Below, one piece after another: positions 1 to 64,000 of a stretch of DNA of 64,000 bases. The stretch comes from Neopestalotiopsis rosae (Eukaryota; Ascomycota; Sordariomycetes; Amphisphaeriales; Sporocadaceae). Under the pieces are notes generated by a model. That model worked only from the letters and a program-made list of their open reading frames with translations. It had not been told where the DNA came from and did not search any database. The stretch is taken from positions 62,001 through 126,000 of the forward strand of contig JALGAS010000011.1 in the NCBI GenBank assembly GCA_023078685.1, given 5' to 3'. The translations under genes were made by a program, and so were the position numbers. The first letter of the stretch is position 1. Every line of letters starts with the position of its first letter.

Positions 1-647
1 ATCATGTAGATAGTGTCGATCAAAGGTTGTCCTCGACAGCAGCATCAGCGACCACGAGTTGGAATGGCTGGTTACCGTAACATCGATTCAGCCGCAGCTG
101 CCTCTTGGCGTTCGCCTCATCGAGTTGTATACCAATGTGCATAATAACACACCAATCGCCTGAGCATGTTTCTGGAGAGCCTTGACCGGCGACGGACATG
201 CGGACTCGTATCTTTGGCGACGTATTGTTGTCTGGCATGACGACCCATGACGGCCAGTTACTACTTGCACGACTTCCGAGGCTACAAAAGATTGAGACAC
301 AAGAATTTTCACAAGCGTACATACAAAAGGCAAAATCTGCAAGGACTTGGTATATTGTGTTCTGCAAAAGAGTCGTAAAAAGAAGGATGAACCTAGATTG
401 AAATATCAACCCAGGTTTCATAAGTGTATGTCGGATAAAAGGCGTTTTGTGTTCCAAGGATTATCTAAGAAGAAACAGATGGTGTACCAGGCAAAAAACT
501 CCGCTAATGCTTTCGTGCTATTCAATTTTTTTTCCGGACCGAACAATGAGTTGAGAAATCATGGCAATCTGAGATGCCGTGAATGCAGGATTGTGAAATC
601 GAGGACTCTGCCTCCGAGGCCGTAAGGCCAGACAGGCTTGGCCATGT
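1..647. other. Window edge without a recognised gene
   Basis: A 145-codon open frame lies on the minus strand (457 to 20), but it has low-complexity composition, no recognised motif and no supported splice sites. It could be the tail of a gene extending off the left edge. I see no RNA gene or repeat here. Confidence 0.3.
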
Positions 648-2373
648 CTATACGAGCTCGTGGCGATCCTCCGATTTGCCAGCAGTCGAAGGCTTGCCAT
701 TCGCAGTCGCTGTCGATCGCTCAAAGTTGTTGTACGGCCGGTTACGCAGAGCAGCGCGGATCACTGACTCGGGGCGTTGTGCCCAGGCGTGGTAGCTGGA
801 GTCGCTGTAGGGGAACAGGACCTTGTTGCGCGAGGATTGGACGTACTGCGCCATGCGAGGCTTGGGCTTGGCAGCAATCGTCTCGAGATCATCCATGACC
901 TGCTTGCAGTACAGCTCAAGTGGCAGATCGTTGACATCGGAGCCAAAAGGGTTCTCGATCTCACGACCGATGAAGAGAATTCCAAGGATGATGTACGCGG
1001 CGACGAGACTGGCTGGAATAGTGATCCAGCCGAGAGTACCGATGAGCTGGAAAGGCAGAACGATGATGTAAGCCCAGGTGATCTGGGAAAAGGCAATGGT
1101 ATAGGCGATTGGCAGTGGGGTATTGAGGACACGCTCGGTTCCGGTAAGAACATCGTTGAGAGTTGCGATACCATTGTCTGTTTCGATATTAGCCCAGGTA
1201 CATGGCACGACTGTAGACACCTGAACAAGGGACAAAAACTTACAAAGATTGGTCTGCGTCATGGGGATGGGCAGTTGACCATTTGACACCACTTCGTCTG
1301 CGTACGCGCTAAGATAGCACAGGATCTCAAGTGGAAGGTTGCCGGTGGGACTGGTAGCCTTCTTGATCGTCTTACGAGGGTTGGAGGCAGCAAAAGAAAC
1401 ACCCAGTCGATCACCAAAGTCCTTGAACATGTTGGGTTGCTTTGCTTGGTAAGGACCTTCTTCAGTAGCACTCTTGGCGAAAGTCTCGAGATGATCAATA
1501 AGCTCGCCGAGACCTTGATAGTTGCTGTAAGGTTCGAATCGCAGTTTGTGTTTCAGAGCTACTGAGAAAGCAACAAGCATGTTCATAGCAGTACTGATAT
1601 ATTGGTCAGTTTGGCAACTTTCAAAAGATACAACGTCGTCAACCTTATTCGGAAACTTACAGCTTGCCCAGGAGATCCTCCTTCTGGCTATCAGGGCGCT
1701 CATTCACGTGAACCCAGAACACACGGCCCAGAGTCTGGCAAGTAAGCGTCAATGTACCCCAGTATCGGCGACCCTCGGCATATCTTTCGTAGGCCGTGGA
1801 GCTTCGGAACGAGAGACCCATGCTGACGACGAAACCAGTAATGGTCAAGAGGACACTGCCTACGCTGAGGTCGATGTCTTCGTACAGCATACTGACGGCA
1901 GTGATCCAGGTTGACCATACGGCTACGAAAAGCAATGGTACAATCATCTTTGGGGTAATGGAACCGTGCATCTGGAGAAACAGCGGCCATTTCGAATGCT
2001 TGGAGATATCCCTGGGTCCCGACTACAAACGTGTAAGTGCCCAATCCGTGTATTCGAATCTCTTTGTCCATATTTTACTTACAAAGTAGTCATCCAGGTC
2101 CATATGCGTGTTCTTTCTACTAAAAGGATTCGGTGTGTTGGCACGTGGAGAGATGGGATATTCCTCCTCGACCGATGCCGTGGGCATGCGTTCCACCTTG
2201 ATCGGAGGTGGGTTGAGATCGGTTGCGCCGTGAGCGCCGCCGTGGACGGTGCCGTTGACCGAGGCGGGCTCAGCGCCGTGAGCGCCACCACCACCACCGC
2301 CGCCGCCGGCGTGACCGTTGGCACCTCCACCACCACCACCACCACCACCTCCTCCGCCTCCTTCTTCACCCAT
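648..2373 (-). CDS. Bestrophin-type (UPF0187) anion channel, membrane protein
   Basis: The gene has four exons: 2373-2083, 2022-1661, 1593-1244 and 1177-648. Introns are 60, 67 and 66 nt, and the spliced length is 1533 nt (510 aa). Conserved bestrophin/UPF0187 landmarks appear in order: a DYF-x-GPRD-x(3)-HSKWP segment, the first hydrophobic stretch (LLFVAVWSTWITAV), the SFRSSTAYERYAEGR block, and TGTERVLNTPLPIAY followed by two more membrane stretches and an acidic ENPFGSDVNDLPL segment that resembles the bestrophin calcium-clasp region. Family knowledge suggests a chloride or anion channel; subcellular location cannot be read from the sequence. The N-terminus is unusual: a run of about 13 glycines followed by a second Gly-rich stretch, encoded by GGN repeats at about 2270-2360. 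The third intron was placed to restore the family's TNLYN-x(5)-LND spacing; without it 22 extra residues would be inserted. Confidence 0.88.
2270..2360. repeat. GGN/CCN trinucleotide repeat encoding poly-glycine
   Basis: Runs of CCA, CCG and CCT on the plus strand (glycine codons on the minus strand) fill the start of the bestrophin-like gene. They encode two Gly-rich blocks separated by ANGHA. Such tracts change length easily by slippage. Confidence 0.9.
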
Positions 2374-5300
2374 TGCGATTGGTGGTGAGAGTATAGGTCG
2401 AGGAAAGTTCGGTTATGTGGGTCTCGTCGCAACTTGAGATGTAAGTCGCGAGCACGAAAGCTTGAGGGTTTGTTACTGTTCTTCAAGGTCTAATGAAACA
2501 CCAACTGATTTTCTTTTAGGATCGACCTAAAGAGAAATGCCAGACTGGCTGCTTTTTATAACCTAGGTACGGAGCAAAGGAAAAGTAGAAGGAATAAGAA
2601 AAAAGAGGGTAATGAGCGTAAGAAGTAGGTATTAATAGAAGCTGCGGTGAATAACTGGGCAAAATAGCTAATGGCAATAGCTTCCTTTCCAGTCTCGCAA
2701 AGGGAGAGACGATCAACAGGAATGAAGGAGAGAAGGACGACAAAGAGAGCAACTAACGGGGCCTATCCCCGGCGAAGTGCGGATGATATCTTTTTTTACT
2801 TCCACTGCCCAGTTCACTAACTCCGAAGAGACAGGCCCCCGATCAACCCAAAAGAAACCAGAGAATCCACTGCGCAGCTTCCCAGCGGACGCTGGTCCCT
2901 GGTGCCAGACTCCAAGAGGTGCTAGCCCCCATCATGTTGCGCTCCCATGGTTCGACTGCCGATCCGTGACCACCCCTGTCGCGTGTTCCTGGTTCCTCCT
3001 CCTGCCTGCCTGAAATCTTGGGAAATGCTTCGGATTCCTGGTTGGCACCTGGGACTTGCACGACTTGCTTGGTCCATGGGCCATTGTTTGGTCTGTGATG
3101 TGGCAGCCATTTCCCTGGCCAAGCTTTCAAGACAGAAGCCAGAGCCAGCGCAACGCCCAAGCACCTACCTTGCCAATGCAACGAAAAATTGAAGGTTGCC
3201 TCCCATCCTCTCATCGAGGTCTCTCCTTCATCGGGATAATCTTTCGAGAGAAGCAGCGGGCAGGCGGCGACCTTGCAAAAACTTGTTGCTCCCTAGGTAC
3301 CTAATGGACGACAAGCCGAGGGCGTCGAGGTGCACACTTTTGAAACGGTCGACCAGGCCAGGGGTCGCTGACCAAGACCTCTAGCGACCGAATGGGAGTT
3401 CGCGGGCTACGTGGGTAGGTGACCGTAGCTCCCGCTGGATAGCTACTGGTAGGGCTTGGCTGTCAGGGGTACGCATACAGATAATTCCCATACCAAAGCC
3501 ATACATAGTACTAACCTTAGAAAATTCCCGTCAAAGCAGCGAGTAGCCCGCCAAACGCCAAGACCTAAAGCAGACAAAGCAAGCGCATCTTCTTCCTGCT
3601 TCTTCTTCTTGTTCTTCCTTCCTTCGCCTTTCAGGGGGTCCGGCGCATAGAAACAATTTTGTCCCAATTGAGCTGGTCAAGACCATACGAGTCTCAGGTT
3701 AGCAACATTCTTCAAGCGACGCGAGTGGTAGAGAGGACGCATTGAGTGTTTCATCACGGAAACATCATGTGCATGTGTGTGGGCAGGCATCGGAGACTCT
3801 CAGGTACGGAATTGATCTGATCCCACACCAGCATCAACTTTTCTCGATCGCTGCTCGTGGTTTGCGTGGGTCTGGGGTAGTAACCCACCCATCTAAATTT
3901 TTCTTTTTTCTTTTTCTTCGTGCTTTTTCCTCCTTCTGGCGATTTATTGCATTTTAGCACCTCGTGTCCGCGCAACATGCAGTTGATCAGCACTCTCGAC
4001 TTGCCACGATACCCTATGTACGTATACAATGCACTGCTTGGCTGCGTAGAGACTTTTTGGTAGTGTTTCCTGGATCAAGGTAGTAACGGGAAGAACACCT
4101 CCATTGTGGCAGTGTCACTAGTAGACCGCGTTACACGGATGAGTAATGTGCATAGATGCTAGACCACGATCCGTCGTTCTAGAATGGAGTCTAGCACGAG
4201 TCTAGACATTGAGTGGTCGCAACCTTCGGAAAAGGTCCCCGACACTTTTTTTTTCAGACGAATCCGTCCATCCCAATTGAAAGAATTATTAGATGGAGAC
4301 CCTTAGAGAGAGAGAATTGATTGGGACTTGGGACTGTCAGCTTGTCAGGTTCCTTTGGCACACCACGATGGTAGATTCCTACGCTCCACCAGTGTATTGA
4401 AATGGCTCCATTTCTACCTGCATGACTCGGCCGCGGGTTTTGAGCTGCGGCCGACTACGTACATTTGTTGTTTCTAAATTAGGAAAAAGATGCACGCTGG
4501 CAAAAGGAAGGAAGAAAAAAACAGCGACGACGACAACGACGAGTATCCAATGGCGCACAAGTGATTGGGAACAGTGCAACGTTTATATGCACCTCAACTG
4601 TCTGGACTCTGCAAGCACCTGGCACTGACATGGACTTACATCATGATTGAAGCACGACGCAGGAGTAGGGGGTTCAAAGGGTTTTGCAAAAGTCTGGGCG
4701 TAATATACAATGCTCTGATTTGTTGCAGGTATAATACAGGCGCTTGGGCAGGTCAACAAGTTACAGGCCAGCTATAGATAACAAATCTGACTGTGTGCAT
4801 GCATGCAGTCTCTCTGTGCCTGAGAGGGTGGCTTGCAGGATTTTGAACAAGCGAAGTCGCAGAGGATTCATCATCCTCCAGCAGGGCCCCCAAAACAGTT
4901 CTCAACCCAGCCCAGCCCGGAAGCCTCCGTCCCACCACCCATCCTTCCGTCCAGAGGGATTTGCATCTGGGGAAAAGGTGGTGTGCACTGGGCATTCAGC
5001 CTCATTCTCACACACACTTCAGATGGCGTGGCAAGCTTGCAAGCCAAGCGAGGGTTCCTGGCAGGATCAACGCGTGTGTGTGGTGTGCGGGGAAACAAAA
5101 ACAGATCCCGCCGTCAAAAAGTCAATGTGAAGCCGTTGCGAAGACCAGCGCGCGGCCGCTATACTAGGTAACGTAACACGAGGAGAGGGGTTAAATCTTT
5201 TGACTCTGGCTTCAAGTTCACCTCTAGAATGACTTTGAGCTGGCTGGGCATTGATGATCAGAAAGGCAAAGATGTCTCTGGCGAGTGCATCATACTGTTG

Positions 5301-5904
5301 GCGAGTGTGATGCGCAATGCTTTGCACTCATCAGGCCATGGCGGCGCGCTTAATTCGTCACGCGTACGTATACAAATATCACGTACTAAGCCAGGAGGTC
5401 CTTGCAGGGCGAGAGCTAGGACAATTTGCCTTTCGTAATTGCGGATATAGTGCGATCAGATCTGACTATATTGTCGAAATATACGAGCTGCTGCTGCGTA
5501 GTGGGCACCGAGGCATATACATCTCAAACAGTCTCACACCAATTTGTATACAGAGGCACTTTTCAGAGGTCATAGCAACTCGTGGCGATTTTACTATAAG
5601 GCTATCTAGGTGTATTAATCCACCTCATCTAATGATGCTGCCATCATTTCTTCTTTTCTTTCATTGTCTTGCAGACAGTCATACGAATGATTCGAAAACC
5701 GATTAATTCCAAACCCCGAAAACAGCAAAACCCTATTCAAACATTCGAGCCCAAGTGAAGGGCAAAAATCACAACGTGTGTTGTGTGTCATGTCTCATGA
5801 TCTACCCTCTCGTCCAGATACCCGAAAACAAACCCGGAAATGCAACCTAGAAACCCCAGTTCTACGCGATAAACGCCCTTCCTATGCAATGCCCGCTTAC
5901 TTAC
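2374..5904. other. Long gene-free stretch
   Basis: About 3.5 kb contain no open frame with a recognisable domain or plausible splice structure. Pyrimidine-rich tracts (about 3580-3630, 3895-3935) are present. This may include the promoter of the bestrophin-like gene and the 3' flank of the next gene. No tRNA, rRNA or transposon signature was seen. Confidence 0.5.
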
Positions 5905-7801
5905 TTACACTTTCGTCGCCGTTCTCAGGGAGAGCACGCTCTCAAATCGGCTTGACTTCTCGTCATCCTCTCTCTTCTTCTTCTTGAACATGTTCTTCAA
6001 CATGCTTTCCTTGCTCTTGCCACCAATAACCGAGGCGATCGTGTTCTCTCTGTCCTTGGAACCGTCTTCGAGCAGCATGGTTCCGGGCCGCGACGACTTT
6101 GTCGTCCTCTCTGACCGCTTGGAGGCACTAGATCGGTGGCTGCGGTGGCTGCGCTCGCTGCCGGCTTCACTCTGCGAGTCCTGGAAATCGCGGCTGCTGT
6201 GTCTATCGGGGATGCTCACATCGTCTGCATGGTGAGTCCTGCTGCTCTTCGTCGACTTGTGACTCTTGGACGACTTGTGCGTCTTGGTGGTTCTGGTAGT
6301 GCGCGAACTCCGCACGGTCCGGGCATCATCGTCCAGGTTGTACTGGCTGCGCATGGCGTCGGGAGTAATGAGCTCCAAGTCGGCGCTGCTCTGATAGTCT
6401 TCATCGCCGCACTGCGAGATGCCACGGCGCCAAGTCTCAATGGTGCTGAGTTCTTCTTCGAGCACCAAGGCCTCGTCAAAGTCTCCGCTGTACTCTGTAG
6501 GTGGGTACGGAAGAACGTGTTCACGACCCATGGGTAGGTCGCCGACCGGGTACTGCACAGGCGGAGCCTGCTGTGCCTCAAAGGCCATGGCGGCCCCTGC
6601 CTCCTTTGCCTCCTTGATCCGCTTGACAATCTTCCAGCCACCAAACATGACAACTGTGACGCCCACGGTCAGACCCGCGGCAATCAGGAATTGCGGGCTG
6701 GCGAGGAGGGCAAAGACAGCCGGGCTGCCGGCCTTGATGGCGCCTAAGAACGAGGGCGACATTTTTCCTAGCAAGGTCGAAAGCTCTGCCAGAGTCAATG
6801 CGACAGCGGCTGCTGCCTCTGGCCGAGTCTTGAGATGTTCAATCATGTGATTCGCCGTGTGGTGCATGCAGTGCGCCTCAATGAGGAGACCTTCGATCCG
6901 CTCCATCAGTGTGTGCGCCTGTTGCTCCTTTGCTGCTGCCTTATACGCCGGGTCAAGATCGACCCGCGAAGCCAGGTCCGGGGGGATATTGCCATAGGCC
7001 AAGTTCATATCAATCTCCTTCTCCTTCTTTTTTGTCGGAATACAGGGATCGGTATGCGACCTAACCAGCTGATTTGGCATTGCCGGAACCATTTGGCCAT
7101 AGTCTGGAGCCTCAATCGGATAGTGCCGCATAGTTGGCCTGCTCATGGCACCCTCCCAAGGCACGGTCTCGGCATATGGGGACCGGTATCCCGCGGGGGC
7201 TCGCGAGGGGGCCATTGATGAGACCTCGGAGAGGATCTCGAGATTGTTTGCCGTCAACGCGGACCTGCCTCTGGATCGCGAGCGCTCCTCGGGACGCCTG
7301 GAGTGCCGCGACCGGTGGCTTCGCCGGGAAGAGGTGTGAGACTCGACATCGTCGTGCGACACTCGGCGGCCTGGGCCAGGTCTCACGTATTCGACTTCAT
7401 CGTAGTACTGGGGAACGGATGCGACATCGTAGGTGTTGGCGCGCTTAATTGCGCGCTCGGCCTTGATGGCCGCCTTCTTTTCTTGATATGATGCCTTGGC
7501 CTCTTTGAAAAGTCCAAAGAGATGTTTGCCCTGCAAATATTAAAGATGTGACTGTTAGCATCAAGTTTCTGCAGCAAGCATTTGCTTTGACTCTTTTCTT
7601 GACCCCTCTATGGACAGGCTTGGTGGTATGTTGAAAAGCCCTTTAAGCGCGACAAACGCTGCGATAGTGCTTTAGGGCGGTTGGTGGTTGGTGTTGCGGG
7701 GTACAGGTAGGGCGTCGGCCATGCAGGATGACGAGCAGTTGACTTACGTTGCTTATAATCTTCCCCGAGTTATTGATAATCGTTACCGTCTCAATCGCCA
7801 T
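5905..7801 (-). CDS. Conserved Pezizomycotina protein of unknown function with Ser/Arg-rich ends and one hydrophobic hairpin
   Basis: Exon 1 (7801-7748) encodes 18 residues starting MAIETVTIINNSGKI. A 217-nt intron follows (donor GTAAGT at 7747, acceptor TTTGCAG), then exon 2 is 7530-5905. The spliced length is 1680 nt (559 aa). A start at the ATG inside exon 2 would lose the hydrophobic, well-formed N-terminus, so the upstream start is preferred. The order is: a short N-terminal segment, a Lys/Ala-rich helix, an Arg/Ser/His-rich low-complexity region, a conserved helical middle with a Cys-His cluster (EAHCMHHTANHMIEHL), a hydrophobic segment around residues 280-310 (FLIAAGLTVGVTVVMFGGW) directly followed by a basic KIVKRIKEAKEA helix, and a C-terminus rich in Ser, Arg, Lys and Thr. 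I do not recognise a characterised homologue. A membrane-associated scaffold is possible, but that is inference. Confidence 0.8.
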
Positions 7802-10800
7802 AGTTGAAAAAATACTTTGGTGTTGGTCTTTGTCTTTCTTGCACCACCTCGTTTGCTCTCTTTTGGATTAGAAGAGGTAGAGGTTGCAACTGAGTCGGAC
7901 AAAAATGGCGGCGATCGACCGACGGGAGGCCTGGGAGGACGGGAGCTAACTTAATGTAATGTACGATGTAATGTAGGTGACAGGAGAAGCCGCGCTGGGG
8001 CAGTTACGGCACTCTGGCGGTGAGCACACAACTGAGCAGCTGAACCCTGAACTGGACCAGGTAACTTGGTCGACTTGTTTGAGGTATGAGGCTGGTATGC
8101 AAACGTGCGGTGACTGACCGTAGTGACTCTGCTTTTCGTTTTCACGATGCGCTTGTCACGGCGTTGCTATTAATGATATTGATGAACTCAGGGATCTCCT
8201 GTCGACGGAGAAAAAAAACTGGGAACCGCTGAGAGAGTGTTCTCATGTTGTACCCCGGCTATTTAGGGAATTGTCACAGAAGAGGCGTATCGCACGCACA
8301 CTGCCAGCTCCAAGTCCAATTGGTTTCAATCAATCAATACCCAACTAATAGCATCCAATGCTAACCGCCCTCTATGCCATGCCATCTACCTAGCACTTAC
8401 TATCTGACCCTGACCCCCCTTCGGATTCCCTGATTGAGTGAGTGAGTGGCTGGTCGGCAATGGTTGGACATCGATTGATCATCATCAGGCGTCAGGTCGG
8501 CATGATCTTCCTGATCGCCAACCCTTATTTGTCCGGCCTAGTCTCGCTCCAGTAAGTATCCGGAAAATAACGCCTCTGCCAGCACTTCAATCTTGCTGCG
8601 CGACAAGTTGCACTTTGGGAATCGGCAGGACACGGCGACAATTAGCACAGTGCAGCGCAAGGGGATTTGGGGAATTCTGTTCAATCACAGGCGATAGCAA
8701 CAATCTCGCATCAATGCGCGCAACCTGCACGGTGATGTTAGACCTGCGACCAGAAGCATTAGCCGGTTCCCAGCTTCCACTAGAAGCTGTTACACCGCAG
8801 AAACATGCAAGCGAGACACGCTCTCTGCACTGTCTGTTGGACCTCCATGCAGGCGAGGCAGGGCAAGTTGGACCCCGGAAGCACCTCGACTCCATCCAGA
8901 CCTTGCTGTACTGCAGTAGCGAATGTATGTACGCTGGGTCACCACTTTGAACCCGGCCACGAACCCTTAATTCTCCAATCCCGAGGGAGAAAACGCAGCT
9001 TGCGAGCCTGAAAGACTTACTTCCCCAGCTCGTGATTATTCCGGGCGTCCAGTCCAGGGTCCAAAGATGGAAGCGCGGAAGACGCCTGTCATGGTCGGGC
9101 TTCGATCTCATCATCTGGCATATCGTCAACCAGTGACCACTCCGACCTTGATGCGCCAGAGGCCCTGACGCCCTGTATGGGACCAAGTGGCGCCTATCGC
9201 CAACAGTGCACACTAACCGCTAATTCGCTTAGCGGATGTGCCGAAGCGCAACAGCGGCACTCCACTGCCCTGTGACAGGACTCCATTTTGTTACCTCTGG
9301 TATGTTGACCGCTTCTGACCGGACGCTTCATCCAGTCTTCCGGTGCTTTTCTTTTTCCTTCTTCCTCGCCTTCTTCGCGGGGCACATCGTTCGACGGCCT
9401 GTGCACCCACGATGAGGTCAAAATTCAGGTGAAGGGGCCGGGAAAGCCGGAAGAATGAAACGGCGTGATATGTGGATAGTATTCCATCTGTCGCAATGGC
9501 ACCTCGATCAGCGCGGTCCTGCGTGCCTCCCACCTCTTCCGAGTACCTAGGGGCCAATCAAGGAGCATCCTCAAGCCGTCCATTCGGGTGGCCCGTACCC
9601 TCCGGTTGGGCTGAGATCTGTGCTTTGTCCTTACAAGTATTTCAAAGATATCTGTGCTGGTGAGCATAATATGGCTTATCTACCGCACACGTGATATTAT
9701 ACTGATGGAATATGTGGCCGGCCTACAACCCAATGTAAGCCTCAAACTGCCAATACGGCACGCGTACAATTGCAACGGTTCTCTATAATTAAACTAAGCA
9801 GCATAGATTGGGTTCCGTGGGGTACGTCAGGTTGTGCGACACAAGTCAGATCTCGGTGTCACGCCCGAATCTCCTAAGAGCAACACGGACAACGCTGGGA
9901 GGCCATGAACTGCCCGAAATGTGGTCCAAGCGACCATCACCAGCCTCTCAGACGCCAGAAGCCAGAGGAAATCCCCATAATCAGATCAGATCTGGGGCAG
10001 CCCGCAAAACGGCCGTGCTTCTCAGCTTTTAGCAATTCTCCTAGCCTATCACGATGTCGTGGGTCATCCCATCTGCTGCACACCGCTGAGTCGTGAAGGA
10101 TTACAGTGGACACTCGATGCGACGCTGACTCGCCATCCCAACTGGATATCTTCTGGAAAAACATGGTCTCTATCGATACAAAAAGACCCTCATGCGCCCA
10201 CTATCTAGACCCTGGTTTTCAATCCACATAAGATCCATTGACGCCCCCAAATGTCAATATCAGATGAGGGGTTCCTGCATCCTTCATGTCTGTTCCACGA
10301 AAGGCATAAACTGTGACTGTCGGCAGTTTTGGATACTCCGTCACTGAGTCGTAAAGAGCGCGTGGTCTTGTTGCCAGTTGTCACTGCATCACAACCTCAA
10401 ACCTTCAGCCATCCGATGTCGACTGCCAATCATCTCTTTTCAAACCTTTTAATCTTATGGCGGACTCGCCAACGCAGCCAACGTGCTGACACCTTCGATT
10501 CATACACCTTACTATCGTGAATCAGATAACATAGCTGCATACGCTTGCTTTCAGCTTAGAACTTGGTGGATACTCACTGGAAAACTACGAGCCCAGCCCA
10601 AAGAAGATTATCCTGCATTTGGCGGCCGTACTCTTGGAAGACGTCTACCAGATCGATAATGGTGATATCCACTCAGTCTGTGTCCAGGTTCAGAAAGTTT
10701 TCCAGTTGGGTGGCAGATTTGTGATCTTCGGGAATGCATTTTCACACTGAGTATTTTCTCTAAGCATTCTCATGAAGATCGAAGCCACTTTCAGTTCCGT

Positions 10801-11107
10801 TGCCGCATGCCAGATTGGTAGAACGTCAAGGTAAAGCTTCCTGTCATCTTTCCGCAACTGGTGATGATGATACGGGTGCATCATTATGGTATTATTGTAA
10901 GATAAGTACACATATGTACTTGAAAACGGGATGGTGACACATCGCTCTCGGATCTGAAATACAGGGCCCATCCAGACAAGTAGTGAAGGACAAGAAATAG
11001 ACAGCACCAGTTGCAGTTTCCCCGGCTTCTTGGTTGTGAAAAGAATAGTACCCTTGTCAGCGCAGATTTGCCCGATGCAGAGTTATGCTGTCGCCTTTCT
11101 TGAATCA
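7802..11107. other. Gene-poor stretch
   Basis: Its left end is the promoter of the 5905-7801 gene. Frames between 8438 and 9213 on both strands overlap one another and show no domain, so I do not call them. A 63-codon open stretch on the plus strand at about 10557-10748 has coding-like composition but no start and no partner exon; it may be a gene remnant. No repeat or RNA gene was recognised. Confidence 0.45.
10557..10748 (+). other. Isolated coding-like open stretch, possible exon remnant
   Basis: From a TTTCAG that resembles a splice acceptor, 63 codons stay open to a TGA. They give a mixed hydrophobic/charged peptide (PSKKIILHLAAVLLEDVYQI is close to the reading, with one residue uncertain) ending in LGGRFVIFGNAFSH. 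No family was recognised and no upstream exon was found, so this is weak support only. Confidence 0.15.
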
Positions 11108-12454
11108 TCAATCCTCCCCTCGGCTCACTGTCACCAATTCACTCAACCGTGATTTGGCCTTGGTCACGTCACTTGCTATATCTGCGCCGAAAATCCAAGC
11201 CAGTTGATCTTTCGCCGACTGCACCCAAGATAACAACTCCTCTCCTTCTATGACTTGATCATAAAACTCTGCCCATCGCTTTCCTGCGGCTGTGCTCATC
11301 CGTTGGACTTCAAGGAAACGATGTTTCCTGATATCTTCAACGGCTTTCAGTGCAGCCGCTATGCTGCTGGTTGTTGGAGCAGGTGTCGTGTGGCTTCCAT
11401 CTCCGTTTTTGCCTGAGCCAAAAGTTTCCGAGATCATTGAATGCAATACCTCGGCAAACACTATGGCGTCCTCAAGTCCCTGGCCCGCCCCAGCCCCTTG
11501 ATGTGGTGCCATTGCGTGTGCAGCATCTCCGAGCAGAATGACGCGCGAATTGTGGAACGAATCGGGCTGATGCACGAAATGATGGATGCTCCAAAACATC
11601 AGCTTTTCTTTGTCGAAACAGTTCAAAATTGCTCGAGCAGATGAGCCCCATGACTTGTATTGAGATGCAAATTCATGCTCATTGCCAGGGACAACCCAAT
11701 CCTCGCAATCCCAGTCATTCTTCTTGAACCAGAAGGCACAATTGACATTCTTGCCGCCGGAAACCGGATAGTATAGAAGAAAGCCTTCTGGGCCGAGAAG
11801 CAACTGGCTCTGGTGAGCTTCATCACCAAAAGATTTCTCGAGCTTCTCCATTGGGATTACGGCACGATATCCGGCCTCACCGTTGAAGTGAGGTTTACTG
11901 ATGGGATTATCCGTGCCAAACATGACTTCTCGCACACGCGAATGTATTCCATCGCACGCGACGAGGATACTGGCAGTCTCTTCGGTGCCATCAGCAAACT
12001 GTGAAACAACCGATTCATTGTCTTTTTGCCGATAGTCGATGAATTTCTTGTTGAGTCTGACATTGCCAGGATCAAGTCCCTCGACGAGTAGCGAGAGGAC
12101 GTCTTGTCTGTGGACAAACAACATTCCAGGAGGTGGCGACGCCAACTTGAAGACGACATCGCCTTCGGCGTGCTCCCTCAGATCCGCCCCATAACGGATA
12201 TGCATCGTGCTGACTTCATAGTCAGGCAGGCTGCGCGTTGCCATTTGGATCACGGCTTCGCCCAGAGCTGGCTTGATGAGCGAGAGCGATTGCAGTGCCG
12301 GGGCGTTCAACGTGAGACCGGCGCCAATCTCAGTGAAGGAGCTGCGGGACTCGTAGAGCGTGAAGGGAATGTTTCGTTCCTGGAGGGCAATGGCTATGGC
12401 CATGCCACAAAGACCTCCGCCAACGATTGCTACTTTGAAAGAAGAGTGTGCCAT
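11108..12454 (-). CDS. FAD-dependent monooxygenase, salicylate-hydroxylase-like
   Basis: This is a single-exon gene. The start at 12454 (MAHSSFKVAIVGGG) puts the Rossmann motif at its usual distance from the N-terminus; the frame is open for 24 more codons upstream (ATG at 12526), which would add a non-conserved leader. Landmarks are the ADP-binding GGGLCG motif near residue 13, the aromatic-hydroxylase GDAAHAMAPHQGAGAGQGLEDA block (the flavin GD motif) around residue 290, and an Arg after DGIHS (SRVREVMFG) typical of the DG fingerprint. Members of this flavoprotein family hydroxylate aromatic acids with NAD(P)H and O2, for example salicylate to catechol, but the substrate here is unknown. 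The protein is about 448 aa, normal for the family. The enzyme has no signal peptide and is probably cytosolic. No obvious partner gene is adjacent. Confidence 0.87.
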   Translation of the reverse strand: MAHSSFKVAIVGGGLCGMAIAIALQERNIPFTLYESRSSFTEIGAGLTLNAPALQSLSLIKPALGEAVIQMATRSLPDYEVSTMHIRYGADLREHAEGDVVFKLASPPPGMLFVHRQDVLSLLVEGLDPGNVRLNKKFIDYRQKDNESVVSQFADGTEETASILVACDGIHSRVREVMFGTDNPISKPHFNGEAGYRAVIPMEKLEKSFGDEAHQSQLLLGPEGFLLYYPVSGGKNVNCAFWFKKNDWDCEDWVVPGNEHEFASQYKSWGSSARAILNCFDKEKLMFWSIHHFVHQPDSFHNSRVILLGDAAHAMAPHQGAGAGQGLEDAIVFAEVLHSMISETFGSGKNGDGSHTTPAPTTSSIAAALKAVEDIRKHRFLEVQRMSTAAGKRWAEFYDQVIEGEELLSWVQSAKDQLAWIFGADIASDVTKAKSRLSELVTVSRGED

Positions 12455-14905
12455 TATCAAATCGCTAGGCGCCGGACAAAGGTGTGTAGTTTTCGGTTGA
12501 ACTAGAGAGTCGACGAGTAAACACAAGGCGATCCTGAAAGGAGGACAACATGAGGACGCAGAAGACAGTTGGACTGCACAGATGATGGGTTGGTTTCAAT
12601 GGAAAGCAAGCATGGGCGGGTCCAAGAAAGCTAGAAGATACGGAAAACATGGTTCCGTAACTATCTGCATGATATGGCATTGTAGAGAGTGCAGTAAATG
12701 CCGTTGTCTTGGCCGAGGCCCAAGGCCTTGGCATAAATAGATCCGTCTCCGATGCATGATTTCATTCAAAAGAAAGCTTGTGAAGCGCAAGGTCTGTTTT
12801 GTGCACGACGAGAACCGGTATTTGAGTGAGCACTCGGCATTTTGTTCTAGTTTATGCGCAATTAGTGTTCTTGCACAGTCCAACCTTGAGTACACCATTG
12901 AATTATTTCAAATCTGACTGCCACGCTGACCAGGACGAGTCACCCAACTAATTGCTGCCTATCGGGATATGCTCGTAAGTTATACATAGCATCTTGATAT
13001 GTTCCAGGAGATCGGCGGTGGAGTCGGCAAAATCATGTGCATAGTAAGAACAGCGAAGGCGGTGTATTCAATACTGCCTCTATGAACTAGGCCTAGGGAA
13101 ATCAGGCATCTTGGCAGCCGAAGGCAGTCATTGCCGCGAAGGTCATACCGCCACAATGCGTACATAGATAAAAGCGCGCTCACAACAGGACCGGAAATTT
13201 AAAAATTGAGTCCAAGCTCACTTTGTCCTTGATGCACAAAACTAGCGGTAGAATTTTCTCGATCTGGATTGTTCAATTTCAATTTGATCGAAAGTGAGTC
13301 CTGAATGACCCCATGGGCTGATCGCAGGGAAAAGAAAAAGCCAAAAAAAGAAAAAGACATCTTTTATGGAGGAATCAAAGCATTGGCACTTAAGCCATGA
13401 ATATGAATCACTTCTATGTGAGGGACGTGCTCTCTGCTATAGGCTTAAAAGAGAAATCCTATATGAGCTTTACGTAATAATTTATGCTTAATTCGATGAC
13501 AGTCATATTATTTAATGGAAATATCGTGACTCTAGATAGGTGCCAATTGCCTATCAGTCAAGCCGGAAGACAGTCATTGCTGACTTAGCGCCGAAACCCT
13601 TAAATTTCGAAGCACTAGGATGCTTACATTGAATTGAGGAGCTTTGATTATTTCTGAAAGAAGAAGTATTCTGTAAATCAAGACAGCCATCCTGAAAAGA
13701 GCGACGGCCGCATCCGTGCGGGAGTGGGGACAGAGCGCCGGAAGATTGAAATGTCCAGGCCGATGTCTGTATCTCGGTGCCCCGCGTTTCTAAAGCAGTT
13801 TGACCATTATGCGGCGGCGCGAATGTTGATCTCGCAGAATTCGCCATTCAGTCAACCCGCTGAGATAAGCGGCTATCCTAGTATCGGAAAGTCAAAAGTT
13901 GTATAGAGTAATCATAAACATATTGGAATCCTGTCTTGAGGTACTCCAGATCCCAATATGCCCCCGATATTATTTTGCACATGCAGCAGGTATCTATCCA
14001 GAGAAGTCCACCTGGTCGCGTTTCGACTGCCGCCCGCGAAACGAGAACTTCTTCTAGCGAGGCTCCTCGAGCATGTGCGTACGGCGGGACGTCCCGCCGT
14101 ACTCCAGCCCGCGTCAAGTCGCGGACCATAAGTAGCTCACCATCGTGGAGCTGAAGGAGCGGCGTCGTCTGTGCGATAGTTTGAGCCGCTCACCAGAAGA
14201 CATGGGCATACCTGCCAACACATGAAGCTTATTCCAGAGATAGCGGAGAAATGAGACAAGAGTCGGCTACTTCTTCAAGCTATGCATCAAGCCTTTTAGC
14301 CGTTCGCTTCAATAAGCATCAGTCTATAGATTGGGCACTTGTGAAAAAGTGCTGAGAGGACCTATGGTCTTGCCGTGGGGCCTAATTCGGCGGCGGAAGC
14401 ATGAGGCTGAGAATCGGCAAAGCCCATACAACGCCGCTAGGCACTTTTTTTATCTTATAATCTGGGGGATCTACATGACAGGCCCGCAGTCTAAAAAGGA
14501 TCCAGCTTTGACTAAGCGGAATTATATTGCCACCTGACTGGTTCGCGAGTCCCCCTACTGCGTACAGGCGTGTCGATGGTCCCGGATCGCGTCTCGTACA
14601 GATGAAGATCGGCAGTGCCTGGCTAATATATTACACATCGCGACATCAATGCTTTGAATCCAACTGCAGAACTTGGCAACATCAGCCAAGGCCTATAATG
14701 AGGCAGGAGCTCCGGAGCCGTCGGAGGTCGGTGAAAGCTTTCGGAAAAGTCGAATTGTGCGAACTTGGGTTCCGGTACACGGTCACGGCTCTGAGCGTGT
14801 AAAGTTCCTTCAAGTACAAATTGTGCTCTCGCCGACCTGGATCAAATTCATCTGGACTTGTCATTGACATATTACAACCAAATCCGCCGGCCAACAATAC
14901 ACAAG
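12455..14905. other. Gene-free stretch between two FAD monooxygenase genes
   Basis: No credible open frame or spliced gene was found. The stretch contains the promoters of both neighbours, which are transcribed divergently, a locally AT-rich segment around 13380-13530, and a 24-bp perfect palindrome at 14079-14102 listed separately. Confidence 0.5.
14079..14102. repeat. 24-bp perfect palindrome
   Basis: The arms GTACGGCGGGAC and GTCCCGCCGTAC are exact inverted complements with no spacer. The flanking bases (C and T) do not extend the pairing. It lies about 800 bp upstream of the phenol-hydroxylase-like gene. It could be a binding site for a dimeric regulator, a cruciform-prone site or a transposon scar; nothing in the sequence decides. 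Confidence 0.9.
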
Positions 14906-16880
14906 ATGGACCCTATGACTAAAATTGTCGAAACACCATTTCTGATCGTTGGCGCTGGTCCCGCCGGCGCATCATTGGCTTGCTTCCTTAGCCGTCCACA
15001 CAATGCCCAAACGGGAATCATCATCTCGGCATCATCAACCACATCTTCAACTCCACGAGCACATATCACGAACGCAGCGACTCTTGAATGTTTACGGGAC
15101 ATCGATCTTGAAGATACATGTGTCAAATCAGCTTTTGTTGATGACTACATGGCGCATGTACGTTGGTGTCATGATATGATGGGTGAGGAGTATGGCCGCG
15201 TCTATGCTTTTGGCCATGATCCCGAGTTGGAGGGCGAATACGCGACCATGTCGCCGTGTCATTACCATGATATTCCCCAAACAACCCTTGAACCTATTCT
15301 GCTGTCGAGAGCGACTTTCGAGGCCTGGGATATGAGATTCAAAACAACGCTAGTCGAGTTGAAGGAAGAAGCCAATGGCTCTCTCCTGAGCCTGGTTCGA
15401 GACGAATTGACAGGTGGCGAATACTACATTCGATCACGGTTCGTTTTTGGCGCAGACGGGGCTCGAAGCCAAGTTATGCGCGAAGCGAAGATTCCGCTTT
15501 CTAAGAAGCCTAGTCAGGGGGCTTCCTTCAATATCCTCATCCAGTGTGATTTGAACAAACACATCGAGGCGAAGACGGGAAACTTGCATTGGTTTATACA
15601 GCCCGAGAAAGAGTATCCGGAGCATTCGTGGTGTGGAGTGATTCGGGTAGTGAAGCCATGGAACGAGTGAGTAATGTCTTCTGCATTCTGCTGAGAGCCC
15701 CAATCTTGCGGTCATATCACCTTTCTTCAAAAATCTGTATTTCCAAGTTCTGCACAACATGCTAACAAAACGATTCGCTAGGTGGCTTATAAGCTTTTTC
15801 CCCAAGCATGATGCTGGCCCAAACGAGCCGACGCAGGAAGAGTGGACACGACGATGCAAGGAGGTGATGGGCGTAGACGACGAACTTCCTCTGGAGATCT
15901 TGAGCATCTCCAAGTGGAGGATCAATGATACCGTTGCCGAATACTATTTTCGAGGAAACATACTCTGTCTGGGCGACGCTGTGCATCGTCACCCTCCAGC
16001 CAATGCACTAGGTTCCAATGCATGCGTACAAGACGCTTACAATCTGGCTTGGAAGGTCAAACTCGACATGCAGGATCTCGCATCTCCGGCCCTACTTGAA
16101 AGCTATAGCCATGAACGCCAGCCTATTGGTGCAGGTATCGTTGAACGTGCCAACCAGGGATTTCGCGACCACCTTGCCATATTCAAACACTTGGGATTCT
16201 TGGAAAGCACCGTTGAAGGGAGGCTGGAGAAGATGAACGCTTTCGAAGAAGCCACGACAGAGGGTGCTCAGAAATGTGAAGAACTTGCCGCATTGATGCG
16301 TCTCATCGTCAGAAGTTACAATGGGCTCGGTATTGAGATGAATCACAGGTATGAATCCGCGGCCGTGTATCTCAATGATGAGATCAATGCTGGCAAGATG
16401 CCACCTGCTTGGCGGGAAAATTCTGTCGTCCACCACCTCCCCACCACGTTCCCCGGGCACCGGCTGCCTCATGCGTGGCTCAATCGCCCTACACCGACGC
16501 ATGCGCCCGTCTCTACATTGGACCTGGCTGGTGGCGGATCCTTCTGCCTTTTCACAGGAGTTGGTGGGAAACCATGGATCGAGGCAGCTTCGAAAGTCCG
16601 AGACCGTCTAGGCCTAGAATTGAAAACAGTCACCATTGGTATTGGTTGGCGTCAAGAATGGCTTGATATCTATAGAATCTGGTAAGTTGATGTCACAAAT
16701 CTGCGATCATGCCCAGAGATGCTAAAGCTATTCAGGGATCGGTATCGAGAAGTCAATGAAGAAGGCTGTATCCTCGTTCGACCCGATCGGTTTATCTGTT
16801 GGAGGTCAATCTCATTGGTGCCAGATTGCGAAGACAAGCTGCTAGAGGTACTAACACAGATCCTTCGTGGAAACTCCTGA
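14906..16880 (+). CDS. FAD-dependent phenol-hydroxylase-like monooxygenase (TfdB/2,4-dichlorophenol 6-monooxygenase type)
   Basis: Three exons: 14906-15666, 15782-16681 and 16736-16880, giving 1806 nt (601 aa) in phase. The start at 14906 (MDPMTKIVETPFLIVGAGPAG) is chosen because it gives the family's usual short lead to the GxGxxG motif; an in-frame ATG at 14858 would add 16 residues. The second flavin-binding block GDAVHRHPPANALGSNACVQ is the signature of the phenol-hydroxylase subgroup. DGARS (FGADGARSQVM) matches the DG motif. The last exon completes the C-terminal thioredoxin-like domain ending in DRFICWRS and a short helix. Family knowledge: ortho-hydroxylation of phenols using NADPH. 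The substrate is unknown. No signal peptide is seen, so it is likely cytosolic. It lies divergent from another FAD monooxygenase 2.4 kb away, but the two belong to different subfamilies. Confidence 0.9.
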
Positions 16881-17100
16881 TCCAATGATGATTGGTTCTG
16901 CGCCTCCCCAATTGCTGACCGAACTGCTTGACATTTCCATTGAGCTTACAAAATTTTACTCTTCGTCAACAATTTAGAAAACTTCCCCTTAGTCTTCGTG
17001 TAACAACAATGGTATTTGTTCCAAGCTATATGTGACCCACAGCGACGCAAAAGATGATTCAACATTTGAAAGTCTGATTTGTCTTTTCCATAACTTAAAA

Positions 17101-19252
17101 CTAGATAATGGTGATTGTCTTGACCTCAAAACCAGGTAGACTTGTTGCCTCGCATGAGAATAACTCCTCACCTACGTCTCCACGGAAAAACCCTACCCGC
17201 CTGTACTGCTGTCCATCTTTCGTAAGAAGAATGCCGCACCGGGATAGCGAAGCATTGTTCCCGAGTACTGTGGCGTCTTCGTTCTGCAAGCCCACGTAGC
17301 CGTAATCATAGTGATTAGACTTACTAATAGGCACCGCAAACACTTCAAAAGACCCGTAGGCAGCATCGGAAGAGACAGAGCTGTGATCATCATTCTCCTC
17401 GGCAGCCTCGTAAAAGCTTGAACAACCAAGACAGTTGAGGAAAGTCTCTTTGTCTGGCCAGTTATCTTCCCAGGCGTCTGCGTAACCTGTAAACACGATA
17501 TCATCTATTGAAATCTCACCTATGCCGTCACGATAATCGACATCCCATTTGACCAGTCTTATAGGAGCCTTTATCGTCAATGACGCAGACTTGATGCTAA
17601 AGTACTCGGTACCGACGCTTGTTGGTTCCAGATTTGCTTCGATCACATCCACGCTGTCAGCCACTGTCTCCACACCGATGAATGACCCAGTCAGACCATT
17701 GTTCGTTCTGCCCATTTTGCCTTCCTCGTGCCACCAATCTCCAACATAGCGAATTGGAGCATCGATAGACGCCCATGACCACGATGGCGCACGGAATTCG
17801 GTCGGTCTAGTCTCTTTTGAGCCGTCATCGACCATCCAGCAAAGCCCAAGTGGTAGGGTATCCTTCCACAAACCAGCCAAATATGTGTGCTTGTTGCTCT
17901 CTCCGAAGACTTTGGCTATTCCAGAGATAGCTACGAGCCTGTCGCACTGATTCGTCATTTTTCTTCTAGTATACGCATTCACCACTGGTTCCCAGGCGCG
18001 CATCGGTCTGCCAGGAATGCAAGGAACTACCGAATAATTAGGCTTGCAACATGTGACCAAAAGATGACTGCCAACTCACCATCATCATAAAGCCAATTGT
18101 TCTCACCTATAAAAAGCCGGTCTACCATTTTCCAGTTTCCATCAAACCTACGGGCGGATCTACAAGACCAGCGTATCACGTCCCTAGTGAAGCGAAGTGA
18201 GCGTGGAGAGAGCAGGCTCTCTTGCAAGGTCCATGCTCGAGACCTGGTAGGGTTTGAGACTAGAAATTTGTCGTGGTTGTTCTCGCACAGTAGGACTCGT
18301 TCCATACGACCATCAAGAGACTCATACTGGATCTGGAAAGAAGCTGATCAGCAACTTTTCTTCTCTTCTGAGACTCATGCTTAGCTTAGTTCAAAGCACA
18401 TACCTGTGTTGGTGGAAAGGAGTCGAATGAATACACAGTCTTTCCCAGGAATCCAGCTTGTACCCCTTCGGCCCGAGATGCCTCGATAGTGATATATCCT
18501 TCTTGATAGATCTTCGGCATTGAAGCAAGTTCGCGTAAGAGATCGTTTGTATCATCTTGGACAATGCAGAGTGCATCAACCCATAGATATGGGATATCCA
18601 ATTTTCTGCAAACTTTGATTGCATCCAACAAGGTCTGCGGCAATATGTCCATTTCAATTCCTTCGAGATGCTTTGAGAGCGTCGTACGGGTTGTTCTGGT
18701 CTCCTGTGGGCCTCCCCAGACGTAGCTTAGCGAAGCCCACTTGCAATTTGGTCCATTTTCCAATTCGACAAGTCGGATGCGGCTGTCATCCTTTCCATCA
18801 ACTTCCAACAACCGGGTTGGTGTAAAACCAGTACGGATATCGGCGCAAAAACGGTGAGCTGAGAAGCATTCTTTGATCCATTTCTTCGCTTGGAGGAAAG
18901 CCCTTTCAGATTGAACATCGGTATCGATTCTGATCACGGGTAAAACTTTGGATGAGACATCCTCTGCATCAATAGATCAGTCTTCTTAACTCTGTTATGA
19001 GCCCATTAATGCGTCCGGTATACCTTCGCTCATAGAGTAAACACGAAGCTCATCGGCGCCATTGATCCGTAACACATTGGAAGTTCTTGGTTTGAGTGTG
19101 GTCACAATTGATGTGCCCTGTTGATCATCACGATGATTCATGAATCTTGACAAATAACGATAGTATAGACATTTCTGCGATGCTGCGGACTGGACATAAG
19201 CCTCACGGGTCTCTGGGAGGGACTGTTCAATAAAATGTGGTATTGTACGCAC
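17101..19252 (-). CDS. HET-domain (heterokaryon incompatibility) protein
   Basis: Exons 19252-19024, 18963-18404, 18332-18080 and 18026-17101 (introns 60, 71 and 53 nt) give 1968 nt (655 aa) in phase. The HET signature is clear in exon 2: ASLSYVWGG, then LPQTLLDAIKVCRKLDIPYLW, VDALCIVQDD and MPKIYQEGYITIEAS. Exon 3 holds SRAWTLQESLLSPRSL, the conserved W-x-LQE block. HET proteins trigger growth arrest or cell death when unlike hyphae fuse, and related proteins act as NLR-associated effectors; the specific role here is unknown. Directly upstream (about 19364-19237), a frame with CVNCRNIVI, typical of HET-gene N-termini, runs into this exon one base out of register near 19231-19236. The annotated start is therefore either downstream of a lost N-terminus or the gene carries a frameshift. 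Confidence 0.85.
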
Positions 19253-19364
19253 GCTCTTCCCCTTGGAACAGGATTATCTCATGAGGCTTTTCGGTGAGGT
19301 CTGCTTCCCTGATCACGATGTTCCTACAGTTCACGCAAGTGTGGGGCTTCGTGATATATTTCAT

Positions 19365-20281
19365 ATCAGGTTCAGAATATTTCCCGAACTGCCGCATATC
19401 TGTTTCGGCCCAGCAAGAGCCGGTTCTGGGTACACTGATCGGTGTGATTGTAGAACAACGTGCAGGTTGATAGACAAGTCTGTCAAAGTAATTGTGAACA
19501 TGCGGCGCCAAGGGAGCCTGATTGTGCGGGGAAATTCTAGGTAAATGGGTACATAGCCAATCATAATAGTGAGCTGTCAGTCCGGATTTAACGACGGCAC
19601 GTGATACATAACTCAATAACGCTGTACAAAATAACGTGTCAGCTCCCGAAATAATGCAATCCGCACCAGTCATTTTGCCATAGCGGTTGTGGTAATCAAC
19701 CCCAGCCCTCCAATCTTAGGCACCACCATGCCAAAACCGTCATATATGTGCAAAACCACATATTGCTGATCGGCAACGTTCATATGACCTCTCAAAGTGT
19801 CAGGGGGAGTGACTCTGTATCTAGACTTCTAGATAGCTACCTAGGTAGTCACATCTTATACCTTCCGGGAAGTTGTGATTGACGCTACTCCCCACCGCCA
19901 AGACTTTGAACAATGCAACCAACCAACCAACAACTTACAGCCCCTAACAATGCGCTGGGCCCTCCTCACTCTGTCTCTCGGCACAATTGTGATCTCAGCG
20001 AATGTGATTGGAGACTCCTTACCTGCAGCACCTTTAATTATGGGTCACGTTAATGTTGGCTGTCTTCCTGGTTCGTGTGGCCTGAAGAAGAGGCACTCTT
20101 GTCTAGCTACTGTACCTAGGTATGCTGGATCTCCCCAATTTAGGACAAACATTTCAAGATCTAGCCTTCTGCTACCGATGAATCGACTTGCACGTTTCGA
20201 AAATCATTAAATTCAAATCCATCACACGATTGTGTGCGATTATTCTATAACCAGGCTCGAGTCTTGCCTGTCGTCTTCATC
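19365..20281. other. Intergenic region, probable promoter pair
   Basis: This lies between the minus-strand HET gene and the plus-strand P450. A 111-codon frame at 19875-20210 has a hydrophobic start but no family resemblance and is not called. Confidence 0.45.
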
Positions 20282-21954
20282 ATGTCCGGGAGCATTCCGA
20301 TCCCAGGACCTCCGCCTTTGCCGCTTATTGGCAATTTGAGGGACATCGACCTCAACAACACTATCCAAAGCTTCGCGAGCCTCGCAAAGACATATGGGCC
20401 AATATTCAAGCTGCATCTTGGTGGCTCGGAGCGAGTCTTCATTACCAATCACGAATTGGCCAATGAAGTCCTTTCGCGCAAAGATTTCGTGAAGAAGATA
20501 ACTGGCACGACCGAACACCTTGCAAAACTCATTCCTCATGGAATCCTTACAGCAAATCACGGCCAGGAAAGCTGGGGTCTGACCCGCAGGACTTTGAATC
20601 CAGCATTCACCAAAGCATCTGTCAAAGACATGTTTCCCGGTCAGTGTCACTTTTCCGTCGCGATTCCGTGACAGCGCCGCAAGAGTCCGCTTCAATCAAT
20701 CAGTGCTGACAATTAATCAGAGGTACTGGATATCGCATCACAACTTGTCCTTAAATGGGCTCGCTTCGGTTCTGGCGAGCGTTTCGACCTACAGGAAGAG
20801 TTCACACGACTGACCATGGATACAATAGCGCTGTAAGTTCATCCCAGACATTTTCTCTTCCCATCTTGACGTGTGACTGGCAGCTGTGCCATGGGCACCC
20901 GGTTCAATTCGTTCTATCGCGAACAGCTTCACCCATTTGTGCAGAAATTTGGCGAAGTATTCGAGGAACTTCAGCGTCGGTCCAACCGACCAGAATGGTA
21001 CACATCGCTCATGTGGGAGGCCAACAAGCTGCACGATGATAATGTCCAATTCATTCGGTCCTTCTGTAGCGATCTCGTCAACCAACGCAAAGCGGAGCCC
21101 ACAGACAAGAAAGACATATTCAACGCCTTGTTGAAAAGGCGAGATCCCGTAACAGGGAAAGAGCTCTCCCTTGACATTATTACAGACAATATGATCACCT
21201 TTCTATTTGCTGGTAAAGACATGAGTTTAATCCTTAGTCCTTGCGTCATGCTAACCGCAGACCAGGCCACGATACAACCTCCGGCTTGCTATCATTTGTC
21301 TTTGCCCACCTCATTATGAACCCAGCTTCGTACACAAAAGTCCAAGAAGAAGTCGACCGAGTCCTGGGACGGGCAGGGATAACGCCTGAACGTGTCAACG
21401 AACTGCATTACGTCAAAGCCTGCCTACTGGAGACGTTGCGCCTTGAGCCTCCATCTCCGGGCCTTGTAGTGATGCCTCTGGCGAAAGGCCACAGTCACGT
21501 CAGCATCGGCGGTAAATATATAATTCAAGATGGACAAACCACTGTAGTCTTGATTCCGACTCTCCACCGAGACCCTGACACATTTGGTCCCTATGCAGAA
21601 GAGTTTAAGCCTGAGAGGATGCTTGATCATAACCTCAAGAAGCTCCCCAAAAATGCCTTCAAACCGTTCGGAAATGGGACACGGTCCTGCATAGGTATTG
21701 ACAGTCGCTATATCATCGTCTATGTCAGGAGCTAACATTCTCTGGTAGGAAATGAGTTTGCTTTGCAACAGGCCATTGTCGCTGTCGCCGTGCTCTTCCA
21801 AAACTTTGATTTCAAGTTTGCGGATCCGGACTATGAGCTACAGTACCAACCCTCTCTTCACCGCAAGGCCAAGGACTTGCGTATACACGCTACCCTCCGA
21901 CCCAACGTTGACATTATGTCATTGCATCGCGATCTATTGTCTCCAGCCCCTTGA
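20282..21954 (+). CDS. Cytochrome P450, CYP505/CYP102-like heme domain without reductase
   Basis: Five exons: 20282-20639, 20721-20832, 20884-21212, 21266-21694 and 21749-21954. Introns are 81, 51, 53 and 54 nt and the spliced length is 1434 nt (477 aa) in phase. The start at 20282 (MSGSIPIPGPPPLPLIGN) is soluble and has no membrane anchor; an ATG at 20234 would add 16 residues. Motifs: the I-helix AGHDTTSG, created exactly by splicing exons 3 and 4; ExxR as ETLR; the PERF-like PERM; and the heme loop FKPFGNGTRSCIG, whose Cys is split from GNEFALQQA by intron 4. The sequence resembles the heme domain of self-sufficient fatty-acid hydroxylases, but a stop ends the gene where the FMN/FAD reductase would begin. 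It therefore needs a separate reductase. Fatty-acid-like substrates are a guess from family. Confidence 0.9.
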
Positions 21955-22673
21955 TAGTAATAGGTACGTGGGCGACATATTATATGAGGAAAATGCATCA
22001 AGAATGTTCAGTTCAACGTGGTTTCATGTCAGATGGCTCGACTGGAAAGCGCATCGGTTTTGCGTGTTGAGTAATGAACTCTGGCGGGGAAACATGGCAT
22101 CTGTCGCAGCGCCAAAGTACCCTAAGCTGGCAGGCACCACCACGGTCGCTACACAACGCGGGTTCTGGTACTGCTCAGCCGCTAAGTTCACGGTGGACCA
22201 CTGTTTTATCGCTACCCATGACCCGTAATGCCATTGAATCATACCATTGAAAAGCATCAAAAGTGCGAAGCTTCGAGACCTGAGATCCTGAAATGTTCTG
22301 AATTTGAATGAGACTAGTTTTCTAGCGTTTCCTCAGTATTATTACGATTGAAAGTACTGATACTTTGAAATGCTGTAGCATGAATAGTTGACTGTAGAAC
22401 TCCTATGGGCCATACACAAGCCCCAAATATAGTGGCGCATCAGCCGCACGAAGGCTCTGTCCAAGCATCCGCGGCCGACAACCACGACGTTGTAATGTGA
22501 CCCGCATCGCGAATCTGCCGATGACTCTGTCAGATCGATTATAGTTGCCGAACCATTAATTCAGCAATGCCTCCATTCTCTCGCACAAACACGCAAAGGG
22601 AACGAAAAGAGATCACAAGATGCGTCGCCAACTAAGGAATCAGCTGAACGCAGTGCGGTTTTGAATGTATCCT
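21955..22673. other. Intergenic region between convergent genes
   Basis: This is the 3' flank of the P450 gene and the 3' flank of the minus-strand Rcf2-like gene. No gene or repeat was recognised. Confidence 0.45.
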
Positions 22674-23405
22674 TTAGTTGGCAGCCTGCTTCTCATCCTC
22701 TTCCTTTCTGTGAGTGGTCTTCTGGGAAGTGGCCTGATTTTGGAGTCTGCGTTCCTCGCTGACAACCATATCCTTCCACAAGTCCTGACCCTCGTACTCT
22801 TCCCTATGGACGCGCCTTTCAATCAGCTTCTTGTGGTCATGAGGATCAGGAACCTTGACCGTCTCCCAACTACTCCGAGCACCGCGAGCATCCGACGTCT
22901 CAATAGTAGCAGTAGCAACAAGGACGGCCAGCGTCAGACCCTGGGCGTACATGCGAGCCTGGACAAGCTTTTGTGAGGTCGAGAGGTACTTGTTGCGACC
23001 GACCATTCCGAGAGCCAGGCCCATGGCAGCAATCCAGGAACCGAAGACGATGCTGTAGCGGTTCTTCCGACTCCAATGCGTGAATCGCTCGATGGGGGTT
23101 TCCTGCTCGCGTGCTAGTTCAATAGCGCTCTCCGTCTTGTCTTTGTAGAAGTTCATAGGATTGTTGCGCATGTGAAAGTCGTTCGACCGGCGCTCGGCAT
23201 TGATGATGGCACCAAACGTGGCCGACGAGGTGACTAGAAAAGCGCGAAAGGGCAGTGTCGTCGATCGAAGGAAAGCTGGGTACCGTCTCGACGCGCCCCA
23301 TACTCCTGCCAATCCGAGGCCAAGGAACAACGAGCCACCGATGAAGCCACCTTTGAGTACTTCGTTATAATGCGCCTGCTCTTCTTCTTTGGAAATGACC
23401 TTCAT
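22674..23405 (-). CDS. rcf2: Respiratory supercomplex factor 2-like protein, mitochondrial (HIG1 domain)
   Basis: Single exon, 243 aa. The start at 23405 (MKVISKEEEQAHYNEVLKGG) is the conserved N-terminus of Rcf2 proteins; the frame is open 30 codons further but that leader is not conserved. An N-terminal pair of hydrophobic segments (GFIGGSLFLGLGLAGVWGASRR and the LPFRAFLVTSSATFGAI region) is followed by a HIG1-like half: TPIERFTHWSRKNRYSIVFGSWIAAMG, a basic turn GRNKYLSTSQKLVQARMYAQG, and a last membrane helix. Rcf2 is an inner-membrane protein that associates with cytochrome c oxidase and modulates its activity and supercomplex formation. The C-terminal 60 residues are charged. This is the clearest housekeeping gene of the window. 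Confidence 0.85.
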   Translation of the reverse strand: MKVISKEEEQAHYNEVLKGGFIGGSLFLGLGLAGVWGASRRYPAFLRSTTLPFRAFLVTSSATFGAIINAERRSNDFHMRNNPMNFYKDKTESAIELAREQETPIERFTHWSRKNRYSIVFGSWIAAMGLALGMVGRNKYLSTSQKLVQARMYAQGLTLAVLVATATIETSDARGARSSWETVKVPDPHDHKKLIERRVHREEYEGQDLWKDMVVSEERRLQNQATSQKTTHRKEEDEKQAAN

Positions 23406-23891
23406 GGTAATGTTGTCGCGCGGCAAGGGCTCGAAAACGTAGCTAAGAGTTGTAAAAGGGCTTGGGATATAATTCTGGAAATAGAATGCGCACAAGTACA
23501 GTGCAGAAGATGGTGAGTAGACTTGTTGTCAGGGCCATATTGAGGTCACCAATTTAAATGAATCAAGAGTCGATAAATCGTACGAGCTTTGGATAGTTAC
23601 GGAAAGATGACATAATGAGGGACTTGAGAAGATAATATCTGCTAGTTGCTAGACAAATGTCGGTACCTTTGCCATCGTTGCGCACAATTATTCTGTTCAC
23701 CGAGAGTGGGTGCTAACACCGTAGCTGTGACTTTCATATTCTGAGTGTCCGAAAAAGTGTATCGCGCCACAACAACCAGATTCGACACATAATATTATTT
23801 TTATTACAGCGCAAGCGTTCTATAGGCAATGAAAATATACAGTTATCTGGTCAGAAAATTCTCAAATTCACTGTCATCTAATTAAACTCCG

Positions 23892-26386
23892 CTAGACGTC
23901 AAAAAAGTCGTTGTCGAGCACGCTAGGATCAAAAAAGGCATTCCCAAATTCTATCCAAGCATCGGCCGAAAAGTCGCAATCAATTGCCTGATTGTCTTCA
24001 TTTCCACGACCTTTGTCCATTGCGACTTTGTCGAGCTGCTCTGCACAGGATCTGGAAAGGGAAGCATAGAGACACGCCATTGAAGAGTCCGGTAGTTTCC
24101 GTGCTATTTCATCTAAAGACTCGGTGACGCTGCACACCTTAGAAATAACTCGGGCGGCATCTGTTGACGGGAGATGAACACATCTAAATACCTGTATCGT
24201 TATCGTATCAGTAACTTTCGCTCGAGGAGTAAGTATAATGGAGCGGCATCCATTCTAGGCGTTGCACTCACGTTGATCAGTTCCGCAATAGTATGACAGA
24301 TCATGATGAGCTGGTTATTGTGGAGGCCTATCATTAGTTCTTCGATCATGGTATTACCGAGGAGTACATCTAGCACCGCTTCTGAGACACTGAAGATCTT
24401 CTTGGCTATGACTATGCAAACATCTGACGCCATATCCGCGTTGATGTTCTTCAAATCTTGCAATGTTTGTGCAACAATTACAAGCAGAGTATGGTTTGCA
24501 TGAAAGAACAATATAGGTATGAACGGGTTTGATGTGGCAGTATTCATGTCACAGTATTGGTGCTTGACTCGCTCCAGCTCTGCCGCAGCGCTTGATTGCC
24601 AGTCAAGGATGTCTGCGAATGTTGCGTCTCGGCATTTCCGCTGCTCGAATGCGGTAAGCTGCATTCAAAATCAGCATTTAGGACAGCATTCCAATTGTGG
24701 CAGGATTCGTACCAGACATCGTCTCAATTCGACCATATCACCTAATATGCAGTCGTAGGCAGATGACGTTGATTTCAAACTCCAGTCATACAGCGATTGT
24801 GGTATTTCCCCATACAAAAGGCCAAGATCATGACCATGTAGGAAGCCAAGGCTCCTATCGGTAGTGAACATGAAGAGCCAGGTTCTTTCGTGATTACGCG
24901 ATAGTCGTTCGTCGAGGTCATGACCAAGAGTTGAGATGAGCTTATTGGCAGCGGGCCTATTCAAGCCAATTTCTCTCGCTAGTTGAGCTGCCTGAAGAAG
25001 CCGTACGAGTCTTGTTAGCATCCTCGAGCGAAAAGAAGTACACGTATGTGGAGAGAATTTGAAAGATATGCCCATACATAATTTATATGTAGCCAGTATG
25101 GGTCCTCAGTTTGATATTTGTATGCTGGTGCCCAATACTGATATATGATGATTGATTGAATGGTTTCGATTGACTTCACAGAGACAGCCATGGACCAATT
25201 GATATTTCCGCGAGAAATAGCCAGTAGGGTAGGATACAAAAGTCGGTCTCGTTGCCGATCTGATAGAGCACAGCCTGATGCGCAAATTACCGAAAATAAA
25301 GTGAACGATGTAGCCTGAACGCGCTTGGTTGTGTGCAATAGCGGATCCAACAAACCGACAAAAGGATTCCGGTATTTAAAGAATCTGTATATCGACATCA
25401 TTAGCCTGTCGCTTCAGATCGCAAAATTGAGAATATTAGGGTACTAATACTGAAACATACAACTCAAAGAACCTGATAGCATCGTTTTCGTCTATGAAAC
25501 GAGCTGCAATGGGGTCGCATAGCGTAGGATCCAACTTGAGTGTGCTTTCTCCGTTCTGTAACGCCAGGACCTCCCAGTCGGATTGACTTCTCTTTCGAGG
25601 GGCTGGATTTTTGTCAGTGCCAAACTGCCAATGTCACGAATATCAGACTGAAATACAGAAATATTCCTTGAGTCTCTCACAGACTTCAGGTAGAATCTTC
25701 TTCCGTCTGGTTTCGAAGACAGATGATTGCGATAGCAAAGGTGCTGTGCTAGCTGACGACTCGGAATCGTAGCAATCGGCAGATTCGACGACGGTGGCCA
25801 ATACACCTATAGGCGACGCCAGAGGCTCTTGTGCGATGAAGGTATTTGCGGGACCCTTATCCCCAGCTTGTGAACGGTAAGGGACGGGTTTATCGTGTTC
25901 GACGATTGGCGGCACGGCTGTTGTACCTGTTGAAGGGGTATGTGGATGTGTAGACACATCTGCAAGCTGGAGGATTGCAGCGATTATCTGATCACGGTTT
26001 TCGCTCTCCTGTATGCGGGACACAATTTTTTTGACTGTATCAGGTTTGCTGTGGAGAGCGCACGGTTATGAGTATGGGCAGCTCAGCTTTTTAGTGGAGT
26101 AGCACGGGCATCAGTGGCACTTACTTGGTGCTCCCAGGCCTACGCCCACGACGAGAAGTTGAAGGGTAGTGACACTGGACATGCTGCGACTGACAGCGAG
26201 AGCTTCAGTTTTGTACAGCGCCGTTAGCTGAGTCGTTCTCAATGAGATAATTATTGTGCGAGGCAAGTATAGCCAACAGTTGACAGCTTACCAGGGCAAT
26301 TGCCGGTCGCAGCGCTGTCTTGCTGTGCGACATCGAAGGCATGCTGTTTTCCGGTGACTAGAAACGGGGCTCTGGTCGTCCGGCAT
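23892..26386 (-). CDS. Zn2Cys6 transcription factor with fungal MHR domain
   Basis: I reconstruct eight exons: 26386-26292, 26202-26125, 26048-25657, 25602-25461, 25384-25078, 24991-24713, 24658-24272 and 24191-23892. The total is 1980 nt (659 aa), in phase throughout. The Zn cluster is assembled by splicing exons 1 and 2: CLRC-x6-C-x5-CSRC-x6-C, followed by a basic RRGRRPGS linker. The middle-homology region has the typical DPxxHT-like segment (FVGLLDPLLHTTKRVQATS) and FSVICASG, then LAREIGLNR. Such proteins bind CGG-type half-sites as dimers. It lies at the edge of the aminotransferase/P450/DMATS genes and is the obvious candidate pathway regulator (inference from position). The start ATG at 26386 follows a 468-bp gap to the divergent GFA-domain gene, so the two may share control sequences. 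Confidence 0.87.
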
Positions 26387-26854
26387 GTGTAGTGAGTCGT
26401 GACTGGGTCGGTCAATGTAGCAGGAACTGATGGAACATGCAAGGTGTTAGCGAGGCAAGGGGCATGTTTTCCTTGGGAATTACCAGCAACTTTGCAGTTG
26501 TCGTTGTCCGCTAACCCAAGCACGCTAATTATGATGCCCGCGGGCTTTAGATCTAGTCCCCGCATTGCACTTTTCCTCCGATCGCCGCCCAAGCCTAGGC
26601 AGGTATGGTGCTTCAATTGCCGGTGGCGTTTCATTGGTTGAAGCTCTCGTTGCAAGCTATATAAGCGCTTCCTGGGACTTGTGGCACGACGATTCCTCTA
26701 ACATGTGCATCACTTTCCTCGAAACTGACACGAATTGCAGAGGGACCTAGTCTTGATCACCACGTCTGTTATAAGTCGCCGAATTTCTTAGAATTACTCT
26801 GTCAAAACCCTTTGTCTTAGTCGTGCCTGAGACACACCTTGAGCCCTGGTCGTC
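26387..26854. promoter_or_regulatory. Divergent intergenic region between the transcription factor and GFA-domain genes
   Basis: 468 bp separate the two start codons. The stretch contains a TATATAA-like sequence (about 26657-26664) on the side of the GFA gene. No gene was seen in it. Confidence 0.4.
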
Positions 26855-27447
26855 ATGACACTCCAAGGTAGCTGCTTGTGCGGGGAGATCAGATACAATA
26901 GCGGGGGTGGGTTTGAACAATCCTACTATTCATCAACAGTGAATCGTTCATGTCATGAATGAGCTAATCAATCTGCAGCCGACGCACAGGTCACAGCTCT
27001 TTGTCACTGCACCGACTGTCAAAAGGTGAATACGCCGAGTTAAGTCTTATGAATAATGGCTTACGGCAATCCAGTGGACTGGGGGTGCCTTTACCTCCAA
27101 CGCGGTCGTCCCGGAAGAGTCTTTCCGCGTCACCCAAGGTAAGTTCCACTTGCGCATTCAAAGTCTCTGCTGGAACTCATCGCATTCTAGGAGAACCAAA
27201 AATTTATGACGTTAAGGGAGCATCAGGCAAAAACAACCGTCATTTTTTCTGTGGCAATTGCGGCTCTAGTCTGTACACCAAACTTGATGTCATGCCGGGC
27301 GTGATCGTTATCAAGGCTGGAGGATTGGATGAACAAAAAGCATCTCTTGGTGGTAAAGTCGACGTCGAGTTCTACTGTAAAGACCGGGTGCCATACTTGT
27401 CCGCCCAAGTCGGTGCGAAGCAAGAGTCAGCCTTTGGAGGGAATTAG
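26855..27447 (+). CDS. GFA/CENP-V domain zinc-binding protein (glutathione-dependent formaldehyde-activating-like)
   Basis: Four exons: 26855-26906, 26979-27025, 27075-27138 and 27191-27447, giving 420 nt (139 aa) in phase. The zinc ligands of the GFA fold are all present: CLCGEIRY at the N-terminus, CHCTDCQK in exon 2, and CGNCGSSLY in exon 4. The length is normal for a single-domain GFA protein. The name derives from bacterial Gfa, which speeds formation of S-hydroxymethylglutathione; most fungal members have no known reaction, and some sit in secondary-metabolite clusters. It is 468 bp from the Zn2Cys6 gene (divergent) and about 350 bp upstream of the aminotransferase on the same strand. 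Probably cytosolic. Confidence 0.88.
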
Positions 27448-27800
27448 ATATGTAATTTATGAAACTCGTTATCACAGCTTGCACAAATGCATCTATATCA
27501 AATGATAGAAATAAAAAACATAGCGTTTTCTATATTCGGCGACGGAACGGATCGAAATCGCGCTCATTTTTCACGTTCGTTCTAAAGAAATGCCGAACCA
27601 AAATAATAGAAGCGGTTTCATTTATCGCACCATATATTGTTCACCGCGGAGGGGGAAAAGGCAGTAGCGGTTGGGCCGAACCGAGATCGGCTGCCGCAGA
27701 AACCTTATATTACCCCAAAGAATTCTACCAGAACGACTAAAATATTCACTATCATTCTACTCTCTTCAGATCCCCAGCCTCACAGCCCGTAATTATAACC
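27448..27800 (+). promoter_or_regulatory. Promoter region of the aminotransferase gene
   Basis: 353 bp between the GFA stop and the aminotransferase ATG. It contains a perfect inverted CGG(N10)CCG site, listed separately. No open frame of interest was found. Confidence 0.4.
27668..27683. promoter_or_regulatory. Candidate Zn2Cys6 operator, inverted CGG-N10-CCG
   Basis: The sequence CGGTTGGGCCGAACCG is an inverted repeat of CGGTT with a 6-bp centre. It lies about 118 bp upstream of the aminotransferase ATG and next to a Zn2Cys6 gene. The inverted CGG layout fits binuclear-cluster dimers; assignment to this regulator is inference. Confidence 0.35.
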
Positions 27801-29072
27801 ATGTCACTATCGCGCAGGGCAGACGTGCTCACCATTGCGGATGATCGTTTTCTGTTTTGGAAAATTCTTCAAGACCTTTGGCACCCCGAGTCCAATTCCA
27901 CCGGCTTTGTCAACCTGGGCGTTGCCGAGAACTATCTGATGCACGACGTCCTCTCTGAGCGAATCCACCAACGTTTTTCAGTTCCCGACCAAGCATTCAC
28001 CTACGGTGACGGAGCCAAAAGATTGAAGTCTGCAATCAGCCTATTCATGAATAAGCATTTCCTTCCAGTAACCACAATCGTGCCCAATCACGTGATCGTG
28101 ACGAATGGCTGCAGCTCCGCCATTGAACATCTCGCCTGGGCATTTGCGAATCCTGGTGATTGCTTCCTCCTCGGTCGACCATACTATGGCACATTCTTGC
28201 CAGACCTCACGCTCCGCACTGGGGCACACGTCATTCCCATAGCTTTTGACGAAATCGACCCCGTCAGCGTCGAGTCTGTCGAGAAGTACGAGCGTGCTAT
28301 TCTCAAGTGCCAATCGGAAAATCGAAAGGTTGCTGGCTTGATTTTGTCTCATCCGCACAATCCCCTTGGCCGTTGTTACCCTAGAGCAGCACTCATTGAA
28401 TTCATGAAACTCTGCCAGAAATACAGCATCCATCTCATCAGCGACGAGATATACGCCCTGTCCGTCTTCTCCAACGAGGTGGATTCAACTCCCAGCACTA
28501 CAGCCTTTGAGTCTTGCCTGTCCATCCCTACCGAAGGAATCATTGACCCATCGCTACTTCACGTGGTGTGGGGTATGTCAAAAGACTTTGGCGCTAATGG
28601 CCTTCGAGTTGGCGCCATCATCTCCCAGAAGAACCAGAACTTGCACCAGGCTCTAGTTCCAGCCTTGTTGTACAGCTCCGTCTCTTCTCTTTCCGAGCAT
28701 GCAGCTAGCGATGTTCTAGAGGATGAGGCATGGACGACTAATTACATACTGGAGAATCAGCGCCGCCTGAAGACCAACTTTGAACGTGTCACTTCCTGGG
28801 CTAAGGAACACAACATCGCCTACACACCAGGCGTCAATGCTGCTTTCTTCTTGTGGCTTGACCTTGCCACGGCGTACCGCCAATACCACAACGATGTCTC
28901 AGGTGACATCACGGAGGTAGTCATGCAAGCTCTCCTTAAGCGCAAGGTCTTCCTGGCATCTGGCGCACAGTTCGGGTCGGAAGACGCCGGTTGGTTTCGG
29001 ATTATCTTCTCGCAACGAACGGAACAGCTTGAAGAGGGATTGAAGAGGATTTTGGACAGTCTTCATGATTGA
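27801..29072 (+). CDS. PLP-dependent class I/II aminotransferase, ACC-synthase-like
   Basis: Single exon, 423 aa, normal length for fold-type I. Landmarks: LGVAENYL near residue 46 (the N-terminal NLGxAEN of the ACC-synthase group), FTYGDGAKRLKSAI, NGCSSAIEHLAW, the NPLG substrate/PLP loop (HPHNPLGRCY), DEIYALSVF, and the Schiff-base lysine in WGMSKDFGANGLRVG. The conserved C-terminal Arg lies in WFRIIFS. Fungal members include true aminotransferases and C-S-lyase-like enzymes of secondary metabolism (the GliI type), so the reaction cannot be fixed from sequence. Its location among a Zn2Cys6 regulator, a P450 and a DMATS enzyme suggests it acts on an amino acid or prenylated amino acid in that pathway (inference). 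Likely cytosolic. Confidence 0.9.
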   Translation: MSLSRRADVLTIADDRFLFWKILQDLWHPESNSTGFVNLGVAENYLMHDVLSERIHQRFSVPDQAFTYGDGAKRLKSAISLFMNKHFLPVTTIVPNHVIVTNGCSSAIEHLAWAFANPGDCFLLGRPYYGTFLPDLTLRTGAHVIPIAFDEIDPVSVESVEKYERAILKCQSENRKVAGLILSHPHNPLGRCYPRAALIEFMKLCQKYSIHLISDEIYALSVFSNEVDSTPSTTAFESCLSIPTEGIIDPSLLHVVWGMSKDFGANGLRVGAIISQKNQNLHQALVPALLYSSVSSLSEHAASDVLEDEAWTTNYILENQRRLKTNFERVTSWAKEHNIAYTPGVNAAFFLWLDLATAYRQYHNDVSGDITEVVMQALLKRKVFLASGAQFGSEDAGWFRIIFSQRTEQLEEGLKRILDSLHD

Positions 29073-29340
29073 TAGGAGGATTATGTGTCAAAATCCAAAT
29101 ACAGAAATTCTAAACCTCTCTCAGAGCGTCGCAGCGCTTATGACTTGGCTTGTATCACCACTTTGAAGTACAACTACCGTCAAGATAAATAGTGAAACAG
29201 TAGCATTTCCACATCGAGTCCCGCAGATCTTCCAAAAGCAATCCAAAATAGCTGCCCTTCCACAAAAAATGGATGACGCGTCCAACAATCAGGTATTTGG
29301 GAACCCTTTACCGTATTGTAGATCCGGCCCGCATTCGTGG

Positions 29341-31368
29341 TCAATCTCTGAGGCGGAGTAAAACAGGCTTGCTAGGGTTGGGTGAGATCTATTATTTGAC
29401 ATGTTAGTCTCCATCGTTGCATAAATCCACCTGAACAAGAGGAGCATAGTGTCACATATCTTCCACTTACAAATTGGCCAAAGTAGGCGTCTTGATAACG
29501 CTCGGTCTCCCCCTCATCAAGGCGTAGCTCATAACGGGACAGGAGCTTTATGATGAACATCTTGACGATGGAGCATCCCGCCGAGCGACCTGGACACATG
29601 TGCGTCGCATACCCAAAATTGAGGTCGTCCCTCGTAGCGGCGCCCCAGTCATACTTCGTCGCGTTGGTACCAGTGGCCATTTTCTGACGCAAGTCAAAAT
29701 AGCGATGTCCGTCCCATATGGATGGAGTTTCAAAGGCTGGGTTGGAGAGATGCGCGGCAATTTCGACCACCTCGAAAACGGTTCCAGCTGGTAAGGTGAT
29801 ACCATTGGGTAGAGTTTGCAGCTTGACTGTGATCTTTTTCATGTTGCCTGTGTACCGGAAGGTCCGGAATCTGTTAGCGATCTACTAATTCGACTCTTTC
29901 TTGTTTGACTAGGATAAGATACGATGCAGCTGATGGGGGATATGGGATTCATTCCGGTGCATGTAATCATACATACTTGCAGCTGTCGGATGATGTTTGC
30001 GAGTCTCCTTGCAGAAGCTATCCAAGAGTAATAGTCTGCGAATGTTCTCCTTTGGGAACGTCCAATCGTCTTGCTGTTCTCCCAAGACATCTTTTGCTTC
30101 CTGTAGCACAAGTTTCGTGTAACCAGGCCGATATGCAAACTCGAAAATGATTTGGGTCGTTACGGGCACTGGGGAAAAGATGAAGGTGAAAGCAAAGCCA
30201 ATGAAAATGTTTGTGAGAAATTTGTAGTCCCGCCGCTTTTCGGGAGGCGCTAAACGCAGCAGGTCCACAAACCATTCATTATTGACAGACTCTGGCTTCA
30301 CTTCCTGTTCAATGGCATCCACATATTGCTCGAGAATCGGCGTGAGCAATACAGTCATCCGCTGGAGCTGTTCATCTACCTGGCGTGTTTCATTTGAGAG
30401 AGCGGCTTGGAGACGGGCTATGATGGGTCTTTGTGTCGTAAGGTTCCTCATCAGGGAATAAGCGCTGCCACGTATTTTCGGAAAATGTCTGCCACTTCGG
30501 ACGTAAAGTTATTGCCTAAGAACACCCTCAATGTAGCTTGAGAGAATATATCAATGACTTGCGGTTGTACGAAAACTCGCTTGCAGACTTGAGTGATACC
30601 TTAAGGGTCAGTAGCAATGAGCTCAGGAAGGGAGGAGAAGGATTCGGGCATACATACGCCCAGTGGAAGAATTCATGTTGGAACCCAGCACATCATCCAT
30701 AGCTTTATCCAGCGCCTTGGACATGGCACCGAAGTGATGGTCTGTAATGTGCGGCCATGATCTTAGCGCGCCATACACACTAACGCCTTCATCGAGAAAG
30801 TACGTACCGAAGCCCTGCATGCGAGCGTTGACATAGGTGTACAGGTAAGGTTCGTCAAAGGCCGCACCGTGCAAGCTGCAACGAAAGAACTAGATTCTTA
30901 ATTAGAGATGATCCGGTCAAGGGTGGTGTACTGGAGACACCATACTTCCTCACGAGCGGGCGCAATCTCGTCGTCCTTTTTCTTACAGAGTTGCAACCAA
31001 TGCCTGGGTGCGAGAATGACCAAGTCGGAGCCTGGAGTATGTGAGTCAACACTTTCCGTACTCGGTGTCGTAACGAGGATAGCGAAAGTCGTCTCACCGT
31101 CTAGAGAGGTCACTCGAAATACGCCACTCTCGACTTGCTCGAAACCCCTCTGGATGATCTCGATGCCATGTTTAGCAAAGTCTCCCCTACTGGCAAACCA
31201 AGAATTTGCGCTCGCAATTCTAGGTATATGAGGGCGCGCTTTGTTCTGTCTCAGACTTCTAGAAAGACAGAGTGCAGCGATGAATACAGCAATCAAAATG
31301 GTTGGGTAGTTGCTCTGCAAGATCACCCATTGCTGTGGTAAGTAGTGAGCAAGAACAGAGAAATCCAT
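29341..31368 (-). pseudogene. Cytochrome P450 (microsomal, ent-kaurene-oxidase-like class), probable frameshift
   Basis: Six exons fit P450 conservation: 31368-31098, 31031-30946, 30889-30658, 30599-29977, 29847-29471 and 29388-29341. The start gives an N-terminal membrane anchor (ILIAVFIAALCLSRSL). Exons 1-3 and 5-6 join in phase, but exon 4 is one base short: the frame ending in VAALIP and the frame starting SLMRNLTTQ meet at about 30450-30460, where a single missing base would restore the gene. The I-helix region, ExxR-like FCKETR, and the heme loop FGYATHMCPGR with the Cys ligand are present; the usual Gly of FxxGxxxC is Ala. The last splice restores the usual ISPNPSKPVLLRLRD tail. It could be a recent pseudogene, a sequencing error, or an unrecognised splice form. 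It lies between the aminotransferase and DMATS genes. Confidence 0.75.
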
Positions 31369-32666
31369 TGTCAGATGGCTGTTGGTAGTTTGGCATGAAG
31401 ATAGTAATTGGTATAATTTGAGGAAGTAAGAGAGAAGATATTGATACTGCTGATCTGGACTCGTGTAGCATATGATATCTTCCGGTGTTGTAGAAATAGT
31501 ATCAACATATATACTTGTCTGCATGCGAGAGGATCGAAGCCTAAGCAATTAAAGCATTTCATTCTTCTTGAAGCTACGTCAGGCCAGAAGCCTTCGGCTG
31601 AATGATCACTTATCAGAAGAAAGCACAAAATATATCTGCGCTAGCAACATGTAATGTGGCTGGATGGAATATTGGATTGGAGGAGATTCCGCGACTTGAC
31701 ATGATTTCTGTATGGAAGACGGTACAATTCAATCGCGAATGCGTCGAAAAGCAAGCTTGAGAAATCGACGTACCGATGACTGGAGTCTCAATTGTCATGT
31801 AACATCAACTTTTCATTTACCCCAACAATCGGCTTTTGAGCGCCACATGTCAGCACGGGATGAAAGTCGAAAGATATGGCGTAGTATTTGTGACCCTGTA
31901 CCACGCTCATGGAAGATCTAGGCGTCACCGAGTATTTTCAACTAATTTCGGCAGGCAAAAACTCACATCTAGACTTGGGCTGATTTGAATAAAACAAAAA
32001 CAAGCGCAAACTCAAAGATTGCCAAGCACTCAGCTCTCCTGTCCTACCAATACTACAAGAGCACCTCCGCCTCTTTACCAGCCCCGAAGCAAGATTATGC
32101 ATAATCAAGTTTCTCCAACTTTTCCTGTGACACCAAGACAATGGAACGGCACTTGGACACTTGGGTAGCTTATCATAATGGCAGCCATAAACTTAAAATT
32201 GCCACAATATTGTCTCTCGCGGAGTTTCCGAATACGGACTTCATGTATATAATTCTTTCTCAGTGGGAAGTGAGGGCATATCAAACGGAATTGCACAGGA
32301 CTTGGCGCAACAGATGATGGCTTCTCTGTGGTAGTCAGCTCCAACCGGGCGTGATGAGACGTTCCGTGATGTGTACGATGGCGATGACCTGGGCGCTCTA
32401 GGAGGTACGGACTCCTCAAGTCCAATGATAGCAACTGATTCTATCTTCCGTAAATCGGAAACCCGTATGGACGTGAAGTCTATGACAGACAAATGCAATA
32501 TCTAATCTATGGCACTGGGCTATGTAAGGAGAAACATTCGCCGTCATTATAGCCAGATAACATCAATTCAGCACTCAAATCACATTACTCCCACACTCTA
32601 CGTCCATCTTTGAATTCATCCTCAAGTCATTAGATATTCTATCTATTCCAAACCTTGTACACTATA
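31369..32666. promoter_or_regulatory. Divergent intergenic region between the P450 and DMATS genes
   Basis: About 1.3 kb lie between the start codons of the minus-strand P450 and the plus-strand prenyltransferase. No gene was recognised. A short inverted TTCCG(N5)CGGAA element lies at 32447-32461, about 206 bp before the prenyltransferase ATG; it may be a regulator site but is weak evidence. Confidence 0.4.
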
Positions 32667-34066
32667 ATGGGTGAAGCAATACCCAGTCCATCTTCCACCA
32701 GCAGCCGAGAGGACGAGGATTTCTGGTGGCAAGAAGTCTCTCATCCATTCTTGTCGCTCATGCAGAGTACTGGGTACTCGAATGCGACCCAGAACCGTTA
32801 TGTCGAACTCGCCAAGAAATTCATTATTCCCTCCTTGGGTCCTCGTCCCAGTACGACCAAGGCCGGTACTCGGCTGCCCCATTTTGATAGCTTCTGTTCA
32901 GATGACTTCTCACCCCTAGAGCTGAGTTGGAATGTTGAGCCCAATGCATCCAAAATCCGCATAGGCTTCGAGCCAATTGGCCCATATGCTGGAACAGCCA
33001 AGGAGCCATTCAACCAAGACGAACCAAAGGTAGCCATGTCACGCTTGCTGCAGCAGAGCGGAGGCCCAATTGACCATCAGCTGTGGGAGTTCTTTGTGAA
33101 GCATCTCCACGTCGATGTCAAGCATGCTCACGATATTGTGTCCAAGATGGCCCCCAATGAGCACATGACGACTAACACGATCTCATTTGATCTAGTTGGG
33201 GAGCATCCGGTGCCGAAGGTCTACTTTTACACTATTCCCATATCCTTGCTCAAGAACACTCCTGCCGGCGAGATAATTACCGATCTCATCCCACAGATGC
33301 CATCCAACCTGGCGCCCTCGTTCGGATGCATCAGGGACTTCGTCTTTGATTACAAGCGCCAACGCAACAATGAGCAAATTTTGCGACTCGAGCTCATCTC
33401 CTTTGACGCCGTTGCGCCTACTGACTCGCGCCTCAAGATATACCTGCGCACCAAGGAAACCTGCCTAGCCCGCGTCAAGGAGATATATACGCTCGGGGGC
33501 ACTCTCCACGGCCCTGAGATCGATGCGGGCGTCAAGCTCATCGAGTCTTTCTATCAGCACGTTCTGGATATCTCAAAGGCTGAAGACGACCTTCCAAGTA
33601 GCAAGCACCGAACGGCAGGCATCATATTCAACATGGAGCTGATGCATGACCGCGCCGTCCCCGTGCCCAAGGTATACATTCCCGTGCGACATTACGGGGG
33701 TACCGACCTGCGAATTGCACAGTCGCTCGGTACCTTCTTTCGTGCGTGGGGTTTCAAAGATCTGGCAGATACGTATGTCGATGCGGTGCAGCGTGCCTTG
33801 TAAGTTCCCGATTGTCGAATGTTCCAGTTTAATGCTGTGATATGTTGCACAATCTAATTACCCGATTTCTATATTTGAATAGTCCAAATCAAGATTTCTC
33901 ACGCACGATTGGGAGACATTCTTACGTCGGCTTGTCATACAACAAAAACGGGCCTTACATTACCATGTACTATAACACCATGACCTTCTCCAAGGGCGAT
34001 GAGAAGGATGGAGAAGGCAAGCTTGTTGGACCTGCTGCCTGGAAGCAGCGTCATCTGCTGGACTAG
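32667..34066 (+). CDS. DMATS-type aromatic prenyltransferase
   Basis: Two exons, 32667-33799 and 33883-34066 (intron 83 nt, donor GTAAGT), give 1317 nt (438 aa), typical for the ABBA-fold DMATS family. The start at 32667 is preferred over an ATG four codons upstream. Seen motifs: SPLELSWN with the Glu that in this family contacts the indole nitrogen; the diphosphate-binding Lys/Tyr strands VPKVYFYTIP, RLKIYLRT, PVPKVYIPVRHYG; and the C-terminal SYVGLSYNKNGPYITMYYN tyrosine-shield strand. These enzymes attach a dimethylallyl group to tryptophan, tyrosine or indole-containing peptides and need no DDxxD motif. Whether the acceptor here is Trp or Tyr cannot be told. It is the signature gene of the neighbouring small cluster. 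Soluble, cytosolic. Confidence 0.94.
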
Positions 34067-34488
34067 GTACTTAGGGAGTACTGGCCGATTATAATCTACA
34101 ATGTAGCTACCACAGGAACATTTTGTTGCAGAAAGCCATTCTTTAATTGAGTACTGTGTATATTTTGTGTAAACTCATATCTAAGTTTCATTGCATTCAC
34201 CTGCCAAGTAACTTTACAGGACACGGAAAAGCTCCCAATACCTACAGCTATGACGTGGGTTGTACTTAGCCACATTTCTTCGACAATCTCGGCTTAGACG
34301 GTGGTGGCGGTGTCTCTTCGGTTTCCCATTGGGTGATACACGCGGGAAGCTCGTTGTGTGTAAAAAGTTCCCCGCTTTATCCCCGCGTCTATGCCTCTTC
34401 ATTCTAGATGTGAGCAGGGGAGGAAGCATCCATCTGTGTTAAGAGATATTTCTCCCCGTTATTGTGTAATCGATAAACCGCTCCAAGC
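34067..34488. other. Intergenic region
   Basis: 422 bp between the prenyltransferase stop and the next gene. It contains no recognisable feature beyond the probable 3' UTR and promoter. Confidence 0.4.
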
Positions 34489-36360
34489 ATGCCCAAAGCC
34501 ATGTCTGGTGCAGCTGATTACAACCACAGACCACTCAGGTATCCAGATGCTATTCGCCTTTGCAGGGTTTTACCACACTCTGATACTGCGGCGCCTATCC
34601 AAATCTCTCTGTCTTCACACCGTCTTTCTGATTTGAAACTTGATTTCACAGCTCTTTCATACACTTGGGGAGATCCATCTGACAGGTTGCAAATTTCCGT
34701 TGGTGGTCGTGGTGCCTTGTTGCGAGTTCCACCATCGGCAGTTGAGGCATTGACAGTCTTGCGGCTGCGTGGGAAACGGCCGCTCTTCTGGATCGATGCC
34801 ATATGCATCAATCAGAAGGATATGCGAGAGAAGACTGCACAGGTACGCATGATGGGACGCATTTACGCGGCAGCATCTTGTACTACGATCTACCTTGGGT
34901 CACACACCGAGAGTAGTAAAATTGTCTTTCGAGAAGTCGTTGAAGCAATGAAATGCCCTAAATCTAAGGTCCTTTCTGGCAGAGAATTTCCGGATCGAGA
35001 TCCACCAAATGAGTCCGTTGTTCAAGGACTAGAAGACCTCATTCAACGGCCGTGGTTTAACCGAGTGTGGGTGCTTCAGGAAGTACTCTTGGGCCGAAAT
35101 ATCCAGGTCCTATGTGGTAACTCTATGGTGCCAAGGGACATGCTTTTCTCATGCTTCTTGGGCTACCGTGGCCTTGCAGTCATGAAAATGGACATTCCAT
35201 TCGCAATTCGGCCAGATGTATTGAGGGAAGGTGTTCTGTGGCACAAACTTTGGCAATATCTGTATTTGACCAGGGAATCTCTGGCAACCGACCCAAGAGA
35301 TAAGTTGTTTGCTTTGAAAGCGTTTCTTGAGCCGCCAGAGACAGACGAGGCCGTTCCATTCTTGGCCGACTTTGATGACTTGATCGATTACGAGAAGTGT
35401 CTGGAGGTCATTCTTTTGAAAGTGGCCTTAACTCTCCTTCAATTTGTTGGGTTGAGACTGCTGGTTGGAGCTAGGCATGGACACAACCGGCGGCTTCCGT
35501 CATGGGTGCCAGATTGGTCTCAGAACACGGCGCTCAACTGGGCCTTTTTCTGGTTCTCGGGGCATGACGAAGAAGATATAAGAGCGCTAATCCAGTGAGC
35601 TTACCGACCCCGAAACGTATATGAACGGTAATGATATCTGAAAAATACTGAGCAGAAGGCAGAGACAATTTCGAGAAGTATCAGACTCAAGATCCACGTT
35701 TCTTGAGCGTTCGAGGTTGGAGTTATGGCCAAATTCACGAGATGGGAAAAACATATGATTTTGATAATCTCGAAGATGCAGAGCAACAGATGTCTCATGT
35801 CGTCACCATTATAACCGCCGCGTGCAGTAGCGGTTCTACTCAGCCTGAGGCTTCAGAAATTATGGAGGCTGGATTGAGCCGCAACATATTGGACGGTATT
35901 GTGTTCAAATTCTATCCAAACTGGCTTGAAACCATACTAATATGTTGTTTTAGTGTTACACCAAATGGATAAGGAGGAGATCGCGGCACTTCTCACCCGA
36001 AATTTCGAATTAACTGTGTCGGTCGATGAATTCATGCCTGGCAAAAGAAGGTATGCCGAGCACATGAAAGACATGATGAGTGCACTACAGGATTGCCGTC
36101 TCGCTTTTTGTGGTGCACAATGTATCGCTATTGTTCCTCGCTCCGCAGTGGAAGGCGATGTCCTGGTTGTCGTTGAAGGTGCCTCTGCGCCTTGCCTCAT
36201 AAGACCATCCTCGGACGGCACTTGGTCTTTAATCAGCGGTGACTGCTACGCACAATTTATGGACGAATGGACTCCCTTCAATAAAGGTGACTCTTGGGAA
36301 GACACCACATACGATTTGAGAAAGCATTTGGGAGAGCCAGTCGGATTTCGTCTATCTTAG
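34489..36360 (+). CDS. HET-domain protein
   Basis: Exons 34489-35594, 35663-35895 and 35954-36360 (introns 68 and 58 nt) give 1746 nt (581 aa), in phase. Two acceptors are possible for intron 1; only the one ending GGCAG at 35662 keeps frame. The HET domain is complete in exon 1: LDFTALSYTWGDPSD, RLRGKRPLFWIDAICINQKD, TAQVRMMGRIYAAA and WFNRVWVLQEVLLGR. The C-terminal half is the poorly conserved effector-like part seen in many HET proteins (SLISGDCYAQFMDEW matches the usual G-D-x-Y-VHG region). Such genes mediate vegetative incompatibility or related cell death. It directly follows the DMATS gene on the same strand but has no evident metabolic role. Confidence 0.87.
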
Positions 36361-36546
36361 AAATTACCAAGATAAGCTTCCATTCGCAGGCGGGCAAGGG
36401 CTCAGAGTTCGAAGCAGATCACGACCAAGTGTTGTATATCGTATTGAAATGGTCAAATATATATATATGCGGTAGAGAGCGCTCCACTTATTCCCCATTT
36501 TTACACAATCGCCCTTGATGCAGTCTACCATAACTAATACATATAT

Positions 36547-38157
36547 TTAGCATGTATCAACACCCGTGATATTCAGTACGGCAGACCGTTGGAAGTGATC
36601 TGGATCTCTACTTCCATCCAAAGCTTCAACCTGTACAAAGTACGCGGTGGGAATGGTGACATTTGTCTCAAAGCCAGTCTTTGTCACGTTGGCAGCCGCC
36701 ATTGTGAGATCCGTACTTGTATAGCCCGAATATATATTCCAGCCTGTGATCTCGGTGGCGCCGTTCCAGCTCATGAAGATGTCAATATCACCGCTGGCCG
36801 TCCGACACGCAGCAGCCTTGGGAGCGGTGGTTGGGTAGCCCCTCCACTCGGACACAAAGGCGCGGTAGGCGCTGATTCCAGGACCGGTGGCGTAGCCTGC
36901 GGGCCCGAAGCGGTAGCTCCAGAGTAGAGCACCATCGTGCGTGTACTCCTTGATAACGGGCTGCGAGGCGTGACACACGATGACGTTGTCATTGTCCAGG
37001 GCTTGGTAGCTGCCGCCCGATGAAGCCGAGACCAGATCGTTAGGGTCTTTGTATGTCTGCACGGCGTACACGTGGCCAACCTCCTCGTCAATACGCAGGA
37101 GCGCGCCCGAGGATACGTTGTATGGCGGTGTGTAGTTGTTTTGGTTGTTGTGCAGGTGCATCATGAGACCTTCGGCTGTCTGCTCGATGCGTATGTCATG
37201 CTGCCAACGGAATATGGCTTCATCGTCGATGGTGAAGTTGTTCTTTCCCTCGCCCTGCAAGCGTCTTAGTATCGGTATTGGCTGTTATCTCAGACGGTAG
37301 CCTACCTGAACAATCCATATGATATCACCGGTTGATCTGTCAATGTGTATCGCTTGGAAGGTATGGCGACTGGAGACAATAATATTACCGTTCAACTCGG
37401 CGACCGAGTTCAGATGTACGTAATCCCAACCACTGTCTGACGAGTTGCCAAATCCGCTCCGTGCACTGTTAATTGGAGCGTATGAGTCACCTACGGGAAC
37501 GAAGTCTGAGGCTCGCCATACAAAGAGTAGCTCGTTGGTCTTGATGTCGATCTCCACAACTACACCATCCCGAATCCAACCATCCTCTGGCCCCCCAACG
37601 GCGCTAAGATTTGCAGGGATGGGATCGTAGACCAGCCCCAAAAAGGTTCCCCAAGAGGTGATGTAGACCTCGTGTTGGTTGAGCAGCGAGTCATACTTGT
37701 CGTAGAGGTACTCAAATTGCGGATCGTTCAGCGTAATGTTGTAAATGGGCTCATAACTGTCATTCCAAATGGTCGCAGTGCCAAATGAATCCCCGGTGAC
37801 CTCGTCGCTAGTCCCACTCCAAGTCACCAGGACGTTTTCTCCAAAGAGCGTAAACGGGCTCAGATTCTGGATGTCGCCCAACGTGGGATCCGTCTGCCAC
37901 ACGAGCTCTCCATTACGGTCCATGATCAAAGCAGCACTTTCCGCCGCATAATCGCCACCTTGCGAGAACAAGATCAGACCCGGAGCGAGGACGGAGTCCT
38001 CTGTGCGATTGATGGCAGCTTGTGGAGGGTGGAAATTAGGCTCCGTCACGAATGTCTGAGCTGGCCATCTTCCGGGACCTGTCGTTGTCTGCGCCCCGGC
38101 AACCTTGAGAAGGCATGACAGTGCTGCCAACAGAGCTACACCATTGTGTACTGCCAT
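36547..38157 (-). CDS. Secreted arylsulfotransferase-like (ASST) protein
   Basis: Exons 38157-37306 and 37254-36547 (51-nt intron) give 1560 nt (519 aa). The start at 38157 (MAVHNGVALLAALSCLLKVAGAQ) gives a good secretion signal; an ATG ten codons upstream would bury it. The body is a beta-propeller-like repeat protein of the fungal arylsulfotransferase (ASST) family: GLILFSQGGDYAAES, LVTWSG, DYVHLNSVAELNGNIIVSSRHT and IIWIVQ are characteristic, with HNNQNNY and SSGALLRID later. The C-terminus carries a fibronectin-like segment (WNGATEITGWNIYSG). There are many N-x-S/T sites, fitting an extracellular glycoprotein. Bacterial ASSTs transfer sulfate between phenols, but activity of the fungal family is mostly unproven, so function is by family name only. 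Confidence 0.82.
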
Positions 38158-38640
38158 GACGCTAGTCTTGACTGTGATGTCTCGCACAAATAGTTGCTAA
38201 TTGGTAAGAAAGCCAGGTGCGTCCAGCATGCAAATTGATCAATCATGATTGATGATGAACTGGATGGCCCCAAGCACGCAATTTGAGGGTATTCACCTGC
38301 CGGATCGGTGGAGGGACGTTTACCCCGGTTCGGCACAGATTGCAGTGATGTTCGGGACCACTTGGCCCACCGACATGCAGATTCCACAAGCCGGATGCGA
38401 CATTCTCCAACATTCGGAGCAACAAAAACGGCAGAATCACAATACCCGGGGTCTTTGGACTATGATCACCGCACGTGCCAGCTTCAGCACAATCAATGTT
38501 ATATATTCACACACCTGCTGAACAGCCAATATTCATACATGGTTTGTCCAATCCATCGTTTTCTGGTGATTGTGATATGTTCTAGTAAAATTGAACGGTT
38601 GATGATCAGAAATTTCTTGACCATGCTGAACAAACTCGTC
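38158..38640. other. Intergenic region
   Basis: This holds the promoter of the arylsulfotransferase-like gene and the 3' flank of the GH3 gene. No feature was recognised. Confidence 0.4.
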
Positions 38641-41083
38641 TTATAAGACCACCAGTTGTGAAGACCTTGGCAGATCTCGAGAGCTGAAACCAACCTGGAT
38701 CTGGAACTGGCCAGACGGAATACGCCACGCCTGTTCAACGGTATTCCAATAGCTGAGATCCCTTCGGGTCAACTGGAAGGTAACAATCTTTGCCTCGCTC
38801 ACGCCCAGCTGTGCCTTGTCAAACCCGCGAAGAACGCGCACGGTGGTACCGGCGGGAGTTTCGTCGGTGGGCATTGACACGTTGAGTTGCACCACCGAGG
38901 CACCTTCCCTGCCGCCAGTATTTGCAACTTGGATTGTCGCGTTGAATAGCGGCGTATACAACTCAGCGAGCGGGTCGGACTGATTGGCGGCTGGCAGTGG
39001 ATCAAGAGTCTCAGATACCAACGATGTGATGGACAGATCTGAAATCAGCTCGAAAGTAGTGTAACTCAGTCCGAAGCCGAACTCGTACAAAGGTTCAATT
39101 TGCAGTGCATCGAAATGTCGGTAATCAATCAATAGCCCTTCAGTGAAATTTGACTCCCATGCGCCCGAGTATGTGACCTCGTCACTACTGAGATTCCCAA
39201 TGGGAATGTCATAATCGGCATCATTGACCGGAATCGTGTATGGCAATCGACCAGACGGATTGACGTCACCCCAAAGGATGTCGGCAATAGAATTGCCAGT
39301 TTCCTCCCCAGGAAGGTGAGCAGCAATGATGGCACGGACATTTGTATGGTTCGCCCAGGGCATGGAGTTGACGCCGGCGGAGTGGGTGACGACCACGGTG
39401 TTATTGCACTTGTCGGCAACCTGGTTGACAACTGCGGTCGAGTTCCAATCGGCCTCAAAGGATACACGATCAAATCCCTCGGCGGCAAATGTCTTGAGAA
39501 AGACAATGCACACATCAGGGACGGGGTATATGCTGTGAAAATCACCTGCTGCAAGGCGCTCATTGTTCTCTCGCGGGCGCGCGCTTTGATCGCCTCCAAT
39601 GGTGTGACTACGTAGGTATGTCGGACGCTGCTGGAGCCTCCACCGATGTCAAGAGTACCGTACTCGAATCCGACATTTGTTGCCGGGGGATCTTGATACA
39701 CGAGACCGTCGGTCAGATCTTCTGCATCGTTGCCGAACACTCCAATGTTGGAGGGAGATGACAGAGGTAGAGTACCATTGACGTTCTTGAGTAAAACGAC
39801 ACCAGCAGCTCCGATTTGACGGATCAGCGCAGCGTGATCACCTCTCACATCGCGGGCTGGAGGGTTGGTGACGAGAGAGCCGAGATTCTGCTGGTATTGG
39901 GATGCAATGACAGAAAGAGTGGAGGGATCGAGGATGGGATAGTCGCTGCTGTCTTGACCCAACAGATAGTACTGGGTCATGATACGTCGGACCATCTCGT
40001 CGAGTCTGTCGCTCGATACGGTTCCATTCTCCACAGCCGCTGCGACACGATCGCCGAACCAAGATACACCTTGTCCGGGGACCGTTGTTCCGGGCATTTC
40101 CATGTCCAAACCAGCATTGATAGAGTCTTCTGTGGAGTGCGTAGCGTACCAATCAGACACTGTATAGCCCTGGAAACCCAACTCGTCCCTGAGTATACCA
40201 GTCAAGAGCTTCGAGTTCTCGCATGTATATGTCTGGTTGAAGCGGTTGTAACTGCACATAACCGCAGCTGGTTTGGCCTTGACCGCGTCCACAAATGGCC
40301 ACAGATACAGTTCGTGGAGGGTTCGGTCATCTATGTTTGACGAGACAGCATCAATGTTGGTGCCATCAGGCAGGGTCAAATTTGTCCGTTGTGTTTCTTG
40401 TTCATTTCCGACGTAATGCTTGGCCACAGATTGAAAACCTTGGCTCTGAAAACCTCGGATGCTGTGATCCATTGCGACGCCAGTAAGATATGGATCTGCC
40501 GAAAATCCCTCCCAGCTACGCCCACCCAGGGGATGACGTCCAAGAGGGCCAGCCACTGGGCTATGATTCAAGGTAGGAGTCAGTTTCTGCAGCCATGGTA
40601 GTGCAATCATTCGATGGAACAACTTACCCGAGAACGACGTGCATGCCCTTGGCACGAAACTCCTGGCCGATTGCAGCAGCGCGTTGATACATGAGGTCGC
40701 GATCCCAAGTTGCTGCAGTCGTAAGTCCGGCCGGAAACACGCTGGTCAAATCGGCGCGATTTACGCCAGAGGAGCCGTCTGAGAAGCAGATGCCGCTAAA
40801 GTTGAGTCGTGCAATGGCTCCAATACTTCCTATGCAGCCAAGTCCGGTCAATGGATTTGCACCAGTCACAACAGCCGTCTTCTCAGCCAATGTGAGTTGT
40901 GCGAGGAAATCATTGGCCTTTCCTGCTGCAATATCCCAGTCTATGGTGATGAGAAAATCATCATGTTAATCTTCATGTTAATCTTCCATGTTATATGAGT
41001 GACAGTTAAGACTAACCATTTGGAACGGATGCAGCATTGGCAAGGCCAACGCAGGCGACTGATAATAGTGTCAAAGGTCGCAT
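38641..41083 (-). pseudogene. GH3 beta-glucosidase, secreted, with a frameshift
   Basis: Exons 41083-41017, 40940-40628 and 40560-38641. Exon 1 encodes a signal peptide (MRPLTLLSVACVGLANAAS). The GH3 fold is almost complete: KGMHVVLGPVAGPLGRHPLG after splicing, KHYVGNEQETQR, and the nucleophile segment GYTVSDWYATHS with its Asp. The C-terminal half has GLSYTTFEL and a fibronectin-III-like end. However, exon 3 changes frame at about 39567-39580: the first frame ends its homology at EAIKARARE and the second resumes at NNERLAAGDFHSIYPVPDVC. Compared with the usual family spacing, around eight or nine residues are missing, which suggests a small deletion of a length not divisible by three. It may be a pseudogene, a sequencing error, or a species-specific intron I cannot see. 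If functional, it would release glucose from beta-glucosides outside the cell. Confidence 0.78.
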
Positions 41084-41900
41084 TTCAAAAATGATCGTGT
41101 ATGGAAATAACGATGCGATGAGTCTCTACTGCAAGTATAGAAATTGAGGAAAACGAAGACATGACGTTGAACCGTTTATAAGTACTTGTCAGACTACGAG
41201 TAAAGGGGGCTATGAATCTCTGCTTGACGTTGCAGTCAGAATCAAATTATGAATACGATATCAGCCAACCGGAATACAGCAATGACTTGTCGAGGTTCGG
41301 AAAACACTTTCTTCATGCTATGCTTTCCAAGTAAATGAAGATCTGAGGCAGCATTTCCCGATTGCGCCCCTAGTCCCCGCACCCTCGTATTTGTCGTATT
41401 ACATAATACAAGATTGCGCCTATATGAGATTTAAGCTTGGTTGTCTTTTTGTGGTCCTTGCCGCAGTGGCCCCGAAGTTATAGTACCGGCAAATGAACTA
41501 GACTCGACGGCTCCGTCTCTCTATCCGCTGGTTTGCACTGCCCAGACTAAGATTAGTTCTTCAATGCCACTCGCAAGCCTTTATCCTGATAAACTCGATG
41601 ACTTGAAGTATTTACGCGTATTTCACGTGTCTATGAACAGCGCGGTCTCCGGCATTCATGGCTGCCTGCTAGGAAGCGTGTTGTGCTCAAATTCATGCAT
41701 TCTCAATATCGCGTAAAAAGCACGGCCAGATGGCGGACAGGGGCTGATGCCTCGCTGCAAAGACCCGATCTATCCGTTTCTCAGTGCGCATCAATTTCGT
41801 ACAAAATGGTCCCTGTTCTAAGTGACATCTTCGAATTCGGTAACCCTCTTAGATCCCATACTCGGTTCAATCTTCCTCAAGCACTAGCTGTACCGGATCC
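41084..41900. other. Divergent intergenic region between the GH3 gene and the oxidoreductase
   Basis: About 800 bp between two signal-peptide genes transcribed apart. A few short open frames exist but none is credible. It presumably holds both promoters. Confidence 0.4.
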
Positions 41901-43254
41901 ATGTTAATCAAGCCATTCCTTTCACTTGGCCTCGGCATCGCCGCCGCGGCCAACTGCGTTGCATCGAATGTTGCGATAGCAACCCGCCTCGACCAGCTTC
42001 CGACTCTGAGCGCAGGTGCTAGTTGTGCTTGCGCAAGATTGAGTGCTACCTTTGGCACCTCTGTCTTGAACAGCAATTCAACCAATTATACTGTTGAAGC
42101 CGAAGACTTCTACGATATTCGCGCTGTTCTTGCTCCTCGATGCATCTTCCTTCCCAATGATGCCGCTCAGGTGGCCTCGGGCATGGCCATCATTGCTTCA
42201 TGCGGTGCACAGTTTGCCATTCGAGGTGGAGGGCATATGAATGTACGTGTGACATTGGTTCATATGTTAAACAATCATTGACAACTACCTCTTACTAGTT
42301 CCCCGGTGCCAATGATATCGACGGCGGCGTACTACTCGCCCTCAATAACCTCAAAGAAATTCACGTCAGCGCTGATAATAAGATGGTCGAGGTCGGGCCA
42401 GGCAATCAGTGGGTCGACGTTTACGCAGCTCTCGATGCCTACGATCTGTATTGCATCGGAGGGCGCATGAAGACCATTGGAGTACCCGGTCTGAGCCTGA
42501 TTGGTGGCTTCCACTACTTGACCAACAAGTACGGCTTTGCCATGGACAACGTTGTGAGCTACGACGTGGTTCTGGGTAACGGTAGCCAGGTAGTTGCCAA
42601 TGCTACGTCCAATCCCGATCTCTTTTGGGCGCTGAAGGGCGGTGCCAATAACTTTGGTGTCGTTACCAAGTTTGTGCTCAACACACTGCCAATTCCCCAG
42701 ATCAGCACCACCTTGAAAGTGTTCAATGAAACGTATGTTCGCGACTTCATTGATGCGACCGTCGACTTGACCAAGAACCAAGACCCCAGCATTGGTGCAG
42801 GATCCATCATCACGATATCGTACAACACCACGACCAAGACTGTCACGGCGGTTCTGCGCGATGTTCAGGAAGGCACCGAGTCGCCGCCCTCTAGCTTCCG
42901 AAAGTTCTCTGAGATCCCGTCAGCATTGACTCAAAACTCTGTGCAGAGACCTTTGGAGTTCCACGACCAACTGGACTCGCCATTCCAAATGTTTCGGTAT
43001 GTTTTGTCTTTTTCTTGTCATTTTCGCCTCGCGATATGATATGAATCCTAGCAATCAGCTACGCTAACGTCTTGGCACGAGTATTCAATTTGGCCACAAG
43101 ACAATGAAGCCAGACGCAGACCAGATCTATCGCATATATCAGGCATGGCGAGCTGCTGTCGAAGACATCAGCGACATTAAGGGTCTGATCCCAACTCTGG
43201 TCTTAAACACCATGGCAGCTAGTGCCATAAGCGTGGCAAAGAACAACGGCATCG

Positions 43255-43259
43255 GAAAT
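43255..43259. repeat. Target-site duplication GAAAT, left copy
   Basis: GAAAT directly precedes the 5' LTR and is repeated at 51776-51780 after the 3' LTR. The oxidoreductase reading frame is continuous if one copy is removed. Confidence 0.9.
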
Positions 43260-43415
43260 TATTACATAACGTAATATGACCCACCGCAGATCACCTGCTT
43301 GGGTATATTAAATAGCTCTTCAGCGCTTCTCTTTTATAGCTCTATAGGATCAACTCAATCTACTTTCGTTGCGTTTACGATCACTTATTCCCCTTCGTTA
43401 TCGGCTCAAATAAAA
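43260..43415 (+). repeat. 5' LTR of the outer Copia element
   Basis: 156 bp, starting TATTACATAACG (TG probably mutated to TA) and ending AATAAAA. Compared with the 3' copy I count about 12 differences, all transitions and mostly G/A. Confidence 0.92.
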
Positions 43416-43428
43416 GTTATAAGCCCGG
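43416..43428 (+). other. Primer-binding-site-like sequence
   Basis: GTTATAAGCCCGG follows the 5' LTR directly. It resembles the GTTATGAGCCC-type tRNA-primed site of fungal Copia elements after a G-to-A change. Confidence 0.5.
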
Positions 43429-44948
43429 TTCGTGCTTAATTGCGCGGACTAACCATTTCTCACCTAGCCGATCTTTTTACCTACTATCTCACTAATCACC
43501 ATCTCCTTCTAATCACTTCAACCACACAATAACTATTCACATCATAAAATCCACCATTCCCAAAGCTGCATTATTTACTATAATAAAGCTTACCGATAAG
43601 GCCTTATAGCTAAAATAATATAATTAATTTAAGGCATTTATTATTATTTACCGAATCTAGCGTTATTATAACCTAAATACGTTAAACGCTCATTTAAAAA
43701 CCCCTTAGCTAATTTAGCCCACCGAAAATAACGATATTAAAACTCAGCTTTAAAATAAAAATATCGTAATTATTACCGCTAATATCGAAAAACGCAAAAA
43801 AATCAACGAACCCAAGCTCAAAATCAAGCTTAAAATAAAATCTATAAAAATCGCAACCTACTAAAAACTATAAACCTAAATATAACGCACCGTAAATAGC
43901 AGCTAATATAATATTTACCTTATTAAAATATTAAACGACCCCTCGATCCAAAAGCTCGTCGCACGCCTACGAAAGCGGCTCGCGCCAATACAAGCGAATA
44001 CGCTAAAAAACGTTAAAAAGGCTTATCGGAGCGTTTTATAGCGCGCATAATTAGGCAATACTAACCCATAAATCTAAGCAAAAAAATAATATAAGGCTTA
44101 CGTTAACGCGAAAATCTATAAAATATCTAATATAAAAAGCACGCTCGCGGTACTAAATTTTCTAAGCGCAATTTAGCAAAAATATAACCCGGAATAAAGC
44201 CGCGCAAAACGACTAAAAATTCTTCACCTCCAAAAGCGGGAACAACCTCACGACGATCTTGCGTCCTATAATACCTAATTCAACACAATCACTCAAAATA
44301 AAGCCACTAAAGCGATTAATCGCGGCGAAGCGGTCCACGCAACTCTAAATAAGCGAAAACCCACCGATAATATAAAAAATAATAATCGTAAAAAAAATCG
44401 CGCAAAAAACACACATAAATACCCTTATAAGCTACCTAAAAACTTTCCCCACAAATAGCACCTAATAAATTATACTAAACTCTAATATACGCTTTTTAAA
44501 ACTATTTATCCCCAGCTTAAGCGCAAGCTTACTAAAAAAAAATATAATGCTATTAGGGCGCGCGCAAAAAAACCTTAATTTGCTACACTAATAAAAAAAC
44601 TAATTAAAAAAAAAACTAAAACTTTAATACCCATATTAATAACCGTCAAAAGGGTGCTTCCAACACTTTCCCAAACAACCTAGCCTGCGTAATAATCGAC
44701 CTAACGCTATTTAACTCAATTAAGGACGCTAAACTCGATCCTAAGCTTCCTCTTATAATTATATTAACTCCTTATAATACCACGCATCGCCTGCGCGAAA
44801 ACATAATATTTAACACTTATAAATCGCTATACTTAATAAATAACCCTACCTTACTCACACCTAATTCTTATAAAAAAACCTCTCCGAAAAACGAAATCTA
44901 AGCCGGCATTACGTCGTTCCCGATCTCAAATAAAAGCACTAAAATAAT

Positions 44949-45420
44949 TGTTCTAAGGTTTGATTAGGTAATTATATACCTTAGGCATAGGGAAGCGTTT
45001 AACTATAAGATTCGTAGAATCGTCTGGTATAGGCTGGAAAACGTGGTTATATTAAAGCTTAAGGAGAGAAAGAAAGTAAACTAATTACAAGTAGAATAAC
45101 TCCCTTTTATACCTATAAAATCAACCAATAAGAACATTCTGGAATATATTATTAATTAAGTTGATTTATAATCAAGTTAATTAATAATACGGTTGATTTA
45201 TAATCAAGGAAAGTAGTGCAATACTATAAAAGGTATTTGGGTGGGGCTACCCTATAGTATTGCTACCGCAATGGCCACCACTTAGTGGGGCTTTACCGAA
45301 CGTTAAAGATATCGTTAATAACCGATATCTTTACAGCCTTTATAGCTATTATAACGATTTATATATCGTTATAATGCTAATTTTATGCACTATCCGATGC
45401 TGTATAACATCCGTGCAACA
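44949..45420 (-). mobile_element. Solo LTR A of a second Copia-like family, nested
   Basis: 472 bp running TGTTCTAAGG to CAACA on the plus strand; in its own sense it starts TGTTGCACGG and ends AGAACA. It is flanked by ATAAT at 44944-44948 and 45421-45425, proving a separate insertion into the older element. It lies between the gag and protease relics. Its sequence is far less mutated than its surroundings. Confidence 0.92.
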
Positions 45421-47979
45421 ATAATTAAAAAAATCTTCTTAAATACGGATAAAAAATTCACCCACGACCTTATACTTCAAAATATAGCTATAATTAAAAA
45501 TTTTTATATAAACATTATTTCAAAAACACTATTATTTAACAAAACTAAAGCTTAATTCTGCGGAAAAAACTACTCGCTTCGCTATAAAAAAATCAATTCA
45601 AGCGTAATATTACGCCAATTAAAACGCCGACATAAATTACTTTTCTTTAAATATAAAACACTCTCTTCCTATCCGATCGTCTCTACAACAATACCCCAAA
45701 GCTTAACTAATATAATTAAGCTTCCTAAAAATATTAAAAAAAGCCCTCCCTTAAATTAAAAGCCTTTAATAGCCTTTATTAAAACTAAAAAAAGGACCGA
45801 TTACCTATAACATCTCCGATTAAGGCATTTAAACTCTAAAGCTCTTAAAATATTTATAAATAATAATAAAAATATACGCATTAAAGGCACCCCTCGTCGA
45901 AAATATAAACACTACAATATAGCACACGCAAAACAAATCATTTTAAAACGCACGTCCGAAAAAAAATCGCCGCGCCCTTTTTATCGCTATTCGTAAAATC
46001 ACTTTAACTTCCCACGCAGCTTTAATAAAGCAAAATAAGCCTTAATAATTAAAAAAAAATATAATAAAAAACTCTTTATATATCTTTAAAAGCAAAAATC
46101 AAATATTAAAACGCTTAAATACTTATAACGTTTTAAAAACTAGGTAAAGCGTAAATACCTATTTAATATCTATTATTAGCGCCGAAATCAGGACTCTAGC
46201 ACGTTCTCGGGATTTTCAAAAATAGCGTTCCAATAATAAATAAATAATAACGGGATAATAATAAAAGCTACACCATTTTATACCCACGAACCTAACGGCG
46301 GAGCTAAGCGTATTAATTAATAACTTATTATAATAATAATTAAAATATTTAATAAAGCAAACCTACCGAACTTACTATAAAAAAAAGCTATTAAAGCGGC
46401 TACGTAGCTATATAATATAAGCCTAATTTACCGAAATAACCTACGCTCCCCGAACGAAACGCTCGCGGCATAATTTCGCTTTTAATTCCGTTAATACACT
46501 CCCGAAATCGCCACTATACTACACTAAAATCTACGTCCCAGCTAGGATAATATCTACGCTTATAATTATAAAGCGTATCTTATAACTAAAAAACGCGAAA
46601 CAAAAAAATCGAAACGAGCTTATAAAATCCAACCCCGTATTTATATCGGTTATCTTATAAGCTACCAAATATCTAATATTTATAAAATCTAAATCCTATA
46701 ATTAAATAAGGTTATAATTACGCGTAACGTAATCTTCGACGAAAAGCTCTTTTATTAAAGCAAAAATAAAAAAGACGCTCTCTCGATCAAAAAAGCACGG
46801 GATTTATCAATCAATATAAATAAAATAATAAAACTTAACCATAATATCCTCCACGAAATTAGCGCGCTATAAAACCTAAAAAATAATCTTTAAAAATTAA
46901 CTTCCTCGCTCGATACTTCCTCGGGAAATAGCCGCCCGGAAAGCGAAATATCGGGGGGTAAAGCTACGATAAAAATAAATAAAGCACCGCCCGCAAAACC
47001 ACGGGCGAAAATACCGCAAAGCCTATTTTCGCCGCGTTAAACGCTAATTTCCCCAAAGCGGGTTAAAATTAACGCTTAAGGCGAAAGCGAAAATGCACCT
47101 CCTTTATTTACGCAGCAACTCGAATAAAAAGGAAAATTCGCTAATAATAAAAATAAGGCTACAATTCAGGATAATATTACTATTATCCCTCCCGAAAAAT
47201 CTTTCAAACCAATCTCTAAAAATCAAAATAAATAATAAAATAACGCGCTCGAAAAACAATCACCTTCCTCGTTAAAGGCCGCCGCTATAGCCCAAAAGCC
47301 CACGGCTCAAAAAGCTCAAAAACACTTAACTCAAAACATTAAACGCAATATTAACGATCCTCGGCCACAGCAACTAATTATACGCGCAAATAAATAAATA
47401 AAGGAATAAGCCCCCGAATTTCAAAAAGCTCATATCACTTTCACTAGATAAACCAATATACTAATAAATATATAAAAAAACTTTCTATAAACTTTTCTAC
47501 CTAATCAATAAAATACGCCTATAACGAGCCCCCACAAGCATAAAACTCTATACCATATAATCGCAGCGGCGATTCATAAAATTAAAGCAAACCGCCTAAC
47601 CGCAAAACCCACGGATTTACGCATATACAGGGATAATCTCACCAAAGCACCAAACCACTAAAAAAATCTAATTAATTATCCCAATAGCGAGCGTTTCAAA
47701 AAAAGCGCTTAAAAAGAAATCGATACTTTAATCGCCAAAAAAATATAAAAAATCATCGATAAAAAGGATGCCAAATTTAAACCACTTCCTCTAAAATAGG
47801 TATTTGCTTACAAATTCAACTTTAATAAATTTATAAATCAATACAAAGCGCGCATTTATATGCGTAGCGATCTTCAAAAAAAAAATCGATCGCTTCCACT
47901 TATACCGCAACACTTACAACCAAATCAATCAGGGTAATATTTTCAATAACAACCGCTTTTAACTTAAAAATAAAGCAAT

Positions 47980-47984
47980 TCGAT
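47980..47984. repeat. Target-site duplication TCGAT, left copy
   Basis: TCGAT lies before the TRIM-like element and again at 48552-48556 behind it. Confidence 0.85.
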
Positions 47985-48551
47985 TATAACAACAGTCACG
48001 CAGACAAGACTATTGCGCCAATAATCCAAAAGACCAGCAGTATCGGCGTCCGCCGATACGCCTGCGTATCCCATTATATACGCCACGGCACGCGCACACG
48101 CCCGCAGTCGTTATAATTATCCCCCTCTCCACGGAGGCTCGTCCTCGAGACTTAAGGGTTTCGCTAGCTACTCGTTAGCACGTCGGCTGCGGTATTACGC
48201 CCGGCTCGTTAGGCATAATTGCAAGAGTACGCATACTTAATATAGTGGTCTAGCCCCTAGGATACTCGTAGCGTTCACTTTCGCTAAAGCAGCGCCTTAT
48301 AAGCCCGTACGAAAACGCTTATACCCGATACCAGCACGGTATCGTCGCTTATTCCCCGACCACACGGGGAATCGAACGTAAATCCTTTTGCGTTAGTAGA
48401 CCAGTGGACGCCGATACTATTATAACAACAGTTACGCAGACAAGACTATTGCGCTAATAATTTAAAAAACCAGCAGTATCGGCGTCCGCCGATACGCCTG
48501 CGTATCCCACTATATACGCCACGGCACGCGCACACGCCCGCAGTCGTTATA
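47985..48551 (-). mobile_element. 567-bp TRIM-like non-autonomous LTR element nested in the Copia RT domain
   Basis: Two 131-bp direct repeats (47985-48115 and 48421-48551) with TATAAC...GTTATA ends enclose 305 bp without coding capacity. A TCGAT duplication flanks it, and it interrupts the Copia reverse transcriptase between its ...KQFD and ...NGFK relics. Each repeat contains a perfect 9-bp hairpin (GTATCGGCG-TC-CGCCGATAC). On the minus strand next to the repeat there is a tRNA-like pair of boxes: GTTCGATTCC at 48377-48368 equals the RNA polymerase III B box, with an A-box-like TGGTCTACTAACG upstream at about 48404-48392. It could be a TRIM that carries a tRNA-like piece, or a tRNA-derived element flanked by repeats. 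Orientation is chosen from the boxes and is uncertain. Confidence 0.82.
48368..48404 (-). other. tRNA-like A-box and B-box pair inside the mini-element
   Basis: The minus-strand B box GTTCGATTCC (48377-48368) matches the Pol III consensus, and TGGTCTACTAACG about 15-20 nt upstream resembles an A box. The folded cloverleaf is not convincing: the T-stem does not pair well. Confidence 0.4.
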
Positions 48552-48800
48552 TCGATATAATAATAGCGTTCCTTAACGCTCAGCGAAATCCAAATAACCC
48601 GATCACTTACGAACTCCCTAACGGCTTTAAATAGCCTAAAAAATGCGTAAAATTACTTCGGGCACTATATAAGTTAAAAGATTCACCGCTATTATAATAT
48701 AATAATTTTTCGAATATTTTAAAACGATTAAAGCTCTAATAATCACCAAAAAAAACCGTGCCTTTTTTTAAACGATTAGCGCATAATTTTCCTTATTTTT

Positions 48801-48812
48801 TATATAAACGAT
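48801..48812 (+). other. Relic of the reverse-transcriptase YVDD active site
   Basis: TATATAAACGAT followed by TTCCTAATATTTTAT reads Y-I-N-D-F-L-I-F-Y; two G-to-A changes would turn YVDD into YIND. This identifies the reading frame of the Copia pol. Confidence 0.75.
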
Positions 48813-49270
48813 TTCCTAATATTTTATTATAAAATATATATTACGGATGCGAACCGGGTAATCGATAAAATCTTAATAACCTACGAAATAAAGCGGTAAA
48901 AAAATATAAAATAATTCTTAAGGATTAAAATAATTAGGGATAAACCGAATAAAACGATTACTTTATCCCATAAATCTTATATTAAAAAAATCGCTAAAAA
49001 ATTTAGCGTAGCTAACTTTTTATAAATTCCGGCTACCTTATTAACTTTTAGCGAATTTAAAAAATATACTAAAATTGCTTTAAAACGTAATATAAAGCTA
49101 TTTTAAAAACTCGTGGGATTACTACTTTACGCGTTAATAATATTACGGGTAAATATTATATATTTATTTTTATTACTCTCCCATTTCCTAACGAATCCAT
49201 CCTTTAAATATATTTTAAAAGCGCGTAAAGCGATTAAATACCTCTTTTTATAGCGCTTTTTAAGGGTTAT

Positions 49271-49742
49271 TATTGCACGGATGTTATACAGCATCGGATA
49301 GTGCATAAAATTAGCATTATAACGATATATAAATCGTTATAATAGCTATAAAGGCTGTAAAGATATCGGTTATTAACGATATCTTTAACGTTCGGTAAAG
49401 CCCCACTAAATGGTGGCCATTGCGGTGGCAACACTATAGGGTAGCCCCACCCAAATACCTTCTATAGTATTCTACTACTTTCCTTGATTATAAATTAACC
49501 GTATTATTAATTAATTTGATTATAAATCAATTTAATTAATAATATATTCCAGAATGTTTTTATTAGTTGGTTTTATAGGTATAAAAGGGAGTTATTCTAC
49601 CTGTAATTAGTTTACTTTCTTTCTGTCCTTAAGCTTCAATAAAACCACGTTTTTCAGCTTATACCAGACGATTCTACGAATCCTATAATTGAACGCTTCC
49701 CTGTGCCTAAGGTATATAATTACCCAATCAGACCTTAGAACA
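49271..49742 (+). mobile_element. Solo LTR B of the second Copia-like family, nested
   Basis: 472 bp, starting T(A)TTGCACGG and ending AGAACA, flanked by GTTAT at 49266-49270 and 49743-49747. It is the same sequence as LTR A in opposite orientation, with roughly twenty mostly transition differences. It lies in the RNase H region of the outer element. Confidence 0.92.
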
Positions 49743-50259
49743 GTTATTTATAACGGAAAAATTATAAAAACGAACGTTTTATAAATCGCTTTAAATACTT
49801 TATTTACCGATAACCGGGAAATTAAAAAATTATCCTAAAATAGCATAATTATACTATTCGGGAAATTTATTTATTAAAAAGCGAACCGCTAAAATACCGT
49901 AATAACCTTTATAATAAAAGCTAAAATAATCGCATTCGATTATATTATAAAAAAAACTATAACTCTTTAACGCTTATTTAAAAATATCGATTTAGCGTTA
50001 AGCGTACCGTAAAAAATCTATTATAATAATAAGTAAACGATTAGGCTAATCACAGCCGAAAACGCAAAAATTACCACTCGCCTACGCCATATAAATATAA
50101 AAAATATATAGCTGCGCCAAAAATAGCGTATAAATACCTTTATAATAAAATATTTACCCACTAACGAAATGCCTGCGGATAACCTCACAAAAAACCTAAT
50201 AAAAGGGCAATTCGAGCATTTTAAAGCACTTCTAAATCTTTAAAATACTCGCTTACCAC

Positions 50260-51619
50260 ACCTTTTATAAATCGACGATTACTAAATTATAATTTTAAAA
50301 CGCGCAAATAGGTTTTATAATAATATTAAATCAAAAAAAAAACAAAAACTACTAATAATAAAAATAACCGCAAAAAAACAACCGCAAAAATAACAGCTAA
50401 AATAAAACTATAAGCCCGCGCAGCGCAAACACATAAAATAAGCGCTTAAACGCTCTCTTTAGCTGCAACTAATATATCCACGATCTAACCAAACAAACCC
50501 TCGAATTACTCGCGCAACGAAGCGGCGGCACCGGGGGCGGAAGCCTCTTCTTCCTCCTCCTCCACCTCCTCCCGAAAAAACTCACGAACGTGCGCACGCA
50601 GGTTCTTCAGCTTTTATTTAATATTAATAATATATAACGAGCGCGCGCGCGCGGGCGCGCAAAAAAAAGGACGATAACTTATACTTTTTTTTATATTAGC
50701 CTAATAAGCAGCCAAAAATCTAGCGGCGGCGTTTTAAGCGCGGGCAGGGCTATATATAATCGATTATATTAATAATTATTTATAAGCTATTAACGCTTAA
50801 TAAATTATATTAACACTAAATCGCAATAATGCCCCGAAAAGCACAACCAACAGCGGTCACCACGGCCCGTAATATCGTAATAACGACCCTTAGGACCACG
50901 GCCTTTACGAACAGCGGAAGCGGCGCAAATAAAAGCCAAAAAAGCAGGATTAGCTAGGGCCGGAAAAGCACCACTACCGCCAGCACCAATACCACCAGCC
51001 TCACCACCACCAGCAACAATACCAACAGCGGCAAAAGCAATAATAACCGGGATAGCGCCAGCGCTTATAATAACGGGAGTAAGGGTGCTTGCGCGCTAAG
51101 CAGCGCGGCGGGCGGCGCGGCTAGCGCGGGCATTAAAAGGGTTATTTAAAAGCATCGTCGTCGGTTTAATAATTAATATTATTTATATATATTAAAATTA
51201 TAAAATTAATATTTTCTACCACTAAAACTATATATAAATTAATATAGGACCTTAAATTAAATAGCATACCGATATTACGGCCATTAAACTAGCGATACTT
51301 ACGAAAATCTAATAATAAAATATAAAGGAAAAAAAAAACCGAATCTACCAATTAAAAAAATATCACTTTTATCCAAATTCGAACAATCGACCTTAAAACG
51401 GCGTTTCAAATCAAAAAAATCGTCAAATCAAAAATCGTAAAAGCTAATAATCGTCGTTTGGGCGGTTCGTTTTAAATCGTTTTCAAAACGACCAACGCTT
51501 ACAGCAGGCTATAACGCCAAAAATAATCACTATAATTATTAAAAATAGGAATTTTCAGGCTTTATTTAGGGCTATATTAAATCGACGAGCAGCCCTACCG
51601 GACTACCCGTCGGGGGGTA
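50260..51619. other. Non-coding 3' part of the Copia element with simple repeats and an antisense open-frame relic
   Basis: 1.35 kb follow the pol relic before the 3' LTR, longer than usual for Copia. They hold a CTC/CTT-rich stretch (about 50540-50580), a GC-alternating run (about 50640-50665) and a CCA/AGC-rich stretch (50960-51070). On the minus strand, 51155 to 50805 reads 117 codons with only one internal TAG; see findings. I do not recognise that protein. Confidence 0.45.
51611..51619 (+). other. Polypurine tract before the 3' LTR
   Basis: CGGGGGGTA directly precedes the 3' LTR, the standard site for plus-strand priming. Confidence 0.7.
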
Positions 51620-51775
51620 TATTATATAACGTAATATAACCCACCGCAAATCACCTGCTTAAGTATATTAAATAGCTCTTCAGCGCTTCTCTTTTATAGC
51701 TCTACAAAATCAACTCAATCTACTTTCGTTGCGTTTACGATCACTTATTCCCCTTCGTTATCGGCTCAGGTGAGA
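51620..51775 (+). repeat. 3' LTR of the outer Copia element
   Basis: 156 bp, TATTATATAACG to GGTGAGA, followed by the GAAAT duplication at 51776-51780. Confidence 0.92.
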
Positions 51776-52232
51776 GAAATGTGTGGGGTCTAGACGACAA
51801 GGAGCCTTTGATCAGTAAGTACCAGCATATCAAGCCGCTCGTTGCGCTGTTGCTAACACAAGTTCCAGTTTGGCAAACGTCTACTGGATGGGATGATGCG
51901 GCCAGTGACTTGCGGGTCACAAATTTTGCCCGCGGAGTGCTGGACGAGCTTCATGCGGAGAACCAGGCCAAAGGTCTTGCATCGGAGTTTCTTTACATGG
52001 GGGACGCGGCGGAGTTCCAAGATCCTTTCCTTAGGTTTCCAGCAGAAAACGTCCAGAAGATGAAGGACGTGAGAAATGCGTACGATCCTCTGGACGTGTT
52101 CACGAGACAGAACTGGGGCGGGTTCAAGCTCCCTCGGGCATGAGTAGTTGCGTCACGTTCCATGTAGAGGTTCAGAAGCTGAGGCATCAAAACGTTTGCT
52201 CATTTCTTTGTGTCTTTGGTGATGTATTTACA

Positions 52233-54216
52233 CTAGAATATAATCAGTTCTTGGCCAAGGCTTAACATGGCTGATGTCCAGTCCGGATCATCAACTTCTC
52301 CGGCGTCTGCCAATCTCCAGCACTCCTTCAAAACACCTATTACCCGAGCAAGAGAGCCGGTGTGTTTCTCGTGAGTACCGCTGCGATCTAATAGAGATAA
52401 GATAAAGCCACGATCTGTGCCCTCGGCCAGACAACCTGCTAGGTAGAGCGGCCACGTAAATGCCTCAAGATCCATTTTCGACAATGAACTATCTGTTTCA
52501 CACCGGTCGCGCAAGAGCTTAATGGTGGTATGAACGTGATTATACAAGTCAGGTACACGTGGGTTTGCGCCTGACACAACGACATGCAGATATACCAGCG
52601 CTGCACTCACGTGAGTGTCGGCCTGGTGGCCGAATCTGCCAGATACCTGACCTAGCTTTGCTTCAATCGCGGTGGCCCGTTTAACGAGCTCCACAGGCCC
52701 CAGGGTTCCCTGATCAGCCGCTTGTTGCTTCCAGGCATCCAGACTGGCGATGTGCGCGATGCTCGATGCGAGGCTGTCCTGCCACGTCGTGTCATTGTCA
52801 GGCATCTCAGAGCTGTGTAGTGATAGACAAGGCGCGATTCGTAGCGAGCAACTGATCATTGCGTCGCACCAGCGCAAAGACGAAGACATGAATCTTAGTG
52901 CTGCTATATCAGCTGCATTGACCTCATTCGTGGTCATTGTATGATCACCAGATAGATTTGCGATCAAGGAAATAGCTGTAGTCATGTGCGCTCTGCAGGC
53001 CGTCACTTCGCCTCGAAGCATCTGGGCCGCGGTAAGACGTTACTTTCTGGACAATCGGTTGGCAAGGGTTTTACTCACCTCAAAAAAGACGAGTTGCATG
53101 GTGGCAAAGCAACAGTCAAGCATATTGGCATGCGAGCGGTTGCAATTTGACGCGGAACCCGGAAGACTTGTCTGTAACTCAAGGAGCGCTAAATTATGGC
53201 AGTCTGACCAATCTGTCTGCTAAAGGTCAGCATTGAACATCACGGTCTCAGACATGCACCCTGCAGACACTTCTTGTACCTACATTGTCTGCCATTGCAT
53301 ATAAGCTGAGGCTCAGCGTCGCCCAGTACGAAGCTCGGGTCCGTGTTACAAATACAAATTGCCACGCGCGATGATCTGCCGTGACGCCTTGCTCATGCCC
53401 TTGGCCCCAGGAGAATGGCGGTTGCAATCGGGCCATGTTGTCCAGGTAATGTATCAGAAGACGGGCCTCCTCCAGAGTTGGCTGGACTAATGAATTGCTT
53501 GAGACTGAGCTTCGACCCCTGGTTGAGTTTGTACAAGATGTGTGAGACGAGGAGTCCGTCCCTGGGGCACTGAGAGGCAATGGTAGAAATGAATATATGT
53601 CCAAGTCCTCGGACGATAGTTGCCCAATTGAGCCAGGCAGCGACCAGCGGAAATCCAAGATATCTTGTTCGGATGCAGGTGTAAAATCCTCGCTGAACCC
53701 AGCATCCAAGGATCCATCACAGTCGAGAGCGTGGTCGACGGCATTGGCCAGTATAGAATGGTCCTCAGCTTGCCAAGACTCAATGGCCTGAGCTGTATCA
53801 GAGAACCCTAGTTTCTCTGGTGATGCATCCAAAAGGCTTTGGTACTGAGTACCACCGGGAATCAATCCAAAGTTCTGGGACTCTGTTGGCTGTATCACTG
53901 CTTCGGCGCTCCGTTTTGAACTGGTAGATCCAGACTTGACATTGGGCAAGCCCTTATTCTCCCGGATTTCGCGTTTCGTCTCCTCTGCCCGTAGCTTCTC
54001 TCGAAACCCGCCATCCATCCAAAAAGGTCGCTCGGTATATCCATCGCACTCCAGGCCCAGCTTGACGCATCTTATAATACCAGCATTAGCATGCAATTGA
54101 ACAAATGAGAGTCTGAGGCACACCAACCTATTGCATACGGGTTTGGCCTCATCGCACTTCTTACGCCGGAGTCTACACGTCCAACATCCCGTGGAGCTGC
54201 GAAGCTTAGTTGCCAT
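52233..54216 (-). CDS. Zn2Cys6 transcription factor with Fungal_trans_2-like domain
   Basis: Exons 54216-54128, 54070-53284, 53219-53079 and 53021-52233 (introns 57, 64 and 57 nt) give 1806 nt (601 aa) in phase. The zinc cluster is CWTC-x6-C-x6-CNRC-x6-C, but only after removing the first intron, which is 57 nt and has no stop, so a gene finder could miss it and break the cluster. The start at 54216 (MATKLRSSTGCWTCRLRRKKC) lies at the usual distance from the cluster; an in-frame ATG at 54282 is less likely. The C-terminal half is helical with LLIHYLDNMARLQPPF and a final PLYLAGCLAEG-type block typical of the ARCA/UPC2-like group. It lies next to the split oxidoreductase and 1.6 kb from the UstYa-related gene; it could regulate either, but this is inference. 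Confidence 0.87.
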
Positions 54217-55835
54217 TGCCAAGACAAGATGCGGAAAGCAAAATGATGGGGCTCCATAGTACGTGGTGTATAATCGTGCCAAGAGCTGATCTAGATAAAT
54301 ACCAAAAGCTTAGGCCCGCCACAATGCCGACTGGTACCTTGGGACGCCGTGTTCTCGTTCCTAATTATGCAGAGGTAATCCTAGTGAGACCCTGAGTCTG
54401 CCACGGGTCAACGATAATGCACTTACCTTGGTAATCTGCAGTAAGCGACATGCAGACCCCAGGCTTGCAGAATCCTTCTGCCATCAACCTGCTGCTAATT
54501 GATTGGCAGCGGGGCACTAAGGATTTGGACGGCCAGGCTTGGATTCCGATAGGGCAATCACTAAGATCCCCTTCTACGGCACCGAGGGACAACACGACAA
54601 TTCGAAAACACTCGTGCGCTCAGATTACTAGAACAAACATATGTAGACTATCCTATGCATCCGGTGAGACGATATGATCGGCGGCTCGGGTAGTCCTATA
54701 ATCCGACAGCGAGGTCAGCACCGGCAGTGAAGAGCTAAAGCCTATACCCCATTTCAGGCATGGTTGCCCCTGTAGTCCAAAGGTCCCCGGTTTCCCCAGG
54801 GCACGAGACCGCGAGCCATTTGGGCTAAAAAGGAGTGATGAGAAAGCTTATTCAGAGGTAAATGGCATCTTCGAAGATTTTTACGAATTCAGGATGCTAA
54901 TCACTGGGAACGTTGATTTGATCAGCAATGTATCAAAGTACGCCGTCACTCAGGTCTCGAATTGGTTCATTATCAGTTTCCTGCGGCTTATGCACAGGCC
55001 ATTCGCAGCGAGGCAGCTGCGTTCAAACCTGCGTCGCCCACATGCAGTTTGTGTGTGTGATGTGGAAGTAAAAGGGAAAGGATCCATATGAATTTTATCA
55101 TTGTTGGGTGCCTGGTAAATGATTGACACTTGATTTGCGAGAATTGACTATGTACCTACATGGCGAAAATCAGTTTCGCATAAGGGTTTCGCATGAGGGT
55201 TCAACTCGGTACTCTGGCTCGTCACCCTGTGCGACTGAGTTGATGCACAGAGTTCCATCTTTTACCTCTTCCCTGTCTGCCCCTACACAACTCCTCATTA
55301 CTCATCCCAATACATTGATAGGCGCGATTAAAATCGTCTGCGAGCCGCGGTGTACTAGGCTGTTTGCATGATAAGCACTGCTGTTCTTGCATACATACCT
55401 GAGATGCGACCCTGCCTGTATTTGAAGGCGCAGGACCCTGCAGCGAACGAAAGGACCCTGCTAGCGCGCATCTATACGCTACCTTATCGATTGAATGCCT
55501 ATATAACTGGTGACCTGTCCGGCTTTGGCGGCGCCGCGCAGAAGACTAGAGCTTACCTACTAGGGGAGGTGCGGATTTTACCTGTTGGCGGGCGTTACGC
55601 GGCGTTAACATTTGTATGTACCCGGGCGTGTCGCGCTGTAAGCTGGTGTCGCTCCGCCACAGCATCATTCGTGATGCTCATCATGAATTATGTCCCAATG
55701 CATCATAGGTCCTTATAGCAGGCAAGACCAAGTAAGATCTTGGATGCTTCGCCCATTTTGTCGACTCTGATCGACAATCAGTAGCATTCCAAATCACATC
55801 AACAAATTGCTTCGATTCACTATCTCCCTATCATC
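54217..55835. other. Intergenic region between regulator and UstYa-related gene
   Basis: About 1.6 kb with no recognisable gene. A 116-codon frame at 55368-55718 lacks any family resemblance and is not called. Confidence 0.4.
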
Positions 55836-56747
55836 ATGACTTTGCCCAAGGAAGAATACTTTGCGGACGACCAATCAACGGACACGCTGCTGTTCGATGA
55901 AACAGATCCAAAAGCAAGATGGTCCTTTGGTCATGGTGAAAAGAATTGGAGATTCTGGGATTGGAAGACCAAGAGCCGAAAGTATGAAGGTCTCGCCGCG
56001 CCCTCTTCCAATGCCACCGGCAGCACAATGGGAATCTCTCGGTCTAGGAAATCATTCATTCTGTCAGTTGTAGCCATTATTCTCCTGGTAGGCTATGTGC
56101 TTGCCACTGCTCCGCTGGCCATTCAGACACTGCTCGCACAGCGCAGGTACACCTGCGGAAACAGTCTCGAGGAGGCCAAAGCTCGCGGTTGTACTTTTGA
56201 TCCCATGACGTAGGTTTTTTCCCAAAATAACCAGAATCTGAAACTTGTGCTTACTCTATTTCATGTCCATAGTGTCCAGTGGCTTCCAAAGCAGTGCTCT
56301 CGCGCCGGCGTAGATGAATTCCTTAGCGCACATGGCACGCACACGGATTTCAGCACTAGGCCCGCCGGAGCCGCGGCGGCGGCGGTGATGAAAAGCAGAC
56401 GTGGTGAGCCCGATGGATCAACGCCATATCCGGATCAGAATGCCACGGAGCGAGTCTGGCGCTACTACCGCGACGAGGCGCAGACGCAAGAGTACGTCAA
56501 CGGCCTGATCGACGCGCCGATCGGGCACTACCAATACTACACCACCCGCGGCGAGCACCTGGCCCACTGCGCCTACATCTTGGTGCGCGGAGCCGAGGCG
56601 CGCGCAGCCGGACATCGGCTGGACAAGCTCAGCTCCGAGCTAGAGCATACAAGGCACTGCGCATTGTTTCTCTTTGAGTATGCGAGGCACGCGCCGCATT
56701 TCGAAACTGTCAACACGCCCGGAGATGTGATGCTAGGAGAGTGTTAG
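55836..56747 (+). CDS. UstYa-related membrane protein (divergent DUF3328-like)
   Basis: Exons 55836-56209 and 56273-56747 (63-nt intron) give 849 nt (282 aa). A cytosolic N-terminus with a WRFWDWKTKSRKYEG segment is followed by one membrane helix at about residues 72-95 (FILSVVAIILLVGYVLATAPL). Outside lies CGNSLEEAKARGCTFDPMT then WLPKQCS, the signature of a fungal family related to UstYa. Two His-Cys motifs are seen: EHLAHC (HLAHC) and HTRHC, arranged like the paired HxxHC of DUF3328 proteins but closer together. UstYa-type proteins catalyse oxidative macrocyclisation in fungal RiPP pathways; whether this divergent group does so is unproven. It is 3.7 kb from the repeat precursor, with a glycosidase between them. 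Confidence 0.75.
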
Positions 56748-57458
56748 ATTGAAAGCAGAGATGATTTTCTTACATATGCAAATGAAATCCCGGCCTGGAT
56801 GATTTGTTCATAATTCGCTTTGCTCTAATTTATATACAAAATCAACATGGTCAACCTTGTAATTCTCACAATATTCTCTGTGATTTCTGTGGTACGAGGC
56901 AAACTTACGGTGTAAGACCATGTTCCAAAAAAAAAAAAACCCCCCAAGAACCGAAGAATGATGGCATTATTCATTTTCACTTAATTTAGTTGAAGAATAC
57001 TTGCCGAAGTCAAGGAGGCTTCCATCTGGACCGTGACAAACCGTCCATATTTCCCAAGTACAAACACCCCCATACAGTGGTATAGTTATCAAAAACAGTC
57101 AGTGCAACCATAATGGTGCATCAATGCTCTAATATCTCGCATCAAGTCACGCGTATTTTAGCATCGGATCAGCTCATATTTCATTCAAACGTAAGGCAGA
57201 TTGCTTGTTGACGACGAAAAAGTTACACAAGTATGAGAAAAAGACAATGTGAGTCTCGTGCTGGCTGACCTAAGTAATTCCCCGGTCAAGTCTCAAATAT
57301 CAGCGTAGTTGAGCTATATGCCTATCTACTGAGATAGTCTCCTGGAAGTAGCATAGATAAGGAAAGTTCGGCGCAGAGACGAAGAACGAAGGAAGAGTTA
57401 GGCGGACAGTATATAATTTGTTGCCGAGGTACTCTACACTGGCCTAACAAAATATTAT
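56748..57458. other. Intergenic region between convergent genes
   Basis: 3' flanks of the UstYa-related and alpha-galactosidase genes. A short A-run/C-run (56927-56946) is the only notable motif. Confidence 0.4.
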
Positions 57459-59174
57459 CTAAGCCACTATTCCAATCCTGTCAAAGTCGGGCGCATAAGC
57501 TGTACCAGAACCTGATATCGTGATAGTGCTAGAGCCGGTAGTATTAAAACCAGATAACTCAACTCTGTAGCCTCTGAACACATCTGTGTCCCAATCATAG
57601 CCACTGAGAGGAAAGCTGATGATCTGCGAAGTCCCTCCATTGACACTGATCGATGCTAAACGTTCGTTATTAGTACCCCCCAGAAAGCCAACATCTCCGT
57701 TAACGTAGTCAAACACAACTGTCTGTGTCGTTTGAGATGTCTGGATATTTGACAATGTCACGCTGCCACCATTTGAGCCGCCGATGTACCCAACCTTGTA
57801 AGAGGAAGTACAACCAGAGCAAGATTGAAGATTGGCACCAGATGCCAAAGACCCTGTTGACATGGCGACGTAATTATACTCCGCTGCCACAGCAGTTGCG
57901 TTCTGGATATTCGAGAGTCGGAGAATCATGGATCCGTGCCCATTGACCTGTTTAGAATAGCTGACAGCCCCGCGAGTTGAGACTCCCGTCCAAAGATCCT
58001 TCACGTCAGCGGAATCGATGCCGATATCAGCAAGAGCCAAGCTGAGAGAACGGGCACTATTACTAAGATCCACGACCAATACGGCAATATCACCATTGGC
58101 AAGCTGCCCGACCCAAACGTCTCGGTCTGCAGTCCACCGCTGGAACAGTTGGACTGGTTTAACGGCTGAGTCCTGGTTGATGGCAATCAGGTCAGAGTTT
58201 TGGAGCACCTTGACGAGCTCGTCTGACAATACAGACACATCCGTGGAGATCATAAGCGCAGACTTGAGCATGGCCCACGATGCAAACTGCGTCGCCTGTT
58301 CGTCAAATGTCATGCCGGCGTTGCCAACCTCGAGGAGGTCAGCGTCGGCAATGAAACCGGGGCCTGTAAGGGTGGACTTGGCCACGTGGATCGCTTGGTT
58401 ATAGATGCGATATACATTTGACCATCCTGTGGCGACGTCATCCGACAATCGGAATGATGTAGCGAGACCTTTGGCCCACTGTGCCGGCCCCTGGAGACCA
58501 CTTGAGGAAGAGTACGGCACCCCCCACTGGCATATCAGCATACCGTAGATCCCGACGCCTTGTAGAGCATCCCACATGGGGGTAAAGCGCGTGACGAAGT
58601 CATCCCTAGCAGTGTGTGGAGCATTGTCGGATGCACTGGCGCTGTCGGCATAACAATTATCATCTGTAACACTCCAATTAGTTGACCACAGTTATACGGA
58701 TGGCAGTTCAAGAATCCCACATTTGACATATGCAGTGTTCAGACTCGCGAAGAACTCCGCATCAACCAGTTCGTGGCCAAGCGAGCCAAGTACAGGGCTT
58801 GGAACTTCGGGATCACACATCCGTACTCCGGCGTCAGTATACATCGTCCACTTCATTCCTTTCTGTTGCGCAAGATCGCTCAGCGGTTTGAGGCCTTGTG
58901 GAAACGCGTCCAGATCGATCTTCAGTGCCCCAGACGTCGCATTGCGTTCCCCATCTCTTGATGCCCAGCCGCAGTCAATCTGAAAAAACGTGTAGCCAGC
59001 GTCGACAAAGCCCCGATCGGAAAGGGCATTGATAGCCGTGGTGATTGTATCGCTATTAGGGCTGCAGGACATCTGATTGTAAGAATTCCACCCCATTACA
59101 GGTGTAGTCTGAAACGATTGGCTCAGTGCTCCTGTAATGCCTCCAAGGCCGATAATGAGTTGTAGATGACCCAT
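57459..59174 (-). CDS. Secreted alpha-galactosidase, GH27, with C-terminal carbohydrate-binding-like domain
   Basis: Exons 59174-58721 and 58663-57459 (57-nt intron) give 1659 nt (552 aa). A signal peptide (MGHLQLIIGLGGITGALSQ) is followed by the GH27 start TPVMGWNSYNQMSC, FQIDCGWASRDG, KWTMYTDAGVRMC, and YVKYDNCYADSA, created by the splice and carrying the nucleophile Asp in KYDNC. ISTDVSVLSDELVKVLQNSDLIAINQD belongs to the conserved second half. After the beta-sandwich there are about 130 more residues (YNYVAMSTGSLASGANLQSC onward) resembling a CBM35-type galactose-binding domain. It would release terminal alpha-galactose from oligosaccharides or galactomannan outside the cell. It lies between the two UstYa-type loci; no role in peptide maturation is implied. 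Confidence 0.92.
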
Positions 59175-60462
59175 GTTTGGAATTTGAGACTATGCTGTCG
59201 AATAGGCTGTGTCGATTTATTGCCATCTGAGATTCCTTTACAAAAACAAAACAAAGATCCGTTTTTATATATTTGCGGGAAGTCAATCACTGGCTATCGG
59301 CAGCACGGGATACGAGCATCAGTTGCGGGGGCAGTAGTTTGGCGCACCAATCAACTTGTTTATGTAACACGCGATGATGGAGTTAGCAGCCCTAGGCCTT
59401 TTAGGGTAAAGACTTAAATTAAATGCACATCTTAGTGCATCGATTATAGTGCAGGGAGTATGACGGCTTGGAATTCAGCAGATCGGACCATACGGAACTG
59501 TTGTCCACATAGAGCAGCTAATACGTCGTGAAGTCCCAGCGGAATGGTCGTCCAAGGACAAAGAGGAGGTAAAGCGCGGCAGTGCATGGATTTAGTTTCC
59601 TTTTTCGATACGGACCGTGGCAGAAGTTCACAAAGTTTACATAGTTATTTGATTGGTGGCAGTTTTATAACTAAGTTTGATCTCGGGATTATGGAAGCGA
59701 GCAACGGATCACCACCCCCTCCCCAACTCCCCCACTTCAACCTCTCCTCTTTGGTGCTGGCCAACTAGGCCCAAATGATGCTTGGGTAAGTGAGATGGCG
59801 CATTGACATGTCTGCCAACGTGCCTGCCTCAGAATCCCGACACCATTCTCCATTTAAAGGCGACTTCTTCTTATATACATGTCACAATATGGAGGGCAAG
59901 TGTATTGCGATTGATCTAGCTCCTGACAGTCCCTTCAATGGAAATGCTTGCGATCTTGGCTGGGATGCTGCTTGGGCATTGTTAAAGAAAAGGTACAAAT
60001 AACATCAATTAACGTGGTTTCTTGGTCCAACGGTCCTGACGCATCTAAACTCCAGAAGCGTCAACCTGAGATGCTGAACCGAGCCAATTAGTGATGGTTG
60101 TGGAAATTGATCCCTTTGACAGGGACTCGTCCACAGCCAGATTACTCCGTTGCGCCTCGACGACACACATTTACCGGCGGCTCCCAAGACCAATGATCGA
60201 GCTTTAGCACATCAAGATGGATTCTCGTTTCTCAAATTCATATTCGATTCTTCTGTAGCGTTCTATGGCTCAGAAGGAACCATGTGCAAAAAGAAAACTA
60301 AGAAGCAAGTCAAGGAAAAGAGATACCACTAAGCAATTCATAATCATTCAAACTCGTTGCTGCATTAGCCACCTGCATCCTCCCTGTTGCCTTTAACACA
60401 CACTCCACACAATAATTTCTAGTGTGGGCGGAGACATCACGACTTGGAGGTGAAACTTCCAC
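59175..60462. other. Intergenic region, promoter of alpha-galactosidase and 3' flank of the precursor gene
   Basis: About 1.3 kb without a credible gene. Short frames (59544-59768, 59790-60002) have no family resemblance. Confidence 0.4.
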
Positions 60463-61223
60463 TTACTCGCTGTCGACAGTGGTGGTCTGATGATGATTAG
60501 TGAGTGAGCCGAATGAATGTGCCGGTGATACGGTAAACTTACAAACATGCCCTTCAAGTCCTCGGCACGTGCCTCAACATCGTGGGTTGTAGTTAACATC
60601 CCCTTGAGGTCCTCTGCACGGGCCTCGACGGGAGCGCCGTCGTGCGAGGTAGTAAACATGCCCTTGAGATCCTCTGCGCGCTTAGCAGGCGCAGAGTCGT
60701 GGGTTGTAGTAAACATTCCCTTCAAATCCTCAGCACGTGCCTCAACGTCGTGAGTCGTGGTGAACATGCCCTTTAGATCCTCGGCACGAGCCTCGATGTC
60801 CTGGGAGGTAGTGAACATTCCCTTCAAGTCCTCGGCACGCTTGGCAGGTGCAACATCGTGTGTTGTGGTGAACATGCCCTTGAGGTCCTCTGCACGTGCT
60901 TCAACATCATGCGAAGTAGTAAACATTCCCTTGAGATCCTCTTCACGTGCCTCGACGTCATGAGAAGTAGTAAACATTCCCTTAAGATCCTCAGCACGGG
61001 CTTCGACATCGTGGGAAGTGGTGAACATTCCCTTGAGATCTTCGGCACGCGCCTCAACGTCATGAGTAGTCGAGAACATGCCCTTCAAATCCTCCGCGCG
61101 AGCCTTGACTGGAGCAGCATCTTGAGAGGTAGAGAACATTCCCTTGAGGTCCTCGATGGGAGCTGCAAGGCCAGATCCGCCGAAGAGGGCAATGGCAATG
61201 ATTGTGGCGCGCATGGTGTGCAT
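60463..61223 (-). CDS. Secreted multi-repeat peptide precursor, putative RiPP (dikaritin-type) precursor
   Basis: Exon 1 (61223-60543) and a 24-nt exon 2 (60486-60463), separated by a 56-nt intron, give 705 nt (234 aa). A signal peptide (MRATIIAIALFGGSGLAAP; start 61223 or the ATG at 61214) is followed by 12 repeats of about 17 residues (51 nt). The core EDLKGMF is identical in 11 units and reads DLKGML in unit 11. The following T-T/S-H/Q-D and VEAR parts vary slightly. Each repeat ends in Arg, either A-R (most) or K-R (units 6 and 9), as expected for Kex2-like or related processing. Intron 1 cuts inside the last unit, after GMF, and exon 2 completes it as TTTVDSE. This architecture (signal, tandem cores, basic cleavage sites, next to a DUF3328 gene) is that of ustiloxin/phomopsin/asperipin-type precursors. 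Alternatively it is a repetitive secreted wall protein or pheromone-like peptide. Confidence 0.86.
60543..61160 (-). repeat. Tandem 51-bp coding repeat (12 units)
   Basis: Units of 51 nt, extended to 57, 60 or 63 nt where AP residues are inserted, encode the precursor repeats. Third-position differences between units show they are not brand-new copies, while the core residues are held constant. Confidence 0.9.
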
Positions 61224-62145
61224 TTTGCGATTGTAGGTTGGTGAGGAGGTGTGAGTGAGAGACGCTGGTAAAAGTGGATGAAGTGAGGATGCAAGATGCT
61301 AGAGCGGAGAACTTGTTGATGATCTGTTGTGAGACTGTAGTGCTGTGGTGATGAAATATTGGCATGATTCGGGGAAAGAAGCTCCTTTAAGTATATTGTT
61401 CACTGACTATGTGGGAATGTCAGTTGAAACTGACTTAGGTTGATCAGATGCTAGCCATGTTGCATCTTCCAGTTCCTTGCACAAACTCAATCACCCTACT
61501 CAGGTGCCCAATAACCGCGAGCACGATAGAGAAAGGTCCTATCCGCTGTGCCGTTACCAGTGCTGGCGGCGCAGCCAAACAATGCGATGAACGCGTCACG
61601 CGAGCGCGAGGCATACAGACTCTTGGGATGTCTCGTCAATAGCAGCATCACCGCGGCTGCCATGAACGGGAGACAGAGTCCCGGACATCAATGTCCTCTG
61701 GACCCACAGCGGCCCGATGTCACCAGCAAGAGGTGAGTAATACTATGCACGTATAGACGGTCGCCAATGGCAAATGAAGGGCGGCGCGCTGGTCAGCGGG
61801 GTTAGGGTATTATGCGGGGAACACGGAATGGGAAGCGGGGCATGAAATACGCCTATGACAGAGAGCGCCGCCGCGCCGCCCCCCACATTGAATTGGCTGC
61901 ATGCTGCACTATGATCCCAGTAGTTAGTTGGCCTTGTCAGCTTTGTGGTTAACGTCTAGCCGAGGACAATACAACTCGCAAAAGTCTGGCAGTGTGTGAT
62001 CTCAAAATGTCGATTACTTTCTTCTGAGTCCTAAACTCGCATTCTCACTTACAGCTCAAATTTTCTCCTGTCACTTTTCAATGACCTTATAACATTTCTC
62101 CATTTCTAACTCCCCAGAGTAGGTGAACTCGAAACAGTTGGCAAG
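61224..62145. promoter_or_regulatory. Divergent intergenic region between precursor and UstYa/UstYb genes
   Basis: About 920 bp separate the two start codons, which point away from each other. It probably holds both promoters. A pyrimidine-rich stretch lies just before the plus-strand ATG. No gene was recognised inside. Confidence 0.45.
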
Positions 62146-63048
62146 ATGTTCGCAAGCTATTTGTTCAGCGAAAAACATCGGTATGCTCCTCTGCCTTTGG
62201 AAAACAAGACAGATTTGCCAGCCAGCAAGCCAAATCAACCCAATCGACGACGCACTTTTATCCAAGCTTTAATCGTCTTGGAGATAATTCATGTACTCAT
62301 CGTCCTAATTGCGTACGCAGGCGGGCGCATTTTTGAGCATGCTCATACACAACATGAGTTGGATACTTGTTCGTGTGTCCTAGAATATGTGTCCTCAGGC
62401 CGCTAAGAATACCATTTAGATTTTGACCTCTTTCATTATAACACTGTCAATTCATTTTACGGCGAATGGTCCCTGATGAATCGGACTGCCGAGTCCGATG
62501 CTCTTTTTGAGCGAATTCAAATGAGTGAGTAGATTCAATATCGCCATTTTTGAACCAGAATACGCAGCTGAGACTCGTGCGTTTTTACTTCTCGCCTAGC
62601 GGACGGCATTGTGGCTATTGATACCGACTGGGCACTTGTTCATGGCTATTCGCCTTCAGTGCAGCATCCTGAGGATGCATCCAAAAGCATTTACCAAATA
62701 GATATGTTCCATTCCATGCATTGTATCGTAAGTTTTCATTTCTCTGCTTGTTGCATGCATCATGTTCACCAAAGAAAACAGTACCGACTCCGCAACAAGC
62801 TGACGTCGCGCGCGCCCCTGGAAGAATGGCCACGCGACGATGAACACACACTACACTGCCTGGACTATATGAGAGAGCAGCTATTGTGCAACTCTGACCT
62901 CACGCTGGAGGGGACTGACGATTTGCTGCACTTTAACAAAAACAGCGGCCACGTTTGCCGCAGTAGCGATGCGATTACAGCGTGGGCCGTGGCTCACCAC
63001 TGGAATGACCACCGGCAGTTCCTCAAGGACACCCAGAACTATGAGTAG
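62146..63048 (+). CDS. UstYa/UstYb-like oxidase (DUF3328), RiPP cyclisation family
   Basis: The best model has exons 62146-62368, 62420-62524, 62600-62727 and 62782-63048 (723 nt, 240 aa, in phase). The first intron (51 nt, donor GTTCGT, branch-like GCTAAG, acceptor TTTAG) is the least certain; a 45-nt alternative donor also fits, and without it an in-frame TAA would end the protein early. A cytosolic N-terminus precedes one membrane helix (ALIVLEIIHVLIVLIAYAGG). The family signature is complete: FHSMHC and, after 30-odd residues, EHTLHCLDYMREQLLC, the paired HxxHC motifs considered the active site of UstYa/UstYb. Splicing joins MHCI to YRLRN exactly at the first motif. Family knowledge: these enzymes form ether or C-C cross-links in core peptides of dikaritins. 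It is divergent to the repeat precursor, which supports a common pathway. Confidence 0.85.
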
Positions 63049-64000
63049 TTACAAAATCATCGTTGTGGCGATCAGGGGGCCTAGGCATTGTATTTACACA
63101 TCAGCTTTCACCAAAAATTTGGATAGACCTGAACATGATTAATTCTCGAAGAGGGCGCTATTCACAGAGAGCTTTCGCGCTAAAGTCATCCAAAGTCAAA
63201 ATCTTTCGTGTTCTGTTGAAGTATATAATTCATGTTTCAGAAGTTCTCTCAAAACTGTAATCGTTTTGAATAATCTTATGTACTGGTCTCGTTCATCGCA
63301 ATGTCTATGCCACGCTCCTGACAATGCCAGTCAGAATGAGCGGCGCACCTCGCCTACGGCCTTCCGCTGTCCCAATTCGCACCATGAACACTCTTGAAGA
63401 GGAGTCAGAATAGGCACATTAGTTATTGTCAATTCCAGCCAATCACGCTCGTTATCGCGGAGTTTGGTTGCGCGGCGCTGATGTTAACCCCATGCCGGTT
63501 TGGGAAAGGGCTGACTTCCCATCAATGGGCGCCGCCGTATCGCGGGTCTTGTGGAAGTTCACCTGGATATTATACGATACCTTGTGCACAACAACGGAAG
63601 CCGAAGTCGCATATTATCTGAAGCCCTCGGCGTCTCAATCTAGCTGCTTCAACTATCCATCGACCTTGTAACTATCATTTTGGTGATGGATCTCGATGGG
63701 AATGGTACGCACGGTCTTGACGATCTCTGGGGTCAGGATGAAGAAAAGTTCGATATCCCGGATATGCCTTCACTGCCTCCGATGAGGAGCACTGGATTTC
63801 TTTTACTTCTCACGTCCGGTCTTGCTGGGCAAGTCCACCTATTCTAACACTCTGGCGTCTGTTCGATAGACATACTGACTATGCGCCAAAGCACAGATTG
63901 CAATGCGTCTTCGCTTTAGTCTTTTCAAATGGATCAGTAGGTCAGAATCCCGAGCCGAGTATGTTATTAGCTTGTGCAGCTCCTCTGACATTGATCAAAG
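63049..64000. other. Right window edge without a recognised gene
   Basis: An 81-codon frame at 63426-63671 (with PVWERADFPSMGAAVSRVLW) has coding-like composition but no family I can name. It could belong to a gene running off the edge, for example another member of the peptide locus. Confidence 0.35.

Follow-up and report, generated by a model that had tools for sequence, protein, structure and literature searches.

KEP1 and its divergent UstYa neighbor

We analyzed a 64,000-nucleotide stretch of DNA (the window; C3:62001-126000 of a source genome of 53.8 Mb in 17 contigs) and the genes that follow it on contig C3, using KEP1 and KEP2 as working labels for two repeat precursors. As listed in Table 1, KEP1 and UstYa1 are encoded divergently, with 922 bp between their start codons. 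The earlier note on this DNA had placed a repeat precursor and a UstYa-type gene, divergent and 0.9 kb apart, at 60463..63048, and this interval fits exactly the spliced KEP1 (61223-60543 and 60486-60463 with the stop) together with UstYa1 (62146-63048). The 12 near-identical units that it described were also found, the last of them completed across an inferred 56-bp intron.

Table 1. Genes and features of the locus, as window positions or, where prefixed C3, contig positions; genes past the window were pieced together from exons by eye for the scan
Feature	Position	Strand	Remarks
KEP1, whole gene	60463..61223	-	stop included; 234 aa; 12 units after hydrophobic N-terminus
KEP1 exon 1	60543..61223	-	hydrophobic N-terminus (putative signal peptide, by eye), units 1-11, first half of unit 12
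KEP1 intron	60487..60542	-	56 bp, GTAAGT...CACTAAT...CAG; splicing inferred from sequence
KEP1 exon 2	60463..60486	-	TTTVDSE and stop; completes unit 12
Divergent intergenic region KEP1/UstYa1	61224..62145	.	922 bp; putative promoter region
UstYa1	62146..63048	+	UstYa/DUF3328 family, 240 aa; PF11807, HSMHC and HTLHC, one hydrophobic segment by eye
UstYa1 exons	62146-62368, 62420-62524, 62600-62727, 62782-63048	+	by eye
Second HxxHC protein	55836..56747	+	hydrophobic segment, two HxxHC motifs; UstYa-like by motif only
MFS-like transporter	63686..64000, on to C3:127486 (C3 125.7-127.5 kb)	+	start by eye; MFS_1 24.1 bits, below 33.4 cut-off
Arginase family	C3 127.8-128.7 kb	-	82 bits
P450	C3 129.6-131.3 kb	-	150 bits
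Fungal rhodopsin-type 7TM protein	C3 131.8-133.2 kb	+	100 bits
UstYa2	C3 133.9-134.7 kb	-	88 bits
KEP2	C3:135533-135842 (L011:2533-2842)	+	84 aa, repeat precursor
UstYa3	C3 136.2-137.3 kb	-	72 bits
UstYa4	C3 138.9-139.9 kb	+	93 bits, first part
MFS	C3 140.4-142.0 kb	-	105 bits

The KEP1 protein starts, ahead of its 12 units, with MHTMRATIIAIALFGGSGLAA, and hydropathy is 2.12 over residues 8-19, the putative signal peptide being judged from hydropathy alone. The repeat has a 159-bp period (Tandem Repeats Finder, score 528). The units read [A/E]EDLKGMFTT[S/T]HD (n = 12) and, with the spacer, [A/E]EDLKGMFTT[S/T]HDVEA(R). Within the 12-position core, E1, D2, L3, K4, G5, M6, T9, and D12 are invariant in all 12 units, F7 is present in 11, T8 in 10 (the other two having Ser), and H11 in nine, and position 10 is evenly divided between Ser (six) and Thr (six). 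The 234 residues hold no Tyr, Trp, or Cys, and Arg is absent from inside the cores of both KEP1 and KEP2.

Over the 12 core codons, pS is 0.786 and pN 0.071 (66 unit pairs; pN/pS 0.090), and for the spacer codons pN/pS is 0.111, as calculated from 21 pairs of the seven standard 17-codon units and omitting the five units of other length. The low pN/pS between units indicates that the peptide itself is conserved and under selection, and the excess of pS over pN indicates that the units are old copies kept alike in protein and not recent duplicates. A pN/pS of 0.09, together with the open frames and consensus-like splice sites of both genes, also argues against KEP1 and UstYa1 being a decayed or non-functional remnant, which we hold to be extremely unlikely even though an AT-rich block (32-39% GC) about 8 kb off seems, by eye, to split a neighboring oxidase gene.

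A homology search of the precursor, as the earlier note had proposed, returned no KEP1 homologue. In a word-based search of 5.8 billion proteins, neither the full protein (7994 best word-sharing candidates scored) nor a 111-residue piece of it (2451 candidates) had a homologue at E up to 10; candidates were proteins of similar length with common 5-residue words only, and this result is informative, as fungal proteins are present in that database. When the source genome itself was searched with KEP1 at E up to 1, only KEP1 was matched, and NCBIfam gave no match above cut-off for KEP1 or for the arginase-family protein. The Pfam model DUF5832 scored 27.6 bits against a cut-off of 26.7 on the whole of KEP1, with no single stretch above the cut-off; we rejected this identity and took the marginal score as an effect of the repeats.

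The identity of UstYa1 is clear: PF11807 matches the open frame at 62611-63048 with 51.6 bits (curated cut-off, 25), and an alignment of seven UstYa proteins (UstYa1-3 and those of loci L001, L003, L004, and L005, leaving out UstYa4 and those of L002, L006, L007, and L008) contains nine invariant columns (H, H, C, R, H, H, C, C, C), all of which are present in UstYa1. The paired HxxHC motifs that had been read from this gene, HSMHC and HTLHC, stand at invariant columns. Its best paralogue is at C11:5163993 (46% identity across the last exon). The earlier note had spoken of two UstYa-type proteins; this description held for UstYa1 and not for the protein at 55836-56747, which had no match to PF11807 or any other Pfam model at E up to 1 and aligned only weakly to the UstYa profile (hhalign probability 3.4%, E 0.013). 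Weak relatives of the latter protein (E 4e-5 to 9.5e-4) occur at four other loci, two of which (C12:2362670 and C12:4753001) are within UstYa loci, so this family may belong with UstYa loci despite its mismatch to the UstYa model.

The surrounding locus and UstYa loci elsewhere

The locus continues past the window end: UstYa1-4 and KEP2 fall within 17 kb, together with a P450, an arginase-family gene, and a pair of MFS-type transporters. KEP2 is a textbook Kex2-type precursor 12 kb from KEP1, between UstYa2 and UstYa3, with a hydrophobic N-terminus and three 14-residue units of sequence [H/N]EEAVDGTQIAEGW, each preceded by KR. UstYa2 had no PDB relative below E 0.48. No tyrosinase was matched on contig C3, and the at least 63 tyrosinase matches of the genome are all elsewhere. 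On the far side of KEP1, the frames at window positions 42299-43039 and 51700-52143 (plus strand) appear by eye to be two parts of one FAD-linked oxidase frame, about 8.6 kb apart; the 32-39% GC block in this gap (44-52 kb of the window) is probably a degraded mobile-element insert.

The genome as a whole contains 78 UstYa exon matches, corresponding to about 54 genes at 28 loci, and about 0.2% of it lies within 1 kb, and 1.3% within 10 kb, of a UstYa match. Of the eight further loci with paralogues of the transporter, four are less than 10 kb and five less than 25 kb from UstYa matches (post hoc binomial tails, 1.7e-6 and 9.4e-7), although a general tendency of metabolic genes to cluster could play a part. 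The P450 gives no support of this kind: its ten best paralogues elsewhere in the genome all lie more than 10 kb from any UstYa match (the nearest at 13 kb). Further, nine of the 27 other UstYa loci were at least partly covered (seven through L001-L008, plus C16:1163 and C16:3245), and at two of these, repeat precursors with KR sites were detected within about 1.5 kb of UstYa, in a scan that would miss intron-split or more distant precursors. The first (L001:3294-3482, plus strand, near UstYa C14:3876973) is a fragment, truncated where the locus ends, and has Tyr-containing DEDAIQEY[S/N]KR units; the second (L007:203-637, minus strand, near UstYa C10:5907567) has Trp-rich RWAWTKWEDAADE units and KR sites.

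At 2.8 kb from UstYa1 stands the arginase-family gene. Among the matches listed for its product (120 of 309), Fusarium relatives from many species reach 73% identity and Pestalotiopsis relatives, the best named ones, 76-83%, with one further sequence at 98%, which makes a fungus of the Pestalotiopsis group the probable host; a GNC motif is found in 93 of these best 120 by pattern match, with 25 outside the pattern. Among the loci fetched from the same genome, C1:6496790 is the only other one with at least 30% identity over most of the length (44%), and its distance to a UstYa match is 18.6 kb. Of seven other arginase-family loci, one has a UstYa match inside 10 kb (binomial tail, 0.085) and two have one inside 25 kb (0.015), a post hoc count, and we treat this proximity as a weak lead only. 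No paper naming both UstYa and arginase was found among the seven sharing at least three related terms; one of these, a lanthipeptide engineering review, names DUF3328 and arginase (PMC10373908). We also note that an arginase-family gene at C2:1102091-1103023 has, 8 kb away, a weak relative of the second HxxHC protein (C2:1110790-1111035), and this pair, with C1:6496790 and C11:3146610, hints at recurring arginase/HxxHC neighborhoods.

Proposed cleavage and modification of KEP1

Nine of the 11 junctions between KEP1 units have a single Arg (eight EAR and one KAR) and two have KR. The final unit ends VDSE-stop, and the Arg-ending processing site that had been ascribed to every unit is thus present in 11 of 12. 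The junction Arg is kept at all 11 positions with the use of two codons, and the residue ahead of it is Ala at nine, encoded by four different codons, or Lys at two. The absence of a classical Kex2 site from nine junctions is what might be expected if KEP1 were left uncut and served as a structural repeat protein in the cell wall or at the surface; however, the retention of Arg, and of Ala ahead of it, through several codons, the lack of Cys or Tyr for wall cross-links, and the UstYa neighbor all speak against such a role, which we regard as very unlikely.

We consider it probable that KEP1 is a precursor of secreted peptides whose units are cut after the junction Arg and tailored by UstYa1, i.e. 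that this is a UstYa-dependent (dikaritin-type) locus. KEP1 would enter the endoplasmic reticulum by its hydrophobic N-terminus and be cut after the junction Arg in the late secretory pathway; Kex2 would act on both KR sites, and the single-Arg sites would be cut either by Kex2 less efficiently or by a yapsin-like protease. The freed units would then be oxidized by membrane-bound UstYa1, possibly also by UstYa2-4 and the P450, and exported, and KEP2, flanked by UstYa2 and UstYa3, would give a second peptide from the same or an adjoining locus. This reading is favored by the selection on the repeated peptide, the retained junction Arg, the gathering of four UstYa genes with a P450, transporters, and KEP2, the presence in UstYa1 of every UstYa-invariant column, the transporter paralogues near UstYa matches at half of their other loci, and the precursors at L001 and L007; in the survey text of PMC7329392, 22% of KEPs have DUF3328 neighbors, with a maximum at the adjacent position. 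Set against it are the scarcity of dibasic sites in KEP1, the lack of Tyr and of a tyrosinase match on the contig, KEP2 as the better Kex2 substrate, the null result of the KEP1 homologue searches given above, UstYa genes with no detected precursor at seven of the nine other loci in view, and the distance of the P450 paralogues from UstYa genes.

Cleavage is the weak step of the proposal. According to PMC6339444, fungal Kex2 sites are generally KR or RR. Cutting at the dibasic sites of KEP1 would leave three pieces, one of 127 residues with the signal counted in, and two of 51 and 52. KEP1 is the odd one out, since KEP2 and the L001 and L007 precursors, all from the same genome, have KR. A published KEP rule, as we read it from the text of PMC7329392 and not from the authors' code, asks for at least three tandem repeats of at least 8 residues between KR, KK, RK, or RR, with no repeat over 100 residues; KEP2 passes this rule and KEP1 fails it. 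In favor of cleavage, selection has kept the junction Arg, and KEPs expressed in Pichia are described in PMC9769878 as giving several products apparently cut after a single Arg. If the single-Arg junctions are truly cut, surveys demanding dibasic sites undercount such precursors.

We infer modification of KEP1 from its UstYa neighbor. As the core is without Tyr, Trp, and Cys, the likely reactions would be hydroxylation, desaturation, or ring formation via Phe, His, Lys, or Met; the lack of Tyr in KEP1 and of a tyrosinase match on the contig excludes the tyrosine ether of ustiloxin for this core. UstYa homologues also desaturate residues, as in phomopsin, according to a 2022 review. Tyr is reported in 65.6% of the repeats of KEPs beside DUF3328 genes (PMC7329392), and about a third of such repeats are therefore Tyr-free, so a Tyr-free core is no argument against UstYa action. 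Such a core beside UstYa genes would test UstYa action without an available phenol. The computed [M+2H]2+ of the KEP1 unit AEDLKGMFTTSHDVEA is 875.9012 (linear), 874.8934 (minus 2 H), or 953.9518 (linear with C-terminal Arg), and that of the KEP2 unit NEEAVDGTQIAEGW is 759.8390 (linear) or 758.8311 (minus 2 H).

KEP2 is the better Kex2 substrate, and the UstYa enzymes encoded here could act on it exclusively. KEP1 would then give linear, unmodified secreted peptides with a signaling or surface role, and its adjacency to UstYa1 would be due to chance or shared history. The canonical sites of KEP2 and its position between UstYa2 and UstYa3, the lack of Tyr in KEP1 and its two dibasic sites, and the description in PMC9769878 of many KEP peptides as linear or minimally modified are all consistent with this. 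However, UstYa1 is divergent from KEP1 at 922 bp and 10.5 kb from KEP2, and only about 0.2% of the genome is as close as 1 kb to a UstYa match; we consider this explanation less likely than the preferred one. The preferred reading, of KEP1 units tailored by UstYa1, can also be extended: the UstYa locus would have twin precursors, KEP1 would be cut mainly at single Arg, its Tyr-free core would be oxidized by a non-phenolic UstYa chemistry missed by dibasic-site surveys, and the arginase-family protein would act on arginine that is released from the peptides or stays attached to them; we think this extended version distinctly unlikely.

Relation to known peptide pathways

The arginase-family gene at the KEP1/UstYa1 locus recalls the peptide arginases of the OspR type described in PMC10028609. 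Unlike these, the locus protein is closest in the PDB to ordinary arginases and has Cys in place of the metal-binding His of GGDHS, and the cores are without Arg; with the Fusarium relatives and no signal sequence evident by eye, we put down a peptide arginase role as unlikely.

As in the KEPs described in PMC7329392 and PMC6339444, the N-terminus of KEP1 is hydrophobic and its near-identical units stand in tandem and end in basic residues, but KEP1 differs in having only two dibasic sites, whereas KEP2 in the same locus conforms. In common with dikaritins of the ustiloxin, phomopsin, and asperipin-2a type, the locus has a repeat precursor whose N-terminus is hydrophobic, next to UstYa/DUF3328 genes and with a P450 and transporters near. 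The earlier note had seen exactly the dikaritin pairing here. The repeat precursor and its UstYa gene bear this out, as do the three further UstYa genes, P450, transporters, and KEP2; the exactness does not, as the core lacks Tyr, no tyrosinase is matched on the contig, and most junctions are single-Arg. The locus thus differs from the ustiloxin/phomopsin subtype, which has a core Tyr and a tyrosinase gene, and further in holding two precursors in one stretch. The victorin core is not known to contain Tyr. The victorin pathway is listed as a dikaritin in the 2022 review. An adjacent UstYa homologue is present (UstYa1 at 922 bp, with UstYa2-4 within 17 kb), but the dibasic Kex2 sites that separate the cores by the definition in PMC9769878 are found at two of 11 junctions; on this account we do not claim strict membership for this candidate locus. 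Few dikaritin products are known (five, according to the 2022 review), although 1758 KEPs with DUF3328 neighbors were counted in 2020 (PMC7329392). Overall, the KEP1 locus appears to work like a dikaritin locus and looks new and uncharacterized within a well-known class, with single-Arg junctions as its unusual trait; it is a sound and testable case, and one of very many.
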